This document shows, piece by piece, positions 1 to 64,000 of a stretch of 64,000 bases of DNA. A model generated the notes under the pieces. The model saw only the letters and a list, made by a program, of their open reading frames with translations, did not search any database and was not told the DNA's origin. Within the stretch, counting starts at the first letter, position 1. Every line of letters begins with the position of its first letter. This DNA is from Punctularia strigosozonata HHB-11173 SS5. Taxonomy: Eukaryota > Basidiomycota > Agaricomycetes > Corticiales > Punctulariaceae. Where the stretch lies: NCBI RefSeq assembly GCF_000264995.1, contig NW_006767434.1, positions 2,320,004 through 2,384,003 on the forward strand. The letters are read 5' to 3'. The translations under genes were made by a program, and so were the position numbers.

Positions 1-137
1 CGTGACCACCGCATGGGTTCCTCTCGTTCGAGTGGGCGAGGGTAGATAAGTAGCGTCATTTGGATAATCTCTGTCGCCCTCAACTTGCCCACTCACGACC
101 CCCACTTGCGGACTCGACCCGACTGTGGCACAGTGAT

Positions 138-946
138 ATGCCTGACCCTATCATATTTTATGATATCCACAACACGGCGGCTACCGCGGAGGCACGCGCC
201 TGGTCCCCGAACACGTGGAAGACGAGGTAAGACCTGTATCCCAATGATATGAAGCGGGTTCATCCTTAACGTTGAGGATCCGTAGGTACTCCCTAGGCTT
301 CAAGGGTCTACCCTTCAAGACCGTATGGGTAGAGTATCCTGACATCGCCGCGCTCTACAAGCGCCTCGGAGCGACGGCAACGTCTACGAATCCCGACGGC
401 TCACCATACTACACCCTCCCAATCATCCAAGACCCCTCCACGGGCGCGGTGGTCTCCGATTCGTGGAAGATCGCCGAGTACCTCGACGCCACCTACCCGG
501 GCACGCCGCGACTGCTCCCCGCGGGCACGGCGACACTGCAGTCCGCGTTTCAGGCCGCGATCTGGTCCGCGGCGACTCAGCATCTGGCAGATCTGATGCA
601 GGGCCCGACGAGCCGGCTGCTGACGCCGCGCAGCGAGGATTTCTTCCGGAACACGCGCGACGTCGAGGGCAGGTCTACGCGGCGCGACGAGCGCTGGGAG
701 GCGGCGGAGGCGGGGTTCAAGCGCATCGCGGCGTGGTTCGACAAGAACGGCGAGGGAAGCCGGTGGGTGATGGGCGACACCGTCACGTTTGCGGACTTTG
801 CGCTCGCGAGCTGGATCATTTGGGTGAGGCAGGTGGACGGACACGGGGATTGGCAGAAGGTCAAGGCGTGGGATGGTGGACGTTGGGTCCGCTATGTGGA
901 TGGGCTCAGCAAATATGCCGTCTTTGACCAAGGGCAACTGTACTGA
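138..946 (+). CDS. Etherase-like (GTE-type) glutathione S-transferase, copy 1
   Basis: Two exons, 138-226 and 286-946, joined by a 59 bp GT-AG intron; about 249 aa. The N-terminal thioredoxin-like half begins MPDPIIFYDI and continues with GLPFKTVWVEYPDI, followed by PYYTLPIIQDPSTG and the SWKIAEYLD segment expected near the glutathione site. The C-terminal helical half ends in a tryptophan-rich region with GDTVTFADFA. This pattern fits fungal etherase-related (GTE) GSTs, which conjugate or cleave aromatic ethers with glutathione in the cytosol; the substrate is inferred only. A close paralogue lies at 16066-16900: both have a first exon of exactly 89 nt and an intron at the same codon, so they are duplicates. 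The start was chosen because it gives the family N-terminus. Confidence 0.9.
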
Positions 947-1246
947 AACATCGCGGTGTATAAACCCGAGTAGCATTGCATTAATGAATCACATGGATGA
1001 TGGAAATTGGGATGACGGAGATATCGAGACAGCTCAACTATCGCAGGGAAAGGCTCCAACCCACTTATCGAACAGTTGTAGCATTGAACCGTCAAGGGCA
1101 AGAGAGAAAGAAGAAACGGTGCGCCTGGAAAGCCGCGAAACACGGGTCGTGGTAAGAGCCCAAGCTGCAGCCGGCGCTTGGCGTCATCATCACAGCTCGG
1201 ACGAGCGCGCCTACACCATGCCTCTAGTGGCTCTTCCTCATACGCC

Positions 1247-2283
1247 ATGTCCATGCTCGCCAAGTTCCGTCAAGGCGCCCACAAGGCGCACCTACAAGCC
1301 AGCGCCTTCGTGAAGGATGCCGGCACCAAAGTCTCCTCCGAAACTCGGGATTTCGTCCAGGGATTCAGCTTGCCCGGCGAGGCGGAGAAGGCAGCCAAGA
1401 TCCTCGCCAGTTTTTTGGGTACGTCCGTACGGTGTTAGCATGACATCCTGTTCGTGATGGACGTTGCCGTAAACACACTCGTACAGCCGACCCTGATCAC
1501 CCCGAATCCGCCCTGAACGCGATACCGAAAGCCGTACTCCAACGAGCGCGCGGTGAGCACAACCACCCCGCATACCCCTCGTACTCCAAGTGGTCCTGAC
1601 GACAACCCTCAAACCCCCAGGCCTCGCCGTCTTCCAAGTGATCAAAGCCGGCTTCGTCTTCTCCGGCAAGGCCGGCTCCGGGCTCGTCATCGCCCGCCTG
1701 CCCGACGGCTCCTGGTCCGCGCCCTCCTGCATCGCGACCGGGGGCGTCGGCTGGGGCCTCCAGATCGGCGCGGACATCACCGACTTCGTGATCGTCCTCA
1801 ACTCGGAGGACGCCGTCCGCGCGTTTTCGATGGGCGGCAACGTCACCATCGGCGGGAACATCAGCGCCGCCGCGGGGCCCATCGGTACCGGCGGCAGCGT
1901 CCAGGCGTCCCTCGCGCATCCCGCGCCCATGTTCTCCTATTCCAAGTCCAAAGGTGTGCTTGCTAGTTTTTCGACATCATTTCTTCGCCGTGCTCATTGA
2001 CGACGCTGCAGGTCTCTTCGCCGGCGTCTCCCTCGAAGGCACCGCCCTCATCGAGCGCAAAGACGCCAACCGCGACTTCTACGGCTCACCCGTTCCCGCG
2101 CGTGACATCCTCGGCGGACGCGTCCCTCCTCCCGAAGTCGCCTCGCGGCTGTACGAGGTCATCGAGGCCGCCGAGGGCCTCGACGAGACCGGCCTCCCCG
2201 AGGAGGCCTACGTCCCCACCGCGACCGGCGAACACGTTCCCGTCGAGAACACGGTATTCGATGCGGACCACATCCACATCTAG
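1247..2283 (+). CDS. YSC84/SYLF-domain lipid-binding protein
   Basis: Four exons, 1247-1418, 1487-1552, 1621-1953 and 2012-2283, all in phase. The product starts MSMLAKFRQGAHKAH and carries the SYLF core: IPKAVLQRARG, then GLAVFQVIKAGFVFSGKAGS, the DGSWSAPSCIATGG stretch, TDFVIVLNSEDAVRAF, GGNISAAAGPIG and SKGLFAGVSLEG. In fungi YSC84-type proteins bind phosphoinositides and bundle actin at endocytic sites. No SH3 domain is visible downstream, so this is the short SYLF-only form. Intron lengths are 68, 68 and 58 bp. The gene is tandem to the GST and convergent with the GH16 gene. The family call is firm; the endocytic role is inferred from yeast. Confidence 0.9.
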
Positions 2284-2654
2284 ACACCCAGACGTGTGTC
2301 ATGCGGAAACGACGAGCGGCTATCTTACGATATATACCATTACGCATGTACGATCCTCCCCCTCTGGCAAACGTTACTCTGTACAACAGGTGGTTGCGCG
2401 AAGACGATGCAAGTCCATGGAATTCTAGATTTCTATAATGCAACGGATTATGTGCGAATGGAGTAAGTACATGCAATTGAGTGAGTGATCGTGTCCATGA
2501 ACAAGGTGAGTGCCGACAAAATGGAATGGACGGCGAGGTATATAATAAGAGCGATGCGTGAATAGATGAACGGTAATGACAGACAAGATGCATCCAAAAG
2601 TATGTAAATGCCGATGACAGCGTCCAAGAGTCCGATCGGCGTGTTGCGATGAGA

Positions 2655-4991
2655 TCAGGAACAGCCGTCCACGAGGCTGTTCTTGGGTATGGTCTGTCCG
2701 AAATCGTCCACCCATGTCGTCAAATTTGGGTTCGAATACGCTTCGATATATCTGTGGATGCTCCGTCAGCGATCGTCCCCATTCTTACGGTCGACCGCGA
2801 TCTTACTGGTTGATATATGCGGCCGTCGGGAAATCGCTCGGGTCGCAACCGATGTTGATGCTGTCCTCCCGCTGGTACACCCTGATGTAGTCGATCTTCA
2901 ACGTCGTCGGGAAGGTGAGGTCGTCGAGGTCGATAGAACCGAAGTTGTACGACATGCCGAGGTTGGCGATGAGGTACATGGGCTCTTGCGGGATCGGTCG
3001 CGCGGAGATCTCGACAGCGGAGTCGGCAGCCATGCCGCTGGCAAGGAGCGTCCACGCGACCTTGTCGTCCGCGACCCAGGTAATGTATGCGTCGTCAAAG
3101 CCTACGATCGGAGGGTCAGCACGGTGTATATAGGGGTTTGACAATAAAAAGCGCGACGTACCAGGTTGGTAGTCGAACGCGTATACGGAGAAGCAGTCGT
3201 TGACAAGCTCGTAACAAAGCTGGTTCGTCTGCGTCACACCACTCGTCGCCTGCTGGTACACACCACCCTTGTAGCTGTTGAGTGCGGTAATGGTTTCGTT
3301 CGCGATCGAGAAGTTATCCGTGGTGTTGAACCAATTGTATCCTTGGTTATACGGCTGACAGAACATTCAATCGACTCGTCACTGTAGCTCATCTTGAAGA
3401 CTACTCACCGCCCACTGACAAGACTGCGACACCTGACCGGTCTCGTCCGATACCTGAGCCTCGAACACGTCGATCTCGGGTGCGCTCCTTCCTACATAGG
3501 TCCCGTCGCTATGCTTCGGGCCGGGGTGGCTCTCGCCAGAGCAAGTGCACCGCGACAGGCGTTGTCCAGGCTGGTACGAGAGCACGCCATCGTAGCCGGA
3601 ATCGCCGCCCGTCAGCGCCGCAGCGGGCTGGCCGTTGATCGTCTGATTCGGCGCGGTGCCGACGTCGCAGGCGTCGTACGTATATGGCCACATGCCGTCG
3701 AGCGTCGCGCCGTAGCCTGCGCGACCGAGGTTGCCCATCGCCCACACGGCGGGCCAAAGACCGACGATGTTGTTCGCGCCGGGTAAGCTGACGGCGGCCT
3801 CGAATATGCCGCCCGTGAAGCAAAACTTGTTCCAGGTCGCCAACATGCCGCCCTGGTAGTTAAGGCCATGCGTCTCCTTCTCCGACAACCTGCGGCGCGA
3901 TGAATCCAACTGGATAGAGAAGTTGTGTGTGATGTGTAGTACGCACGTAATCTGCAGACTACCGTCCTTGGTCATAATCGCGGCGGGATCATACCACTCC
4001 AGGTTGTTGGTCGACCAGTAGTGGAGATCGACCGCTTCCCAGTATGGATCGTCTCCGGGGTAGAACGTCCGACCGTTCATGTTGAACTCGTCGCTGAACA
4101 CGAGCTGGTAGGTTACGGACGAATCGTGGTATCCGGTGCGGGTATATGCGCTCGTGGGCGTGTCTTGATCGATGAGACCCCAGTTGCCGGGCATGCTGGG
4201 TACCTGAATGACGTATTGTATGAGCGATGGTGTTCGAAAGATGCCAGATTGCTCAACGGACCTGACCGCTGGCATTGGTTCCGCCAAGGTTGAAGCCTCC
4301 GTTGGTACTCTGAGTAGAACTCGTAAAATAACTGATAACGGGATATCCAGCACTGCGTGCGAGAGCTTTAGCTTACGCGCTGCGGGTGAATGCGCGGGGA
4401 AGCGGGGTACTCACAACAAAGTGACGATGGAGAGGATCAATAACAATAAACATCCCAAATTTGAGAGGCCTCGAGCAGTGAAGACCGAACCGCCCTGGTC
4501 GTTCATCTTGTCGCGGTTGGGATCGGGGTTGTGCAAGTAATCGTCGGGCTCTGGCGAGGAGAGGTATAAGGCGGCTCCCCATCGTGCGGGGTCGGCGGAG
4601 AGGGAAAACTGAGCGGAAACGAGTGAGATGAAAGGCAGAGAGTAACGATCGAAGATCGCCGACCTTTTCGGAGATGGAGTTGGTGAGAGAGGCGGTCTTT
4701 GCGGACGAATACGGCGAGTCGTCGCTCTAAGATGCGGCTGTGAGTTCCGAGCTGGCGGTGTGGGTGGGTGCAACATACTAGAAAGCTCGAACGGGCGCTC
4801 AGGCTAGCTGCAGGTCCTCTAAAAGGCAGGCTGCTGAGCGATATCGGTACACCCGCCTGGTGCAAAGACGGAGACTGGTCTCCGCTAGAGGATCCGCTCG
4901 GTGTCTCGGCTTCGCGCGACCCGAGCAAGGATGTATAGGACGTCGTCTGCGGAGAGCTGCCTGACGCGTAGGGCGGTCGCGGACCATCCAT
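2655..4991 (-). CDS. KRE6/SKN1-type GH16 glucan-synthesis protein
   Basis: Nine exons read on the minus strand: 4779-4991, 4664-4726, 4415-4608, 4262-4352, 3947-4203, 3409-3889, 3162-3354, 2807-3101 and 2655-2751; 627 aa with consistent phases. Order of parts: Ser/Thr/Pro-rich cytosolic tail (MDGPRPPYASGSSPQ), the block SLSADPARW / DDYLHNPDP, a single membrane helix around LGCLLLLILSIVTLFAGYP, then a lumenal GH16 fold with the conserved catalytic E-x-D-x-x-E signature (PEIDVFEAQ) and aromatic segments such as THGLNYQGGM. The protein ends IPKNSLVDGCS. KRE6/SKN1 proteins are type II membrane proteins of the secretory path needed for beta-1,6-glucan in the cell wall. Several of its introns are multiples of three and open, so simple frame reading over-extends the protein. 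Confidence 0.92.
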
Positions 4992-7521
4992 ACTGTGATC
5001 ACGATGGACGCCGAACGACTAGAAGGCGCACTCTAGCCCGGCGAGGAGATTGGGGAACGGCGGCTGCAGCGGGCGGACAGGACAGGACGGAAAGGACAGG
5101 CGGGCGACAGACGACGAGCACAGGCAAAGCGAGGAGAGGAGGAAACGGCGGGCAGGGCGGATTTGGGGTCGGGCGGAGGACGGCGATGGGAGGGTATACG
5201 GTTCAGACGGGGCCAGTCCAGACGCCGCCGCCCGGACGCCCTCCAGAGCCAGCCAAAGCCAACTGTGCCGTCGATATATTTGGGACGTCTGTTGCCAAAT
5301 GCAGGCAAGTTGCGGTGCCCGTCTCCATTCATTTCGGTGGCCGCAGCACGCCCAAGGCGTCCGCGGCGCTCTCAGCCGCCATCTCGGTGGCCGATCGCCC
5401 TGCGCAACGGGCGCGCCTTCGGTGGATATGCAAAAAAGAAGTGCCCGGCGTCATTCGAGGGCGCGTACAGTCGTCGGGACCCGCCGAGCACATGGCCGGC
5501 CGGCTCGGCCACCCCTTTGTGGCAGTCCGTGCACCAGTCTGACAGCGCTCGTCAGAATACGCTCCATGCGCGCTCCGACAAGCACGAGATGAAAGCATCT
5601 AGCAGTCGCCGCACCGCGCTCGTCGTTATCGCTGCCCAGCCGATCCAAGACCCGCAGCGCTGTCGTAAACTTGGCACAATACAGCGTGCTACCGACCTAG
5701 AATGCAGTAGGATTCCTGTTGTCGACGCTCCGTTTGTAGGACGACGATTGAACTACATACTCTCATCAACTTGTCGGGCTTTAAGTTGACGCAAACAGGC
5801 TGCACAGAGAATGTCAAAGTCAACAATTGACCTGCCTTGAAACGGGCTTCCTCTGACGTAAACGACGTCTATACCCGCACCCTCAAGTCAATGCGTCTAC
5901 AAACGCTGCAGTACGAGTCAGGCTTTACACGTATGACCAGCGAATGTCCAGAGGAGGGAGCGCGATTTACACTAGTGATGTAGCCTCCCTCCGACACCAT
6001 CTCTGTTGCACATATTGTCATTCCGACGACACACGTGAAGCTAATAGCACCATCAGCGGCTTTAAAACGAGGTACGCACACAAATCGGGGGCTCGTTCGC
6101 AGTTGATGGCATCGGCAGTACACATGACAGCATATGTGTAATACTGAGCAGTAGTACTCGGATTGAGTCCGCGTTTAGCGAGACATCATTTGCGGAAGCT
6201 AGCAACCTCCATCAACCGAAGTGCACTCCCGCGGGATGAGACGTAGTATTGGATTCTTCGTAGGATCGTCCCCAAACAGATGAAATAAGCAACTCTCGTT
6301 GACCGTCGATGATCATCGGCTTACCAGATTAACATGCCATGAGACGTATGTAGTACCATCCCGGTGGTCGAACTTTGAAGCCACCGGGTAACATTTGACG
6401 ACACCGTTCACTGCAGTCGGGCAGGTTCGAGCCAGGAGTATACATATAGCCAGTCTTGTCGCGATGTCGATATCCGAACACAAGGAGGACAACAGGCAAG
6501 CGCCTAGGCGACTCTACTTTAGGTATATGGATACCGCTGTGTGTCTGAGGGGAAGGTGTTTCAGCAGATAGCGCCAAGTTGTCTGTCAGGCATCCCGGAT
6601 TCCAGGTGTCACTAAAGGCAATGGGCAGTCAGGTTGGAGGTTGGATCCCAGGTCTCAGCCATAACAGAAGATCTCCTGCCGAGCGGATGCTGTCGGCCGA
6701 GATATAAGCCACAATGAGTATGAGCCTTGCAATAGGTGTCTTGAGGCCACAAGGTCTGAAGCTTGAAAGATCCGAAGACATCCAGACGGCGGTGTTGGAC
6801 GGATTGCATGTTTAGCCTTCGGAGGAGCAGTCAATATCGGCAAATACCGGATGACCACCAGGCCTGAGGCAAGAGGACAGCCTCGCCTATCCTTCTCTCC
6901 GATGAACGTGGTCTGGTGCGGCTCTATGAAGCTCGAAATACGCCTTCATGCCTGAAGGCGGTGTGTACACGGGCGAACAAGCCCTTGCATCGACCTCCAG
7001 AGCCCTACCATGTGGATGTGGATTGCCTGACTTCCGTTCTTTCTGGGTTGTTCCAACTTTGCCTCCGGTGCATAACGCATCGGACGCTGGTGGATAAACG
7101 GACGGCTGACATCCGGATGACATACGGTACAGTAAACAGACCCTCGGATCTGCCCTTGAGAGATGCGGTGGCTCCTCGACTAGTCCGCGCGCATGATCCC
7201 CCGCTGAGCATCACTGGCTCCGGAAGTGCGTAACGTTATGTTTTGATCTCCCAGCCAACTCCCAGCACGGCCATTCTCCCCATGGTCTGCGAGGGTGGGA
7301 TCTCGCGTGCTCCCGTGCCGACTTCGGTTGGGCACTCCCGTCTGCTTCGGAAGCACACCAGTTATGCCGAACTCAATCATCTGGCCGCGTCGCGGCGTGT
7401 CTTCGCCTTCGCCTCCCCCTATAAAGATGGCCATCCGCTGGCCTCGCTCCACCATCGCAACTTCTCAAATTTGCGTTTCTTCCCCCGAGTCCACACTACT
7501 CAAGCAAACCCGACGACCATC
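4992..7521. other. Gene-poor interval, no supported gene
   Basis: About 2.5 kb between the divergent starts of the GH16 gene and the secreted-protein gene. Open frames here are short, lack family features and do not join across plausible splice sites. The first 700 bp are GC-rich and probably hold the GH16 promoter; 5.8-7.2 kb is less GC-rich and featureless. I see no terminal repeats, transposase motif or RNA gene. Confidence 0.5.
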
Positions 7522-8142
7522 ATGATCGCCTTCATGACCACCCTTCTCCTCCCCCTCCTCTCCCTCGTGAACTTCGCAGCGAGCACACCCGTCCTCACTG
7601 AGAGGTACTACCCTCAGGGCACCATCACCTCCCCCGCGAACGGCACCGCGATCGCACCTGGAGCCCCGTTCGACTTCAAGTACAACGCTCGTGGTGACTA
7701 CTGCTTGTCGAGTTACAACTTTACTGTCTGGCTCGCCACCGAGCCCCCGACTGGCGGCATCGGGCCAGACACGAGCTTCATGACCGGCCACTACTTCGGT
7801 CGCTTCTCGCAGGAGAGTTACCCAAGTGAGTGTCGTGATTCGAAGAACATCACAGAGGCGCTGAACTACGTCTTCACCAGCTAACCCGTGGCCCGTTAAC
7901 CCGCCTCCGGCACAACTCGTCATGCCCAACTTCTCCATCAGCCCAGGAGGATTCGGCACTGGCAAGACCGCCAGCGACGTCCCCATGTACCTTGCCGTCG
8001 TCGAGGAATATCTCGAATGTGGAGTAAGTGTCCCCCTATCTGTCAACGAGGCAGGTGCCTGACGCAGTCCTAGGCCACACTCGGGGTCAGCATGGGCGTC
8101 ACATGGAACAACGTCGTTTACAACGCGACCATTTCGTCCTGA
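7522..8142 (+). CDS. Small secreted protein of unknown function
   Basis: Three exons, 7522-7825, 7881-8023 and 8074-8142; 171 aa. The N-terminus MIAFMTTLLLPLLSLVNFAA is a clear signal peptide. The mature part opens with a repeated-type motif TITSPANGTAIAPGAPFDF, like a beta-sandwich edge, and contains NFTVWLATEP and VPMYLAVVEEYLE; it ends in a Thr/Ser/Asn-rich stretch (NNVVYNATISS). Two cysteines (DYCLSS, EYLECG) could pair. It resembles a class of uncharacterised secreted proteins seen in Agaricomycetes; I do not know a function. TATA-like CCCTATAAAG lies about 100 bp upstream (near 7417). The phases close exactly, so the model is likely right even though the role is unknown. Confidence 0.75.
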
Positions 8143-8764
8143 AAAACTCGCCATCGCAGCACGCGATGGAGTGTCATAGATGGATGCTGTCCGATCATCG
8201 TTACTTCTTACGGACAAAGTCCTCCGGCTACGGACCAGTTCATAGACAATCGGATTATGGACATCACACGCACATCTAACAATACGAACGATGCATTGAT
8301 CGAGTGGACTAGCTTGCACGTTGTTGTTGTGCTTGTTGGGCTTCCTTAGTATAGTCTGTTTAATGTAGCTGTGTTTGGTGTGAACGATACGCAGCAGCCC
8401 TTCGTTTTCCTGTCTCAGATCTCGTCTATCTTTGACTTGCGGATTGTTACGTTATATACGAGTTCTTTGCCGAACACATCCGGTACACTGTATCTTGTAA
8501 TGATGTCGAACTGGTATATATACTCGCCAAGTGAAGGACGTACAAGCTCCCTGGAACTACGCTGGCGATTCCCAGCTTAGCTTTGACAGATTCAAGGATC
8601 AGATCTCGGCCGTCTCTGTTCAAGCCTCAGGCACGGGGGACCCTGAACCTCGAATGTAGCGCTCAACGGCCACTGCGACGCGGCGAGGGTTTCACCCCAA
8701 GATATTCATCACCTAACAGTACAGTGTGTTACATTGCGACAGTTACAGAGCTCATTCATGATGC
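8143..8764. other. Convergent intergenic space
   Basis: Space between the 3' ends of the secreted-protein and hemerythrin-like genes. Somewhat T-rich; probably two 3' UTRs. Nothing else recognised. Confidence 0.4.
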
Positions 8765-9671
8765 TCAAATCTCGGGGTGCTTGTACTTGAGGTCCACGAA
8801 CTCGCGGCTCGTCAACGTCTCGACAACTTTGTCATGCAAGGTTGCTTGCAACGCCGCCGCCTTTTGCGCGATGCCACCCGTTTGTGGCGCCATCGGGTGC
8901 GGGCGCGGAGGTGCTTTCGCGCGCGCCTTAAGGAACTCGCGTGCATACGCCTAACGTCCAGAAAACCCGTCAACTCCTCGCCTCAAACGCCCCTCAACAA
9001 GCAACTCACGTCGATCTCTTCGGAACTGAGCTTGGCGAGGAGCGCAGGCCACTCGTCACGCTCCTCCTCTTCAGCGTGCGTGTTGAACGCGACGAATGCG
9101 CGTTCGAGCACCTGGTCATAGTTATCCGACGTGATGGGCGTCGTGTCCGCGCTATAGACGAGCTTCTTCACCGAAGCGTGCTCCTCGCGATTGTGCTTCG
9201 CGACGTCGGCCATGCCGTGCTTGCCCATCTCGTTATAGATGGAGATCTCCTCGGCATCACTGTGGATCGCCATCTCCCTGATCATGGTGTTGGCGATGGC
9301 CGCCTTCTCGTCTTGTGCGGTGGCAGCTTTGAATCTAAGGACCAGATCAGAATGTCACTAAGTCCAAGAGGAGATGGCAAAGCTTACCGTTGCATCAAGT
9401 CCCGCACATTATCGTGGTCGAGCTTGATCTCGTCGGCGAAGTTGAGTAGGGAGGGCATGCTGGAACTAGTAAAGCTGTTGCGCTTGTTCTCTACAACGTC
9501 TGTGGGGACGCCCTTGATCTCGAACGTGCTGCGTGTCGGTGCGGAGTGACTAAAGCGTGCGCGCTGATTCGCGTAGACGAGCGTAGCTCGGTGGGGGTTA
9601 TATACCGCTCGCCCCTCGGCTGCGAAGCGCGATCCAGCAGCTTTCGTGACGTAGCGTAAAGACGAGATCAT
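8765..9671 (-). CDS. Hemerythrin HHE cation-binding domain protein
   Basis: Three exons on the minus strand: 9388-9671, 9010-9334 and 8765-8950; 264 aa. The first 45 residues (MISSLRYVTKAAGSRF...) are basic, Ser/Ala-rich and amphipathic, suggesting a mitochondrial presequence. The HHE helices follow: IKLDHDNVRDLMQRF carries the first His, then IREMAIHSDAEEISIYNEM, KHNREEHASVKKL and FNTHAEEEERDEWPAL, supplying His and acidic iron ligands spaced as in hemerythrin-like domains. The C-terminal tail APPRPHPMAPQTGG is low complexity. Fungal members are thought to bind a di-iron centre and to act in oxygen, NO or iron handling; which of these applies here is not shown by sequence. Confidence 0.9.
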
Positions 9672-10740
9672 GCTGCTTTGGGTTCAGTTCGCGAAATGGA
9701 TGTGCCGCTGCGCCCTATGTGGTTCTGCTAGTGCGAAAAGGATTCGGGAATGGACGAGCATGAGGTGCGAGACTATATAGATTCTTGGCCGGCTCATCTG
9801 AACGCGATCCGGTGAAGGACGGTGACGCAGAGGGAGACGTAGCAGCGCACGCTGTGCGCTATCCTTCCGCAGGAGCGGGGTATGGGTGGCTCCGGGTCGC
9901 CAGGTTCGCGATACACGAAGCGAAACGGCACCCTCGTCATTGGCTGAAACCAGGGACCGTCGTAATGAGGTGCAGATGATTGGATGCGCTACATAGATCC
10001 TGTTCGCCTTCGGCCTCGAAAGTCGATGTCACGATGCTAGGAAGGAGGCAAAGTACTGGTCCGACTGGTGTCGAGCTGTGGCACGTGCAGCACAGTGTTC
10101 AAACTTGGAAGTTACCGAGCTTGATCTCTCGTGTGCATTTCTCTCGATTTGATTGGCTGAAAGCTACTTCATTACTCTTCAGTACCGGTCCCCAATGCAG
10201 CATCGTCAAGCGAGGTCAGCTTTCAGTAAGTATGTATAAGTAGATCTACATAGACTAGAGCAATGCTTGGCCTCTTGACAGGGATCTCCCGTATTCGGTG
10301 CTCTGGCACCGATGACGCATTTACTGTCTATATCAGGTATCCTACGTGCCAAATCGGTCAGGAGGCGCGAGCTTGAGGAGAAGTCAGCCGGCGAGTCGAG
10401 CTCGAAGCCGCGCGCAGTTGTTCTGTGTAATTACAAACAGACCATACCTCCATCCATTGATAGGCTTATCGAAGTACTATGTAATGACTATCTGCATTGT
10501 GTATTGTCCGATCGTGACACGAAGTCTGTTCTAGTTCGCTCCCGCAGCACGCAATGAGTCCAGGCATTGGATATCGCGGCTAAAATGCGCGCGCTCTGTT
10601 CATCCGCATCAAAAGTATACAAGCCCAAATGATGCGAAGAAACATCCCAGCCGGTGTTGTTCATCTCACTTCTGCACAAGTTCCACGATTAGACCTTCTG
10701 TACGTACAAATATACCATCATCTAACCCGCATCAACACCA
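9672..10740. other. Intergenic region
   Basis: About 1.07 kb between the start of the hemerythrin-like gene and the 3' end of the K+ channel gene. Short open frames on both strands have no recognisable features. It should contain the hemerythrin-like gene promoter. Confidence 0.4.
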
Positions 10741-12435
10741 TCAGCTCGGCGGTGTGCTCGCGAGTATACCATCCTCTCCTGGTTGTTCGCCGTACCCGTG
10801 TCGGATCCTCGACCCACCGCCGCCGCCAGCTTCAAGAGCGGCGACGAGCCGCTCAAGCATCTCTCCCTGCGCCTCCACTGTCGCGCGCAACTCCGTGATC
10901 TGGTGGCTCAGCTCTGTTTGATTCTGTGCGAGCTTCCTGTTGGACAGATCGGAAACCCGAGAGGGACCGCCGTTCCGCCCTAAACCATCCTGTTCCAGGG
11001 AAGCGGGTGCGAGTTCGGCTGATTGGTCATCCAACTGATTCGATCGCCCATGACTGAGTTCCAAGCACTGACTGCGAGTACGACGGGGGACTTACGCTAG
11101 CAGATGACATTCGGGCCCACACAATGCTGAACTCGCGCCCGAGTACGAAACTCGGGAGAGCGATGAGTAATAGACCGAACACGAGCAGTGGGATCGTGAT
11201 CAACCGCCCAAGAAATGAGCGCGGAATGATCTCCCCATAGCCGACAGTCGTAATCGCTGGGGTGGGGGCGCGGGGCTTAATCGTTGAACGTAGATGGGCG
11301 CACTCGTTAAAGATCACTCACTGACTAGTACGAACCTGTCAAACAGGATCAGTTGCGTAAATTTCGCAACATTGAGCAGATGCTCACCATGCTGCTGCAG
11401 GAATAGACTGGGGTTATCAAAGCAATTGGTCAAAACCATGGTCGGAGCGACCCAGAAGGCTCGTCTCACCGAAAACTGGCTCGGATCGCCATCAGCGTTT
11501 ACAAACGTTTCGAGAACGTTGTCCCAGGTACCTCGTTCGGCGAAGTACCTAGTAGGGTGGTCAGATGAAACACTACAGTGACAGAAAAGGTAACAATGCC
11601 TACAAAAGGGTGCTAAACACCGTCAACATCATGACGACGAAGAAGCTGAGAGCTAACAATGCATGTTGCGACCTGCGAAACGACAGATACATGACCTCGA
11701 TGGTACTAACCAACAGATGTGATTAACATCAGCAGGATTATAGCAAGAAGTGGGACAAACAGGAGGATGGTGTTGTTGTATCTGAACGGCCGAAAAACAC
11801 GAAGAAGCCTGAACGTCCGGAGGATGGAAAATCGAAAGAACACGGACTGGTGACAGGTGAATCTGTGGAGCGACGGAAGAATAGTGAGGGGCTTACAGTA
11901 TCCTGCTGCAATGCAATCTCGATGTAGTAGGGTAATATAGCAAGGAGATCTATGATCCCGAAGAACGCTTCCTTGTACGGACGATCATAAGCACGCCAAT
12001 GCCTCAAGTCCTCGGACACTCACATATGACCCAGCCAAGGAACGAGGTCACAGAGCTACTCCGAGCGATACATCTCGCAATGTATTCCACCGTGAACAAC
12101 GCGACCATGCTCGTCTCGAAACCGAACCATATGCGCCCGGATATGGTGTGGAACGCGGGAACCGTCTCGAATACCGTCACCAAGGAGGACAGTACGATCA
12201 GGAAGGTTATGAAGACATGGACGAAGAATGCCGCGTTCGAGCTCGTCGGACGCTCGAGGAGCATGTACAGGTCCTGTTTCCAGCCCGGCCGTAACTCCGT
12301 GTCCGGCTCATCGTCATGGAAGGAGTGCGGAAACCAGTCGTCATCGGGGTTTGCCGGAGCGGGACTTGTTGTCTCGGTGAGAAACTGTGCAGACACGGAT
12401 GTCCTCAAGGAGTTGAGGGGAATGGGACGAGGCAT
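10741..12435 (-). CDS. Voltage-gated potassium channel (Kv-like)
   Basis: Nine exons on the minus strand: 12024-12435, 11897-11967, 11761-11846, 11604-11705, 11470-11548, 11388-11407, 11322-11335, 11096-11256 and 10741-11034; 412 aa, all phases closing. It has S1-S3 helices (HVFITFLIVLSSLVTVFETV; FFGIIDLLAILPYYIEIAL), a classic S4 voltage sensor with Arg every third residue (RFSILRTFRLLRVFRPFR), S5, a pore helix (SIPAAAWFVLV) and the selectivity filter TITTVGYGE, then S6 (GLLLIALPSFVLGREF). A C-terminal coiled coil (ELSHQITELRATVEAQGEML) could drive tetramer assembly. The pore is spread over three small exons, two of only 20 and 14 nt. Six-helix Kv channels occur in filamentous fungi but are little studied. 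Confidence 0.88.
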
Positions 12436-13128
12436 CCAGAGGTGGGATATCTAGGCGGGCGGCAGTAACGAAACCAGAAACGGTGAACACCGCCTTCAGT
12501 TGTCGTGCCACGTCCGGACCGCAGCGGCGCCGCGCGCCACCGCGCGCGGCCTATGTAGGTACATAGCTTTTAGATCTCAACTCTCTCAACGCTCTTCGGA
12601 TGACAGGTAAGGTTGCCGTGCAGTGACTTCGAAAGAGACACGCGAGTCACGCAAGATGGCTCGACGTAGGCTGAGCGTTCGGTGCTCGCTTCCCTTCCTT
12701 TGCTGCCCCACAACGCCGGACCTGGGAACTGATTTTAACTTGTCCTCTGGAGATGCAAACGTCCCGGTTTGGTGACAGAATCAGCCTTCATGACACGTAT
12801 GCTCAGCACCTCCTACGAGCATCGCAATGCCGTTCTCACCGGCTTCAATCATCAACTGATGGTGCTTTGGATGCAAGACTGAGTTCTATGATATGGATCG
12901 GATATATCTCTTCCTTTATCCCACAATCCTCTGCGGAACTGTGTCGCAACACCCGCCCATGGACAATGCATAATTGGGTCCAACGCAGCCGCGCTACATA
13001 TGTGAATCTGTAACCAATTCGGAAGAATATCATCACCCGCTTGTGATCTAGGAAGGGATCCATGGAGAGCGCATAAAACAGGGACGCTGGATACCCAGCG
13101 TGTATGCTCGGATATCCCACCCTTAGAC
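12436..13128. other. Divergent intergenic region
   Basis: Shared upstream region of the K+ channel gene (-) and the seven-helix protein gene (+), 693 bp. It contains a GC-rich inverted repeat described separately. No gene is supported here. Confidence 0.45.
12529..12550. repeat. GC-rich perfect inverted repeat (hairpin)
   Basis: Eight-base arms GCCGCGCG and CGCGCGGC flank a 6-base loop. It sits about 95 bp upstream of the K+ channel start codon, so it may lie in the 5' leader and fold in RNA, or it may simply be a GC-rich promoter element. Confidence 0.6.
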
Positions 13129-14710
13129 ATGACGCCAATAAGCGTTGACGACGCCGAGCTCGCAGGATTTTTTGGCGAGACGGCCCTGTATGGTGAGCGC
13201 CACGTCATCCTCCGTTCTGCCTGGCTGATCACAAAACCAGGTATTTCAACAACATTCCTTGTTGCAAGCTTGATGCTGCTCCTGCGCGAGCGCAGGCCTG
13301 GGAGCCATAGTATAAGCCAGGTCACACTGAGGTCGTTGCTGGCGGCAAATTGCTTTCTGTTGCTATCGACGACCGCGGTACGTGCCGTCCCTGTTGCACC
13401 GGTCGCGCACTCTGTTCAATCTAGGTGATTTTCCCAGGTCTGGTGTAGCGATATATCGCGAATGTGGGACGGTTGGGTGCTCACGAAGGGCATCCCGGAA
13501 GGATCTCTCCGATTCTTTGCGAAAGTATCCGAACCACGGAATGTTGCAAGAACAGCTATACTTGTTATCGAAGCTGTCGTTCTGGATGCAACACTTGTTT
13601 GTTTTCCCTCGCCACTTCTTCGTAGGCAAAGGCTAACCATGCAAAAGGTGTATCGAGTCTATGTTATTTGGTCACAAAAATGGCTTCCTACCTTGATCCC
13701 CGCCCTAACAACCTTCGCAACGCTTGGTATGATTGATTGCCCGTTGTAAAGGATGTCATATAAACCCAGGCTCACGTTTACCCCTAGTTTCAGGCATGGC
13801 GACGGCTCGAGCACTATCTCAGGTCAAATTTGGGGAGGATATCTTCAACTCTTCAACGGGAAGGTATGCAGCCGTACGGAATTGTCTAGACAACGATCTA
13901 AGATGATGTTCTAGCTGGATTGCCAGCACGTACTCTCTCACTCTGAGGTGTGTGTCCCACTGTATAATTGGCTACCTGTACACTGATCAGTTGTCTAGTA
14001 CGAACATCATCGCCATCGGTACGGACTTGGGGAAATTCGCTATTCCAATGCTCGATTCTGGCTTTGTTTCAGCCTTGGTTTCGTACAAAATAATCATGCG
14101 GGATCGGGCTATGCAGCAATTCTCGGCAGGACGATTATCGGTCAGTTTTTGTCCAGTTGGTACGCTCATCAATCTGACTCACCTCCGTTGCCCGTTTCAG
14201 CCTCTCCTGCTCGTAATTGTCGAAAGTGCTGCGCTTACGAGGTACGCTTGCCTGCCGACTATCCGTCGCCAGTGATACTGATCTATTCTACAGTATATTG
14301 AACCTCATCACATTGGTCACTTATGAGATCAAATCTAACGTGCAACTCATTTCAGCTGCGATGGTTAGTTCTTCCGTTCCCGCCGCGGTGGCATTTTTCC
14401 TGATAGTTTGGGGATATAGACAGGTCCGATGATTGTGAGTTTCTTCTCGCACATTCCGCTATCCGTACAGACTCTCACGAATGTATAGGGTATATCTTTC
14501 GGATTGATCATAGTCAGAGTCCGTCTGGGCGTTGTAAAACGCAAGCCATCGGTATCCACTCACTCTGGCACACAAAACTCGCTCAACAGCGTATCCAAGA
14601 GCAGCCGTGCAATGGAGGTCCAAATCATCAAAGAAACGCAGTTCGATTCTACTGGAAACGAAACCCGTTACTGGCGAACACCGCATTCTGCTGCCTTCAA
14701 AGACGTGTGA
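13129..14710 (+). CDS. Seven-helix integral membrane protein, basidiomycete family
   Basis: Eleven exons fit in phase: 13129-13377, 13438-13596, 13648-13726, 13794-13863, 13915-13947, 13999-14018, 14073-14140, 14201-14241, 14294-14367, 14424-14434 and 14489-14710; 341 aa. About seven hydrophobic segments are seen, e.g. FLVASLMLLL, TAILVIEAVVLDATL, WLPTLIPALTTFATLG, LLLVIVESAAL and PMIGISFGLIIVRV. The block VYRVYVIWSQK after the third helix and the last-helix motif are typical of a large Agaricomycete family of seven-helix proteins with no assigned role. The C-terminal cytosolic tail is Ser/Thr-rich. Exon 9's donor (GTTCTT) is weak, so the join near 14367 is the least certain. I cannot say whether it is a receptor. 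Confidence 0.7.
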
Positions 14711-14807
14711 ACGTCATAGAGTAGGAATGTACGAGTAATTGTCGCTTCGCTCCTGAATCTTTGGGACCAGCGCTATGACATGGATCGAGGGCCTTAGCCC
14801 GTGGTAG

Positions 14808-14818
14808 GATGATGATGA

Positions 14819-14850
<32 letters not shown>
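14808..14850. repeat. Microsatellite (GAT)4-(AT)15
   Basis: Four GAT units run into fifteen AT units at 14821-14850, between the 3' ends of the seven-helix and GNAT genes. Likely variable in length between strains. Confidence 0.95.
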
Positions 14851-14852
<2 letters not shown>

Positions 14853-14889
14853 TGAGTGGGGGAGTATGAAGTGCATTTTCCTGGCGGTA

Positions 14890-15517
14890 TCAGGGAGCGA
14901 CCCTCCGCGATAACGTGCGCGTTTGATCCTGGCGTGCTTTCCACTCGCGTTCCAAGAGACCCATCGAGATCAGATCATGCCATTCACCATCCAACCACCG
15001 CGCCTCTCGAATCCTACCTTCCTCAACGAATCCGCTGGTTTATACCATCAACGTCGTCTATTTTTGTGACCAAGTTGACCGCCTACAGTTTCTTGTAGAG
15101 CGCTATCGCTCCGACATTGATGTCTAGTACCTGGAGACCGATTCGATGCAACCCCAGCTGACGGAAGCCCCAGTCAACGATCCAGCCCGTCACTTCTGTC
15201 CCATATCCCTTTCCCCAGTATTCCGGCATGAGCGCGACCGCGAAGCTAGCGCTGCGACTGCTCGCAGTAGTGGTATGCAAGGTTGTATACCCCACGAAGT
15301 CGTCTGACCCGCGCGGAGTGATGATGACGTAGCAAAGTGCATCCTCGGCTTGTTTCTTGAACTGTTCTTTCGCCTTCGGAGCCTGCGGCGCGAAGTAGTC
15401 CGTGGGCCATCCCGTACGCGCAACGGCTTGTATGTTCCAAAGGTGAAGGATAAGATCTGTGTCACCGTCCTGAAAAGCTCTGAGTGTGAGATGCTCGGTT
15501 TGTGCGAACGTTGTCAT
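14890..15517 (-). CDS. GNAT-family N-acetyltransferase, copy 1
   Basis: Two exons on the minus strand, 15087-15517 and 14890-15034, with a 52 bp intron; 191 aa. It has the RimJ/RimL-like GNAT layout: beta-1 LTLRAFQDGDTDLIL, substrate-side SDDFVGYTTLHT, the acetyl-CoA loop (motif A) YWGKGYGTEV, then LGLHRIGLQVLDINVGAIALYKKLGFVEEGRIREA, which is the classic ending (quoted in pieces: HRIGLQVLDINVG, ALYKKLGF, VEEGRIREA). The intron cuts just after YKK, the same place and phase as in the second GNAT at 62631-63265, so the two are paralogues. The acceptor substrate (protein N-terminus, small amine or other) is unknown. Confidence 0.9.
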
Positions 15518-16065
15518 GTTGTGTGGCGAGAGTGTTCGCAGACGAGGCTATCCACAGTGTACTGAAGTAGCTGCGATCGCGACCAGCGACCAGTCGCTGC
15601 GCCGCGGTCGCCTGCCGTCTTTGCGCAGCCTGCGCCGTCATTGCGGCTTCGGCTTGATGTGGTCAGCTCAACCCAGCGCATCAGAGCCTAATAATATTGG
15701 CCTTGATGAGAACTGTAAGCAACGATTGGTACTGCACGGACTAGGTGGGTGCTGGTGGCATACATGGTGCCGATGCTGTTTGCGTCGTTGCATGTTGTAG
15801 GTAGGAAACGATGAACTCAGTCAGAACGCCGCGCCGAGTGTGATCTCTATCAATGGTTACGTCAGTATAGCGACTCCGGTCATGCACTAGCGGTTGGGCT
15901 TTCTTCGTAAGTATATACAGGTTATGATGGAAGTATCGGGGTAACGCTCGATGTTTGTAACATGCTTGCAGATGCGCGTGTGTGATGCATCTTTAGATCG
16001 CCTTGCGCTCAATCGAACTTTGGCCTGTCACACCTTCCGCCCCCTACATACGTTTTCGACTAATC
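15518..16065. other. Divergent intergenic region
   Basis: About 550 bp between the divergent starts of the GNAT and the second GST. GC-rich near the GNAT, with a run of GCGACCAGCGACC-like short repeats around 15575-15600. Presumed promoters; no gene seen. Confidence 0.4.
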
Positions 16066-16900
16066 ATGACCACCGAGATCATATTTTACGATATCGTCGC
16101 CCAGAAAACGAAAGCAGAGGAACGAGCCTGGTGTCCGAATGCATGGGTGACGAGGTTCGAGGAGCTGCGAGCCTTATCCAGCGCTGAACTGATGGCGGTG
16201 TCGGTGCAGATTGACCCTTGGGTTCAAAGGTCTCCCGTTCAAGACCGTATGGGTCGAGTACCCTGACATCGCGGACCTCTGCAAGAAGATTGGCGCTGCC
16301 CCAACGGGAACCAGGGATGGTTTGCCCTTGTATACCCTGCCCGTGATACAAGATCCATCCACAGGGAAAGTCATATCGGACACGTTCGCCATCGCTGAGT
16401 ACCTGGACGAAACGTACCCCGACCGTCCGACGCTCATGCCCAAGGGAACGCGAGGCCTGCAGTGGGCGTTCACCTATACGGCCACGCAGATGGCCATCGG
16501 CCCCTATCGGGACAATATGATGCTCGCCGTTTACAAGCAGCTGCGTCCACGCAGTCAGGAGTATTTCCGGGCGACGCGCGAGAAAGCACTTGGGAGTAAG
16601 CTGGAGGAGCTATCGGTGGGCGTGAAACGTGTTGAGAGATGGGCTACCGCCGAGGCCGGATTCGCAAAGCTGTTGAACATCATCAAGAAGAACGGCGAGG
16701 GCAGCCAATATTTCATGGGTGACACTGTCAGCTTCGCGGATTTATTCATCGTGGCGTGGCTGGAATGGGTAAAACAAGCGCTCGGAGGAGAAGAGTGGGA
16801 GTTGGTTAGGAAGTGGAACGGAGGTTTTTGGGGTCAGTTCGTTGACTCTATACACTCGAAGTACGCCTTCTTTGACGAAGGAGTAGAGTACCAACCATGA
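16066..16900 (+). CDS. Etherase-like (GTE-type) glutathione S-transferase, copy 2
   Basis: Two exons, 16066-16154 and 16210-16900, with a 55 bp intron; 259 aa. N-terminus MTTEIIFYDIVAQKTKAEER, then GLPFKTVWVEYPDIADLCK, YTLPVIQDPSTG and FAIAEYLDETYP in the thioredoxin-like half; the C-terminal half has GDTVSFADLFIVAWLEWV. Exon 1 is 89 nt, as in the copy at 138-946, and the intron falls in the same Arg codon. Compared with copy 1 it has an extra segment (EKALGSKLEELSVGVKRVE) in the helical domain. The pair lies 15 kb apart with unrelated genes between, so duplication was followed by rearrangement or insertion. Function is likely glutathione conjugation of aromatic compounds in the cytosol. Confidence 0.9.
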
Positions 16901-17479
16901 ATACGCCTGTGCCATGAAATGTAGGATCTAAACGCGTTAATCGAGCTCCCTCACAAGGTCTGGTAGCCCTGTTCCGGGCCTGATCTACTGACTGGAACTC
17001 CCTTGTTCTTCCTCAACTTACTCCAGATGCTATTGCCGACGTCATCAAAACAGCCATCCATGGGGATCCGCAAGAAACTCGCTTATAATTATCAGGGTCG
17101 ACTGCCACGCGTGGCCTGTGCGCTGATGACGATGACTACCAGTGGCTCGGGGCGCGCCGACACAACCTTGGAGCTCCATTCGCTCCATTGTTCAAGCAGG
17201 GCATTAACCGAGGCCCTTCCATAACCCCGGCCGTATACTCACGGTCTGCGACGCCATGGATTAGCGACTCTCTCGGGGCGAGGTCGTGGACTACACCATA
17301 TACTTTAACTTACACGGCCTCTCGCCTGCACGTCACCCAGGCCCCAAACCGGTCCCATCCATGTCGCCAAGTACCAGGTCTTAAGATCGCCCGCCTCACG
17401 GATGCGCCGACGTCCCCCCGTAAAAGGATGAATCCCAAAGCGAAGGCTCGTCCTGCACTGAGACAGTGGACCACCCCCA
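16901..17479. other. Intergenic region upstream of the velvet gene
   Basis: About 580 bp, presumed velvet-gene promoter and leader. Open frames overlap the velvet start in the wrong frame and show no family features. Confidence 0.4.
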
Positions 17480-18651
17480 ATGTATACCCCAGCGCCAGTC
17501 AATTCTCATTTTCCCGATCTCCGTGTAGAGCTCCGGGAGATTCAGTCAGCCAATCGGGGCCGGAAGTGAGCACTACAATTCACTTCAGGATGCAGACACC
17601 AACGCGGCGTGTCACAGATTTGGAGTCAAGGACAGGCGGGCCGTAGATCCGGTAAGGAGTTGCATTCCAGAATAGTGTTCTCTATAAATCCGCTCATGCT
17701 CGTACTTACAGCCTCCGGTCGTGCAACTACAGGCATTCAGGACTGTTCATGACGGAATCAATTTCTTCGAGGTTGAAGTAGAGGATTACAGGCACGTTGT
17801 CTCTCCTCCAGCGCAGAATTCTCTGTTTTACACCGTACATTCCAGCGCAGTCGAAGTGTCTGGCCTCATATGTCATCTCGATGTGTTCCCACTTTCATCC
17901 AGTCCTCATCCGACGCCCGCTATATCCGACGGTGGAAGCCTGGCTGCGGCCTCTTACGGACAGGCCCTTTCAACTGTCACTCCGTATCAATTGTCCCAAC
18001 CTGGTTGGCAGACGTATCCTCCGCAGATGGCATCCGAACCGGCACCCGTACCTTTGATCATCTACCGTGCCCAACATCAACCCTACGAAGCGGATCCTGT
18101 CGTTGTGTGGGTGAACGGCACCCCCTTCCGAGAGTCCGAGGCTATCACGTCAGAAGCATTCGTATGTCTCTCTTCATATCCATCGACACTCGACTGATCC
18201 CAATCCGAAGGGCTCCCGAGAAGTCGAGGCAACGAGACTTTGCTACGAAGGCAACCATATCGTGGTTTTTACCTTCTGCGTGCGTGAAGTTTACCCCGAT
18301 GTTGTATATGGGCTAATGCACTGCCCGCAGGACCTTGCATTGAAGCGGGCGGGGTCCTGCTTCTTCAGGTATCGAGCCTTCGACTTGCGGTCGCGCATAT
18401 CGCAGTTGGTTGCCGGGTCAAGTGATGGTCCCATCCCAATGCTAGGAGAATGTTACGCGCAAGCTTCGACAATGATATGGGATACGAAGTCGTTTCCTGG
18501 GCTAGATGTTTCGACGCCCTTGAGCCAGGTGTGTGGTCCGCTAATACAGGATGATCCCCACGTGTTCTGAAATGGTCAGGCCATCTCAAATCAGACTGCG
18601 AGTCAGCGTCCTCGGGTCCGAGTACGAGCGCCCAAAACAAAAGGGGCCTAA
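17480..18651 (+). CDS. Velvet-domain transcription regulator
   Basis: Six exons, 17480-17565, 17618-17651, 17712-18161, 18211-18279, 18331-18528 and 18580-18651; 302 aa with every phase closing. The velvet fold is split: N-terminal part PDLRVELREIQSANRGRKFG and DRRAVDPPPVVQLQAF, a long insert rich in Ser/Pro/Tyr (residues about 90-175), then NHIVVFTFCDLALKRAGSCF, FRYRAFDL, MLGECYAQ and TKSFPGLDVSTPLSQ, which match the C-terminal half of velvet domains. The tail QRPRVRVRAPKTKG is basic, a likely nuclear signal. Velvet proteins dimerise and bind DNA, linking development to secondary metabolism. Which class (VelB, VosA or VelC-like) is unclear; the usual RACGF block is altered to GRKFG. No single open frame reveals this gene; only the spliced product does. 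Confidence 0.85.
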
Positions 18652-19059
18652 GGGTGTCGATAATCCTCCTTCAAGTCCGTTAGGCCTGGTTGTGTGGTGT
18701 GCATTAGCCTTTATTTATATGTATATGCCATCCTCGCGCTTGCGATGATTTTCACGGACATATTGCTTCGCAGATGTCAGAGGGCGATGTCGGCAAACGC
18801 CTTCCAGTATACGCCAGCGCGAATAAGTGCACGGTTACTTACCGACACCAATCCTCAGTGGCTCCTGGCCAGTGGCTGTGCTATCAGTATGAGCTCGCAA
18901 CCGTTCATGTGACCGCCGAGCCCGGCGCTAAATTATAACATGTACTCTACACCGTCTACTTAGTAATTGCGCGTTTCACCCCAACCACCGGCAGCAGATC
19001 AAACGTTCGGAAGTGCCAATTGAACATAGGAAAATTCAGTCTCTTTCAAGATACCCCTC
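18652..19059. other. Intergenic region
   Basis: About 400 bp, AT-richer than its surroundings, holding the velvet 3' UTR and the promoter of the histone-fold gene. No gene seen. Confidence 0.4.
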
Positions 19060-19817
19060 ATGGACACAGACGGCGACCGCAGTGGCTTGGAATCCAGGCC
19101 GGGAGAAGTCACGCAGGATATTACCGTTGAGCATACAGAACCGCCCGAAATCCCGACCATACGCGACCCGACGCGTAAAAAACGCGAGAAGGACACTACA
19201 CAATTGCAGAGGGACCCCGGGAAGAGCTTGTTTCCGGTCGCGCGTGTACAACGCATCTTGAAGGCAGACAAGGTTCGTGCGCATTTGTCGTAAGACTATC
19301 TACGAGCTGAACCGACTTTATGCAGGAACTTCCAATGATTGCAAGGGACGCCGTGTTTCTCATTTCGCTGGCCACGGAGGAGTTCGTCAAGCGACTGAGC
19401 GAAGAGGGGCAGAAGGCTGCCGAACGCAGCCAGCGAACGACAGTGCAGCAGCGCGACATCGGTGCGCCAATATGCGTTTAACGCGTCAATATGTGTGACT
19501 AACCGTGTTTCTGTCAGCCACTGTGGTCCGTAGAGCAGACGAGTTCGTGTTCCTAGAAGGTACGCTGATCATATGCATCAACCAGTGCCTGGCTCGTATT
19601 CATCATCCGTTCAGAAATTATCTCATGGGCGGAGCCAACAGCAGCTCCAGCCCGTCGTAAACCGAAGGCTCTCGAGGAGGGCCCCGCCGGGGAGGGAACC
19701 ATGCTTGACCACTTCGTAAAGCATCCACAAACCACGGCCAATGAAGACGTTCAGAATCAAGATGACGACGTAGTCCTTAACGAAGATGGGACGATGGGCA
19801 TGGCCACCGAAGACTAG
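19060..19817 (+). CDS. DPB3: Histone-fold protein, Dpb3/POLE4-type DNA polymerase epsilon subunit
   Basis: Four exons, 19060-19272, 19326-19461, 19518-19559 and 19615-19817; 197 aa. After an acidic/basic N-tail (about 55 residues) comes a CBF/NF-YC-like histone fold: SLFPVARVQRILKAD, KELPMIARDAVFLISLATEE, FVKRLSEEGQKAAERSQRTT, VQQRDIATVVRRADEFVFLE, and EIISWAEPTA. The C-tail has KPKALEEGP and ends with an acidic stretch. The order and the DEFVFLE ending match fungal Dpb3 and animal POLE4/CHRAC1, which pair with a Dpb4-type partner in polymerase epsilon or a chromatin-remodelling complex in the nucleus. Sequence alone does not decide between the two complexes. Confidence 0.85.
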
Positions 19818-19967
19818 TCATTATGGAGCACCTTGCAACGTGCTACGTATTATCGCTTGAATGCGGGTTGTCTACACTACCTCATTAGTGCCGCCCATCT
19901 TCCGCCTGGTCGCCCTTGCACGCCGTCCCAGGGATCAACTGCTGCTACCTCGGTCCTACATGCACAT

Positions 19968-20700
19968 TCATAACTTGCTGCGGATCCTCTCCACGAGGCC
20001 TTCAGCCTCTTCCTCGTCGAGCTCTTCACGCGCTTCAAACTCCCTCTGATGCATCTCTTGATGTGATAGACGTTGCTCCAGCCGCCCCGTTCTCCTCGCT
20101 TCCCTTGATATCGGCGAGATTTTCGACGAGGACTGGAACGTCGGTGCTGGCACAATGTGGTAATGGACCTAGCCAATAGTCAAAAAAGGGATAATTGGAA
20201 CAGACCGAAGTGCCCACATGTGGTACAGCTTGCGCGTATTCCTGATTGCAAACGACGTTAAGAGCGGTGTTCTCCATGGCTAAAGCATCGCGCGTCCGCT
20301 ATCAGTCACCGCATATCAAACACGTGTTGGCCTGGTGCGCAAAACATCAACAAGCTGCCAAGTCACAATAAATGCTCCACCCCGCGACTCACTTACCCTC
20401 CGTCAAGGCCTTGGCCACCCGTGTAACGGCTTCGCCTACGGCGCCCGCATACTCGACCGGCAGTTCGCTCAGACGCGACACGTGTGTCTTGGGTATCACC
20501 AACGTGTGCCCCGGGCGCAGAGGGAGGATATCGAGGACAGCTATGACCAGATCTGTCTCGTACACTCGGTACGCGGGCAGATCGCCCGCAATGATGCGGC
20601 AGAACGGGCAGTTGTCGGAGTGCGGTTCGGCGGTGAGGGAGGGCTGCCAGCTATCGGGGACATCGCGGTCTTGGTGTGCCGCGATGATGAAGGAGGTCAT
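19968..20700 (-). CDS. HIT-family nucleotide hydrolase
   Basis: Three exons on the minus strand: 20397-20700, 20218-20279 and 19968-20168; 188 aa. Motifs in order: zinc-like [38 protein letters not shown], then the catalytic histidine triad [10 protein letters not shown] formed across an exon junction (PH|VHYH). The C-terminal helix is rich in Glu, Arg and Gln ([20 protein letters not shown]). HIT proteins hydrolyse nucleoside phosphoramidates or dinucleoside polyphosphates. The start is ATG at 20700 ([13 protein letters not shown]). The gene ends 150 bp from the convergent histone-fold gene. Confidence 0.92.
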
Positions 20701-20929
20701 TGTCGAGTACAAATAACAATAGGGAGCGGACCTCCGGGTATGTGCTACCGGGGCGGGGGATTTAAGTACATGGACACACGTGATCGGCGAGTGGAAATGA
20801 AGCCCGAGGCGATCGCACCGCGCCCCTTCTTACGTTCACTAAAATTAATGGGTTATTTCCTTCGGCTTGGCTGCAAACAAGCATTACAGCGGTGCAAACG
20901 TGTCATTTGGCTTTGGACTTGATCGCAGT

Positions 20930-21440
20930 GCCATCGTTCGCACTCCGGAATCGTACTGAAGTCCCGATAGCAAAGCCGTGGTCGCAATACATCGTCGACT
21001 CCTTCACGTCTGCTTATCAACCACAATTTGCCTGCGATGCACACCCTACCAAGGTTTATACCAGGCCGCTCTACTATCTATTCGGTCTAGAGGGCCCGTT
21101 CGAGATTTCCAACCAGTTCGACGCCCCAGAAAATCCTCAAGGTACGATGGATGTCGTTGCCTCGTTCACCGTCGAACTCGGCAAGCACCCCGTGTCTTTA
21201 TAGAGGTCAAGCCTCCCGTCAGCTTCCCAGTCGATTTGAAACGAAAGCAAATGGGTGAGCAGTGAGATCGCTTCCGGGACATTCGCTGCCCATCTCCCTG
21301 CTATCAACGCATTCGGCACCCGCTTGGCCTAGACTATACATACCGTCGCCAACAATAGCGTGGATCCTCGCACTACACTCGCCGACCTCTACGCTCTCAA
21401 TGATTTAGCTCCGGCCGATTGATGGGGCTGCGACTTGCGA
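20930..21440 (+). pseudogene. Decayed gene of a basidiomycete hypothetical-protein family
   Basis: Fragments in shifting frames: YIVDSFTSAYQPQFACD, DVVASFTVELGKHPV, then after a frame change IEVKPPVSFP, DRFRDIR, INAFGTRLA (followed by a stop), TLADLYALNDLAPAD and a final WGCDL. Together they recall an uncharacterised Agaricomycete family in which a xEVKPP block is followed by QMRxRF and a GxSAFGTR block; the xEVK pattern is reminiscent of PD-(D/E)XK nucleases, but that is only a resemblance. At least one frameshift and two stops make this a host gene relic. The remaining space 20701-21971 shows nothing else. Confidence 0.45.
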
Positions 21441-21971
21441 CTTGCCTGAGGTGGTCAGCACTGTCCAACCAGATTGCTCGGGGCGTTAAGGCAATGCGCA
21501 AAGCGTTGGTCAATCGAATCACAAGGGAGATGTTTTTATGCTGTACATGAACGGTTTGAGGTTTCCCCCCTTCGGGTATGCAACAGCATTTCGCACTAGC
21601 GTACTCTCATGTTTGCAGCCGAATTTCTGGAGCGCCAACATGCGCTTTATTGCCTGCGAACTCAGGTAGCCTACTTGTAAGTACGGTGACTACCTCTTCA
21701 ACGTGTAACGTCGGAAATTGGGACGACGTGCTATGGCGAACTTGGGGGGATTGGGGGCGAGATGATGGGGGGGTGGGGGTGCATGACTGGATAACATGAC
21801 TTTGTATCAACCAAAACAAGAACACGGATAGGGGAATGACAAAGATACTCCAGGGGAAGGGGAAATAGACTAGTGCGAACACAACATAGATAAGGGAGTA
21901 TCTGAGTATTCAAAACTCATGGTGTCATAAGAAACGGATATATGAAATCGAATGAACGGCCGCCTATGTGC

Positions 21972-23624
21972 TCAAAGTGGCGGCGGCGAAGCAGGCGGGA
22001 TGGGGACGCCGCGCTGTTCGAGCATGCTCTCGTAAAGCAACGCTCGCCCCTTCCAGTGTTCGACAGAACGCTCGAGCGCCTGTTGGTACTCAGCCTTGCG
22101 CCTTCGGCTTCGCCGCGCCGCAAGCGTGTTCTGCCGACGCTTCGCCTCGATGGCGCTCAAATCTTGCGCATCGAGCTCAAGGTCTCCCTCCTCCTCCACC
22201 TCTACGCTGTCGAAGCGCGCGCGCTTCTTCGCGAACGTCAATGGGACGTCCTTGCGCGAGGTGACAGACGGTGTGAGGTAGGTGCGCGGTTGGATGGGCG
22301 CGTCGAGGGGAATGAGCGACGCGGGTGTCGTGTTCTTGCGGGTGCCGTTCGGGAGAGGCTTGCGCGGACGAGATGAGGAAGCGTCGAAGACGGGAGTGGG
22401 CGGGAAGGCGGGTGTTGAGTAGGGGTTTATGTCGTGCATGGCAGGCGAGGTCTGGTAAGAGTCAAGGACGGACATGGTAGGCGACGGCATAGTATATAAA
22501 CCATGCAGCTCGGGCAACGGTGTAGACGACGGCTTAGAGGCGGGCGTCGAGTCATCGATCCGGTAAAGCGCGTCTCCAAAGAGCGGCGCGTCGGCATATG
22601 CAGAGGCGTCGCCAAAATCCATGATCGGGCTGGTAAAGATGTCGGGGCTGACTGCCATATCGGATCCAAGGGCAGGGGTGGTAAGGAGGTCATCCAGATA
22701 GGGTGACTCCTCGTGCGGGCTAGTCAGGAACTCGGCCCCGAACTCGCTGGCCATGCGGAATTCGGGCGAGGCTGTGTGCGCAGCGGGCGGGAAGGCGTCT
22801 CTCGTTAGCACTGGTGACAGAGCTGTGCGCATAGCTTCGGGCGGTTCACCTTGAAGTATATCCATGACCGCCATAGTAGCCGCCTCGGCAGTGGGTTCGG
22901 CGTTTTGGGAGTCGGGGTTGTTGGACAGCATGGTGAGGTAGCCGGCCATCATGTCTGAGAAATCCATCGAGGGCGACGAAGGTGACGACGCGGCGGTGGG
23001 GTCTTCGGCACGGGTTGGCTTTGGATATGTTCGTGGCGCCGGAGGAAGGAACTGCGGTATGCCATGGTGCGCGGCGAGATCGTTGATGTTGGTGAAGACC
23101 GTTTGCGGTGTCCGAGGACGGTGCGGATGACCTATCGATGCATCTCGATGGTGATCAAACGAAAGCACAGGGCTCTCGGTCGCGGATTGGGTAGGAGAAG
23201 CATTGAGCGCTGAAGCCGTATGGACGGGCGACGTTGGAGACCGCGGGGTATTTAGTGAAGTAGTCCGCGGAACATCTTGACCGATGTGGTTGGTGGTAGC
23301 GGGCCTATGCGTGGACGGAATTACGGCGACGTTGGGTTGGGGTGCGCTAAGGCGTCGGGGCAGCAACGTTGGCTGCTGGGGAGCTCTGTCAAGGGACGGC
23401 AGAGTCAGCTGCGGGTTCGCATCGAGGTCGACGACATCGAGGGTCTCGGCATCAGCCCGTGTTTGGTGTGAGCGGTGGTGGCTCCGCGAGGACCGCTGTC
23501 GCATGCGCGACTGGCCCGTCTGCGAACGCCGGGTAGAGCTCCGCGCCTCCGTTGGAGGCGGTACGTGGCATGCACTCGACTCGGACGGCGAACCGGTCCT
23601 CGACGCGGGCGATGGCGAATACAT
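21972..23624 (-). CDS. GCN4-like bZIP transcription factor
   Basis: Single-exon reading of 550 aa from ATG at 23624. The N-terminal 430 residues are Ser/Pro/Thr-rich with acidic patches (e.g. MDFSDMMAGYL, ESPYLDDLL), typical of activation domains. The DNA-binding end is bZIP: basic region AKRRQNTLAARRSRRRKAEY (invariant Asn and Arg present), then a short leucine-zipper-like helix ALERSVEHWKGRALLYESML. The C-terminal position, short zipper and NTLAARRSRRRK motif match Gcn4/CpcA, the master activator of amino-acid biosynthesis genes, in the nucleus. Upstream frame is open to about 23750 without an ATG, probably spliced leader. Three TGACTCA sites lie within 460 bp upstream of the start, suggesting self-activation. 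Confidence 0.85.
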   Translation of the reverse strand: MYSPSPASRTGSPSESSACHVPPPTEARSSTRRSQTGQSRMRQRSSRSHHRSHQTRADAETLDVVDLDANPQLTLPSLDRAPQQPTLLPRRLSAPQPNVAVIPSTHRPATTNHIGQDVPRTTSLNTPRSPTSPVHTASALNASPTQSATESPVLSFDHHRDASIGHPHRPRTPQTVFTNINDLAAHHGIPQFLPPAPRTYPKPTRAEDPTAASSPSSPSMDFSDMMAGYLTMLSNNPDSQNAEPTAEAATMAVMDILQGEPPEAMRTALSPVLTRDAFPPAAHTASPEFRMASEFGAEFLTSPHEESPYLDDLLTTPALGSDMAVSPDIFTSPIMDFGDASAYADAPLFGDALYRIDDSTPASKPSSTPLPELHGLYTMPSPTMSVLDSYQTSPAMHDINPYSTPAFPPTPVFDASSSRPRKPLPNGTRKNTTPASLIPLDAPIQPRTYLTPSVTSRKDVPLTFAKKRARFDSVEVEEEGDLELDAQDLSAIEAKRRQNTLAARRSRRRKAEYQQALERSVEHWKGRALLYESMLEQRGVPIPPASPPPL

Positions 23625-23742
23625 TGCAAATGCCGTAGTGAACAAATACCGGGTCGAACCTCGAATCGCTCGGACGGAGATACGGGTACTATGTGCGGCA
23701 ATGCCGGAGACCTCGACACAAGCAGAGAGAGATGGGCGACGG

Positions 23743-23749
23743 TGACTCA
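23743..23749. promoter_or_regulatory. TGACTCA (Gcn4-response/AP-1) site 1
   Basis: Perfect 7-bp TGACTCA, about 120 bp upstream of the bZIP ATG. Its minus-strand reading overlaps a GTGAGT that could also be an intron donor in the leader, so it may be a splice site rather than a factor site. Confidence 0.5.
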
Positions 23750-23768
23750 CGGATACCTCTGTAGGTGC

Positions 23769-23849
23769 TCAGGGGACAACGTCAGCCAATGTGACTGGCG
23801 TTGCGGGGGAGGTGGTGGTGGGGAAAGGTTGAGGTGAACACTGACTCAT
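23769..23849 (-). other. Upstream open reading frame in bZIP leader
   Basis: ATG at 23849 opens a 26-codon frame (MSQCSPQPFPTTTSPATPVT...) ending in TGA at 23769, 145 bp before the main bZIP start. It could be an inhibitory upstream frame of the kind that controls GCN4 translation, or a first coding exon if spliced to the main frame. Its ATG overlaps TGACTCA site 2. Confidence 0.4.
23842..23848. promoter_or_regulatory. TGACTCA (Gcn4-response/AP-1) site 2
   Basis: Perfect TGACTCA about 220 bp upstream of the bZIP start. Confidence 0.6.
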
Positions 23850-24077
23850 TCCCCGCCGTCCGAGTCTTTATTGGGCGAGTGATTGCAAATTACGCGCGTC
23901 GACGGGCCACGTCGCCGTATTAGGGGGCGCATGCACCGCCCCTTGCTGATGGGCGCCCGAGCTATACGCGCGCTTTGGTCCGCGCGGAGACCATATCAGG
24001 CGTGCGCGGCCGCATCGGGGGGCGGGAGGCGGACCGTTTCCAGCAGTTCCCGCGGCGAGTCACCGCTCGGCGAGGGC

Positions 24078-24084
24078 TGACTCA
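24078..24084. promoter_or_regulatory. TGACTCA (Gcn4-response/AP-1) site 3
   Basis: Perfect TGACTCA about 455 bp upstream of the bZIP start, in GC-rich promoter sequence shared with the divergent ligase gene 825 bp away. Confidence 0.6.
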
Positions 24085-24908
24085 GGTCCGGCACCGCATG
24101 CTCGTTCCTTCGTCAACGTTGCTGCGCCGACGCATGCGGAGGCGATGAGCAATCCTCCGTTGGCGTCTGCGCTGGCAAGACGTGGCCGTTCGCCCCCAAT
24201 ACTCTCCCTCGGCGCGCACTACGTTGCCAGCGCCGCGGTCGCTTGCGTCCACAGCTATCTACGGCACGTTCGCAGCAAACCTACAGCTTGAGCCGCAGGC
24301 AGGGGTGCTGCGATCGAGCCGCGCTCCGGAGCCATACAACCAGGCGATAGACCGCGCGGTGGGCGCTTGTTCGCTCCGAGTGAGTCGGAGCTTGGCTCGG
24401 ATCTTGGAGATAAGGAGGCCAGGCGGGATCCTTCCTTTTATGGAATAGCGCGTCGCAGGCGCACGTTACCTTATTTGTCCAGTGGGGCGGGGGGATGATC
24501 CTGATTTAGCCTCGCGTCGTCACTTGACCTGCCTCGCGTCCACTTTTCCCGTCTATTCCCCATTCAGCCGCAGTCGCACGGACGTTACGCCGCGCAGCGA
24601 GCGTCAACTCGAGCAGTACAGATCCAGTTACGCCGCGGGAGCCAAGCGCCATCGACGACGAGCACATACCCGGAGGATGACGTTCAAGTGAAGCGCAGTC
24701 CGGGGATCATGGGCAAATGATTGCGGGGAAGAGGGCTGAAGAAGGTCGATTCGCATGCGTTTGTCGTTCTCATCTCTCGACCCGGCTCATTGTTTACCGG
24801 TTCCCCGGGTACGTTCAGCCGCTGCGTAGTGCAATGTGATCGCCATCCTCGTTTCTACCCTCACACCGACCTCGTCGTCGCCGGCGCTGGAGATCAACGA
24901 TATCAGAT
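24085..24908. other. Divergent promoter region
   Basis: GC-rich space between the bZIP (-) and acyl-CoA ligase (+) genes. Open frames are short and arginine-rich, as expected for random GC-rich DNA. No gene supported. Confidence 0.45.
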
Positions 24909-27283
24909 ATGGTGTTCAAGTCGTTATACCCGCCCCTCGGGCCGACGCCGATAATGAACGTACACAACTTTTTCTTCCAACGCGTTCATAACGGCCCTGA
25001 GAGCATCCCCGACAACTGGCGTTTCCTCGTCGATGCCGGCACCGAGCGTGCACTGTCCGGCAAACAGTTCTATGAACGCATTCGCGATGGCGCAACTGTC
25101 ATCCAAAGCGAGCTCTCCCTCCGAAAGGGCCGGAACCTTGTCGGTATCGTGAGCGAGAACTGTACGGTGTGTACCATGACTCGATCGAGCACACTTGTGG
25201 TATTCACGCTGATCGTATTCCAAAGGAATACGTGACCCTCATACACGCCCTGCTTGCCTCCACAGTTCCCGTCGTTCCGCTCTCTTCGTACTCCACTCCT
25301 TTCGAGCTCGCCTACCTCCTCCGCCAGTCAGGTGTTACCCACCTCTTCGTTTCTCCCCACTTTCTGGATCTCGTCCGAAAGGTAGCGAAGGAGGCCGGTC
25401 TGCGAGACGAAGACATCTACATACTCGACAGGACGGACCATCTTAGCGGACGCGAGTCCAAGTCGAAAAGGAAGAGTTTCGGCGAACTGATCGAGTCAGT
25501 GAGGAGGAAAGGTGTTCCCCGCGCTAGCGTACAAGATGCGCCGAAGGTCAGTTCGCGCCCTATCTTGAATGATAAGGATGTACCGAGCAAGGGAAACAGG
25601 ATACTCTCGCATATCTATTGTTCTCCTCAGGCACTACGGGTCACCCGAAAGCTGTCATGGTTTCCCATTATAACATCTGCCATCAGATGCGGCAGTTTCT
25701 CCTCATCGCGCAGGAATCAGGCAAAGTCGTTCCGGTAGGTTCAGCGGTCTTTCCTTCAGACTCGAAACAAAATCTCACCTCGAGAACAGCCCCCACCGCC
25801 GTTGAGCCAGACAGAGCTTATGGTGCTGCCCTTTCACCATACCTACGGCCTCACCTCCGTAGCCTTCCGCTCCTTGCTCGTTCCGCTTACGATCGTCATC
25901 ATGCCTAAATGGGATACCCGCCGCGCTCTACACTTGGTTCAGAAGTGCGTTTCTGCGACACTCAACGATTTACCGTTGACATTGATTACTCCGACAGATA
26001 CCAAGTGACGCGCGTACCGCTGGTCCCGTCGCTCGTGCATCAGATCGTGACTTACCTGCAGTCACCTGCGGGAAGGAAGGACCGGCCCACGGCGCTTGCA
26101 TCGCTTGTCAGCATTGGCAGCGGCGCTGCGTACCTGCCGCCTGCGCTCGCCGACGAGCTTGCAAAAATGGCGCCCAAGACTGAGCGCGTCACGCAAGGTG
26201 CGTGTGATAATACAATAGCCTGGTCCGGTCCCTGATCGAATTACCAGGGTTCGGTATGTCGGAGAGTGTACGTTTTTTCACTCCATCCACCTTCAGGCCC
26301 TCATGAACCAGAGGGCCGGCCTCTGTTCCTATCCTGTTTCGTGCGTCGGGCATCGAGCACTGGAACTGAAACGCCGCCTCTAGCAACTCGCGCTGACAGA
26401 ACTTCCCCGCGTAATAAAAGCATTCCTACCCCTCTCCATCTCCTCCCCTCGTCCGAGAATGACTTGTAGACTGACATGCTTTCTCCACGCGTGCAGACCA
26501 TGACCGCCACCAGCTACGTACCTGACGGAACATTCGGCCGCACGAAGCACGTCCCAGGATCGAATGGAATCTTGCTCGCCGACATGGAGGCGAAGCTGCT
26601 GCGCGAAGACGGCAACGAGGCTGGCGTGAACGAGCCGGGTGAGCTGTACCTTCGCGGCGGGAACGTTGCGATGGGTTACTGGGGCAAGGAGTTCGAGAAG
26701 GCAACGCGAGACACGTTCCTCCCGGACGGCTGGCTGCGTACGGGTGACATCTTCCGCATCGACGAGCACGGCAACTTTTTGTGCGTATACGCTGCGGTTT
26801 CGTGGATATCAGGGTTGAACGCTGACATGCGATGGCCATCGCAGCTTTGAGGACCGCGCGAAGGACACGCTGAAGGTGTCCGGTATGCAGGTTGCACCCT
26901 CTGAGATCGAGGACGTACTCCTTGCCCACCCTGACCGACTCGTGATTGACGCCACCGTTGCGGGCGTGTCGGGTGGACGCACCTCCGACGAGAAGGTGCC
27001 TCGCGCGTGGGTCGTGCTCGGGCCCGCCGGAAAGCGGAAGGGCGCGAAGGCAAGCACGGATGCGCTGGACGAGTGGGTGCGCTCGCGGCTGAGCAAGTAC
27101 AAGTGGTTGAGGGGAGGGATCGAGGTTGTGGACCAGGCACGTCTCTGTCCGCTTTTTTAGGGTTGCGTATTGACTGAAGCCCGGTAGATACCCAAATCGC
27201 CGACAGGCAAGGTGCTTAGGCGACAGCTCGTCGAGAAGTATGAGAGGAGGCGTGGAGCAAGCGCGGCCAAGGCGAAGCTTTGA
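24909..27283 (+). CDS. 4-coumarate-CoA ligase-like acyl-CoA synthetase, peroxisomal
   Basis: Nine exons, 24909-25166, 25226-25546, 25600-25734, 25790-25944, 25998-26197, 26248-26267, 26497-26780, 26845-27136 and 27188-27283; 586 aa. AMP-binding motifs in order: FSSGTTGHPKAVMVSH (P-loop), LPFHHTYGL, GSGAAYLPPAL, GFGMSES, GELYLRGGNVAMGYW, DGWLRTGDIF, the hinge FEDRAKDTLKVSGMQVAPSE and catalytic-lysine tail IPKSPTGKVLRRQL. It ends AKAKL, a PTS1 signal, so it probably activates carboxylic acids (aromatic or fatty) to CoA thioesters in peroxisomes. The last intron (27137-27187) begins GC (CAG|GCACGT): only this donor keeps the frame and gives the conserved VVDQIPKSPTGK. A 229 bp intron follows the 20 nt exon 6. 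Confidence 0.92.
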
Positions 27284-28094
27284 CACCAGCCCTGTATATT
27301 CATTGGCGAAGGTTCTGTGTGATCACGAAAGGCTAGCCTCATGCAGAATGCATGTATGTACACCACCGCAACATTTTCTTCCGGTCGTCACTTGAGCGCT
27401 GAGCGCGTTGACGTCTGTGCCTGAGCGCGAATCACAACGTAACAAGTTCCGCCGCGGGATTGGCGTACATACGCAGAGCATCCTAAAGCCTATCCTAAGA
27501 GGATGCAATAATCGTCGTCAACAGCTGCCCTCATGCCTAACTAGTCACCCGTGAGCGCCGTGCATGCGCTAGTAAGGACCGGACCGTCGTTGCCTACAGC
27601 TTGTCGATCAACTCGTCCAGGAAAGGCATTCAGTGGCGGTCCTGCCGCCTCCGCGCCGTCTTGGCACGGCAGGGCACGGCGCGGCTTGGCTCTCGCGACA
27701 TCATCGTGTTCAGTCGTGTTCACTCTGATATTCACCTGGCAGATTGGCGCGCGTTGCATACTTATGGCCTGGTATTATGCCCAGGGTACGATCGACCCAC
27801 AGTTGGGACGCATAGCTTACTCACGCTAACACGCGGACAACACCAGCACAACAACCGTTGTTGGTTCTGTGCAGGCAAACCATCAGGAACCTCAGGCACG
27901 GACGGGGTCATGCTTCCATCTGACTTGATAGAGTAATGTCCCCCGGATCGCGGAAATTGGTCTCGCGCATCGCCCGACTGTCGAAAGCTATCGCGATCAC
28001 AATGGGCGGCATTCTCAGCTCTCCCTTTTAACGAGGCCTTGGGAGCACTCGGGAGTCAAGCCTGCGACGTCCGACCTCTGTCACGACTCTCGAC
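27284..28094. other. Intergenic region
   Basis: About 810 bp between the ligase 3' end and the aspartic protease start; presumed protease promoter. No gene seen. Confidence 0.4.
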
Positions 28095-29916
28095 ATGGCT
28101 CCCATCGTCTCCTTCGGTTGTGCGCTCACTGTCCTCGCGGCTGGCGCAGCCACGGTCGTCGCGTCCCCGACGCTGACGCTTCCCCTTTCCCGGGGGGCGC
28201 CTGTCTCCGGAACCGTCAAGGCGCAAAACGCGAAACGCGAGGTCGCGCATGTGCAGAACAAGTTACGCGCTGCCGAAGCGAACTGGAGGAGGAACCAGAA
28301 GCGGTCCCTGCCTGAACGCGATATCCATCTCGAAAAGCGGGTCACGCCTTCCTCTGGCTCGGCAGACTTGACAGAGTGTCTGTGCCTCTCGTTCTCGTCG
28401 TATTTTGACGTTGTGCTGATTCTCTGAACGCGATTTAGTCTGGGTGGACTTTTTGGATTCGTCCTACTATGCCACGGTGTCTGTTGGAACGCCGGCGCAG
28501 TCTTTCATGGTCGTAGCCGACTCCGGCAGTTCTGACTTTTGGTTGGCTTCTCCTGGAAGTATCGGAGTGCCGAACGTATTCGATCCGTCCACTTCGACGA
28601 CGTTCGAGGACTCGCTGATTCCTATCGAGATTCCGTAAGCTGTGTTCGCACTCTCGATGGAAACAACCATTCACGGACGCGATCCTCCTCTAGATATGGG
28701 AAGGGCACCTTCGACGGCACAATCGGTACCGACACGGTCTCCTTGGCAGGTTTCACCACTGCGACCTCTATCGTCGAATATGGTGTGGTTGATGACGAGG
28801 CCTTCGAGTTCCGCCAGATGAGCGGTATTATGGGCTTCGCGTGGTCCACCATCGCGGCCTCCGGCTCAATGACGTTTATGGAGCAACTCGTCAAGGCAGG
28901 CGCGCTCAGCTCCAACGTTGTCAGCTTCCACCTTGGACGCGGAACCGATGACCTCCAGCCGGAACAAGGCTTCCAGAACGGCACTATCAAAGCTGGTTCC
29001 ATCACGATCGGCGGTACGGACAGCTCCACTGTAAGTATCTCATCTTCCTCGCGGATTCGGATGCTGAGCTTGATTTTCTTGCAGTACACCGGCGACATTG
29101 AGTTCTTCGACATCGTGCAGGCTGCCCACTGGGTCATCCAGGCCGACGGCATGTCCGTTGACGGCAAGTTGGTTTCAGCGACCTCCGGTGTGCAGGCGAT
29201 GGTAAGTGTCGATCGATGTATAGCATATTACTCGGGCCCTAACGCAACCCCATGCAGATGGACACCGGCACCTCGCTCGTCGTCATGCCGAACGCGTCCT
29301 GGTCTGCGCTCGCCGACGCATTGGATGCTAAAGAGGACAACACCAGCGGCTTGCTCGTTGCCGACTGCTCGTCGGAGTTGCCCACCGTCGCCTTGCGCAT
29401 CGGCGGAAAGGACTACAACTTCGCCCCCGAAGATCTCGCGCTAGGCGTCATCCCCATCAACTCCAGCGCTCTCGCTAAGGCTTACGACATGAAGCAAGGC
29501 AGCATCGCCTGCTTGCTTCCCTTCGCCGGCGGGCAGGAAAGCTCCGAGCTTGATGAGACGGCACCGATGATCATTGTAAGCCATCCAACCTTCAACGGCC
29601 ATACGCACGTAGGCTCACGATCACATAATAGTTCGGTGACTCGTTCCTGAAGTCCTGGACTTCCGTTTTCGACGTTGAGAACGCCAAGGTCGGGCTCGCG
29701 GCCGCCTCCCCAGCGTCGCCGTACACGAAGGTTTCGGACGCGGTCGACTTCAAGCTCAAGCAAGAAGGCCTGACTCGCGCATCCGCGACCTCCACTGGCA
29801 AGGGCACTTCCTCCACCGGTAGCTCTAGCTCTTCGGCAGCCCGCAACCTGGACAGCAACGCAGTCGGAGCGCTCGCGTTGCTTGCGGCGCTCGGCAGCGT
29901 ATTCCTTACTCTTTAG
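28095..29916 (+). CDS. Secreted, probably GPI-anchored aspartic protease (A1 family)
   Basis: Six exons, 28095-28377, 28439-28634, 28694-29030, 29085-29201, 29258-29575 and 29632-29916; 511 aa. A signal peptide (MAPIVSFGCALTVLAAGAAT) is followed by a propeptide with dibasic sites (e.g. QKRSLPER, LEKRV). The two pepsin-type motifs are present: first VVADSGSSDFWLAS (Asp-Ser-Gly in place of the commoner Asp-Thr-Gly), second AMMDTGTSLVVMP. The C-terminus is Ser/Thr-rich and ends NAVGALALLAALGSVFLTL, a GPI-attachment-type tail. Such yapsin-like enzymes sit on the plasma membrane or wall and process secreted proteins. The flap region GKGTFDGTIGTDTVSLAG is conserved. The phases all close. Confidence 0.93.
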
Positions 29917-30353
29917 TGATTAGCTACCGATGTAGCTTCGTGGGTTATACTCGTTCAGGGGTTCTCATGGGATGACTTTTTACGCAATGCTTGAACAAAC
30001 TCATTTGCACTGAACGCAATGTAGTGTACAATAACAATCAACTCATGACCCAATCCTGCCCAGATGGAGAGACCGCAAATGTAGCAATGGTGTGCTAGTT
30101 CGCGTGCGGCTCAATCGGTGCAATACCGTCTCGATTCAACGACACTTTGAATCAATCCAGAGTGAATCGCATCCTCCTCGGGAAACATAGATCATGTTGC
30201 TAGTCGAAGGTCAAGCTTCAAATTCCCGAAAGGGAAGCTCGAGCTCGAGCTCGAGGAAGGCGTCCCCGGATCGAGCACGTGTCATTACCCTCTTGCATCC
30301 GTCTATTACTACTGGTGAGGTTGGGCGCGCTCGCCGGCGATACCACTGTCAAG
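29917..30353. other. Intergenic region with short AGCTCG repeat
   Basis: About 440 bp. At 30235-30255 three and a half AGCTCG units form a self-complementary run just upstream of the uS17m gene. Otherwise nothing recognised. Confidence 0.45.
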
Positions 30354-30740
30354 ATGCCTCCGATGTCCTTCGTAGGACAAGTCACCAAGGTCGGCTGTAT
30401 GAATAAGACGGCCACCGTGACGGTGTCGCGCTGGGTAGTTCATCCCCGGACGCGCAAACGCATAGAGCGGAGCAAAAAGTACCACGCACACGACGAACAC
30501 AACCAATGTCGGCTAGAGGACACCGTGCTCATTCGCAACTGCCGACCTATCTCAAAGCTAAAAGCGTTCGCTGTCGAGAAGATACTCCGGTCTCCGGAGA
30601 GGGAGCACGAGGCGATGATCGCAGAGCGTTTGAGAAAAGACGAGAAGGCCAAAGAAGCGGAGGAGAGGATGAGGCAGGCTGCGTTGAACATTGGCAGTGG
30701 GCAGGCTCAAGAAGCTGGTATCCTCCGCGAGCTATCATAA
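30354..30740 (+). CDS. MRPS17: Mitochondrial small-subunit ribosomal protein uS17m
   Basis: One exon, 128 aa. The core shows the S17 OB-fold signature: FVGQVTKVGCMNKTATVTVS, then HPRTRKRIERSKKYHAHDE and CRLEDTVLIRNCRPISKLKA. The C-terminal extension (EREHEAMIAERLRKDEKAKE) is a charged helix, typical of mitochondrial rather than cytosolic S17. It binds 15S rRNA in the mitoribosome small subunit. The second in-frame ATG (MSFVGQ) is possible but the first fits family length. Lack of introns sets it apart from its neighbours. Confidence 0.92.
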   Translation: MPPMSFVGQVTKVGCMNKTATVTVSRWVVHPRTRKRIERSKKYHAHDEHNQCRLEDTVLIRNCRPISKLKAFAVEKILRSPEREHEAMIAERLRKDEKAKEAEERMRQAALNIGSGQAQEAGILRELS

Positions 30741-31013
30741 AAGCTAACAGTAAGTCATTATGGACTCGTTACAGTTGCATTCGTTCATTGGCCTTCGCAA
30801 TAAGGCGGCTTCCATCATAGACCATTGTCACCTGCAGTGTACCTCACCGAGTCAGGTATATGCCTGTCGTAGGACAAAACCTGCATCAGTGGATATAATC
30901 ACCACCACCATTCTGACGAATCTCACACCGATGAGGTGCTCAATCCGCCGCAGCCGCTGCTTTCGTTGCATAAATGGGTACACGTGTCTACAATACATTA
31001 ATTCTAAATCGTC

Positions 31014-34000
31014 CTATGCTTCAGATATTCGCTCAAAGAACTGTCGTAAGGTACCAGAGAGTATGTCAGGGAGGGCCTCTACGCTCCTGAGCACAAGGTA
31101 ATACTCGAACGGGAATGTGTCGAGGTACCGCTCCATCTGCATCTCTACTCGCCCATCTATGGTCTTCATCGCCACTTGGGTCATGGAAACGATGGAATTG
31201 GACTCTGTCCCGCCTTCGTGTTGCAACGCCGCATTCGACTTCAACGAGTCCAGGATGATGAACACGATCATCACGCGTTGTTCCTCGGCTTTGCGAAGCA
31301 GCGTCCGTAGTCTATCATGGTCCTGGCATATGCCATCCGATATGATGATTTCGAGTTGCCAGAGATCTGCTGCTGATGACGAGCTTGCGGCTCTTCTTTC
31401 GCGTGCCTGTTCCAATACCCGTAGGCTGGCCTCCAGGAGCTGCAGAACATTGGTACTTCGCTGGTTGAATCGGAATGCCTGCATGACCTTGATGCCTTCT
31501 TGGTCGCTGAAAGTGCCCGCGCCCAAGTCGTGCAGGATCTCCACAGCCTCCCCAAAACGAGCCACGCCAACGTCACCCACTTCCAGCCGGTCCAGCGCCT
31601 TGCTCACCAGCGCGAGAGTCTGGAAGGCAAGATGCACGGAATGCGACTCCGCCATGCTCCGGGAGTCATCCAAGGCGATCATGACCTGATACTCGCGTTG
31701 GCTGGGCCGCGTGCGTCGCAACCAGATTTTGTCCTTGGTGTAGTCGCTGGCGATGTAAGGGATGATCTTCTTCATATTCAAGCGTTTGCCGGTGCGATAG
31801 TCGCCTTTGAGGCGCGTCGCCATGGTGGGTTCCAGAATGAGGCGGAGTTGTTCGCAGAGGGAATAAGAGAGGTCGTGCGTGAGTGATTCATAGGTCCGCC
31901 ACAGTCGCTCGGCATCCCCGACAGGTTGTCCATCCGCCTGCCATTGACGTAGTTGCGCTTCGGCGTTCTCTAGTAGATTCTCATCGTCAAGAAGCTCTGG
32001 TCGAGCATCCTTATCAGAGCGTCCCCCTGGAGCACCAGGTTCATCGACCACGTTTGGATCGGGTTGATTGCCCGTGTAAACATCAACTCTTGTCAAGGCG
32101 CGAGCAATGTCCTCGCTGAGAACATTGGAAGGTAACTCCGACAGCTCATGCCGCTCCTTTTCCTGATTATTTTGGGGCTCCGAGGGTTGTTCGTCCACAT
32201 CCATTGGAGCGGCTTCTCCCGAGAATGCCATCTAGGTACGGGTGAGCGTGATCCTAGCGAGAGTAGGAGAAAGTTCCTACATGCTCGTCAACCATCCGCA
32301 GATCTCGTATCTTCGCCGCCTCATCATCTTGGGCCGGACCAAGCGCTTGTCGATGCTCTTGATCATCCTCCACCACATATTCCATTTCGACATCCGGTCT
32401 ATCTGGTTCGTTCTCCATAGACGGCGCGTCTGTGCCTTGTTGAACATCTTCGGCGCGATTGAGCACTTCCTTACTGACGTCCCCGGCTAGCCGACGGCCG
32501 ACGGGAGGTGAAGTTTCGTTAGCGTTACTATGTTGCTCTTGTGCTCCGACCTGCTGGGCGTCGAGAGATAATGCATCTTGATGATCAAGGCCGGCATCCG
32601 GGCTTCGTTGCCGTGTAGCATTAGCGCTAGACCCCTTGGTTGACCTACCGTAAGATTAGCGCCGGTGTTCGTGATGGAGAATGCACACTCACGGCTCCTC
32701 AAGCTGTTTCTCTTCGCATCCGACGTCATCGCTCGAGCTTTGCATAGGTATTTGACCATCCTCTGGCTCAGCAGTAGCTGGGGTTTCATCGTTGGCTTTG
32801 GATGTAAGGCCCTCGCCTGCTGACCCATCACCTGATTTGAGGTCAGCTTTCGCGGCGGTAGGACCCTCCTCAGAGTCCTGGTCTCGATCCTGGTCTTCGT
32901 GGTTATCCATGCCTTCAGAATCCTCCTCCAAGCCATCTCCGTTCTCGACGTCTTGCCTCGTCTCTGGCATGGTCTCCGGAGAGTTAGCCCGTATATCCGA
33001 GTCCGCTTGGTTCTCCTGTGCTTCCTGGCCGTCATCGTCTACGGAAATGCCGTCATCACTCGGATCCCAGTCATTTTCGCCTTCTTTCTCTGTTTCTTTC
33101 TCCATGTCGATATCGTCGGGAAGATCAAGTACCTCCGCATCTTGCACGTAGTCGTCCATAGCGGCGCCTTCTGGACGGCTGTCACCTTCTTCTGGCAATT
33201 CGGCTTCGTCTGGTTGTGCCTCTTTGTCGTTTTCGTCAGCCGTTTCCCTATCCCGACGTTCTCGCTCCTGTTCCTTCGCGGATATCTCGGTCTCCCATTC
33301 TGGCCCCTTTGGTTGACCTTCATTCATTCTGTCATCGGTTTCATTCGCGCCAGCCACTTGCTCATCACCCCATAGCCGTTCGTCGACTACATCGGGGTCC
33401 GAGGCATCTAAGTCCTCCATTTTCTCTTCCAGATCGTGATCATCGTCGTGATCATCGTCAGAACCTTCACGATCGTCTTCGTTCTCCTCGACGTCCTGTA
33501 GATCACCCTCGAAGTCCTGACCCATCTCCACGGCATCATCTTCTTTCTTCTCGCCATCTCGATTCTTCTCCATAGGATCATCGCCTTGCAAACCTTCGAC
33601 CTGGCTTTCGTCTTCAATCTCCTTGCTCACGTCGTCCGCACCCTCGCCAGCGCCCAGTCCAACGCCTCCAGAAGCATCCAGGACTTCGCCCTGGCCATCT
33701 CCGCCACTGTCCGTTTCAGGGGGCTTGCAAAACCCTTGGGTGGCCAGCGTGCGAAGGATAGAGCCCGTAAAATATGTCAGCTTGAGCAGTCCCGCCGACC
33801 ACTCGCTGTGTGTTCGGAGTTGGGTATCCGCAATGCAAGCGTAACGATCGAGGAAAACCAGAATGGCTTCGGTATGCGCCTCGATCTCGTGCTCAGAGGT
33901 GCCAGTCAGCGATATCAAATATGCTTCGATCTTGCCCACGATCATGTCGATAGAAAGTGCAGTCGTAAGAGCGCATAGCTGGCGGGATCCTAGCTTGATC

Positions 34001-37000
34001 CAATTGTCATCGGCGTCTTCCGCAGTTGCAGATGGCGTTTCGGGACAAAGAGCGAGCACCTTCTGCATGCTGATGAGAACGCTGTCCGTCACATCCGATA
34101 CATCAGGGGGGCTTGTATTCAGGGCAGCGAACTCGAGATTGATTTCTGCGTGACCGACAAGCCAGGACTGGACCGGCGATAGCCATGGTATTAACTGGGG
34201 CATCTCTCGTTGCCATTGGGCGAAGTGATCATTCCATTGACCGACGGCATGCCTACAGTCACGGAGAGCATTCATGTCATCTGGGGGACGCGTCAGGAAG
34301 GCGAGCATTTCGGTCGAAGAGAGAGAATACCTTCGAGGAGGACGTGGAATGACGTTTCGCTAACGTTCCCTATAGCGGTCTCGGCACGCTGCCGAAGAGT
34401 CGCCAGGGTGGAAAGACGCGTGTTGGCCTCCGCCAAGAATACAGGCGGCACTTCAAAGGCGATCTTATGCTGTTCCAGACTAAGCAGTCCCCTGAGCACT
34501 TCCGAAACAGCGTTTTCGAGTTCGCACACCACGTTCTTGGCTTGCAGAAGCTTGTCCATTGCTGCGGCCCCATACGCCAGGACCCTCGGCGATGACTTTA
34601 GGCGGCGCAGTCGATTGATTGCTTTGCTGAGCGCTGCGAAGGAAGAGAGAGACCGGGTAACACTGTGGACAGTAAATCAGTCAACGTCAATATACGACAT
34701 GAACTACGTACATAGCGCGTGATTGCAGACTCATACCTAGTGCGGATTCCACGAACATCAGCCCGCGTTGGATCTCTCGTGTGTTCAGGTCGTCGTGATG
34801 ATGGGAGGGGGCACCTCTGACTTCAGGGAGGATGGCAAGCAAACGTTGAAGTAGTCGATCCATGCTCCTAAAAGAGGCGGGAACCTGTGTCATTGGCCCA
34901 ACCATCGGCTGCTCAGTGATCCAGCGAGCGTTCCTCTGAAGGAGTAATGTGTCTGGCTTGAGATTGCTAGTGAATCCGACGCGACGAAGCTCCTTGAGCA
35001 GATCACTCCAAGCTTTTCTCTTGCGAACCAGCAGAGCTTTCTGCAGCTGCTCTTTCCTGGCTTTCGGGAGCTCGGGAATGGCCTCCCTGGCCAAACTTTC
35101 AGACGTCTCCGCGATATCTGAGCACAGCTGGAAGAGGACTTTTGGATTACACAGAGTTATGGCGGGGAGGATACGGTCTTTAGCATAAAGATCCAGGCGC
35201 GAAACAGCCTGCACGGGATCGGCTCGGTGTCGTCCTTCGAGTAAGGGGGCAAGAGCCAGAGTTGGTGGGTTCGTGAATGCGGTAGCATAATCGAGCATGA
35301 TCGTTGGGGCAACGAAGGAGACATCCGGCATCTTCGTACTTGTGTCATAAACAAGAAGGGCCGTAATGGGTTGTCGTAGAACATCTCGGAATTTGCGGGT
35401 GATCTTGTATAATTGCCGATGGGTCCGCTGCGCGCTCTGCTTCAGCGCTTGAACATTGACGTCCCTCCAGCTCGCGAGTTTAATAAAGCCACGGATTTCC
35501 GTCTCCAAAACGCCCCTCTGCGTGGCCAACGCAGTAGATATTCCTGACGAGAATTGGGAGAAGAAAGCCAGTTTAGACCGGACAACCCCAGCGGTCCGAC
35601 CTAGAATATGCTGTAGTTGCCCGGTACGAGTTTCACCCAACCAGGTAGCATACGTCCCGAAGCTCTTCAGGAGACGTAACCTTTCTTGGTATTGACCCAC
35701 TGGGCTTGAGGTGATGTACTCGTCGAGAAGCGGGATAATATCGTCCAGGTAAGTATTTGCTTCCTCCTCGCTAGCGGAAGCTAGGCTTGACGGCCCTCTG
35801 ATCAACGCATCGTACAGTCGGAACCACCAGGGAGCCACTTCGGCAGCGAAAAGGCTGGCCTGGCTCTCAAGAAGCCGCTTCCAGCATGACAGCTCTAGGC
35901 GCCGCCATTCCACAATGAGTTCTGTGATCGCTCTCTGATTCGTCTTGATCGAATTTTCCTTGTTAGAAAACATTTCCCAATCTTCCGTGTGACTGAGGAG
36001 ATGTTCAAGGAACGAGAGCGCTTTCGCGACAGGAGTCTGCAAGTTGAGTGCGAGGAATGCTCTGCATCGCATTCTAATATGCTGCAGTACCATTTGATCC
36101 GGCCATTCAATGATCAGGAGGTCTAGACGGGCCAGCAAAGTCTTGATCACGTCCGCGGCCTTCCTGATTTCTGGTACGTTTGCGTCGAGATAGAAATTGA
36201 ATGAACCTGATGTCTCTGACTCGCGCAGGCTGCGCAGTCTGTCCTGAAGCCAGGTCATTTGGCGAGGTATCGTCTCGTCGTCGAGCCCGTCTGGCACACT
36301 GTTGGCTTCGGCGTCAAACAGCGTACGGGTCATCTTCGCCTGGACTTCGCGGAGATTGTCAAGAGAGGCGGCCTTCGCCTCCTCGGTACAAGGTGAACCC
36401 TCGAACATCTGATAATGACAATGGAGTAAATGCCGCAGTTGCCCTTCATCTATGTTCCGAGCTGACGTCGATGGGGCAGAAACTTGTAGGGGTTCAGCAT
36501 CGATGTCATCATATGTGGGGAATAGAGCGTTGAATTCTGCTTCTTCCACCTCTGTTTCTGTGGGAGGGTCATGATCAAGCCTCCTCCGTCGATATAGACT
36601 CTGTTTTTCTGCTTCCTGTTCCTGTTCCTTGACTTTGTCGATGGACCACAATAGCGTTGACTGCTCGTAGATGCTCTCGACAAGTGGGAGATAATACTTC
36701 GAGTCGTTGATGTTCCTTGAGCAAAACGCGAGCGCAGAAAGGCGAAGAACCAGATCCGAGAACATCGACGTTGAAGGTGCTATGTCTGCTGAACGAATAT
36801 TTGCAACAGCACAGACGGTTGGGAAGCCAAGGCATGCATGTGCGATTTTGAACTTGGCGGCTCCTTTCCGCGCTCTTTCATGAGCGATTAGGCGCAGGCC
36901 CAACTGCATCTGTGACAAAGCGAGTCTCAGTGGGAAACAGACGTCGCCATATTCTGCGTAGGTGTTGTCCAATCGCCGTAGGAAACCACGTATAGATTCC

Positions 37001-40000
37001 TGAACGACTTGCTCTTGCGACGCCGCCGAGAGTGGTTCGGATCCGAGGAAATCCAACAGGGAATCTATGCGCGGAACGGATGCGACTTGGGCGAGAAACT
37101 GGGACGCCTCCATCCACAAACCACGCATCCTGCTAGGATCGCGTCGCGCCATCTGAATCGGGGCTGGCGAGTCCATCAGTTTACCGCTCGCCGCATCCAG
37201 TTTCGACCGTATGAGGTCCATGCAGCTGTTGCCCTTGTTTCCTGTTCGCTTCAGTTCATACCTGGCCTGCATGTCCAACAAAGCAGCGAGTCGTTCGACT
37301 TCTTGCTGCCAGTAAGAATTGATGAAATGCTGCTTCTCGGCTGGGTCGATAGGACGGTCTGGGAAGTATAATTCCAAAAAGAATCTGCTGACGGACAGGA
37401 AACCATGCCCAATTGCTAGGGCATCGATTTCTCGACTTGCGCACGCCTCCGCGAGGTTATCCAAAGTCGGGGTCAACCAGCGCTCCGCAGCTACCGTAAC
37501 GACTGTGTTGCGACTGTGGCACAACAGAGTGTGCAGCCGTTTGATAGATTCGGTCAAAGTCTTCCAGTGTGCGTCGCAAATAGACCTCAACTCCGAAATG
37601 ACGTCGTCGCCGAGTGTAAAGCAGGAAACAATCTGGTGGAGAATGAGTAAGCCTGCGTCCACGGATCAGGCCAATCAATGCCTTACCGAAACCAGGGAAC
37701 GCAGCAACACTCGCACGAGCTGTACTCGCCTGGGCTCGAACAACGTGCATTGCCAAGACGTAAATCGGGCCCGCTTCTCGAGTTTGGTTTCATAGTCGGC
37801 CAGAGATGACAGAGACGTACGGGTCCAGTCACTATAGCGAGAGTCAGTAAGTCGTCCTCGTCATAGGGGTGTTCCTGACCAAAGATCTACCACGGCCTTG
37901 AGTTGCGTGGCTTCGAGCAACGTCGCACCGCCCTGAGCACCCTCATCCCTCAGCGCATATCAACCAATGTGACAGACTTGCGACTCACCGTGTCGCTCTG
38001 CCACAGCACGTCGAACCATCGGCTGTGTGATAGCATCGTGCCTTGTATATCGACCAAGACTTCACCTGTGTGCAAAATATGTAAGCGAATCAGGTTTTCA
38101 ACGGAAATTCGACACTTGTTCGTGACAGACTCTTTCTGATCGGCCCTTCAAGTGATGGTGACGCGGCGTGTCCCGTTGTATCCATATTGCCACTGAACGC
38201 TGCAAGTTCGTGGACCAATCCCGTATTCTAAGCGAGCCAGCATTAACACGTGAGATGACAGGTTGCTTGAACACCCACAAATCTAGTTGGATTATCCGTT
38301 CGACTGAGGAGCAAAAGCCCAGCGAATATCAGCAGATCGCCGGAGTCACTCGTGGCTTTTCCTTGTTCGATAGACTGAGGAGGTCGTGTCCGATATGATT
38401 AGCACAGTTCATAGCGCGAACTGCGGATGCACACCTTTGAGTTCATGTTTTGCTGTAGCTGGCCTATACCTTGAGAGGACATGGCGGACCAGATCTCCGT
38501 CAGGCCAAGTCCTCTCTTCGGAAAGACGAGGTCCTTCAGGGTAGAAGCTGAGACCACGACGTTCTCGAAGCTTGTCCCCGAGTTCTGGGAATTTTCCAGG
38601 ATCCAATGCGTCATGACCTGAACTGCAGAATAGCTCAACGTTTGCTGAGTCAATGTTGCGCAAAGGCTGCGGCTAATCTGGAGCAACTCTCCGATGCATT
38701 CGCTCTTGGACATGCGCGCGATTAGCAGGTAACCGAGTAACAGTGGTCGGGGGAAACTCACCAATTCCACGTCCACCACCCCGTGTGTCCCTGCTAGTAT
38801 TGCTTCTGCCTGCTGGAGGATGAGATAAACGACATGTTTGATTTCCTCACGGGCCCGATCTTCGTCGCCCTGGGTACCGGATATGCGGGCGGAAGCGATC
38901 ACGGATTCTTTACGGAGGAAGTCTTCAGCGGCAAAATGAAGGTTCGTCAAGATTCGGGACAGCGACAGCAGATGTCGATGGGCGAGATCGTCACGCGATT
39001 CAATCCCGCAAACATATCGAGGTAAGTTGTGCATAAAGAAGTCCATTGGCTAAATATATTGAGATGTATTCAGTACATGATAACGAGTGCACCCGGAGAT
39101 CCTGCTGGTGCGTCAGACCCCCGTCACTGACCTGAGCGGCAAATACGTCTACTGGTAATCCCCATTGACGCGCATACCGTTCACGAAGCTCAGACATGAC
39201 CTCGGAGAACTGCTTGCTCTCAGTCATCTTCAGCACGGATTCGAGCGAGGGCATGAAGGTGGCGCTGAAATGGTGACTGTGCAGGAAGCGTCGAACGACT
39301 GCTCTGTAACCCGGAGGCGCATTGATCAGCAGAGCTTGCAGGAGAGCATCTTCCCTATATATGCCAGCGGAGTCCGATGTCGGTAAGAGCGCCAATAAAC
39401 CATCTAGGACCAGCATGCTCGAGTTGTAAGGAATAAGCACTTTCGGCCGTTCTTTCGCCATGAGGCAGTCATCGACTAGACATCTACGCGCAGCCTCGAA
39501 TGCCACCACAGCTTGTGTATGGTGCAACCCGCTGTCGTCCGTAGGTAACCTAGAATGATGCCGGATTTTTGTGTCGTCCTCGATCGTCCCGGTAGATATG
39601 AGCGATATCTCGATGCCACGATTGCGCATTGCGCGTGACAGTTCTCCATAGCCCCAGTCGACGGCCATCACCAACCTGAAGTCGGGATGGGGAGTAATGG
39701 CTTGAGTGGCACCGTCCGGCTGTCCGCGTTCGCTCAGAGTCAAGACTCCCCCCGGCTCACAGAGCGCATTGAGTCGATCCAGAACGGAGGGATTGCATAG
39801 ATTGGCCCCGCTCAGAAGTAGCCAGTGCCCTTGTTTGAGAGCAGTCACCAGTGGTCCGTCAACCCACTCAAACCGACCTGCGTCCTGAAGCGTTGTGGAG
39901 TTCCGTATCCTCACCATCAAGTCTTCCTGGGCCTTAAGGTCCTCCGGGCGTCGAAGATGGAGGCCGTCAAGCACTTCGGAGGGCCAAGACATGGTCGTAA

Positions 40001-43000
40001 GCATAGACGGCGTCGCTTGCTGGAGGCTCCTCCTCGACGCGGCGTATCGGTCAAGGAGTTCCTCTTCCGTACCAAGGAATGTTCGCAGTTGTTCGGCGAC
40101 AAATGACAAGACTTCTGAGGACAGCTTAATCGAATGACTGACCTTGTCGACCTGCTCGAAACTGCCTAGAATATCGGTGGTGTCCGTGGAACTACTGACA
40201 GACAGCTCGTGAAGTTCGCCGCCTATGAGTCTAGCCATAGCTCTCGTCAAACTCGTTTTCCCGCTATCGAGCGCACCCTGGAGGATGACCGGCCATCGCT
40301 GTGACAACGTTAGTCCCATTGTCTCGGCCGCGGTGAGCTGAGCCTGTAGCGGAGTGGCGCAGCCCATTGAACCATGTCCGACTGTGGTGGAGCGCTTCCC
40401 ATAGAAATGGCCTATCTGGACGTCCGAAGGCGTAATCACAACGCCAGGCGCGCGACACAGAAACTCAGTAGATATTGGGAAAACGGTCTCGAACAGCTTT
40501 CTTGCCTGGAGGCGATCGTCCTCTGACCTAAATCGGCTGAGATAAACAGTCCGCAGATGATGAACAGGATGTTGGATGGTCGGGCCGCCAAGTAGTGAAG
40601 CCCATCGAACAACATCACGTAGATTGAACTCCCAAGGATGGCCATCGCGAGCAAAGCTACGTTTCTTCACCACCTCCTCCACGAGCAGGGTGTTGAATTT
40701 GATCATGCCGTGCAACATGGGCGCAGGATAATTTGGAAATAGGTGCTGACAGACGAGGAGCATGTCATCCGCGGCCAGTTCTTCCACGTAAACCTTGGTG
40801 AAACGGTTGACGAACGACTTCGGTAACCCTTTGCGCCCTCCTCCTTGACGAAGAGGGTTCTGGGCGGCGAAAATGCGAAAGGCAGGATGTCTCAAGAAGG
40901 AACGGCCTAGTTCCGGGATGTAGACGGTTCCGCGGTGGTCCAATACTGAATTAAGACCTTCAAGGACCGTCTGTGAGGCAAGATTCATTTCGTCCAGTAG
41001 TACCCAATGGCCTTCCTTGAGAGCCGTCAGGAACTCTCCATCCCTCCACGCGAAATCCCCGGGACCTGCACCTTCAACCGGAAGGTCGGATCCGAAGAGA
41101 TCAACTAGATCGGTCTGGTCAGAGAGATTGATGCGGTGAAGATGGTGCCCGGAAATGTTAGCAAGGGCTGCGATGAGACTGGTTTTGCCAACTCCAGGAC
41201 TCCCTTCTAACAGGATCGGCTTCTGGACTTGGAAGGCACGGGTTATGCGAACAGCGTTGTCTCGGGTGGTGGGAACTCGTAGATTGAAATCGCGAAGGAT
41301 AGGGCTCGATGGCCCTCGAGGAAGAGCAAACGGGCCAAGCTGCACAAATCGAGTCATGTCGTATTCGGTTTCGTACGAGTCCGCGGTTGAGAGCGGAACA
41401 AGTTGTTGTAGATGCGATTCTGCTCTGTCCCTCAGCTGTTGTAGTGCCTCGGTGGTATGCGTCGACAATTGCGGCCACGAGACTAGGCCATCCAGCACAG
41501 TCATATGGGCTCCGTGATGCTATTATGAAGACGGTCAACCTACTGGTAGCTCGCGAAACGTCAGCACTTACGAAGATCTGCTCTGGCGACATCGCCGTAG
41601 CACCATGGGACTCTTGCATCGTATTTGAAAATTGCACCCATGCCTATGAGAAGACAATATTAGAGTTATGACACGTAGGTGGTTTTCAGTGAGGTCTTAC
41701 TAATATGTCCCGTAGGCCTAATACGCTACGATCCCCAATTCGGTCGCCAAGCCACTCGACGAAATCAAGTAAGGGGCCAGTAAACCGTGTCAAGCATGGC
41801 GCTTTCCAAGAGTGGTTTATAATGAGGGCAAGATCCGGACGCTCGTTGACGGGTGGAACCCATACTTCGGTGAAACGATTGCGCAGGGCGGGAGACAGCT
41901 CTTTCTTCCCGTAATCGCCTCCAGGATTCATGGTAGCGATGAGCTCGAAGTCCTCTGAAGCCCGGATGGGACCAGCTTCGTCGCCACGTTCCGCGAGGAC
42001 GATGGTACGAGCGGGTTCCAGCACACTGTTCAGGCGTTCGAGAACCGAGTCGTCCGCGAGAGAGATCTCATCAAGGAGGAAAATCTGGCCCGCCCTCATC
42101 GCTTCTACCAGAGGCCCATCATGCCATTGAAACATAACACCAAGCGACCGTAGCTTTTGTCGTGATGCTCGCACAGCCTCCGTGTCCGCAGTGTCCAGGC
42201 GTCCCGACTTCAGTAGTGAGGTTATGGCGGAGAGTATTGCCTCAGCGTTGGGTGGCACAGACGCCATCCCGTACTGAGACAGGAGAGATAGTGCCTCATC
42301 AATCACTTGACGCTCCTGCATCGTGCGGTTACGAAGTGGTCGAAGACCACCGATGAGATCTGCCGTCTCCGTATTTTGGTGACAGTTCAGCGTCTGAAGC
42401 ACTCGTCCTACTGCGTTCGCGAACACTTGACACACTGACGTTTTGCCGGAACCTGTCTCGCCAACGAGTAAAATCGGTTCGTGAAACCGCAATGCACGGG
42501 CGACGAGAATGAACAAGCGTCGCATAGCCTTGGTCCAGATTATACTCGATGTGGATGGAAATGGACACCCGATGAATGATTCCAGACCCTCGATGCTCCG
42601 ATTGGCGTAGTACAGTGACTCCTCATCGATGCGAACTCGCATGACGGACTCGATCACCTCCTTCACAACCGCCTTGTCGTCATCACGGCGAGCGCGTTCA
42701 GCTAGCAGCATGTAGCCGTTCTCCGCAAGTTCCTGGTATCCAACGGCATCTCTGCCCGCCCAGCGAAAGAGATCCCGGAGAGTGGCGAAGCTATGCTTGC
42801 TTTCGAAGACGCGCGAAGACTGACGGCGCTTCTGCAATTCTTGGAAAACAGTGACGATGCGTTGACTGTATGACGGCGCGATGCGACATCGTTCGCAAAG
42901 GATCGTCTCCAGCTCGGTTTGCGGGACGTCCTGGAAATGGACTTCAAGAAAACGATTACGAAACGCACGCGAGAGGACCTTCCTTCCTGCGTACAGGCCG

Positions 43001-46000
43001 GGAGGATTTTGCGTTGCGAAAAGCATGAAGTGGGAATGTGGCCTCACGACCTCCTGGGTCTCAGGGATCACAAGCTCGCGATTGTCGTCGAGCAGCCGAT
43101 TCAGAGCTTCCAGTACGTCAGTGGATGCCAAGTTGAGTTCGTCGAGAACAATCCAGTGACCCTCACGCAGAGCGCGGACCAAGAGGCCGTCTTTGAACAC
43201 TAATTTGCCTGTGGAAGGATCGGAAACATAGGCACCAAGGTACTCCTGAATATCCGTATGCTCGTGATTGTTGATGCGAACGAAATGATGTCCGGTCCGC
43301 TTGGCCAGGTACTCGATGGAGCTGGTTTTGCCGGCCGAGGTCGGGCCCTCAATCAGGACAGGGAAGCGACGTGTGAGGATGACCCTCGCTAAATCCACCA
43401 ATTTGCGTTCTACGGAGGGAGTGATGATGTAATCCTCGGCCGGATCGATAGGCAGCGGTCCACGCTCTAGATAGAACGGTCCAAACCTGACGAATTCGTC
43501 CACGGCCCGATTCGCCGGAGGAGCAGGCTCCTTCATCAACATCGAGCGCACGTTACGAACGCCCTTCAGAAGGTGCAGTTCCGCAAGCCCAGTTACCATG
43601 GCCAAGCTGGGTTCGTCAAGGACCATTGTGAACGCCATCATGCAACCTTCCCATAGTGATCGTCGGAGACCGAAGGCCGGGGTGATGTCCGCGGCGAATG
43701 TAAGGGCTCGGGAGAGAGTACGCATACTGTAATGGGGTCGGTGATTTGATCCATCGGCGATCCGCCGCTCCCGTGCCAATGCGTTCACAGCAGTATAGAA
43801 CTCGGCGACGTCCAGGATCGCACCTTTGTCACCTACCGCAACGGCACCGATGTATTGGGACACGATGTCCAGAAGGGTAGCTCTGTCTCTGTCCGGCGCA
43901 GGCACGTCGATTTCTGTAAACCGCGAGCGAATGTTGGGGGGTAGATCCTTTTTGCCAACGTCGGTAGCGGGGTTCATACAGGCGAAGAGGCGGAAGTCCG
44001 GATGACGGGGCACCGGCTCCAATGATCCATGTTCTGTCAATGTTATGGATGCGGTAGGACCCTGGAGCAAGCCGGATATGCATTCGAGGGTTTCTGGACT
44101 TGCCAGGTTCACCTCGTCAAGGAGTACCCTGCATCTAGTTCAATCGTGGAGCTGTTTGCTGATATACCAAGCTTACCAGTCACCGGACCGTAGCGCCTTC
44201 GTAAGTGGCCCCTCGACGAACGCGAATGCAAATTTGCCTTTGCCCTGCACATGATGTATGTCGAACTGGCGCACATCCTGGCTGAACGTTTCCCATGAAC
44301 CTTCGGATGCATCCAGCGCAGGTTTGTCCAGCCTCCGCCGCTTACGAGGGTGCGTAGAATCTAGCTCTTCCTTAGCACCCACGGGACCACTTCCATCTCG
44401 ATTCAGTATCGGCTGGCTATATCGCAAGGACAAAGACTCACACGTCAAGTTCCTTCCTTCGTTTCTCAATCTGATCCCTCGCCAACCTCACAGCCTCCCC
44501 CCAAAGCGCGACCGTCCTCTTCCACTTGCCCTCTCCGAGAGCCTTTCTCACGCTTTCCTCGAACTTCTCGTTCCTTTTCCGGCTGAACGTCGCCCCAAAC
44601 AACTCCAAGAACCGTTCCTGCAACTCCACCGCCGGCACACGCGCGTCAACGGGCTTAAACCCGCCGACGAGGTCGGAGGACTCCGTCTGATGGGACAGGT
44701 TCAAGCTGATGAGTGGGCGACGGAGGAGGGCGGAGAGGTGAGTGATGGCGGACGTTTTACCCGTGCCGGTCTCGCCGGTGAGGAGGACCGGTTCTCCGAG
44801 CGACACTGCCGTCGCAACGCGTGAAAGTAGTGAAACGGCTGGGCGATGCATGGCAAAAGGCCGCATTGGCGGTGGGACGGCTTCCCTTACGGAGCGCACG
44901 GGCAAGCGTACTCGGCCTGCTCGAACAGCCGCGACGTTGCCGTTGACGTCCCGCTCGACATTGAACTCCGGCACCCTCGTCTTGAGGACTTCGTGCCGTT
45001 TCTCCGGGGTGAGACCAAGGTGTTCGCCGACGGCGGCAACAACCGCTTCCTGATGGGCTTGAGCAGGAGCGGTCAGGGGCGCCGCACTGAAGAACACATC
45101 CCGCGCTTCGAGGTACATGTCTTCGCGGAGTTGCGGGTGCGGGAACGTGTTCCAAAGCGACGGAACATCCGCGTCCTCGTCCACCTGCATCGGCTGGTAC
45201 GATGACGGCAACAACGCCTCGATGCGCCTGCAGAACAGCTCGAGCTCTCGCAATCCAACTGGCCGGGCATTGGCCGCAGCCGTGATCCTCATCGACTTGA
45301 CAGCGGCCCACATTCGTAAGAAACCGCGTGCCGCTGGGCCGGCGATCCTCGGGAACTTGGCCTCGACAATCGTGCGCATCTCGTCCTCATCCGGAGAGTC
45401 CACCACCATTCCGTGCCACTTGTGCGCGCCGTAGAAGACCGGCTTCGGAAATTTGCTCGTCTTCGACGGCTGCATGGACCTCGTCGCGAACAGCGCAAAA
45501 TGCTCCGACGCCTCAACCGTTCCGCGGGATGGCACGTCAATGTGCGCCAGGGCGCCAACAGAGTTGCCCACGCCCAGCGACTCAACGAGGGGTTTGACGA
45601 TGCCGAGAACCTCATTCGATGCACGGTCGATGTCTTCGAGCACGATCCACCTCCCCTCTCGCATGGCGCGCACTAACACGCCCTCTTTCCATTCAAAGGT
45701 GCCAGGATTGAGCGGGGAGGACACGTATGAGCCCAACAGCGCACGTGGGTCCAAGGAAGTATCGGCCAAGTGGATGCTGACAACCTGATTCGGGGTGCCA
45801 GGGTGCAGCAGCGAGGCAAGATAAGAGATGAGTAGTGATTTACCCGCGGACGGGGCGGATGTAAGCAGTATGGGGTGACGGAGGGAGTAGCGGAGAGCCA
45901 ACTCTTGAAGAGCCTTGACGGTCGTTGGAATGGGGATAAGCGGCGGAACTACGGCCTCCGAGCCTGGAGTGCGATACAGGAGCACGCCGTGAACGGCAAC

Positions 46001-46908
46001 AACGAAGGGGCTACGGAACGGCTGAGTGGAACTCAGAGGTGAGAGCTTGGATCACATACCTTAAGTCGGATTCACGCATCTGCTCCTCCATGTCACCCTC
46101 CTCCCTGGAATAGAAGTCGGCAACGGGTCCGGTGAGGGAATTCCTGGCGTCGACGATCCGTTCCTGCTCTAACGCAGATAGCAACCAGCCATCAACCTCT
46201 TTCTTCGTCCCGTTCACATCCACTTCCCACTCTATGGGACAGTCCACATCATTGATATCCCCGATACACTCCATCTCAGCCTTCACCCATTCCTGCTCCG
46301 GCATCAACATCTGACTGGCGTAGCAACGGATAGCGAGTAGCCGCACGCCTGTATGCGGATGAGGTGCGCGGAAGAGCCTTAGCAGAGGGGCACAGGACCA
46401 GAATAGGCGATCTGGTGTCTCCGGGTTGGCGCAAAGTAGGCGATAATATGCCAGAAGCACCCGTTGGAGGCGCGAGGCGTCGAGATCCTCAACGGCGGCA
46501 TTGCGAACGAAGTTCAGGGGCCCGTGCTCCAGCATCGGTTTTTGCAGAAAAGCCAGGAAAACACTGCGACGCATCAGGTGAGAGTTCTGCGGGGGTGAAA
46601 AACGAGACATACGGCCAGATCTCAACATGTGGTTGCACCAATGTGCCAAATGCGACGAATCGGTCCTCGAGATCGTCGTCGTTCAGAATCCACCGCGCGC
46701 ACAAATCGATGAGGATGGGCCGTAGTAGAGATGCGACGGGTAGAGTGAGGGCAGGGACGGAGAGTAAGCTGGAAAAGACGTTCAAGAGTTGGCCCGAGGT
46801 TGTGGCCTGGGCGAGCGATGCGTGGTACGGCGAGTTTTGAGGTAGACTTGCTCGGAGTCGCCGGGCTTGTTTTTGGAGGTTGACCCGGAGCGGGTCGAGG
46901 AAAGCCAT
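31014..46908 (-). CDS. MDN1: Midasin, dynein-like AAA ATPase of 60S assembly
   Basis: Eighteen exons on the minus strand with all phases closing: 46613-46908, 46060-46563, 44444-46010, 44177-44370, 41701-44128, 41572-41643, 39132-41519, 38435-39049, 38279-38374, 38116-38227, 37989-38065, 37880-37932, 37687-37831, 34737-37632, 34331-34633, 32693-34280, 32281-32644 and 31014-32231; about 4,971 aa, the usual size. Six Walker A loops are seen: SAPSAGKS, GETGTGKT, GPTSAGKT, GETGSGKT, GSPGVGKT and GALDSGKT (residues about 315-2,110). A long linker follows, then an Asp/Glu-rich region in exon 16, and a C-terminal MIDAS domain with ALDDSRSM, RSTNVL and ISDG. Midasin strips assembly factors (Rsa4, Ytm1) from pre-60S particles in nucleolus and nucleoplasm. 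The starts of MDN1 and RNA1 are 178 bp apart. Confidence 0.95.
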
Positions 46909-47086
46909 GGTCGAAGCCAGGCAGAGCAAACTCAGAAGAGCCTGCCACAAATTTCGGACGCTCTCTGAGTCTCATTGCATTTCCCACGCTCTCTCATCCA
47001 CGTGATCGCGAAAGCTCCTTGCGATCGATTCCAGAAGTTTCAGTGGTAGTGTGCCTTTGCTTTCTTTCCTGTATATCCTCCCCGCC
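46909..47086. promoter_or_regulatory. Short bidirectional promoter of MDN1 and RNA1
   Basis: Only 178 bp separate the two divergent start codons, so both 5' leaders and core promoters must share it. A pyrimidine tract CTTTGCTTTCTTTCCTG lies 45-15 bp before the RNA1 ATG. Confidence 0.6.
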
Positions 47087-48298
47087 ATGACCACGATATT
47101 CGACCTCAGAGGTAAAGGCCTCAAGCTAGAAACCGAAGATGACTTCAACAAGCTCGTCACGGACCTCGATCCCACAATCATCGAGGAAATCCACCTCGGA
47201 GGCAACACCATCGGCGTAGGCGCCGCGAAGGCTCTCGCCGCGTTCCTCACGAAGGCCGACAAGTTAAAGGCGAGTCTATGTACTTCTGCTCGTTTAGCAG
47301 GCTATATTGAGTTACAGTTCACGTAGATCGCCGACTTTGCCGATATCTTCACGAGTCGTCTGATCGACGAAATACCGGTTGCGCTTTCGGCGATGTGCGA
47401 CGCCCTCATCGACAAAACCTCCCTGGTCGAGATCGATCTCTCCGACAACGCGTTTGGAGCCCGCTCGGCTGTTCCCATGGTCCCCTTCCTCACCAAGAAC
47501 CGCTCTTTCTCCATTCTCAAGCTCAATAACAACGGCCTCGGTCCCGCCGGCGGCGCCGTCATCGCATCTGCGCTTTTAGAGTCGGCCCGACTATCGGAGA
47601 AGGAGGGCAAGAAGTCGAACCTCAAGACGATCATATGTGGACGTAACCGACTCGAGGACGGGAGCGCACTAACCTGGGCCGAAGCGTTTGCGGCGCATGG
47701 CACACTTGAGGACGTGCGCATGCCGCAGAACGGCATTCGGCAAGACGGCATCATCGCGCTCGCCAAGGGCCTTTCCAAGAACCCTGCGCTGGAGCGGCTC
47801 GACCTCCAAGACAACGCCTTCAATGTCGACGACTCGGACGAGGGGTCGCGTGCGATGGCGAACGCCCTCCCGCTATGGCCCGGGCTCCAGCAGCTTGACT
47901 TCTCCGACTGCGTCATCGCGAGCGAGGACGATCACACACCACCCGCCATCATCGACGCGCTCGCCGCCGGCTCAAACCCCAAATTGCACACGCTGCAGCT
48001 GCAGAACAACAACATCGGCGCCGAGTCGTTCGCAATGCTTGCCGAGTCGCTGCCGCAGCGCATGCCCCTGCTCAAGCGGTTGGAACTACAGTGGAACGAC
48101 ATTGACGAGGACGATGAGGCGTTGAACACGATGACCGATCTTCTCAAGGCTCGTGGGGGCAAGCTGTTCATCGACGACGAAGAAGACACAGAGGAAGAGG
48201 AGCTATCGAGCGAAGAACCTGAGAAGGAGGCTGAGCAGGAGGAGACGGATGAGCTCGCGGCCATGATGAACAAAGTGAACATTAATGCAGGCCCTTGA
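47087..48298 (+). CDS. RNA1: Ran GTPase-activating protein (RanGAP)
   Basis: Two exons, 47087-47269 and 47327-48298; 384 aa. Leucine-rich repeats of the RanGAP type run through the protein: IEEIHLGGNTIGVGAAKAL, IADFADIFTSRLIDEIP (region of the GAP arginine), LVEIDLSDNAFGARS, FSILKLNNNGLGPAGG, LKTIICGRNRLEDGS and LHTLQLQNNNIGAESF. The C-terminal tail is strongly acidic (EEDTEEEELSSEEPEKE), as in yeast Rna1. It stimulates GTP hydrolysis on Ran in the cytoplasm, giving direction to nuclear transport. The single intron starts GC (AAG|GCGAGT); the nearby GT donor would break the frame, so this is a GC-AG intron. Confidence 0.95.
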
Positions 48299-48445
48299 TG
48301 TCGTGAAGGTTTGGGGTTGTTACATTGCTGCGCTTCCCATTATATCTAGATTGTACATTATAGCTACGCGGCTCTATGGCAGTGGCAACTAGGCCGTAAC
48401 GTAGCAAGATTGACAGAACCATCTCTCAGCAAATCCTTTCACGGC

Positions 48446-49096
48446 CTACGACGCGTAACAATCCGCCCACGTATTGCCATGTGCGAATTGGCTCAAGTCA
48501 AGTATGGTGCTCCCTTCGTCGGGGATGATCATCCGACACGGTGGACGCATGAGATGACGGCGATGCTGTTCCGGGTTACACAATAGACGCGAATTGTTGG
48601 GGCCAATGATCCAGCCATCCTCCATGCTGAACGCGTCCTCAACCTGAGTCTGAGGAGCGAGGCGGCCCCGCAATTCAGGCAGTATCAAATGAAGGTCAAC
48701 AAGGGCATGCTGTGGCTCCGATGAGATTTGTAAAAGAGGGTGAGGTTCGTATGCCGGGCTCTCGTAGTTGGCTGTCCCCGGGTGGATATCCCATATCCGC
48801 AGCGTCTTGTCCCAGGACCCCGAGATAACTCTTCTGCCGTCTGGCGAAAAGGCAACGCAAGTGATGGTCTCGCTGTCGCCATGCAACGGCCCGCCAATAG
48901 ATTCTCCTGTCGCCGAATCCCAAACGTACAGGGCATGTTGTTCGTTCCTGGATGCTGAAACGATGCGATTTCCATCCGGAGAGAACCCGACAGCCTGCAC
49001 AACGCCGGCATGGCCGTTTACGAGGTTCGACATTCCAACATCCCAGATCCGTGACGCGGGGGCCCAAGAACCGGAGACGATGCGGGAGACTACCAC
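48446..49096 (-). pseudogene. WD40 tail remnant of a NACHT/WD40-type protein
   Basis: An open stretch of 216 codons with no ATG at its head (the only upstream ATG runs straight into a stop), so it is 5'-truncated. It holds about two and a half WD40 repeats: VVQAVGFSPDGNRIVSAS, HALYVWDSATGESIGGPLHG, TITCVAFSPDGRRVISGSWD and KTLRIWD. After them comes a tail DGWIIGPNNSRLLCNPEQHR and FAHGNTWADCY. That exact tail layout closes many Agaricomycete NACHT-WD40 (NLR-like) proteins thought to act in non-self recognition. No NACHT or TPR sequence is visible upstream. Probably a relic; a short expressed protein from an internal Met cannot be excluded. Confidence 0.6.
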
Positions 49097-49202
49097 ATTA
49101 GCATACTTCCGAGTTCATTCGCGGAGTATACGTTCATGTTAAGTATGTACTTATAGACATTTTCCATCCTCGAGCACGAAAATTACTGGGCAGCCCGGTC
49201 CG

Positions 49203-50680
49203 TCATTGCAGAAGGCGCCCATACCGGTGCCATGCGTATGCCATCCCGGCGAGACCGGCGGAGAGCATAACAGGTCTGAAAAGAAGACGTCCGACAGCAG
49301 CACCAAAAGCAGTACACAGGTACAGGCTCTCAGTTATGCTTTTAACCCTCGCCACACGCTTGTTGAGCATGTCGTAGACTCCTTCGCGAAGCACCTCCTG
49401 CTCCAGCAAGAGCAATGGTCCATCATCGGGCAAAAGCCAGGGACATCCATTGGTGAGCGGGCTGGGATCTGTCGCCGAATACACGATGGCGTCTATCCAG
49501 GGGAAATTGTGAGAATGCATCACACGAGATTCCATGGGAAGAACCAACAACTCACTTGCAATACGTTCAACAGGCGTCATTGGAATGCCGGCGAGGATGA
49601 CCTTGAGTTGTGTATTCAATATATTTGTATCTGTAACACAACATGGTACCGTCGTGAACATAGCTAAACGGATGACAAGACTGTATCCTCACCAGCAAAC
49701 CATGGATGAATACTCGAGATCCGGATATTGTCTTTGGCATAGAGGGGAGCCAAGGCACGCATTAGGCCAAGGACACCGTGCTTCGAGGCGCTGTAGATAG
49801 GTCCCTCAAACAAAGCAATCCAAGAAGCTAGAACCAATGCATCAGGCCCCGGTGATCTTAAGCAACGGGTAGATCATACCAATGGATGCTATCAGAACTA
49901 TGGCCTTCAATCCTTCGAGAGGTGCCCGATTGATCTTCAGGTAATGCTGCGCTAAATTGACGGCTGAGGCGTCATGTCAGTGACATCCCTACATGGACGA
50001 CGGACTGCCCCACTGTATAGTACAGCGATCAGGTTTATCTCGAGTGTTTTCAAGTTCGGTTTCAATGGACGAGGGTCGGGCCCGGAAGACATCGAAGTGA
50101 CGAAGTACTGGCCCATTTCAATGACCCCGGCATTGGGAATCTAAGAGATAGAGGACGTCATTGTCTAGCTTCAGGGTATCGAGTGAACAACAGGTTACAA
50201 CGATATCGACCGCGCCGTAAGTTGAGATAGCGAGCTCAAATAGGGCTGTCTGATCTTCCCAAGATGACACATCACAGCCTTTGACGACCGCTTGGCTATG
50301 GATGAACGATGGAACGGTAAGAATCGGTTCCATAGAATTCCTCCTTGGGGTAACCTCACCCTCCTGCTGACTTGATTCGCGAGGCGGTTTCCTGAGCGCC
50401 GGCAAGATCAATGTCACCAATCACTATCTTTGCCCTGGATGACGAACCAGTGAGCTTGAACCAGAATCGATGTGCAGGTGACACGAACCCCAACTTTGCG
50501 AACTGTGTCGCTGCTGCGCGCCCGATGCCACTCGCTGCCCCTAGAAGATAACGGTACACTGATAAAGCCCTTGACTTGGCGAGCACGAACACCGAAGCCC
50601 AGCATACCCGTGATCAAGACCACTTTCCCCATGCATCGATCGCCGTATGTCAGGAGTTGATCGTCCAGGATCGTGGTCAT
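49203..50680 (-). CDS. Short-chain dehydrogenase/reductase with C-terminal membrane segment
   Basis: Nine exons on the minus strand: 50608-50680, 50489-50540, 50360-50434, 50199-50295, 50014-50140, 49880-49963, 49693-49827, 49556-49630 and 49203-49492; 335 aa, phases closing. Rossmann features: KVVLITGAASGIGRAAATQF (TGxxxGIG), VIGDIDLAGA, the Asn-Ala-Gly loop IPNAGVIE, NLIAVLY, and the catalytic YSASKHG. IHPWFADTNI follows, as in SDRs related to 15-hydroxyprostaglandin or retinol dehydrogenases. The C-terminus has CPWLLPDDGPLLLLEQEVLR and a hydrophobic end (FGAAVGRLLFRPVMLSAGLA), likely a membrane anchor. Substrate unknown. A broken paralogue lies at 53222-54774 on the other strand. Confidence 0.88.
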
Positions 50681-51764
50681 GATGCACGAAGGGGGTGGTT
50701 CGGGTGAGTATATGTTGGTGAACAAACAGGGGCAGATAGTATTTATGCGTGTTCAAGTACGGTACACCTTGGCTGTGAGGACACCCATCAGCATCTTTTG
50801 GCTGCGGTCTCTCAGTTTGTAAGGCACAATGAGTCAATTACGAACCTGATCGGTCGGTGACACATTTGAACCGGGCCGCGCTAACTGGAGCGAGGCAGAA
50901 GCACAGGAACCAGCGGTCACAGGTTCGTTCGAAGCAAGAACATAGATGACAGGTTGAGACTATTACAATCATGAGCTTAGGCAAGGTCTCGCGTGTGGAC
51001 ATCGGGAAATTCGATCATGTGCGGTGCGTGTGTAGCAGCAGCACGAAGTGGACGTTCATCCACCGCCGTCGCAAACTGAATATATGTGGGTTCAGCAGCA
51101 CTTGACGTCTTATAGTTGCAGAGAAGATGCTCACCTTCGCTGCGCTGTCATTATTTACGATAAGGTTGCCTTCCGTTGATATGAGCTACAGATCATGTAA
51201 CCGATTCCGGGCCGCGAGCGTACACGTAAGTCGTTCAACGAGTTGATCGATGGGTCTTAGCGGGACTTCCGGAAAAAAATCTCCTGCCAGTGAAAGGCGT
51301 TCCAGAACCAGTAGAATTGCGCCGATGGAGGGGGTGCGAATGGCAGCACTGCAAGGCACCACCCAATCTGGCCTTAAACGCTCTGGCGGACTGCACAGTC
51401 ACGGTCTGCACAGCTCTGCACTGACTCTGAGTGCAGGCCGCTGTGGGAACGAGGCTACCACAACGTCATCCGCTTCACCAAAGGGACGTTTGTTCCGTAC
51501 GAATCAAGTCGACGTCGCATGCCCGGGTGCACGAATGTGCTTCATTCTTAAGCTTGAGCTTGAAACATCGTAGTCACCATTCCATGGCGTCAGACTCAGA
51601 CGGGATCGAAGGTAGGAAAACCACTTCGGGTGGAAAGCGTCGTCAACAGTACGATCGCCGCCGCCTGACATCATAACCTACCCGCCATCCGCTGCGCCCC
51701 TCCACCACCCACGGTCATCTTCCTTCTTCAGACTGTGCATATAACCAATCCATCCCCACCCAAT
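50681..51764. other. Divergent intergenic region
   Basis: About 1.1 kb between the SDR (-) and membrane-protein (+) starts. Short open frames without features; no repeats of note. Confidence 0.4.
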
Positions 51765-52696
51765 ATGATGGAAAATCCGTCGCTTCTACCTCTCTTGCCA
51801 ACCATGAACGGGCACGATCGCGTCGACGCCAACAGACTGAACCGCGCTCGCGCAATGACCCTCGGTTCCTGGGTCATCAACTTTGCCTGCCAGATGTATG
51901 GCATGCTCACGTCCCCTAATATGAAGGAAGTTGCCGATGATGTAAGTGCATTCCGCCCACCGCATTTCGCAGTCTCATGTATGAGCTTGCAGAATCATTA
52001 CGCCTTTTCGCCCAATCCCTGGTTCATCGGGGCCTTCTTTTCGATGCAGACTGTTCTGCAACTTTGGTGGATATACCTCCTGTTCAAGCATTCGCAGGAA
52101 ACTGCAGGACGTTTGGATGCGCTGGGATATGCCCCAGTGTATGCCATAGGCAATATATGCATCGGCACGTCCACCCACAGTCACCTTCTTCTCCCCCTTG
52201 CTCATACCTTGACAGCCGCATGGATGATCTTCTGGATCAACCAGATGTTCTGGCCAGCACAAGCGTTGGTTACGATTAACTCGTTCATCCAGTTATGGGC
52301 GATGACCCGTCTACCGTTCATTACGCGCCTCAACCTCTCTACGCACCTTGTTGCAAAAACATTCGCCGGCATTGGCGTGCTTGACTTCCTCGATAACGGT
52401 GCTGTCGCATTGAGGTACAGCGGCCCTCCAGGTCAGGTAGTGAAGGCAATCGTCGGTGTTGTCTTCGGCATTGCGGTGAGCAAACATGTCCAATCACATC
52501 TAATCTTATCGAAATAACCAAAATGTCGTTTTCGCAGTCGTTGACGCAAGATCCGATTTTTGGAGCATGCTTGGTTTACGACCTTCTGGGCATGTATGTC
52601 GGACAATCTGGAACATGGGGCGCTACGCTGATGTGGATGGTGGTTGCAATCGGCGCCGTCGTTGCTGTAAAAACTGTAGTCTTCCGCATCTTCTAG
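51765..52696 (+). CDS. Multi-pass membrane protein of unknown function
   Basis: Exons 51765-51941, 51993-52475 and 52538-52696 give 272 aa. If a GC-AG intron at 52165-52215 (GCACGT donor, in frame) is removed, the protein is 255 aa and reads NICIAAWMIFWINQMFWPAQ without the odd insert. About six hydrophobic segments are seen: TLGSWVINFACQMYGML, NPWFIGAFFSMQTVLQLWWI, AWMIFWINQMF, TFAGIGVLDFLDNGAVAL, VVKAIVGVVFGIA and ATLMWMVVAIGAVVAVKTV. I do not recognise the family with confidence. It sits between the two SDR copies, so it may have been present before or inserted after the SDR duplication. Confidence 0.75.
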
Positions 52697-53221
52697 AGTA
52701 CATTGACAATCTTGTGATCTTGAGTTTGTAATATATAGTACCGCCAATTGACGTATATGTCACCCCTCGCTATACTCCTAGCCGAATGCCAAAAAGCCGT
52801 GCAAACGAAACTCACTAAATATAAACCTTACTTCAGCAACTGAAAAATCCTTCAATATGACCGCGGTACACTTCGACGCAACTTCTCCATACTCAAAGGC
52901 GACATCCTGCTATGACCATCTACGTCTCATGTATATGTACATACACTCTTGCAGATGAAGAAACTGATATCAATAACCGGAACGTGCCAACGCTTGACCT
53001 GCCGCCGACTCCGACTTTGCCATATTGAATGAACGAACGTAAGTAGATGAATTGGGAAGCTCATGTGCCCTCATTCGAGCTGCGCCTTTCCGGATTTCTA
53101 TCGGTATATAGGGCGGGCGTCAAGAGCTCATGCCGATCGAAGAACATTCTCAAGCTCAGTCTCTGCGCTCCCGGTTCGTACGTGTCGACGTTGCCTTATC
53201 CTCGTCACTGGCAAGGCTGCG

Positions 53222-54774
53222 ATAACGCCCATCCTGGACGAGCAACTACTCGCCTATGCTGAGCGCTGCAAAGGGAAGGTCGTTCTCATCACCGGTAAGT
53301 GAGCGCTGACCCTGATAATACGTTAAGGTCTTAAGCATCTATGGCCTCCATGTGGTTATTATAGGCCTAGGCGCGGCGAGTGGGATCGGCAGGGCCACTG
53401 CGATTTAATTCGCGAAGTTGAGGTAAGCATCTATGACTTAAGTTATGTTTCGACTTCGCTGACGCCGCCTATTAGCGCAATCGTCGTCATCGGAGACGTC
53501 GATGTCGCTAGTGCTGAAGCAGTTGTTTCTGAAGTCCAGCGCGCTCGAGGGTGAGGGTCGTGCTTGCCCTCGATGGACCCTTTACAACATCAATAACCGC
53601 GTAGGCAGGCAGCGTTCAAGCCGTGCGATGTACTCTCTTGTGATGACCAGGTTGCGCTCTTCGACTTCGCAATCGAGCGATACGGGTCTGTTGATATAGT
53701 AGTAGGTCCTGCTCCGTTATATATGTTCTTTAGAGGCTCATGATCGATATCAGATTCCGAACGCAGGTGTCAGCGAGATAGGCCGCTTCTCTCTCCCGAC
53801 CTTGTCAGCAGGACCCAATCCTCGCCAGCTGAAGCCAAACCTGAAGACATTGGATATCAATTTGACTAGCGTGCTTTACAGTATGTATCTCCCTATGTTA
53901 CGCACCAAGTTACCTCAACGATGCTTCGCAGCGGTCAATCTCGCTCAGCATTACCTGAATGTCAACAGGATTCCGGGTTCTGGTATAGCATCAATGGGTA
54001 TGCATCCTGTTCTATCAATATCTGTGTCGTCATCCCGTCAATCATGTTCTTCAAGCATCCTGGGCGGCCCTTTCCGGAGGTCCGCTGTATAGCGTGGCGA
54101 AGCATGGCTTACTTGGTCTGATGCGCTCGTTCGCTCCCGTATATGCGAAGGAGAGCATGAGAATATCAAGCATTCACCCCTGGTTCGCAGGTATGGCGCG
54201 CTATACCCTTTACTTTGTTTATTCTCCTGACATTCGTTTCTACAGACACAAATGTCCTTAGCACTCCATTGAAGGTTACGTTAGCAGGAATTCCCTTGAC
54301 CCCCGTCGGTCGAATAGCAGGCGAGTGTCCCCTGCTCTGCGTTTTTGCTACGTATTTATGACGAATCTTCCAGGTGCAATCGTATATACTGCTACGGATC
54401 CGAACCCGTCGACAAACGGATGTCCGTGGTTACTACCGGATGACGGTCCCCTCGTCCTTCTCGAGCAAGAAAGGCTTCGAGAGGGTGTACATCAATTACT
54501 GAACGATCGCTGGATGAGGGTCGTTCGGTGAGTAGCACGGCGGCACTCGTCTGGATACTACTCATAAATCTAACAATGCAGGACTACTGAGTGCATCAAG
54601 CGAAGCGCAGTGTTCATCGCTGCTCTCCTGGGCCCTCTCCTCTGGTCACGCCAACAATCCTATCAGCCAGCATCTACCTCGCAGTTTATGCTTTACGCCG
54701 ATATAAATCTTGCTGACGACATTCGTATTTCTGGAAGCGTTGGGTTGTGGGAAAGGAATCCTTACAGTTTGTGA
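53222..54774 (+). pseudogene. Decayed paralogue of the short-chain dehydrogenase
   Basis: Exon-for-exon relative of the intact SDR at 49203-50680. Exon 1 (53222-53294, 73 nt in both) encodes ITPILDEQLLAYAERCKGK and VVLITG, but the codon aligned to the ATG is ATA; an in-frame upstream ATG at 53063 would add an unrelated N-terminus. In exon 2, after GLGAASGIGRATAI, a TAA stop stands at 53406-53408 where the intact copy has Gln. Later exons stay open and conserved: IVVIGDVDVASAEAVV, IPNAGVSEIG, LYSVAKHGLLGLMR, SSIHPWFA, CPWLLPDDGP and LREGVHQLLND. One intron near 54320 begins GC (GCAG|GCGAGT). So it is a young host pseudogene, unless the stop is a sequencing error. Confidence 0.8.
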
Positions 54775-54942
54775 TGTGGCGTGCATGGCATCGATACCTG
54801 GATGAGTCGTGAATTGCGAGACGCATGTTGAAGGGAAGCACCGTGACGAAGTTGCGCTCGCCGCCTGTCGGCACGGGGTTTTCCCACGTCTTCGCTTCGT
54901 CTTTCGACTTTCGTCTGAGCTTGCAAGGTGTTCCTACCCACC

Positions 54943-55548
54943 ATGAGACCTCGGGTCACCCTCCCCCAACTCTCGCAGGCGCGGCACAACCACACACGCG
55001 TACTGCAGACAGCCCGCGCGAAGAATCTGAATGCCGCCTCGCCACGCAAGCCTTTGCTACCCGAAAGGCAACGCTACCGCGCACCCGATCCGTTGCTGAA
55101 GGTTGCCCCGGAGGCTATCACCGAAGACCTCACGTTCGTCCATCGACCGCCTCCGAGCGCGCCGACGCCATTCTCTCTGACGACGAGCCCTGCGTCGCCG
55201 CTCCTGCGACCGAAGGCGCCGGGGGATGTCGCTTCGTCTGGCGAGTTGCAATTACCGCCCGCTGCCCGTGCCACAAAGGCCGTACCCAGTAACCGGCTCT
55301 CTCCCGAGCAAATAGAAGAGATACGCAGGCTTAGACAGGAGCATCCGACGGAATGGACGAGGGGAAGGCTGGCGAACAAGTTTGGGTGCACGAGCGCGTT
55401 CGTGGCGCAGATCGCACCGCTGAAAAACACGACGCGGAAGGAGGTACTTGCCGCGAGGGACGCAGAACATGAGATGATGCGAGCGAACTGGGGAGAGCGC
55501 AAACGGCTCACGGTGGAGGTTAGGAGAAAGCGGAAGGAGTTCTGGTGA
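54943..55548 (+). CDS. MRPL20: Mitochondrial large-subunit ribosomal protein mL58 (MRPL20)
   Basis: One exon, 201 aa, from MRPRVTLPQLSQARHNHTR, a basic N-terminus suited to mitochondrial import. The diagnostic block is RLSPEQIEEIRRLRQEHPTE, then WTRGRLANKFGCTSAFVAQI, followed by the basic ending EVRRKRKEFW; this matches the fungal mL58/MRP-L20 family of the mitoribosomal large subunit. The middle is Pro/Ala-rich and variable. The gene is intron-free like uS17m. The ATG at 54943 is used because no earlier ATG is in frame. Confidence 0.88.
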   Translation: MRPRVTLPQLSQARHNHTRVLQTARAKNLNAASPRKPLLPERQRYRAPDPLLKVAPEAITEDLTFVHRPPPSAPTPFSLTTSPASPLLRPKAPGDVASSGELQLPPAARATKAVPSNRLSPEQIEEIRRLRQEHPTEWTRGRLANKFGCTSAFVAQIAPLKNTTRKEVLAARDAEHEMMRANWGERKRLTVEVRRKRKEFW

Positions 55549-55785
55549 CCGGTTTCGTCGTGCACCCGGGAGGTATGTGCCAAAATTCAAAATTGCCCGC
55601 TTTCTGACTCCAGGCTGCAGCGCTCTGCATCATCGCGGTGGTATACTCAAGCTATCAACTCACTGGTGCCTCTTGCTACCTACTGTGTTATACATCATAT
55701 CTGCTTTAATAAGGCTATGCTCGAAGGAACGCCCGAACTTGCTGAGCTATCTCGTGGTCAAGTACGGACCTTCCCCCTCTCACTC

Positions 55786-57732
55786 CTATGCATCTGTACC
55801 ATTGTCAAGGGCCAAAGACGCGGGGGCAACATCCTTCCACCTGTAAATATTATACCGGTGATTCACTCCCTCCAGCCGGGGTATGCATGCGCAACCCCCA
55901 CATCCTGCAAACGGCTGTGAATCCTGGCTGTGCTTCGCAAGTAAGAGATAGCTCACCACCAGTCTTCTGCATTGGTATGACGAAGACTACCTCTTTGACG
56001 CGAGAATGCAATAGGGCCATGCTACACATTATGCATGGTTCGTGCGTGATGAACATGGTCAGACCCGTAAGGAGATAGTTGGTGCCGTTTTTGACCGTGC
56101 TTGTAGATGAGCTGGCATCATCAAGAGCACCTGCCGTATGTTCCATTCGTGACGTGCCAGATCGTGGTACAATGCCAGATGTCGAGGAGGAAGCCCGATA
56201 GTCGGCTATCTTACGAATGCAATTTAGTGCAGCGTGTTTGAGCGGGTGTTTGGTCGATTTGCGTAGGTCGTGCGCCATGAAAGATCGATTGGTTGCAGGG
56301 TGCGCATCTGGTTGCTCAGCCGCCTTTTCTGGTTCCTCGGCGCAAGGAGCGGGTACGTGTGCCACAACAGGTAGCTACCGATCAATCAGAACAGAACGAG
56401 AGTGGAGAATGTTGTTCCATATACATACTTCTCCATTTTCTCGAGCCCGAACAGCTTCGTCGTAGAGTACTTGTACAGCGTCCCATGCCCATTTCACCTG
56501 CAAACGCCGGGCATCAGTTGACAATGCTCGAGAAGCTGCCGAAGATCAACGTGCCTTCCCGCGTGGCCACCTCTCCGCTGCGCCTTTACGACGAGGTGCG
56601 AAGATGGTTGGCCACAAGACATTTTTCAACTTCAGCGAGTTTTGGGTCCGTGCGGGGTATGATGGAACCTTCGTCGTGTACGGGAGGTCTAAACCGAACT
56701 CGTCCGGTAGTCTCGGCGTGCTGTTCTCCAGGTCGCAGTCGGAGAAGCTGGAGGGGGCAGAAGCCTCCGCAGTAAGGGAACCGGACGGAGTCTGGGACGA
56801 CGCGGGATATATCAGGAAAGATGTACGGCCGTCAGACTTGCGGATGCGCTTGAGATGTCCAAGGGTGGAGGTTTCAAGTCCGGATTTGTTGAGCCATTCG
56901 AGAAGCAATGTTATGAGTCGAGGATCGGGGACGTCAACAATCCATGCGTCCACTGAGAACCAACATGTTATTGAATGCTCTTCTCATGGTGTCATGCAAG
57001 CAAAGGGCTTCACGTACTGGTGTGTATGGACGCTTCATCTTCTTCCTCCAGTTCTTCGGGACTGGAACGTATCCTCTCCAAAGGTAATTCTTCATCCGGA
57101 ATCGGATCGCATGGATCGCCGTTGGCCCATGGATTTACTTTCTCCTGGTCATCCTTGAGCACCATGCCAGCCATTGCCTCCCAAATGTTCTCCTCCTGAT
57201 CCTCTTCTAGAGTTGACGAGTCTGAGTCGACTGGCTTGAACCACAGCTTGTGGCCGTAAAATATACAGAGCTCCTCGTCGAGATCGATCTGGCGCGTAGT
57301 TTTATATCGTATAGACTCTGTGGAGTGATCGAGACTGTATGAAATGTTCGGAGTGTCGGAATGATTGAACAACGATCCTGTTTGACTTTGGTCGCGGTAC
57401 GATGATATCCGGCGATCGCAGGGACTAACCGAGACCTAGGGCAAGAGCCATGCGACCATCCTTCCAGTTGAATGTATAGTGATCAAGCACAGTGTGTCTG
57501 CCATGCTCCTCGTACTCCGCTTTGGAAAACAGTAAAACAGGACTGATTTCAACGAGTGATTGAGCAGGTATAGGGCGTGCAGCTACAGCCCATCGTCAAT
57601 GTGGCCCCTGCACAGTGCTGATGAGCGGGCACCTGTGAACCTACCATACACTCCCCTGCCTTTTCCCTCTGTGTACCTGATGCAACACCCGGACGAGTTC
57701 AAGTGATCTGGAGCGGTGGTAAAAGCGGGCAT
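55786..57732 (-). CDS. TAD3: SET-domain / TAD3 tRNA adenosine deaminase subunit, fused gene
   Basis: Seven exons on the minus strand join in phase: 57645-57732, 57430-57582, 57018-57377, 56555-56952, 56429-56497, 55957-56374 and 55786-55904; 534 aa. Residues 1-130 carry a SET domain ([67 protein letters not shown]). From about residue 200 the Tad3 region starts: [53 protein letters not shown], zinc ligands in KHAALN and THEPCIMC, and [20 protein letters not shown]. The usual catalytic Glu is Ala, as expected for the non-catalytic subunit that pairs with Tad2 to make inosine-34. The Tad3 part has no ATG of its own. Intron 56498-56554 is GC-AG (AAG|GCACGT). Confidence 0.85.
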
Positions 57733-57893
57733 CGAGGGTCAAATTCGTTTCGCGGAATTTGATGACGACACCGCCACTGACACGTTGGTCCACCAATGCC
57801 TCCTCTTGCGTTCACTCAAAGATCGGACGACGACATAACGCGGCCCGTCTTCTAGACATCCCCAGGCGCTACTCGGAGGCTGCTTGGCTGGAC
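57733..57893. promoter_or_regulatory. Short bidirectional promoter of SET-TAD3 and ALG7
   Basis: 161 bp between divergent start codons. No TATA box evident. Confidence 0.5.
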
Positions 57894-59632
57894 ATGCCGC
57901 CTGCACTTGGACCTCGACCGCTTCCGTCGGTCATCTTGCTTTCGCTGGTACCGGTCGGTGCTTGGTTCATCGTCCGCCCGCTGCTGAGCCCGGCGCCGCC
58001 TCTGCCCGCGCTCCATGCATGTGTCGGATTCTCGATCTTCGCATTTCTTGCATCCTTATATCTTGTTCCGGCACTGGGTCCAATACTCATCAAAGCTCGC
58101 CTCTCTGGAAGAGACTTGTTGAAGACTTATGACACGCCGATGTACGTCTGTCCATGCCGTCATATACCTTGGGACTGAGATAGTTGCATTGGTAGACCAG
58201 AAAGCCTGGGTCTAGTCTGCGCATCCATATATATCATCCTGTTAATACTGTTTATCCCATTCCCATTCTCCCAATCCTTCGCGGACCACCGGATTAAACA
58301 TGCCAAATCTCAAGAAGGGCTAGTAACGACCGAGTTCCCACATCATCAGGTAGAACTGCCGTTTCTTGCGTCTCGTCAGCCCTCCTGACTTCGTCCTGTC
58401 ATCAGCTATCAGTCTACTTGGCATCTCTCCTCTCTCTCCTGCTAGCTACCATGCTAGGCTTCCTTGATGACATTTTTGACATCCGGTGGCGGCACAAAAT
58501 CCCGGTCCCTATCATTGGCTCTATTCCACTTCTGATGGTCTACTACGCTGAAGGTGGTAACACGAACGTCGTGGTACCCGTGCAGCTGCGGTCCCTCCTT
58601 GGCCCGCTCATCAAGCTCGGGCCTCTGTACTACTTGTACATGTCCATGCTGTCTACTTTCTGCACTAATAGCATCAACATCCTGGCCGGAATCAACGGCG
58701 CGGAGGTCTCACAAGCCATTATCATCGCTCTCTCTGTCATTCTGAACGATCTGCTTTTTTTGCCGTGGCCGGTGGACTTTCGCATGCCCATACATCTCCT
58801 GGGATCGGCGAGCGAAGTAGAGGTCAAGGTCGGCGGGGTGTACAGTGCGGGGATGGCTTACGGAAGCACGCAACTGGTCGAGCGACACCTCTTCAGCCTG
58901 TATGTCATGCTGCCTCTGGTGGGAGTCTGCCTGGGCTTCTTGTACCATAACTGGTATGTACCCTTTGATTATTCACGGTACAACACGTTCATTGCAGATT
59001 TCGCGCAGGTATCCTGCGCGCGCATTCCCTGGCGATACGCTATGCTATCTGACCGGCATGGCATTTGCCGTCGTCGGAATCCAAGCCCACTTCTCCAAGA
59101 CCCTCCTCCTCTTCTTCATCCCTCAAATATTCAACTTCCTCCTCTCCTGCCCGCAGCTCTTCGGGCTTGTTCCGTGCCCGCGGCACCGTGTTCCAAGGTA
59201 GTTGCTCTTCCATACCCTAGCGCAGCGGTCTCTGACATTATCCTAGATTTGACCCCGACACGAACCTCCTCCACCCTTCCAAAGCTCACCTGCTCGACCC
59301 TACAAAACCCGTATCCCAGACGAAAGTGAAGCTCCGCAATATCATTCTCACTTTGTTCAGCACTTTCGGCCTCACCGAACTCACTACCGACCCGAAGACG
59401 GGCGAAGTCACGGAATGCACCAACCTCACCATTCTCAATTTCCTACTTCTCAGATTAGGTTCGATGCGGGAAAAGGCATTGGTGCAGACCCTGATATGCG
59501 TACAGGTGCGTCCAACGCCATTTCCGGGGCCAGATCAGAGCTGATGTTGCCGCATAGGTTGCTGGAAGCGTAGTAGCCTTCGTGGTAAGATACGGTCTTG
59601 CGGGGCTGGTTTACGACGGGGATAGACGTTAG
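57894..59632 (+). CDS. ALG7: UDP-GlcNAc:dolichyl-phosphate GlcNAc-1-phosphotransferase
   Basis: Six exons, 57894-58141, 58196-58349, 58406-58953, 59009-59197, 59247-59505 and 59558-59632; 490 aa. About ten membrane helices. Family motifs: KTYDTPIPESLGL near the N-terminus, [20 protein letters not shown] (Asp-Asp pair that holds Mg2+), [36 protein letters not shown] and [17 protein letters not shown]. It performs the first step of N-glycan assembly on the cytosolic face of the ER. An insert between two helices ([16 protein letters not shown]) is longer than in yeast. A later ATG is unlikely since the first helix starts soon after this one. Confidence 0.94.
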
Positions 59633-60314
59633 ATACTGTCGAGGCCAATATTAACTTCAGCCGCCGATCCTGCTCATGTCCCGAGCTCTGGAGCCAGCGT
59701 CTTATCGCGGTACGTCAAGCTCCGTCTTGTTCGTCCGATGCGGTGCTATTGTTTCGTCTCCCGTCAATTCATCGCTCATCCGGCGCTGCGCCGCCCGACC
59801 CTGCCCATTGGGACGGGCGTGATCGGGCTAACGGTCGGTCGTCCGACCGTCATGTCGGAAACCCGCCAAGGGAACGTGCGGGGGGATGCGGGGTTGCTCC
59901 AGGCATCAATGCCACGATTGGGGTTAGATCGCCCTCGGAGATCACGCTTTTAGGCTCCCGAGGCCGTATCAAACCTGAATAGCGCCTCTGCCGAGATCGC
60001 GAGAGTTGAAGCGGACGCTACCGAAGGAAGCGTCCACGACGCCCAGGTCGGCGCTCCGGCCGCGGTTCACCCAGATATCAGGCGCATTCGCTCTCGACCG
60101 CCGCCGACGCGCACAGCACCCAAATCATGACGTTCCGCGAGCCCGACGCCCTCCCGACATGGGCGTGTAGCCGCCCTACCCTGATTCACGTGATGCGGGG
60201 GAGGCGGCTATATCACATGAAAATGCAGGTCTGAACATCCTTCATAACTCCTAAAGATCCCCGCCTGCTCGTGCGAGTACCGATCTCATATTACCCCCTC
60301 CCTTACAAGAAATC
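59633..60314. other. Intergenic region upstream of isocitrate lyase
   Basis: About 680 bp, GC-rich, presumed ICL promoter; a TATA-like CTATATCACATG lies about 100 bp before the start. No gene seen. Confidence 0.4.
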
Positions 60315-62255
60315 ATGTCTCAAGAACGGGCAGCATTCCAAGCCGAGGTGCGCCAGGTTGAGGAATGGTGGAAGGTAAGATGGGTCGACCCTATCGTTAC
60401 CAGATAATGTCTCATATATTATGTTACTCCAGAACCCCCGTTTCGCGCGCGTAAAACGACCATATACTGCGGCGCAGGTCGTTGCTAAGCGAGGAACGCT
60501 CCCGATCTCATATCCGTCCGACGTTCAGGGCAAGAAGCTTTGGCGATTACTTGCGGAGCATGCGCAGCGGGGCACGCCGTCGCACACATACGGAGCGTGC
60601 GTACAGTGCTTTGAATGCTGCTATGCGATAGTGCCAACATTATTGTAGTTTGGACCCGGTCCAAGTGACGCAGATGGCAAAATATCTCGAAACCGTGTAC
60701 GTGTCTGGGTGGCAATCCTCTAGCACTGCCTCCAGCACGAATGAACCTGGCCCCGATCTCGCTGGTAAGCTTAATTTGCTGGATGGGGGTAAATGTCCCC
60801 AACTTACCTGTTTGCCCCAGACTACCCATACAACACTGTCCCGCAGAAGGTGGAGCACCTCTTTATGGCCCAATTGTTCCACGACCGGAAGCAACGGGAG
60901 GCACGCTCGAATCTGTCTGAGCAAGAGCTCGCGTCGACGCCATCCATCGACTACCTCCGGCCCATCGTCGCCGACGCAGACACCGGTCACGGCGGTCTGA
61001 CTGCCGTAATGAAGTTGACGAAATTGTTTGTGGAGAAAGGTGCCGCGGGTATTCACATCGGTATGCGAACTTGTTTCATTGCCTTCGCTCATTTGTCCTG
61101 ACCTCCTGCCCAGAGGATCAGGCGCCCGGTACTAAGAAGTGCGGCCACATGGCTGGCAAGGTTTTGGTACCGATCTCTGAGCACATCAACCGACTTGTTG
61201 CTATCCGTCTTCAGTACGATGTGATGGGCGTCGAAAACCTCGTGATTGCACGGACGGACTCCGAGGCGGCCACTCTGATCACCACGAATGTCGACGAGCG
61301 CGACCATCCCTTCATCCTGGGCTCAACGAACCCGACGTTAAGGCCCCTCGTGACGGTGATGAATGAGGCTGAGGCGACAGGCAAGTCCGGTGATGCCTTA
61401 CAGGCGGTCGAGGATGAGTGGACTGCGGCAGCCAACCTCCAACTGCTCTCTACAACGCTCGCCACTGCGCTGCGGGAACAAACTGGAGCATCGCCCTCGA
61501 CCATCGACACCTTCCTGTCCAAGGCAGCGCATGCCTCGCGTCCCCAAGCCGTCGCGATCGCGCAGGAATTTGGCCTGAAGTCGGTGCCGTTCTGGGATTG
61601 GGATGCCCCTCGCACGCGCGAAGGCTTTTACCGTTACCAGGGCGGGACGCAGTGCGCTATCAACCGAGCAACGGCATTCGCTCCCTACGCTGACCTGCTG
61701 TGGATGGAGACGAAGAAGCCTATATTGTCCCAGGCGGTGGAGTTCGCGAAGGGTGTGCACGCGGTACATCCGGGCCACTGGTTGGCGTACAACCTCAGCC
61801 CATCCTTCAATTGGGATGCTGCTGGCCTTGGAACGGACGACATGAAAAACTACGTTTGGGAACTCGGCAAACTGGGCTTCGTCTGGCAGTTCATCACGGT
61901 AAGCCTACAGTTTGGGGTTATGCTGGGTGATTGCTCACAGAAGTATAGCTCGGCGGTCTACATTCAAACGCCTACATCTCCGATCTCTTCGCGCGCGAGT
62001 ACGCTCGTGAAGGTATGAAAGCGTATGTGGAGCTGGTCCAGCGCAAGGAGCGTGAAATTGGCTGTGACGTCCTCACTCATCAGAAATGGTATGTCATCTC
62101 AAGCTCATCAATCTTCCTGTTCTGATGCCACGATGATGCGCAGGAGCGGCGCTGACTACGCCGACAACTTGTTGAAGACGGTGACCGGTGGCGTATCATC
62201 GACCGCGGCAATGGGCAAAGGCGTAACAGAGTCACAGTTCCAGAGCAAGCTTTAG
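60315..62255 (+). CDS. ICL1: Isocitrate lyase, peroxisomal (glyoxylate cycle)
   Basis: Seven exons, 60315-60374, 60433-60596, 60649-60764, 60821-61060, 61114-61898, 61949-62088 and 62144-62255; 538 aa, the usual eukaryotic length. Conserved parts: [57 protein letters not shown] with the catalytic Lys-Lys-Cys-Gly-His-Met loop, IARTDSEAA, and [16 protein letters not shown]. The C-terminus FQSKL ends in SKL, a canonical PTS1, placing the enzyme in peroxisomes or glyoxysomes. It splits isocitrate into succinate and glyoxylate during growth on acetate or fatty acids, and in wood-decay fungi also feeds oxalate. All introns are canonical. Confidence 0.97.
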
Positions 62256-62630
62256 ATTTGTTGTATCTCGTGGAGGGCATGATCGTTGACCATCATTTGT
62301 ATCACGTTTGGCAAGCCATAACGACACAGTTTATCACTAAGATCATTGCCCTGTTATGAAAATCCGGCTTTGAGATGCCACGGGGATCACTCACCGACGT
62401 CGACGCTTTCGTATGGCGCAGATTGTTGCGCTACTTTGTGTTGGCAATAGAACTAACGTATGACGCGATTCGTCCATGATAAATCCGGCTCGCAATCGGA
62501 TCCGCAGCATCGGATGTGATCGCGCAGCGAGACGCAGAATCGAGCAACAAACACTAGAGTCGAATAAGAGGATGGAACCTGGTGTTGATAGCAGTACAAT
62601 TGCCTGGCGAACACTCTAGGATAGTCAACG

Positions 62631-63265
62631 ATGATCTTCGCATCCACCAAGAACTTGAACCTGCGCGAACTTCGCGAGTTCGACGTTGACCGCCTCCTCG
62701 ACTTGATCAACGATCCCGCCGTCATGCGTAGTGGGCCAGGTTACCCCCGCCCCAGGGGGCCGACACTCCGGAAGGAGCTGGAAAGCTCGCCGGATCAAAA
62801 TCTTCTTACGGTCATCGTGGAGGCAAAGGAGCCTTTGGAAAAGATTCCTGACGGAGCGAGTCCGAAAGAACAAGAGGACGCGCTTTTCGTAGGCATGGTT
62901 GGGCTAAGCTTGCGTTTCAAAAAAAACCGGGAGGCAACGTTGGAGATCAATCTTGTAGACAAGTGGCGGGGAAGGGGATTTGGGACCGAGGTCATGCTAT
63001 GGCTCGTGAGCTATGCGTTCCAGCAGCTTGCGTTGCACAGACTGTCACTCGGGGTCTTGGCGGGGAATTCGCCTGCGATCGCGGTGTATAAAAAGGTGTA
63101 AGTGGGATGACAGATGACTGTTGTCTTGATCTCTGAACGATACGCAGTGGCTTTGTCGAGGAGGGACGCTCGCGAAAGTCGAACTGGCAGGACGGAAAGT
63201 GGCAAGATGTGGTGTATATGGGCCTATTGGAGGAAGAGTGGCTGGCGAGCGCGCAGCAAGCGTGA
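62631..63265 (+). CDS. GNAT-family N-acetyltransferase, copy 2
   Basis: Two exons, 62631-63097 and 63148-63265; 194 aa. Beta-1 NLNLRELREFDVDRLLDLIN, a loop longer than in copy 1 (EAKEPLEKIPDGASPKEQED), then VGMVGLSLRFKKNREATL, the acetyl-CoA loop DKWRGRGFGTEVMLW, LALHRLSLGVLAGN, IAVYKKVGF and EEGRSRKSNWQDGKW. The intron position, after YKK in the same phase, matches the copy at 14890-15517. RimJ/RimL-like; substrate unknown. Confidence 0.9.
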
Positions 63266-63517
63266 AACTTCACTGAAACACTGAAGGCGCACAGAGATAC
63301 TAGGGACATAGAGCACTTCCTTTTCAATGCGGGTGCTCTAGAACCCAGAGATAGCCTCAGATAATCCGGACACCTGACAGTCAAGTGACTGATCATGTGA
63401 TCGTGTTGCCTGCCTTCGCGTTCCCGCAGCGGCGAGGTCATACGACTCTGCTTGAAGTTCAAGCTGGACGTCCAGTACATGCACTGACCCGTCCCCTGCT
63501 GGTCCATATCACATACT

Positions 63518-64000
63518 ATGCTGGAAACTACCAAGGGTGGCACGAAGCCGTTCTTCACGGCGACCTCAGCGTATTCTCTGGCCGCTGTAGCCACCATCGG
63601 TATCCTTGCTCGCACAGGCGCACGGGCCTTTCTGCCTCGCAATGCTCGCTGGCAGGACCGCTTCACGTTCATCTGGCTGGTAAAGGGCCATTATAATCTG
63701 TCGTGATATAATAATCGTCTGACTGGAATGAACAGGCTTTCGACGCCATGATCCACTTCAGTTTCGAAGGCTCATTCTTGTACCTCTCCACGTTCGGCCG
63801 ACAAGTAAACACAAGCGCAGGTCCATTTGCCGAGCTATGTGAATTCTAATTTTTCTACTTCTATTATCTCGAAACAGTCTGAAGAACCCCTTCAGGGAAG
63901 GAATACGCGGCTGCGGACTTCCGGTGGGGCTTTGCCGATGAGACTGTCGTTTCATTGGAGATATTGACAGTGCTCGGAGCTGGCCCGCTATGGCGAGTAA
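63518..64000 (+). CDS. Emopamil-binding (EXPERA/EBP) protein, 5' part only
   Basis: Exons 63518-63679, 63736-63838 and 63896 onward, cut by the window edge. It begins MLETTKGGTKPFFTATSAYS with a first helix, then RWQDRFTFIWLAFDAMIHFS, FEGSFLYLSTFG, and GPFAELWKEYAAADFRWGF followed by ETVVSLEILTVLGAGPL. The spacing of His, Glu and the WKEY/AAADFRW block matches EBP-family proteins, which include sterol delta8-delta7 isomerase of the ER and related proteins. Whether this one isomerises sterols cannot be judged without the rest. A short intron begins GTGAAT after ELW's first base. Confidence 0.82.

Follow-up and report, generated by a model that had tools for sequence, protein, structure and literature searches.

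A predicted gene of Punctularia strigosozonata that joins a Set7-like SET domain to the deaminase subunit Tad3

Set7 has been described as a histone H3K37 methyltransferase that gametogenesis needs (Shen et al. 2019, by its title as cited in PMC9145779), and the same name has been given to other proteins (PMC2474616; PMC9676040). Tad3, for its part, has been reported to be essential in Fusarium (PMC11156358), where the Tad2-Tad3 heterodimer, together with a cofactor, also edits mRNA. The cofactor of Tad3 in this mRNA editing is Ame1, and the Ame1-Tad3 interaction is said to have originated in Sordariomycetes (PMC11087585). For Basidiomycetes, A-to-I editing was entered as reported, with cautions, in an earlier review (PMC7306014), and the editing reported in several of them has been called erroneous (PMC11156358). 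Matches to DUF726 (Ame1-type) occur at two places in the genome of the basidiomycete Punctularia strigosozonata (C1:3451317-3452403 and C9:836341-837394). At least 38 matches to DUF6533, a basidiomycete family, are present in this genome, and the short introns of the gene described below (52-65 nt) also agree with such an origin.

The locus described here lies in a window of 64,000 nucleotides of P. strigosozonata HHB-11173 SS5 (contig NW_006767434.1, positions 2,320,004 to 2,384,003), that is, the whole stretch of DNA that was analysed. A sequence-only reading of this stretch had proposed seven exons that close in phase to encode a protein of 534 amino acids. When the gene was rebuilt from the sequence, seven minus-strand exons (57732-55786) were again obtained, giving 1605 nt and 534 amino acids in phase with one terminal stop; the earlier model was thus reproduced exactly, with the same outer coordinates. 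Five of the introns are of the GT-AG type and one, intron 4 (56554-56498), is of the GC-AG type, with lengths of 52-65 nt. In the predicted protein, residues 1-127 form the SET half, residues 128-200 an acidic linker and residues 201-534 the Tad3 half. The parts of the locus and its neighbours are as follows.

Exon 1, 57645..57732, minus strand: start of the SET domain (...GRGVY); M1 is the first ATG, with an in-frame stop two codons upstream
Exon 2, 57430..57582, minus strand: central SET domain, spanned by the phmmer alignment to 5h6z
Exon 3, 57018..57377, minus strand: C-terminal SET motifs and the 73-residue acidic linker
Intron 3, 56953..57017, minus strand: 65 nt, GTACGT...TTCTCAG, connecting the SET frame with the Tad3 frame
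Exon 4, 56555..56952, minus strand: putative Tad3 N-terminal domain (...HLKRIRK)
Intron 4, 56498..56554, minus strand: 57 nt, GC-AG type, AAG/GCACGT
Exon 5, 56429..56497, minus strand: stretch between the two Tad3 domains
Exon 6, 55957..56374, minus strand: deaminase domain of Tad3, containing the HAA pseudo-active site (H403) as well as C470 and C473
Exon 7, 55786..55904, minus strand: Tad3 C terminus and stop codon
MRP-L20, downstream neighbour, convergent: PF12824, E 1.6e-27
Glycosyltransferase-4 gene, upstream neighbour, divergent: PF00953, E 4.9e-17

The divergent start codons at 57732 and 57894 are 161 nt apart, and no further gene was seen at the locus between the SET and Tad3 halves. 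Intron 4, of the rarer type, has a length divisible by three and yet holds an in-frame stop. Elsewhere in the window there is a long open frame on the plus strand (60921-62018), which, judged by eye from one motif, looks like isocitrate lyase.

The front half is matched by PF00856 (SET) over residues 25-122 (E 1.2e-13; 51.8 bits, cut-off 22.4), with the profile aligned from position 1 to 105 of 105, and is one of 13 PF00856 matches genome-wide. Among solved structures, SET domain-containing protein 7 (5h6z; E 1.2e-40, residues 17-143) is by a wide margin its closest relative, and the two are 53% identical over the aligned SET domain; both 5h6z and 5ww0 are taken here to be Set7 of Schizosaccharomyces pombe, which for 5h6z is backed by a title cited in PMC9145779. 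The SET motifs GRGV, NHxxxPN and the C-terminal tyrosine motif EELCIFYG are present at residues 25-29, 84-91 and 115-122.

In the rear half, PF00383 (cytidine-deaminase) matches residues 388-488 above the Pfam cut-off (E 1.1e-8). The five best solved relatives are all Tad3/ADAT3 chains, namely 8aw3_3, 7nz7_B, 7bv5_C, 9hmm_B and 7nz9_B, the top three with E values of 8.5e-16, 9.9e-12 and 1e-11, and bacterial TadA chains rank lower. Of the five, 8aw3_3 is deposited only as 'Deaminase, putative' and we take it to be Tad3; 7bv5_C is the yeast chain. The zinc ligands H403, C470 and C473 are kept, and alanine stands in place of the catalytic glutamate (H403-A404-A405, where the ADAT3 chain 9hmm_B has HAV); an HAA motif without the glutamate matches what is expected of a non-catalytic subunit. 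The Tad3 proteins compared in this analysis carry no active enzyme domain. Further forward, HLKRIRK (residues 233-239) aligns with a motif of the solved Tad3 chains, in N-terminal alignments that are non-significant by themselves (i-Evalues of at least 1.5 in one search and at least 1.1 in another) and start near M201, at residue 203 for 7bv5_C, 202 for 8aw3_3 and 190 for 7nz7_B. Among the NCBIfam models nothing specific was found, the TadA model reaching 48.7 bits where its cut-off is 150. The order first read from the DNA, SET in front and Tad3 behind, is borne out by the two Pfam domains above their cut-offs and by the solved Tad3/ADAT3 chains that match the rear.

Each half was also searched against the genome (33.6 Mb in 32 contigs), scores being given for the best candidates only. 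The Tad3 half gave five matches, of which four fall at the SET-Tad3 locus and the fifth on contig C4 (E 3.9e-5); the SET half gave four, three at the locus and one weak (E 0.5). The match on C4 lies in an open frame near 218,475-218,915 with RHAEL and EPCIMCG, which is the genome's best PF00383 match and reads as the frame of a Tad2-like partner. PF00383 itself was found at five places, of which three (on C9, C11 and C1) were missed by the Tad3 query. Since the only match of that query elsewhere is the Tad2-like frame, the sole Tad3 found in the genome sits behind the SET domain.

The junction between the halves was studied closely. The SET frame ends at a TGA (57012-57010) two codons past the donor of intron 3, and from this stop to the Tad3 homology there are about 60 nt. 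The Tad3 frame is preceded by a stop at 56986-56984 and is open from 56983, with no in-frame ATG between that stop and the homology. In the unspliced sequence one of the three frames runs open across the gap, and removal of intron 3 takes away the stops of the other two. The donor reads CCA/GTACGT and the acceptor TTCTCAG/TGG, so that the codon A/TG made at the junction becomes residue 201. Six GT-AG pairs of 45-110 nt are able to join the frames (GC donors left out), and a consensus donor is found only in the pair 57017-56953. When 57030-56951 was dinucleotide-shuffled 5000 times with the flanks kept, some GT-AG join of 45-110 nt arose in 82% of the shuffles, which makes a join of this loose kind easy to obtain by chance; a GTRNGY..YAG join of 45-80 nt arose in 3.9% and a GTANGT..YAG join of 45-80 nt in 0.6%, the two donor criteria having been picked with the real intron 3 already in view. 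GTANGT fits three of the six introns of the gene. The hexamer GTACGT apparently also serves as a donor in a neighbouring gene (58142, by eye). The features that had been noticed at the outset, namely a Tad3 part lacking its own start codon behind a stop, a strong GTACGT donor with a CAG acceptor, and an ATG created across the junction, were all recovered.

Coding signal was scored against the codon usage of 7578 codons, drawn from long open frames in other parts of the window that had been picked mechanically and without curation. On this measure six of the seven exons score highest in the model frame out of six frames, exon 1 doing so with a value below zero; exon 7 scores poorly in the model frame (-0.266). 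Across the 73-codon linker the model frame is again the best of six, with 0.295 bits per codon against at most -0.036 for the others. Opposite exon 4, and reaching into exon 3, lies an antisense open frame of 230 codons (56466-57158, plus strand). As exon 4 read in reverse has one frame that is free of stops with a codon score near zero (0.026), the antisense frame is probably a mirror frame and no gene.

The locus is best read as one fused SET-Tad3 gene, and we consider this likely. The sequence supports it well, because the exons are in phase, one copy of each half was found, there is neither room nor a start for a separate Tad3, and the SET frame carries coding signal up to the junction. 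What had been proposed as a fusion is thus strengthened at the level of the gene by phase, by the single copies found and by the linker, and the joint mRNA is still deduced from the DNA.

The locus might also yield several products, a tentative proposal whose probability overlaps with that of the fused gene because both can hold together. A long mRNA would give the fusion, or a SET-only protein if intron 3 stays in, and Tad3 alone would come from a shorter mRNA starting in exon 3, or from internal initiation, at M149/M152 or M201. The start contexts are in keeping with this. At M1 position -3 is T and position +4 is C, a weak context; at M149 and M152 both positions are G; the splice-made M201 stands in the strong context CACACC/ATGG. 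A protein begun at M149 would have 52 residues ahead of M201, close to what is seen in the yeast chain 7bv5_C, which is aligned from its residue 45. Fusarium TAD2 and TAD3 are described with alternative transcription starts, and TAD2 with alternative start codons as well (PMC11087585). The TGA just past the donor would end the retained form at 202 residues. Simple scanning of the spliced mRNA would, however, be hindered by three out-of-frame ATGs between M1 and M74 (for two of these, -3 is A and +4 is G) and by five more between M149 and M201. In the SET frame, moreover, the linker of exon 3 has no stop and keeps its codon bias as far as the junction. The fusion, a free Tad3 from an internal start and the 202-residue SET-only protein can all be read from the sequence. 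It has also been considered that splicing of intron 3 acts as a switch, retention giving a stand-alone Set7-like methyltransferase of 202 amino acids and splicing giving the fusion together with the strong start CACC/ATGG. The locus would then set the balance between methylation of chromatin, the fused enzyme and Tad3 on its own, and would couple wobble editing capacity to chromatin state; we regard this as improbable.

Two tight tandem genes are an unlikely explanation. Here SET would end at TGA 57012-57010, a 5' exon of Tad3 would overlap SET, and any joint transcript would be of the read-through or polycistronic kind reported from Agaricomycetes. In Plicaturopsis crispa, read-through over at least two genes touches 717 of 9,073 transcribed loci (PMC4503453), and for Ganoderma lingzhi the number of polycistronic genes is given as 1272 (PMC11590231). 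In the solved structures, moreover, Set7 and Tad3 are separate proteins. However, the gap of about 60 nt holds no in-frame ATG, and a start for Tad3 needs either splicing or an exon inside SET. The known polycistrons are described as having stops in all frames between their open reading frames (PMC4503453), whereas one frame stays open across the gap at this locus. An artefact of the gene model, through a sequencing error or a pseudogene, is very improbable: exon 7 has its poor codon score and the model requires one GC-AG intron, but the seven exons close without a frameshift, both domains have kept their motifs, and a second Tad3 was not found in the genome.

If the fused gene is accepted, it would encode a 534-aa protein composed of a SET lysine methyltransferase resembling Set7 of fission yeast, a linker and Tad3. 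The rear half would serve the Tad2-Tad3 adenosine deaminase as its RNA-binding subunit, without catalytic activity itself; it would partner Tad2, contact tRNA via its N-terminal domain and support A34-to-inosine editing, and because of this presumed role in A34 editing the gene is probably essential, the function and essentiality of Tad2-Tad3 being those given in the literature (PMC11087585; PMC11156358). Since its motifs are intact, the SET half is probably active as a lysine methyltransferase, and its target would probably be a lysine, either of histone H3 or of a protein near Tad2-Tad3; the substrate is inferred at best, H3 by analogy with Set7. The fusion most likely secures co-expression and co-localisation of the two activities. 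Direct regulation of editing by methylation is possible but unsupported. The sexual-stage modifications given for Fusarium Tad3 are acetyl-K198, phospho-E8, phospho-E241 and methyl-E17, with lysine methylation not among them (PMC11087585), and they lend no support to a SET enzyme that methylates Tad3. A functional link from methylation to wobble editing is something that we only infer. Editing of mRNA was considered as a possible reason for the fusion and set aside.

A methyltransferase on Tad3, if true, would hint at a substrate of the Set7 family and at a means of regulating Tad2-Tad3, which matters since the heterodimer has an mRNA-editing role with its cofactor in Fusarium (PMC11087585). 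Should transcripts confirm the fusion, two cell functions that are normally separate would be tied together. Should it be conserved across basidiomycetes, it would constitute a natural experiment that makes a link between methylation and editing testable.

Relatives were sought in collections of viral and genome contigs, which are non-fungal and hence carry little weight. No fusion was found in either collection with the SET-half query or with a two-row Set7 alignment, or in the viral contigs with a three-row Tad3 alignment. Two candidates were rejected: a stand-alone bacterial SET protein from a Roizmanbacteria MAG (L018, 4941-5348), 33% identical in its best segment, and, from the viral contigs, an open frame resembling the deaminase TadA (L019). 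As neither is a fusion, they offer no comparative evidence either way on conservation in fungi. The sequence-only reading had the impression that other fungi carry the SET-Tad3 arrangement, and basidiomycetes may do so. Among the open-licence papers listed, judged by title and abstract opening, no description of a SET-Tad3 fusion was found; the one paper in which Tad3 and a SET domain occur together (PMC12884345) uses the name for telomere-associated protein 3. Both domains belong to known families, and their combination is undescribed among the papers listed.

In comparison with the known systems, the front half shares with Set7 (5h6z) the motifs GRGV, FNH..PN and EELCIxYG in addition to its 53% identity, whereas the deposited Set7 chain has 169 residues and the SET half is the front of a predicted protein of 534. 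The rear half has in common with Tad3/ADAT3 (7bv5, 7nz7, 8aw3) the deaminase domain, the zinc ligands, the absence of the catalytic glutamate and, in alignments that are non-significant by themselves, the HLKRIR stretch of the presumed N-terminal domain, but the solved chains, of 317-369 residues, align to the rear half only. Fusarium Tad3, with 428 amino acids, is described without a SET domain in the available account (PMC11087585). The polycistronic read-through transcripts reported from Agaricomycetes resemble the locus in placing close tandem genes on one mRNA (PMC4503453; PMC11590231); there the reading frames are parted by stops, whereas in the SET-Tad3 locus a predicted intron joins them in phase.
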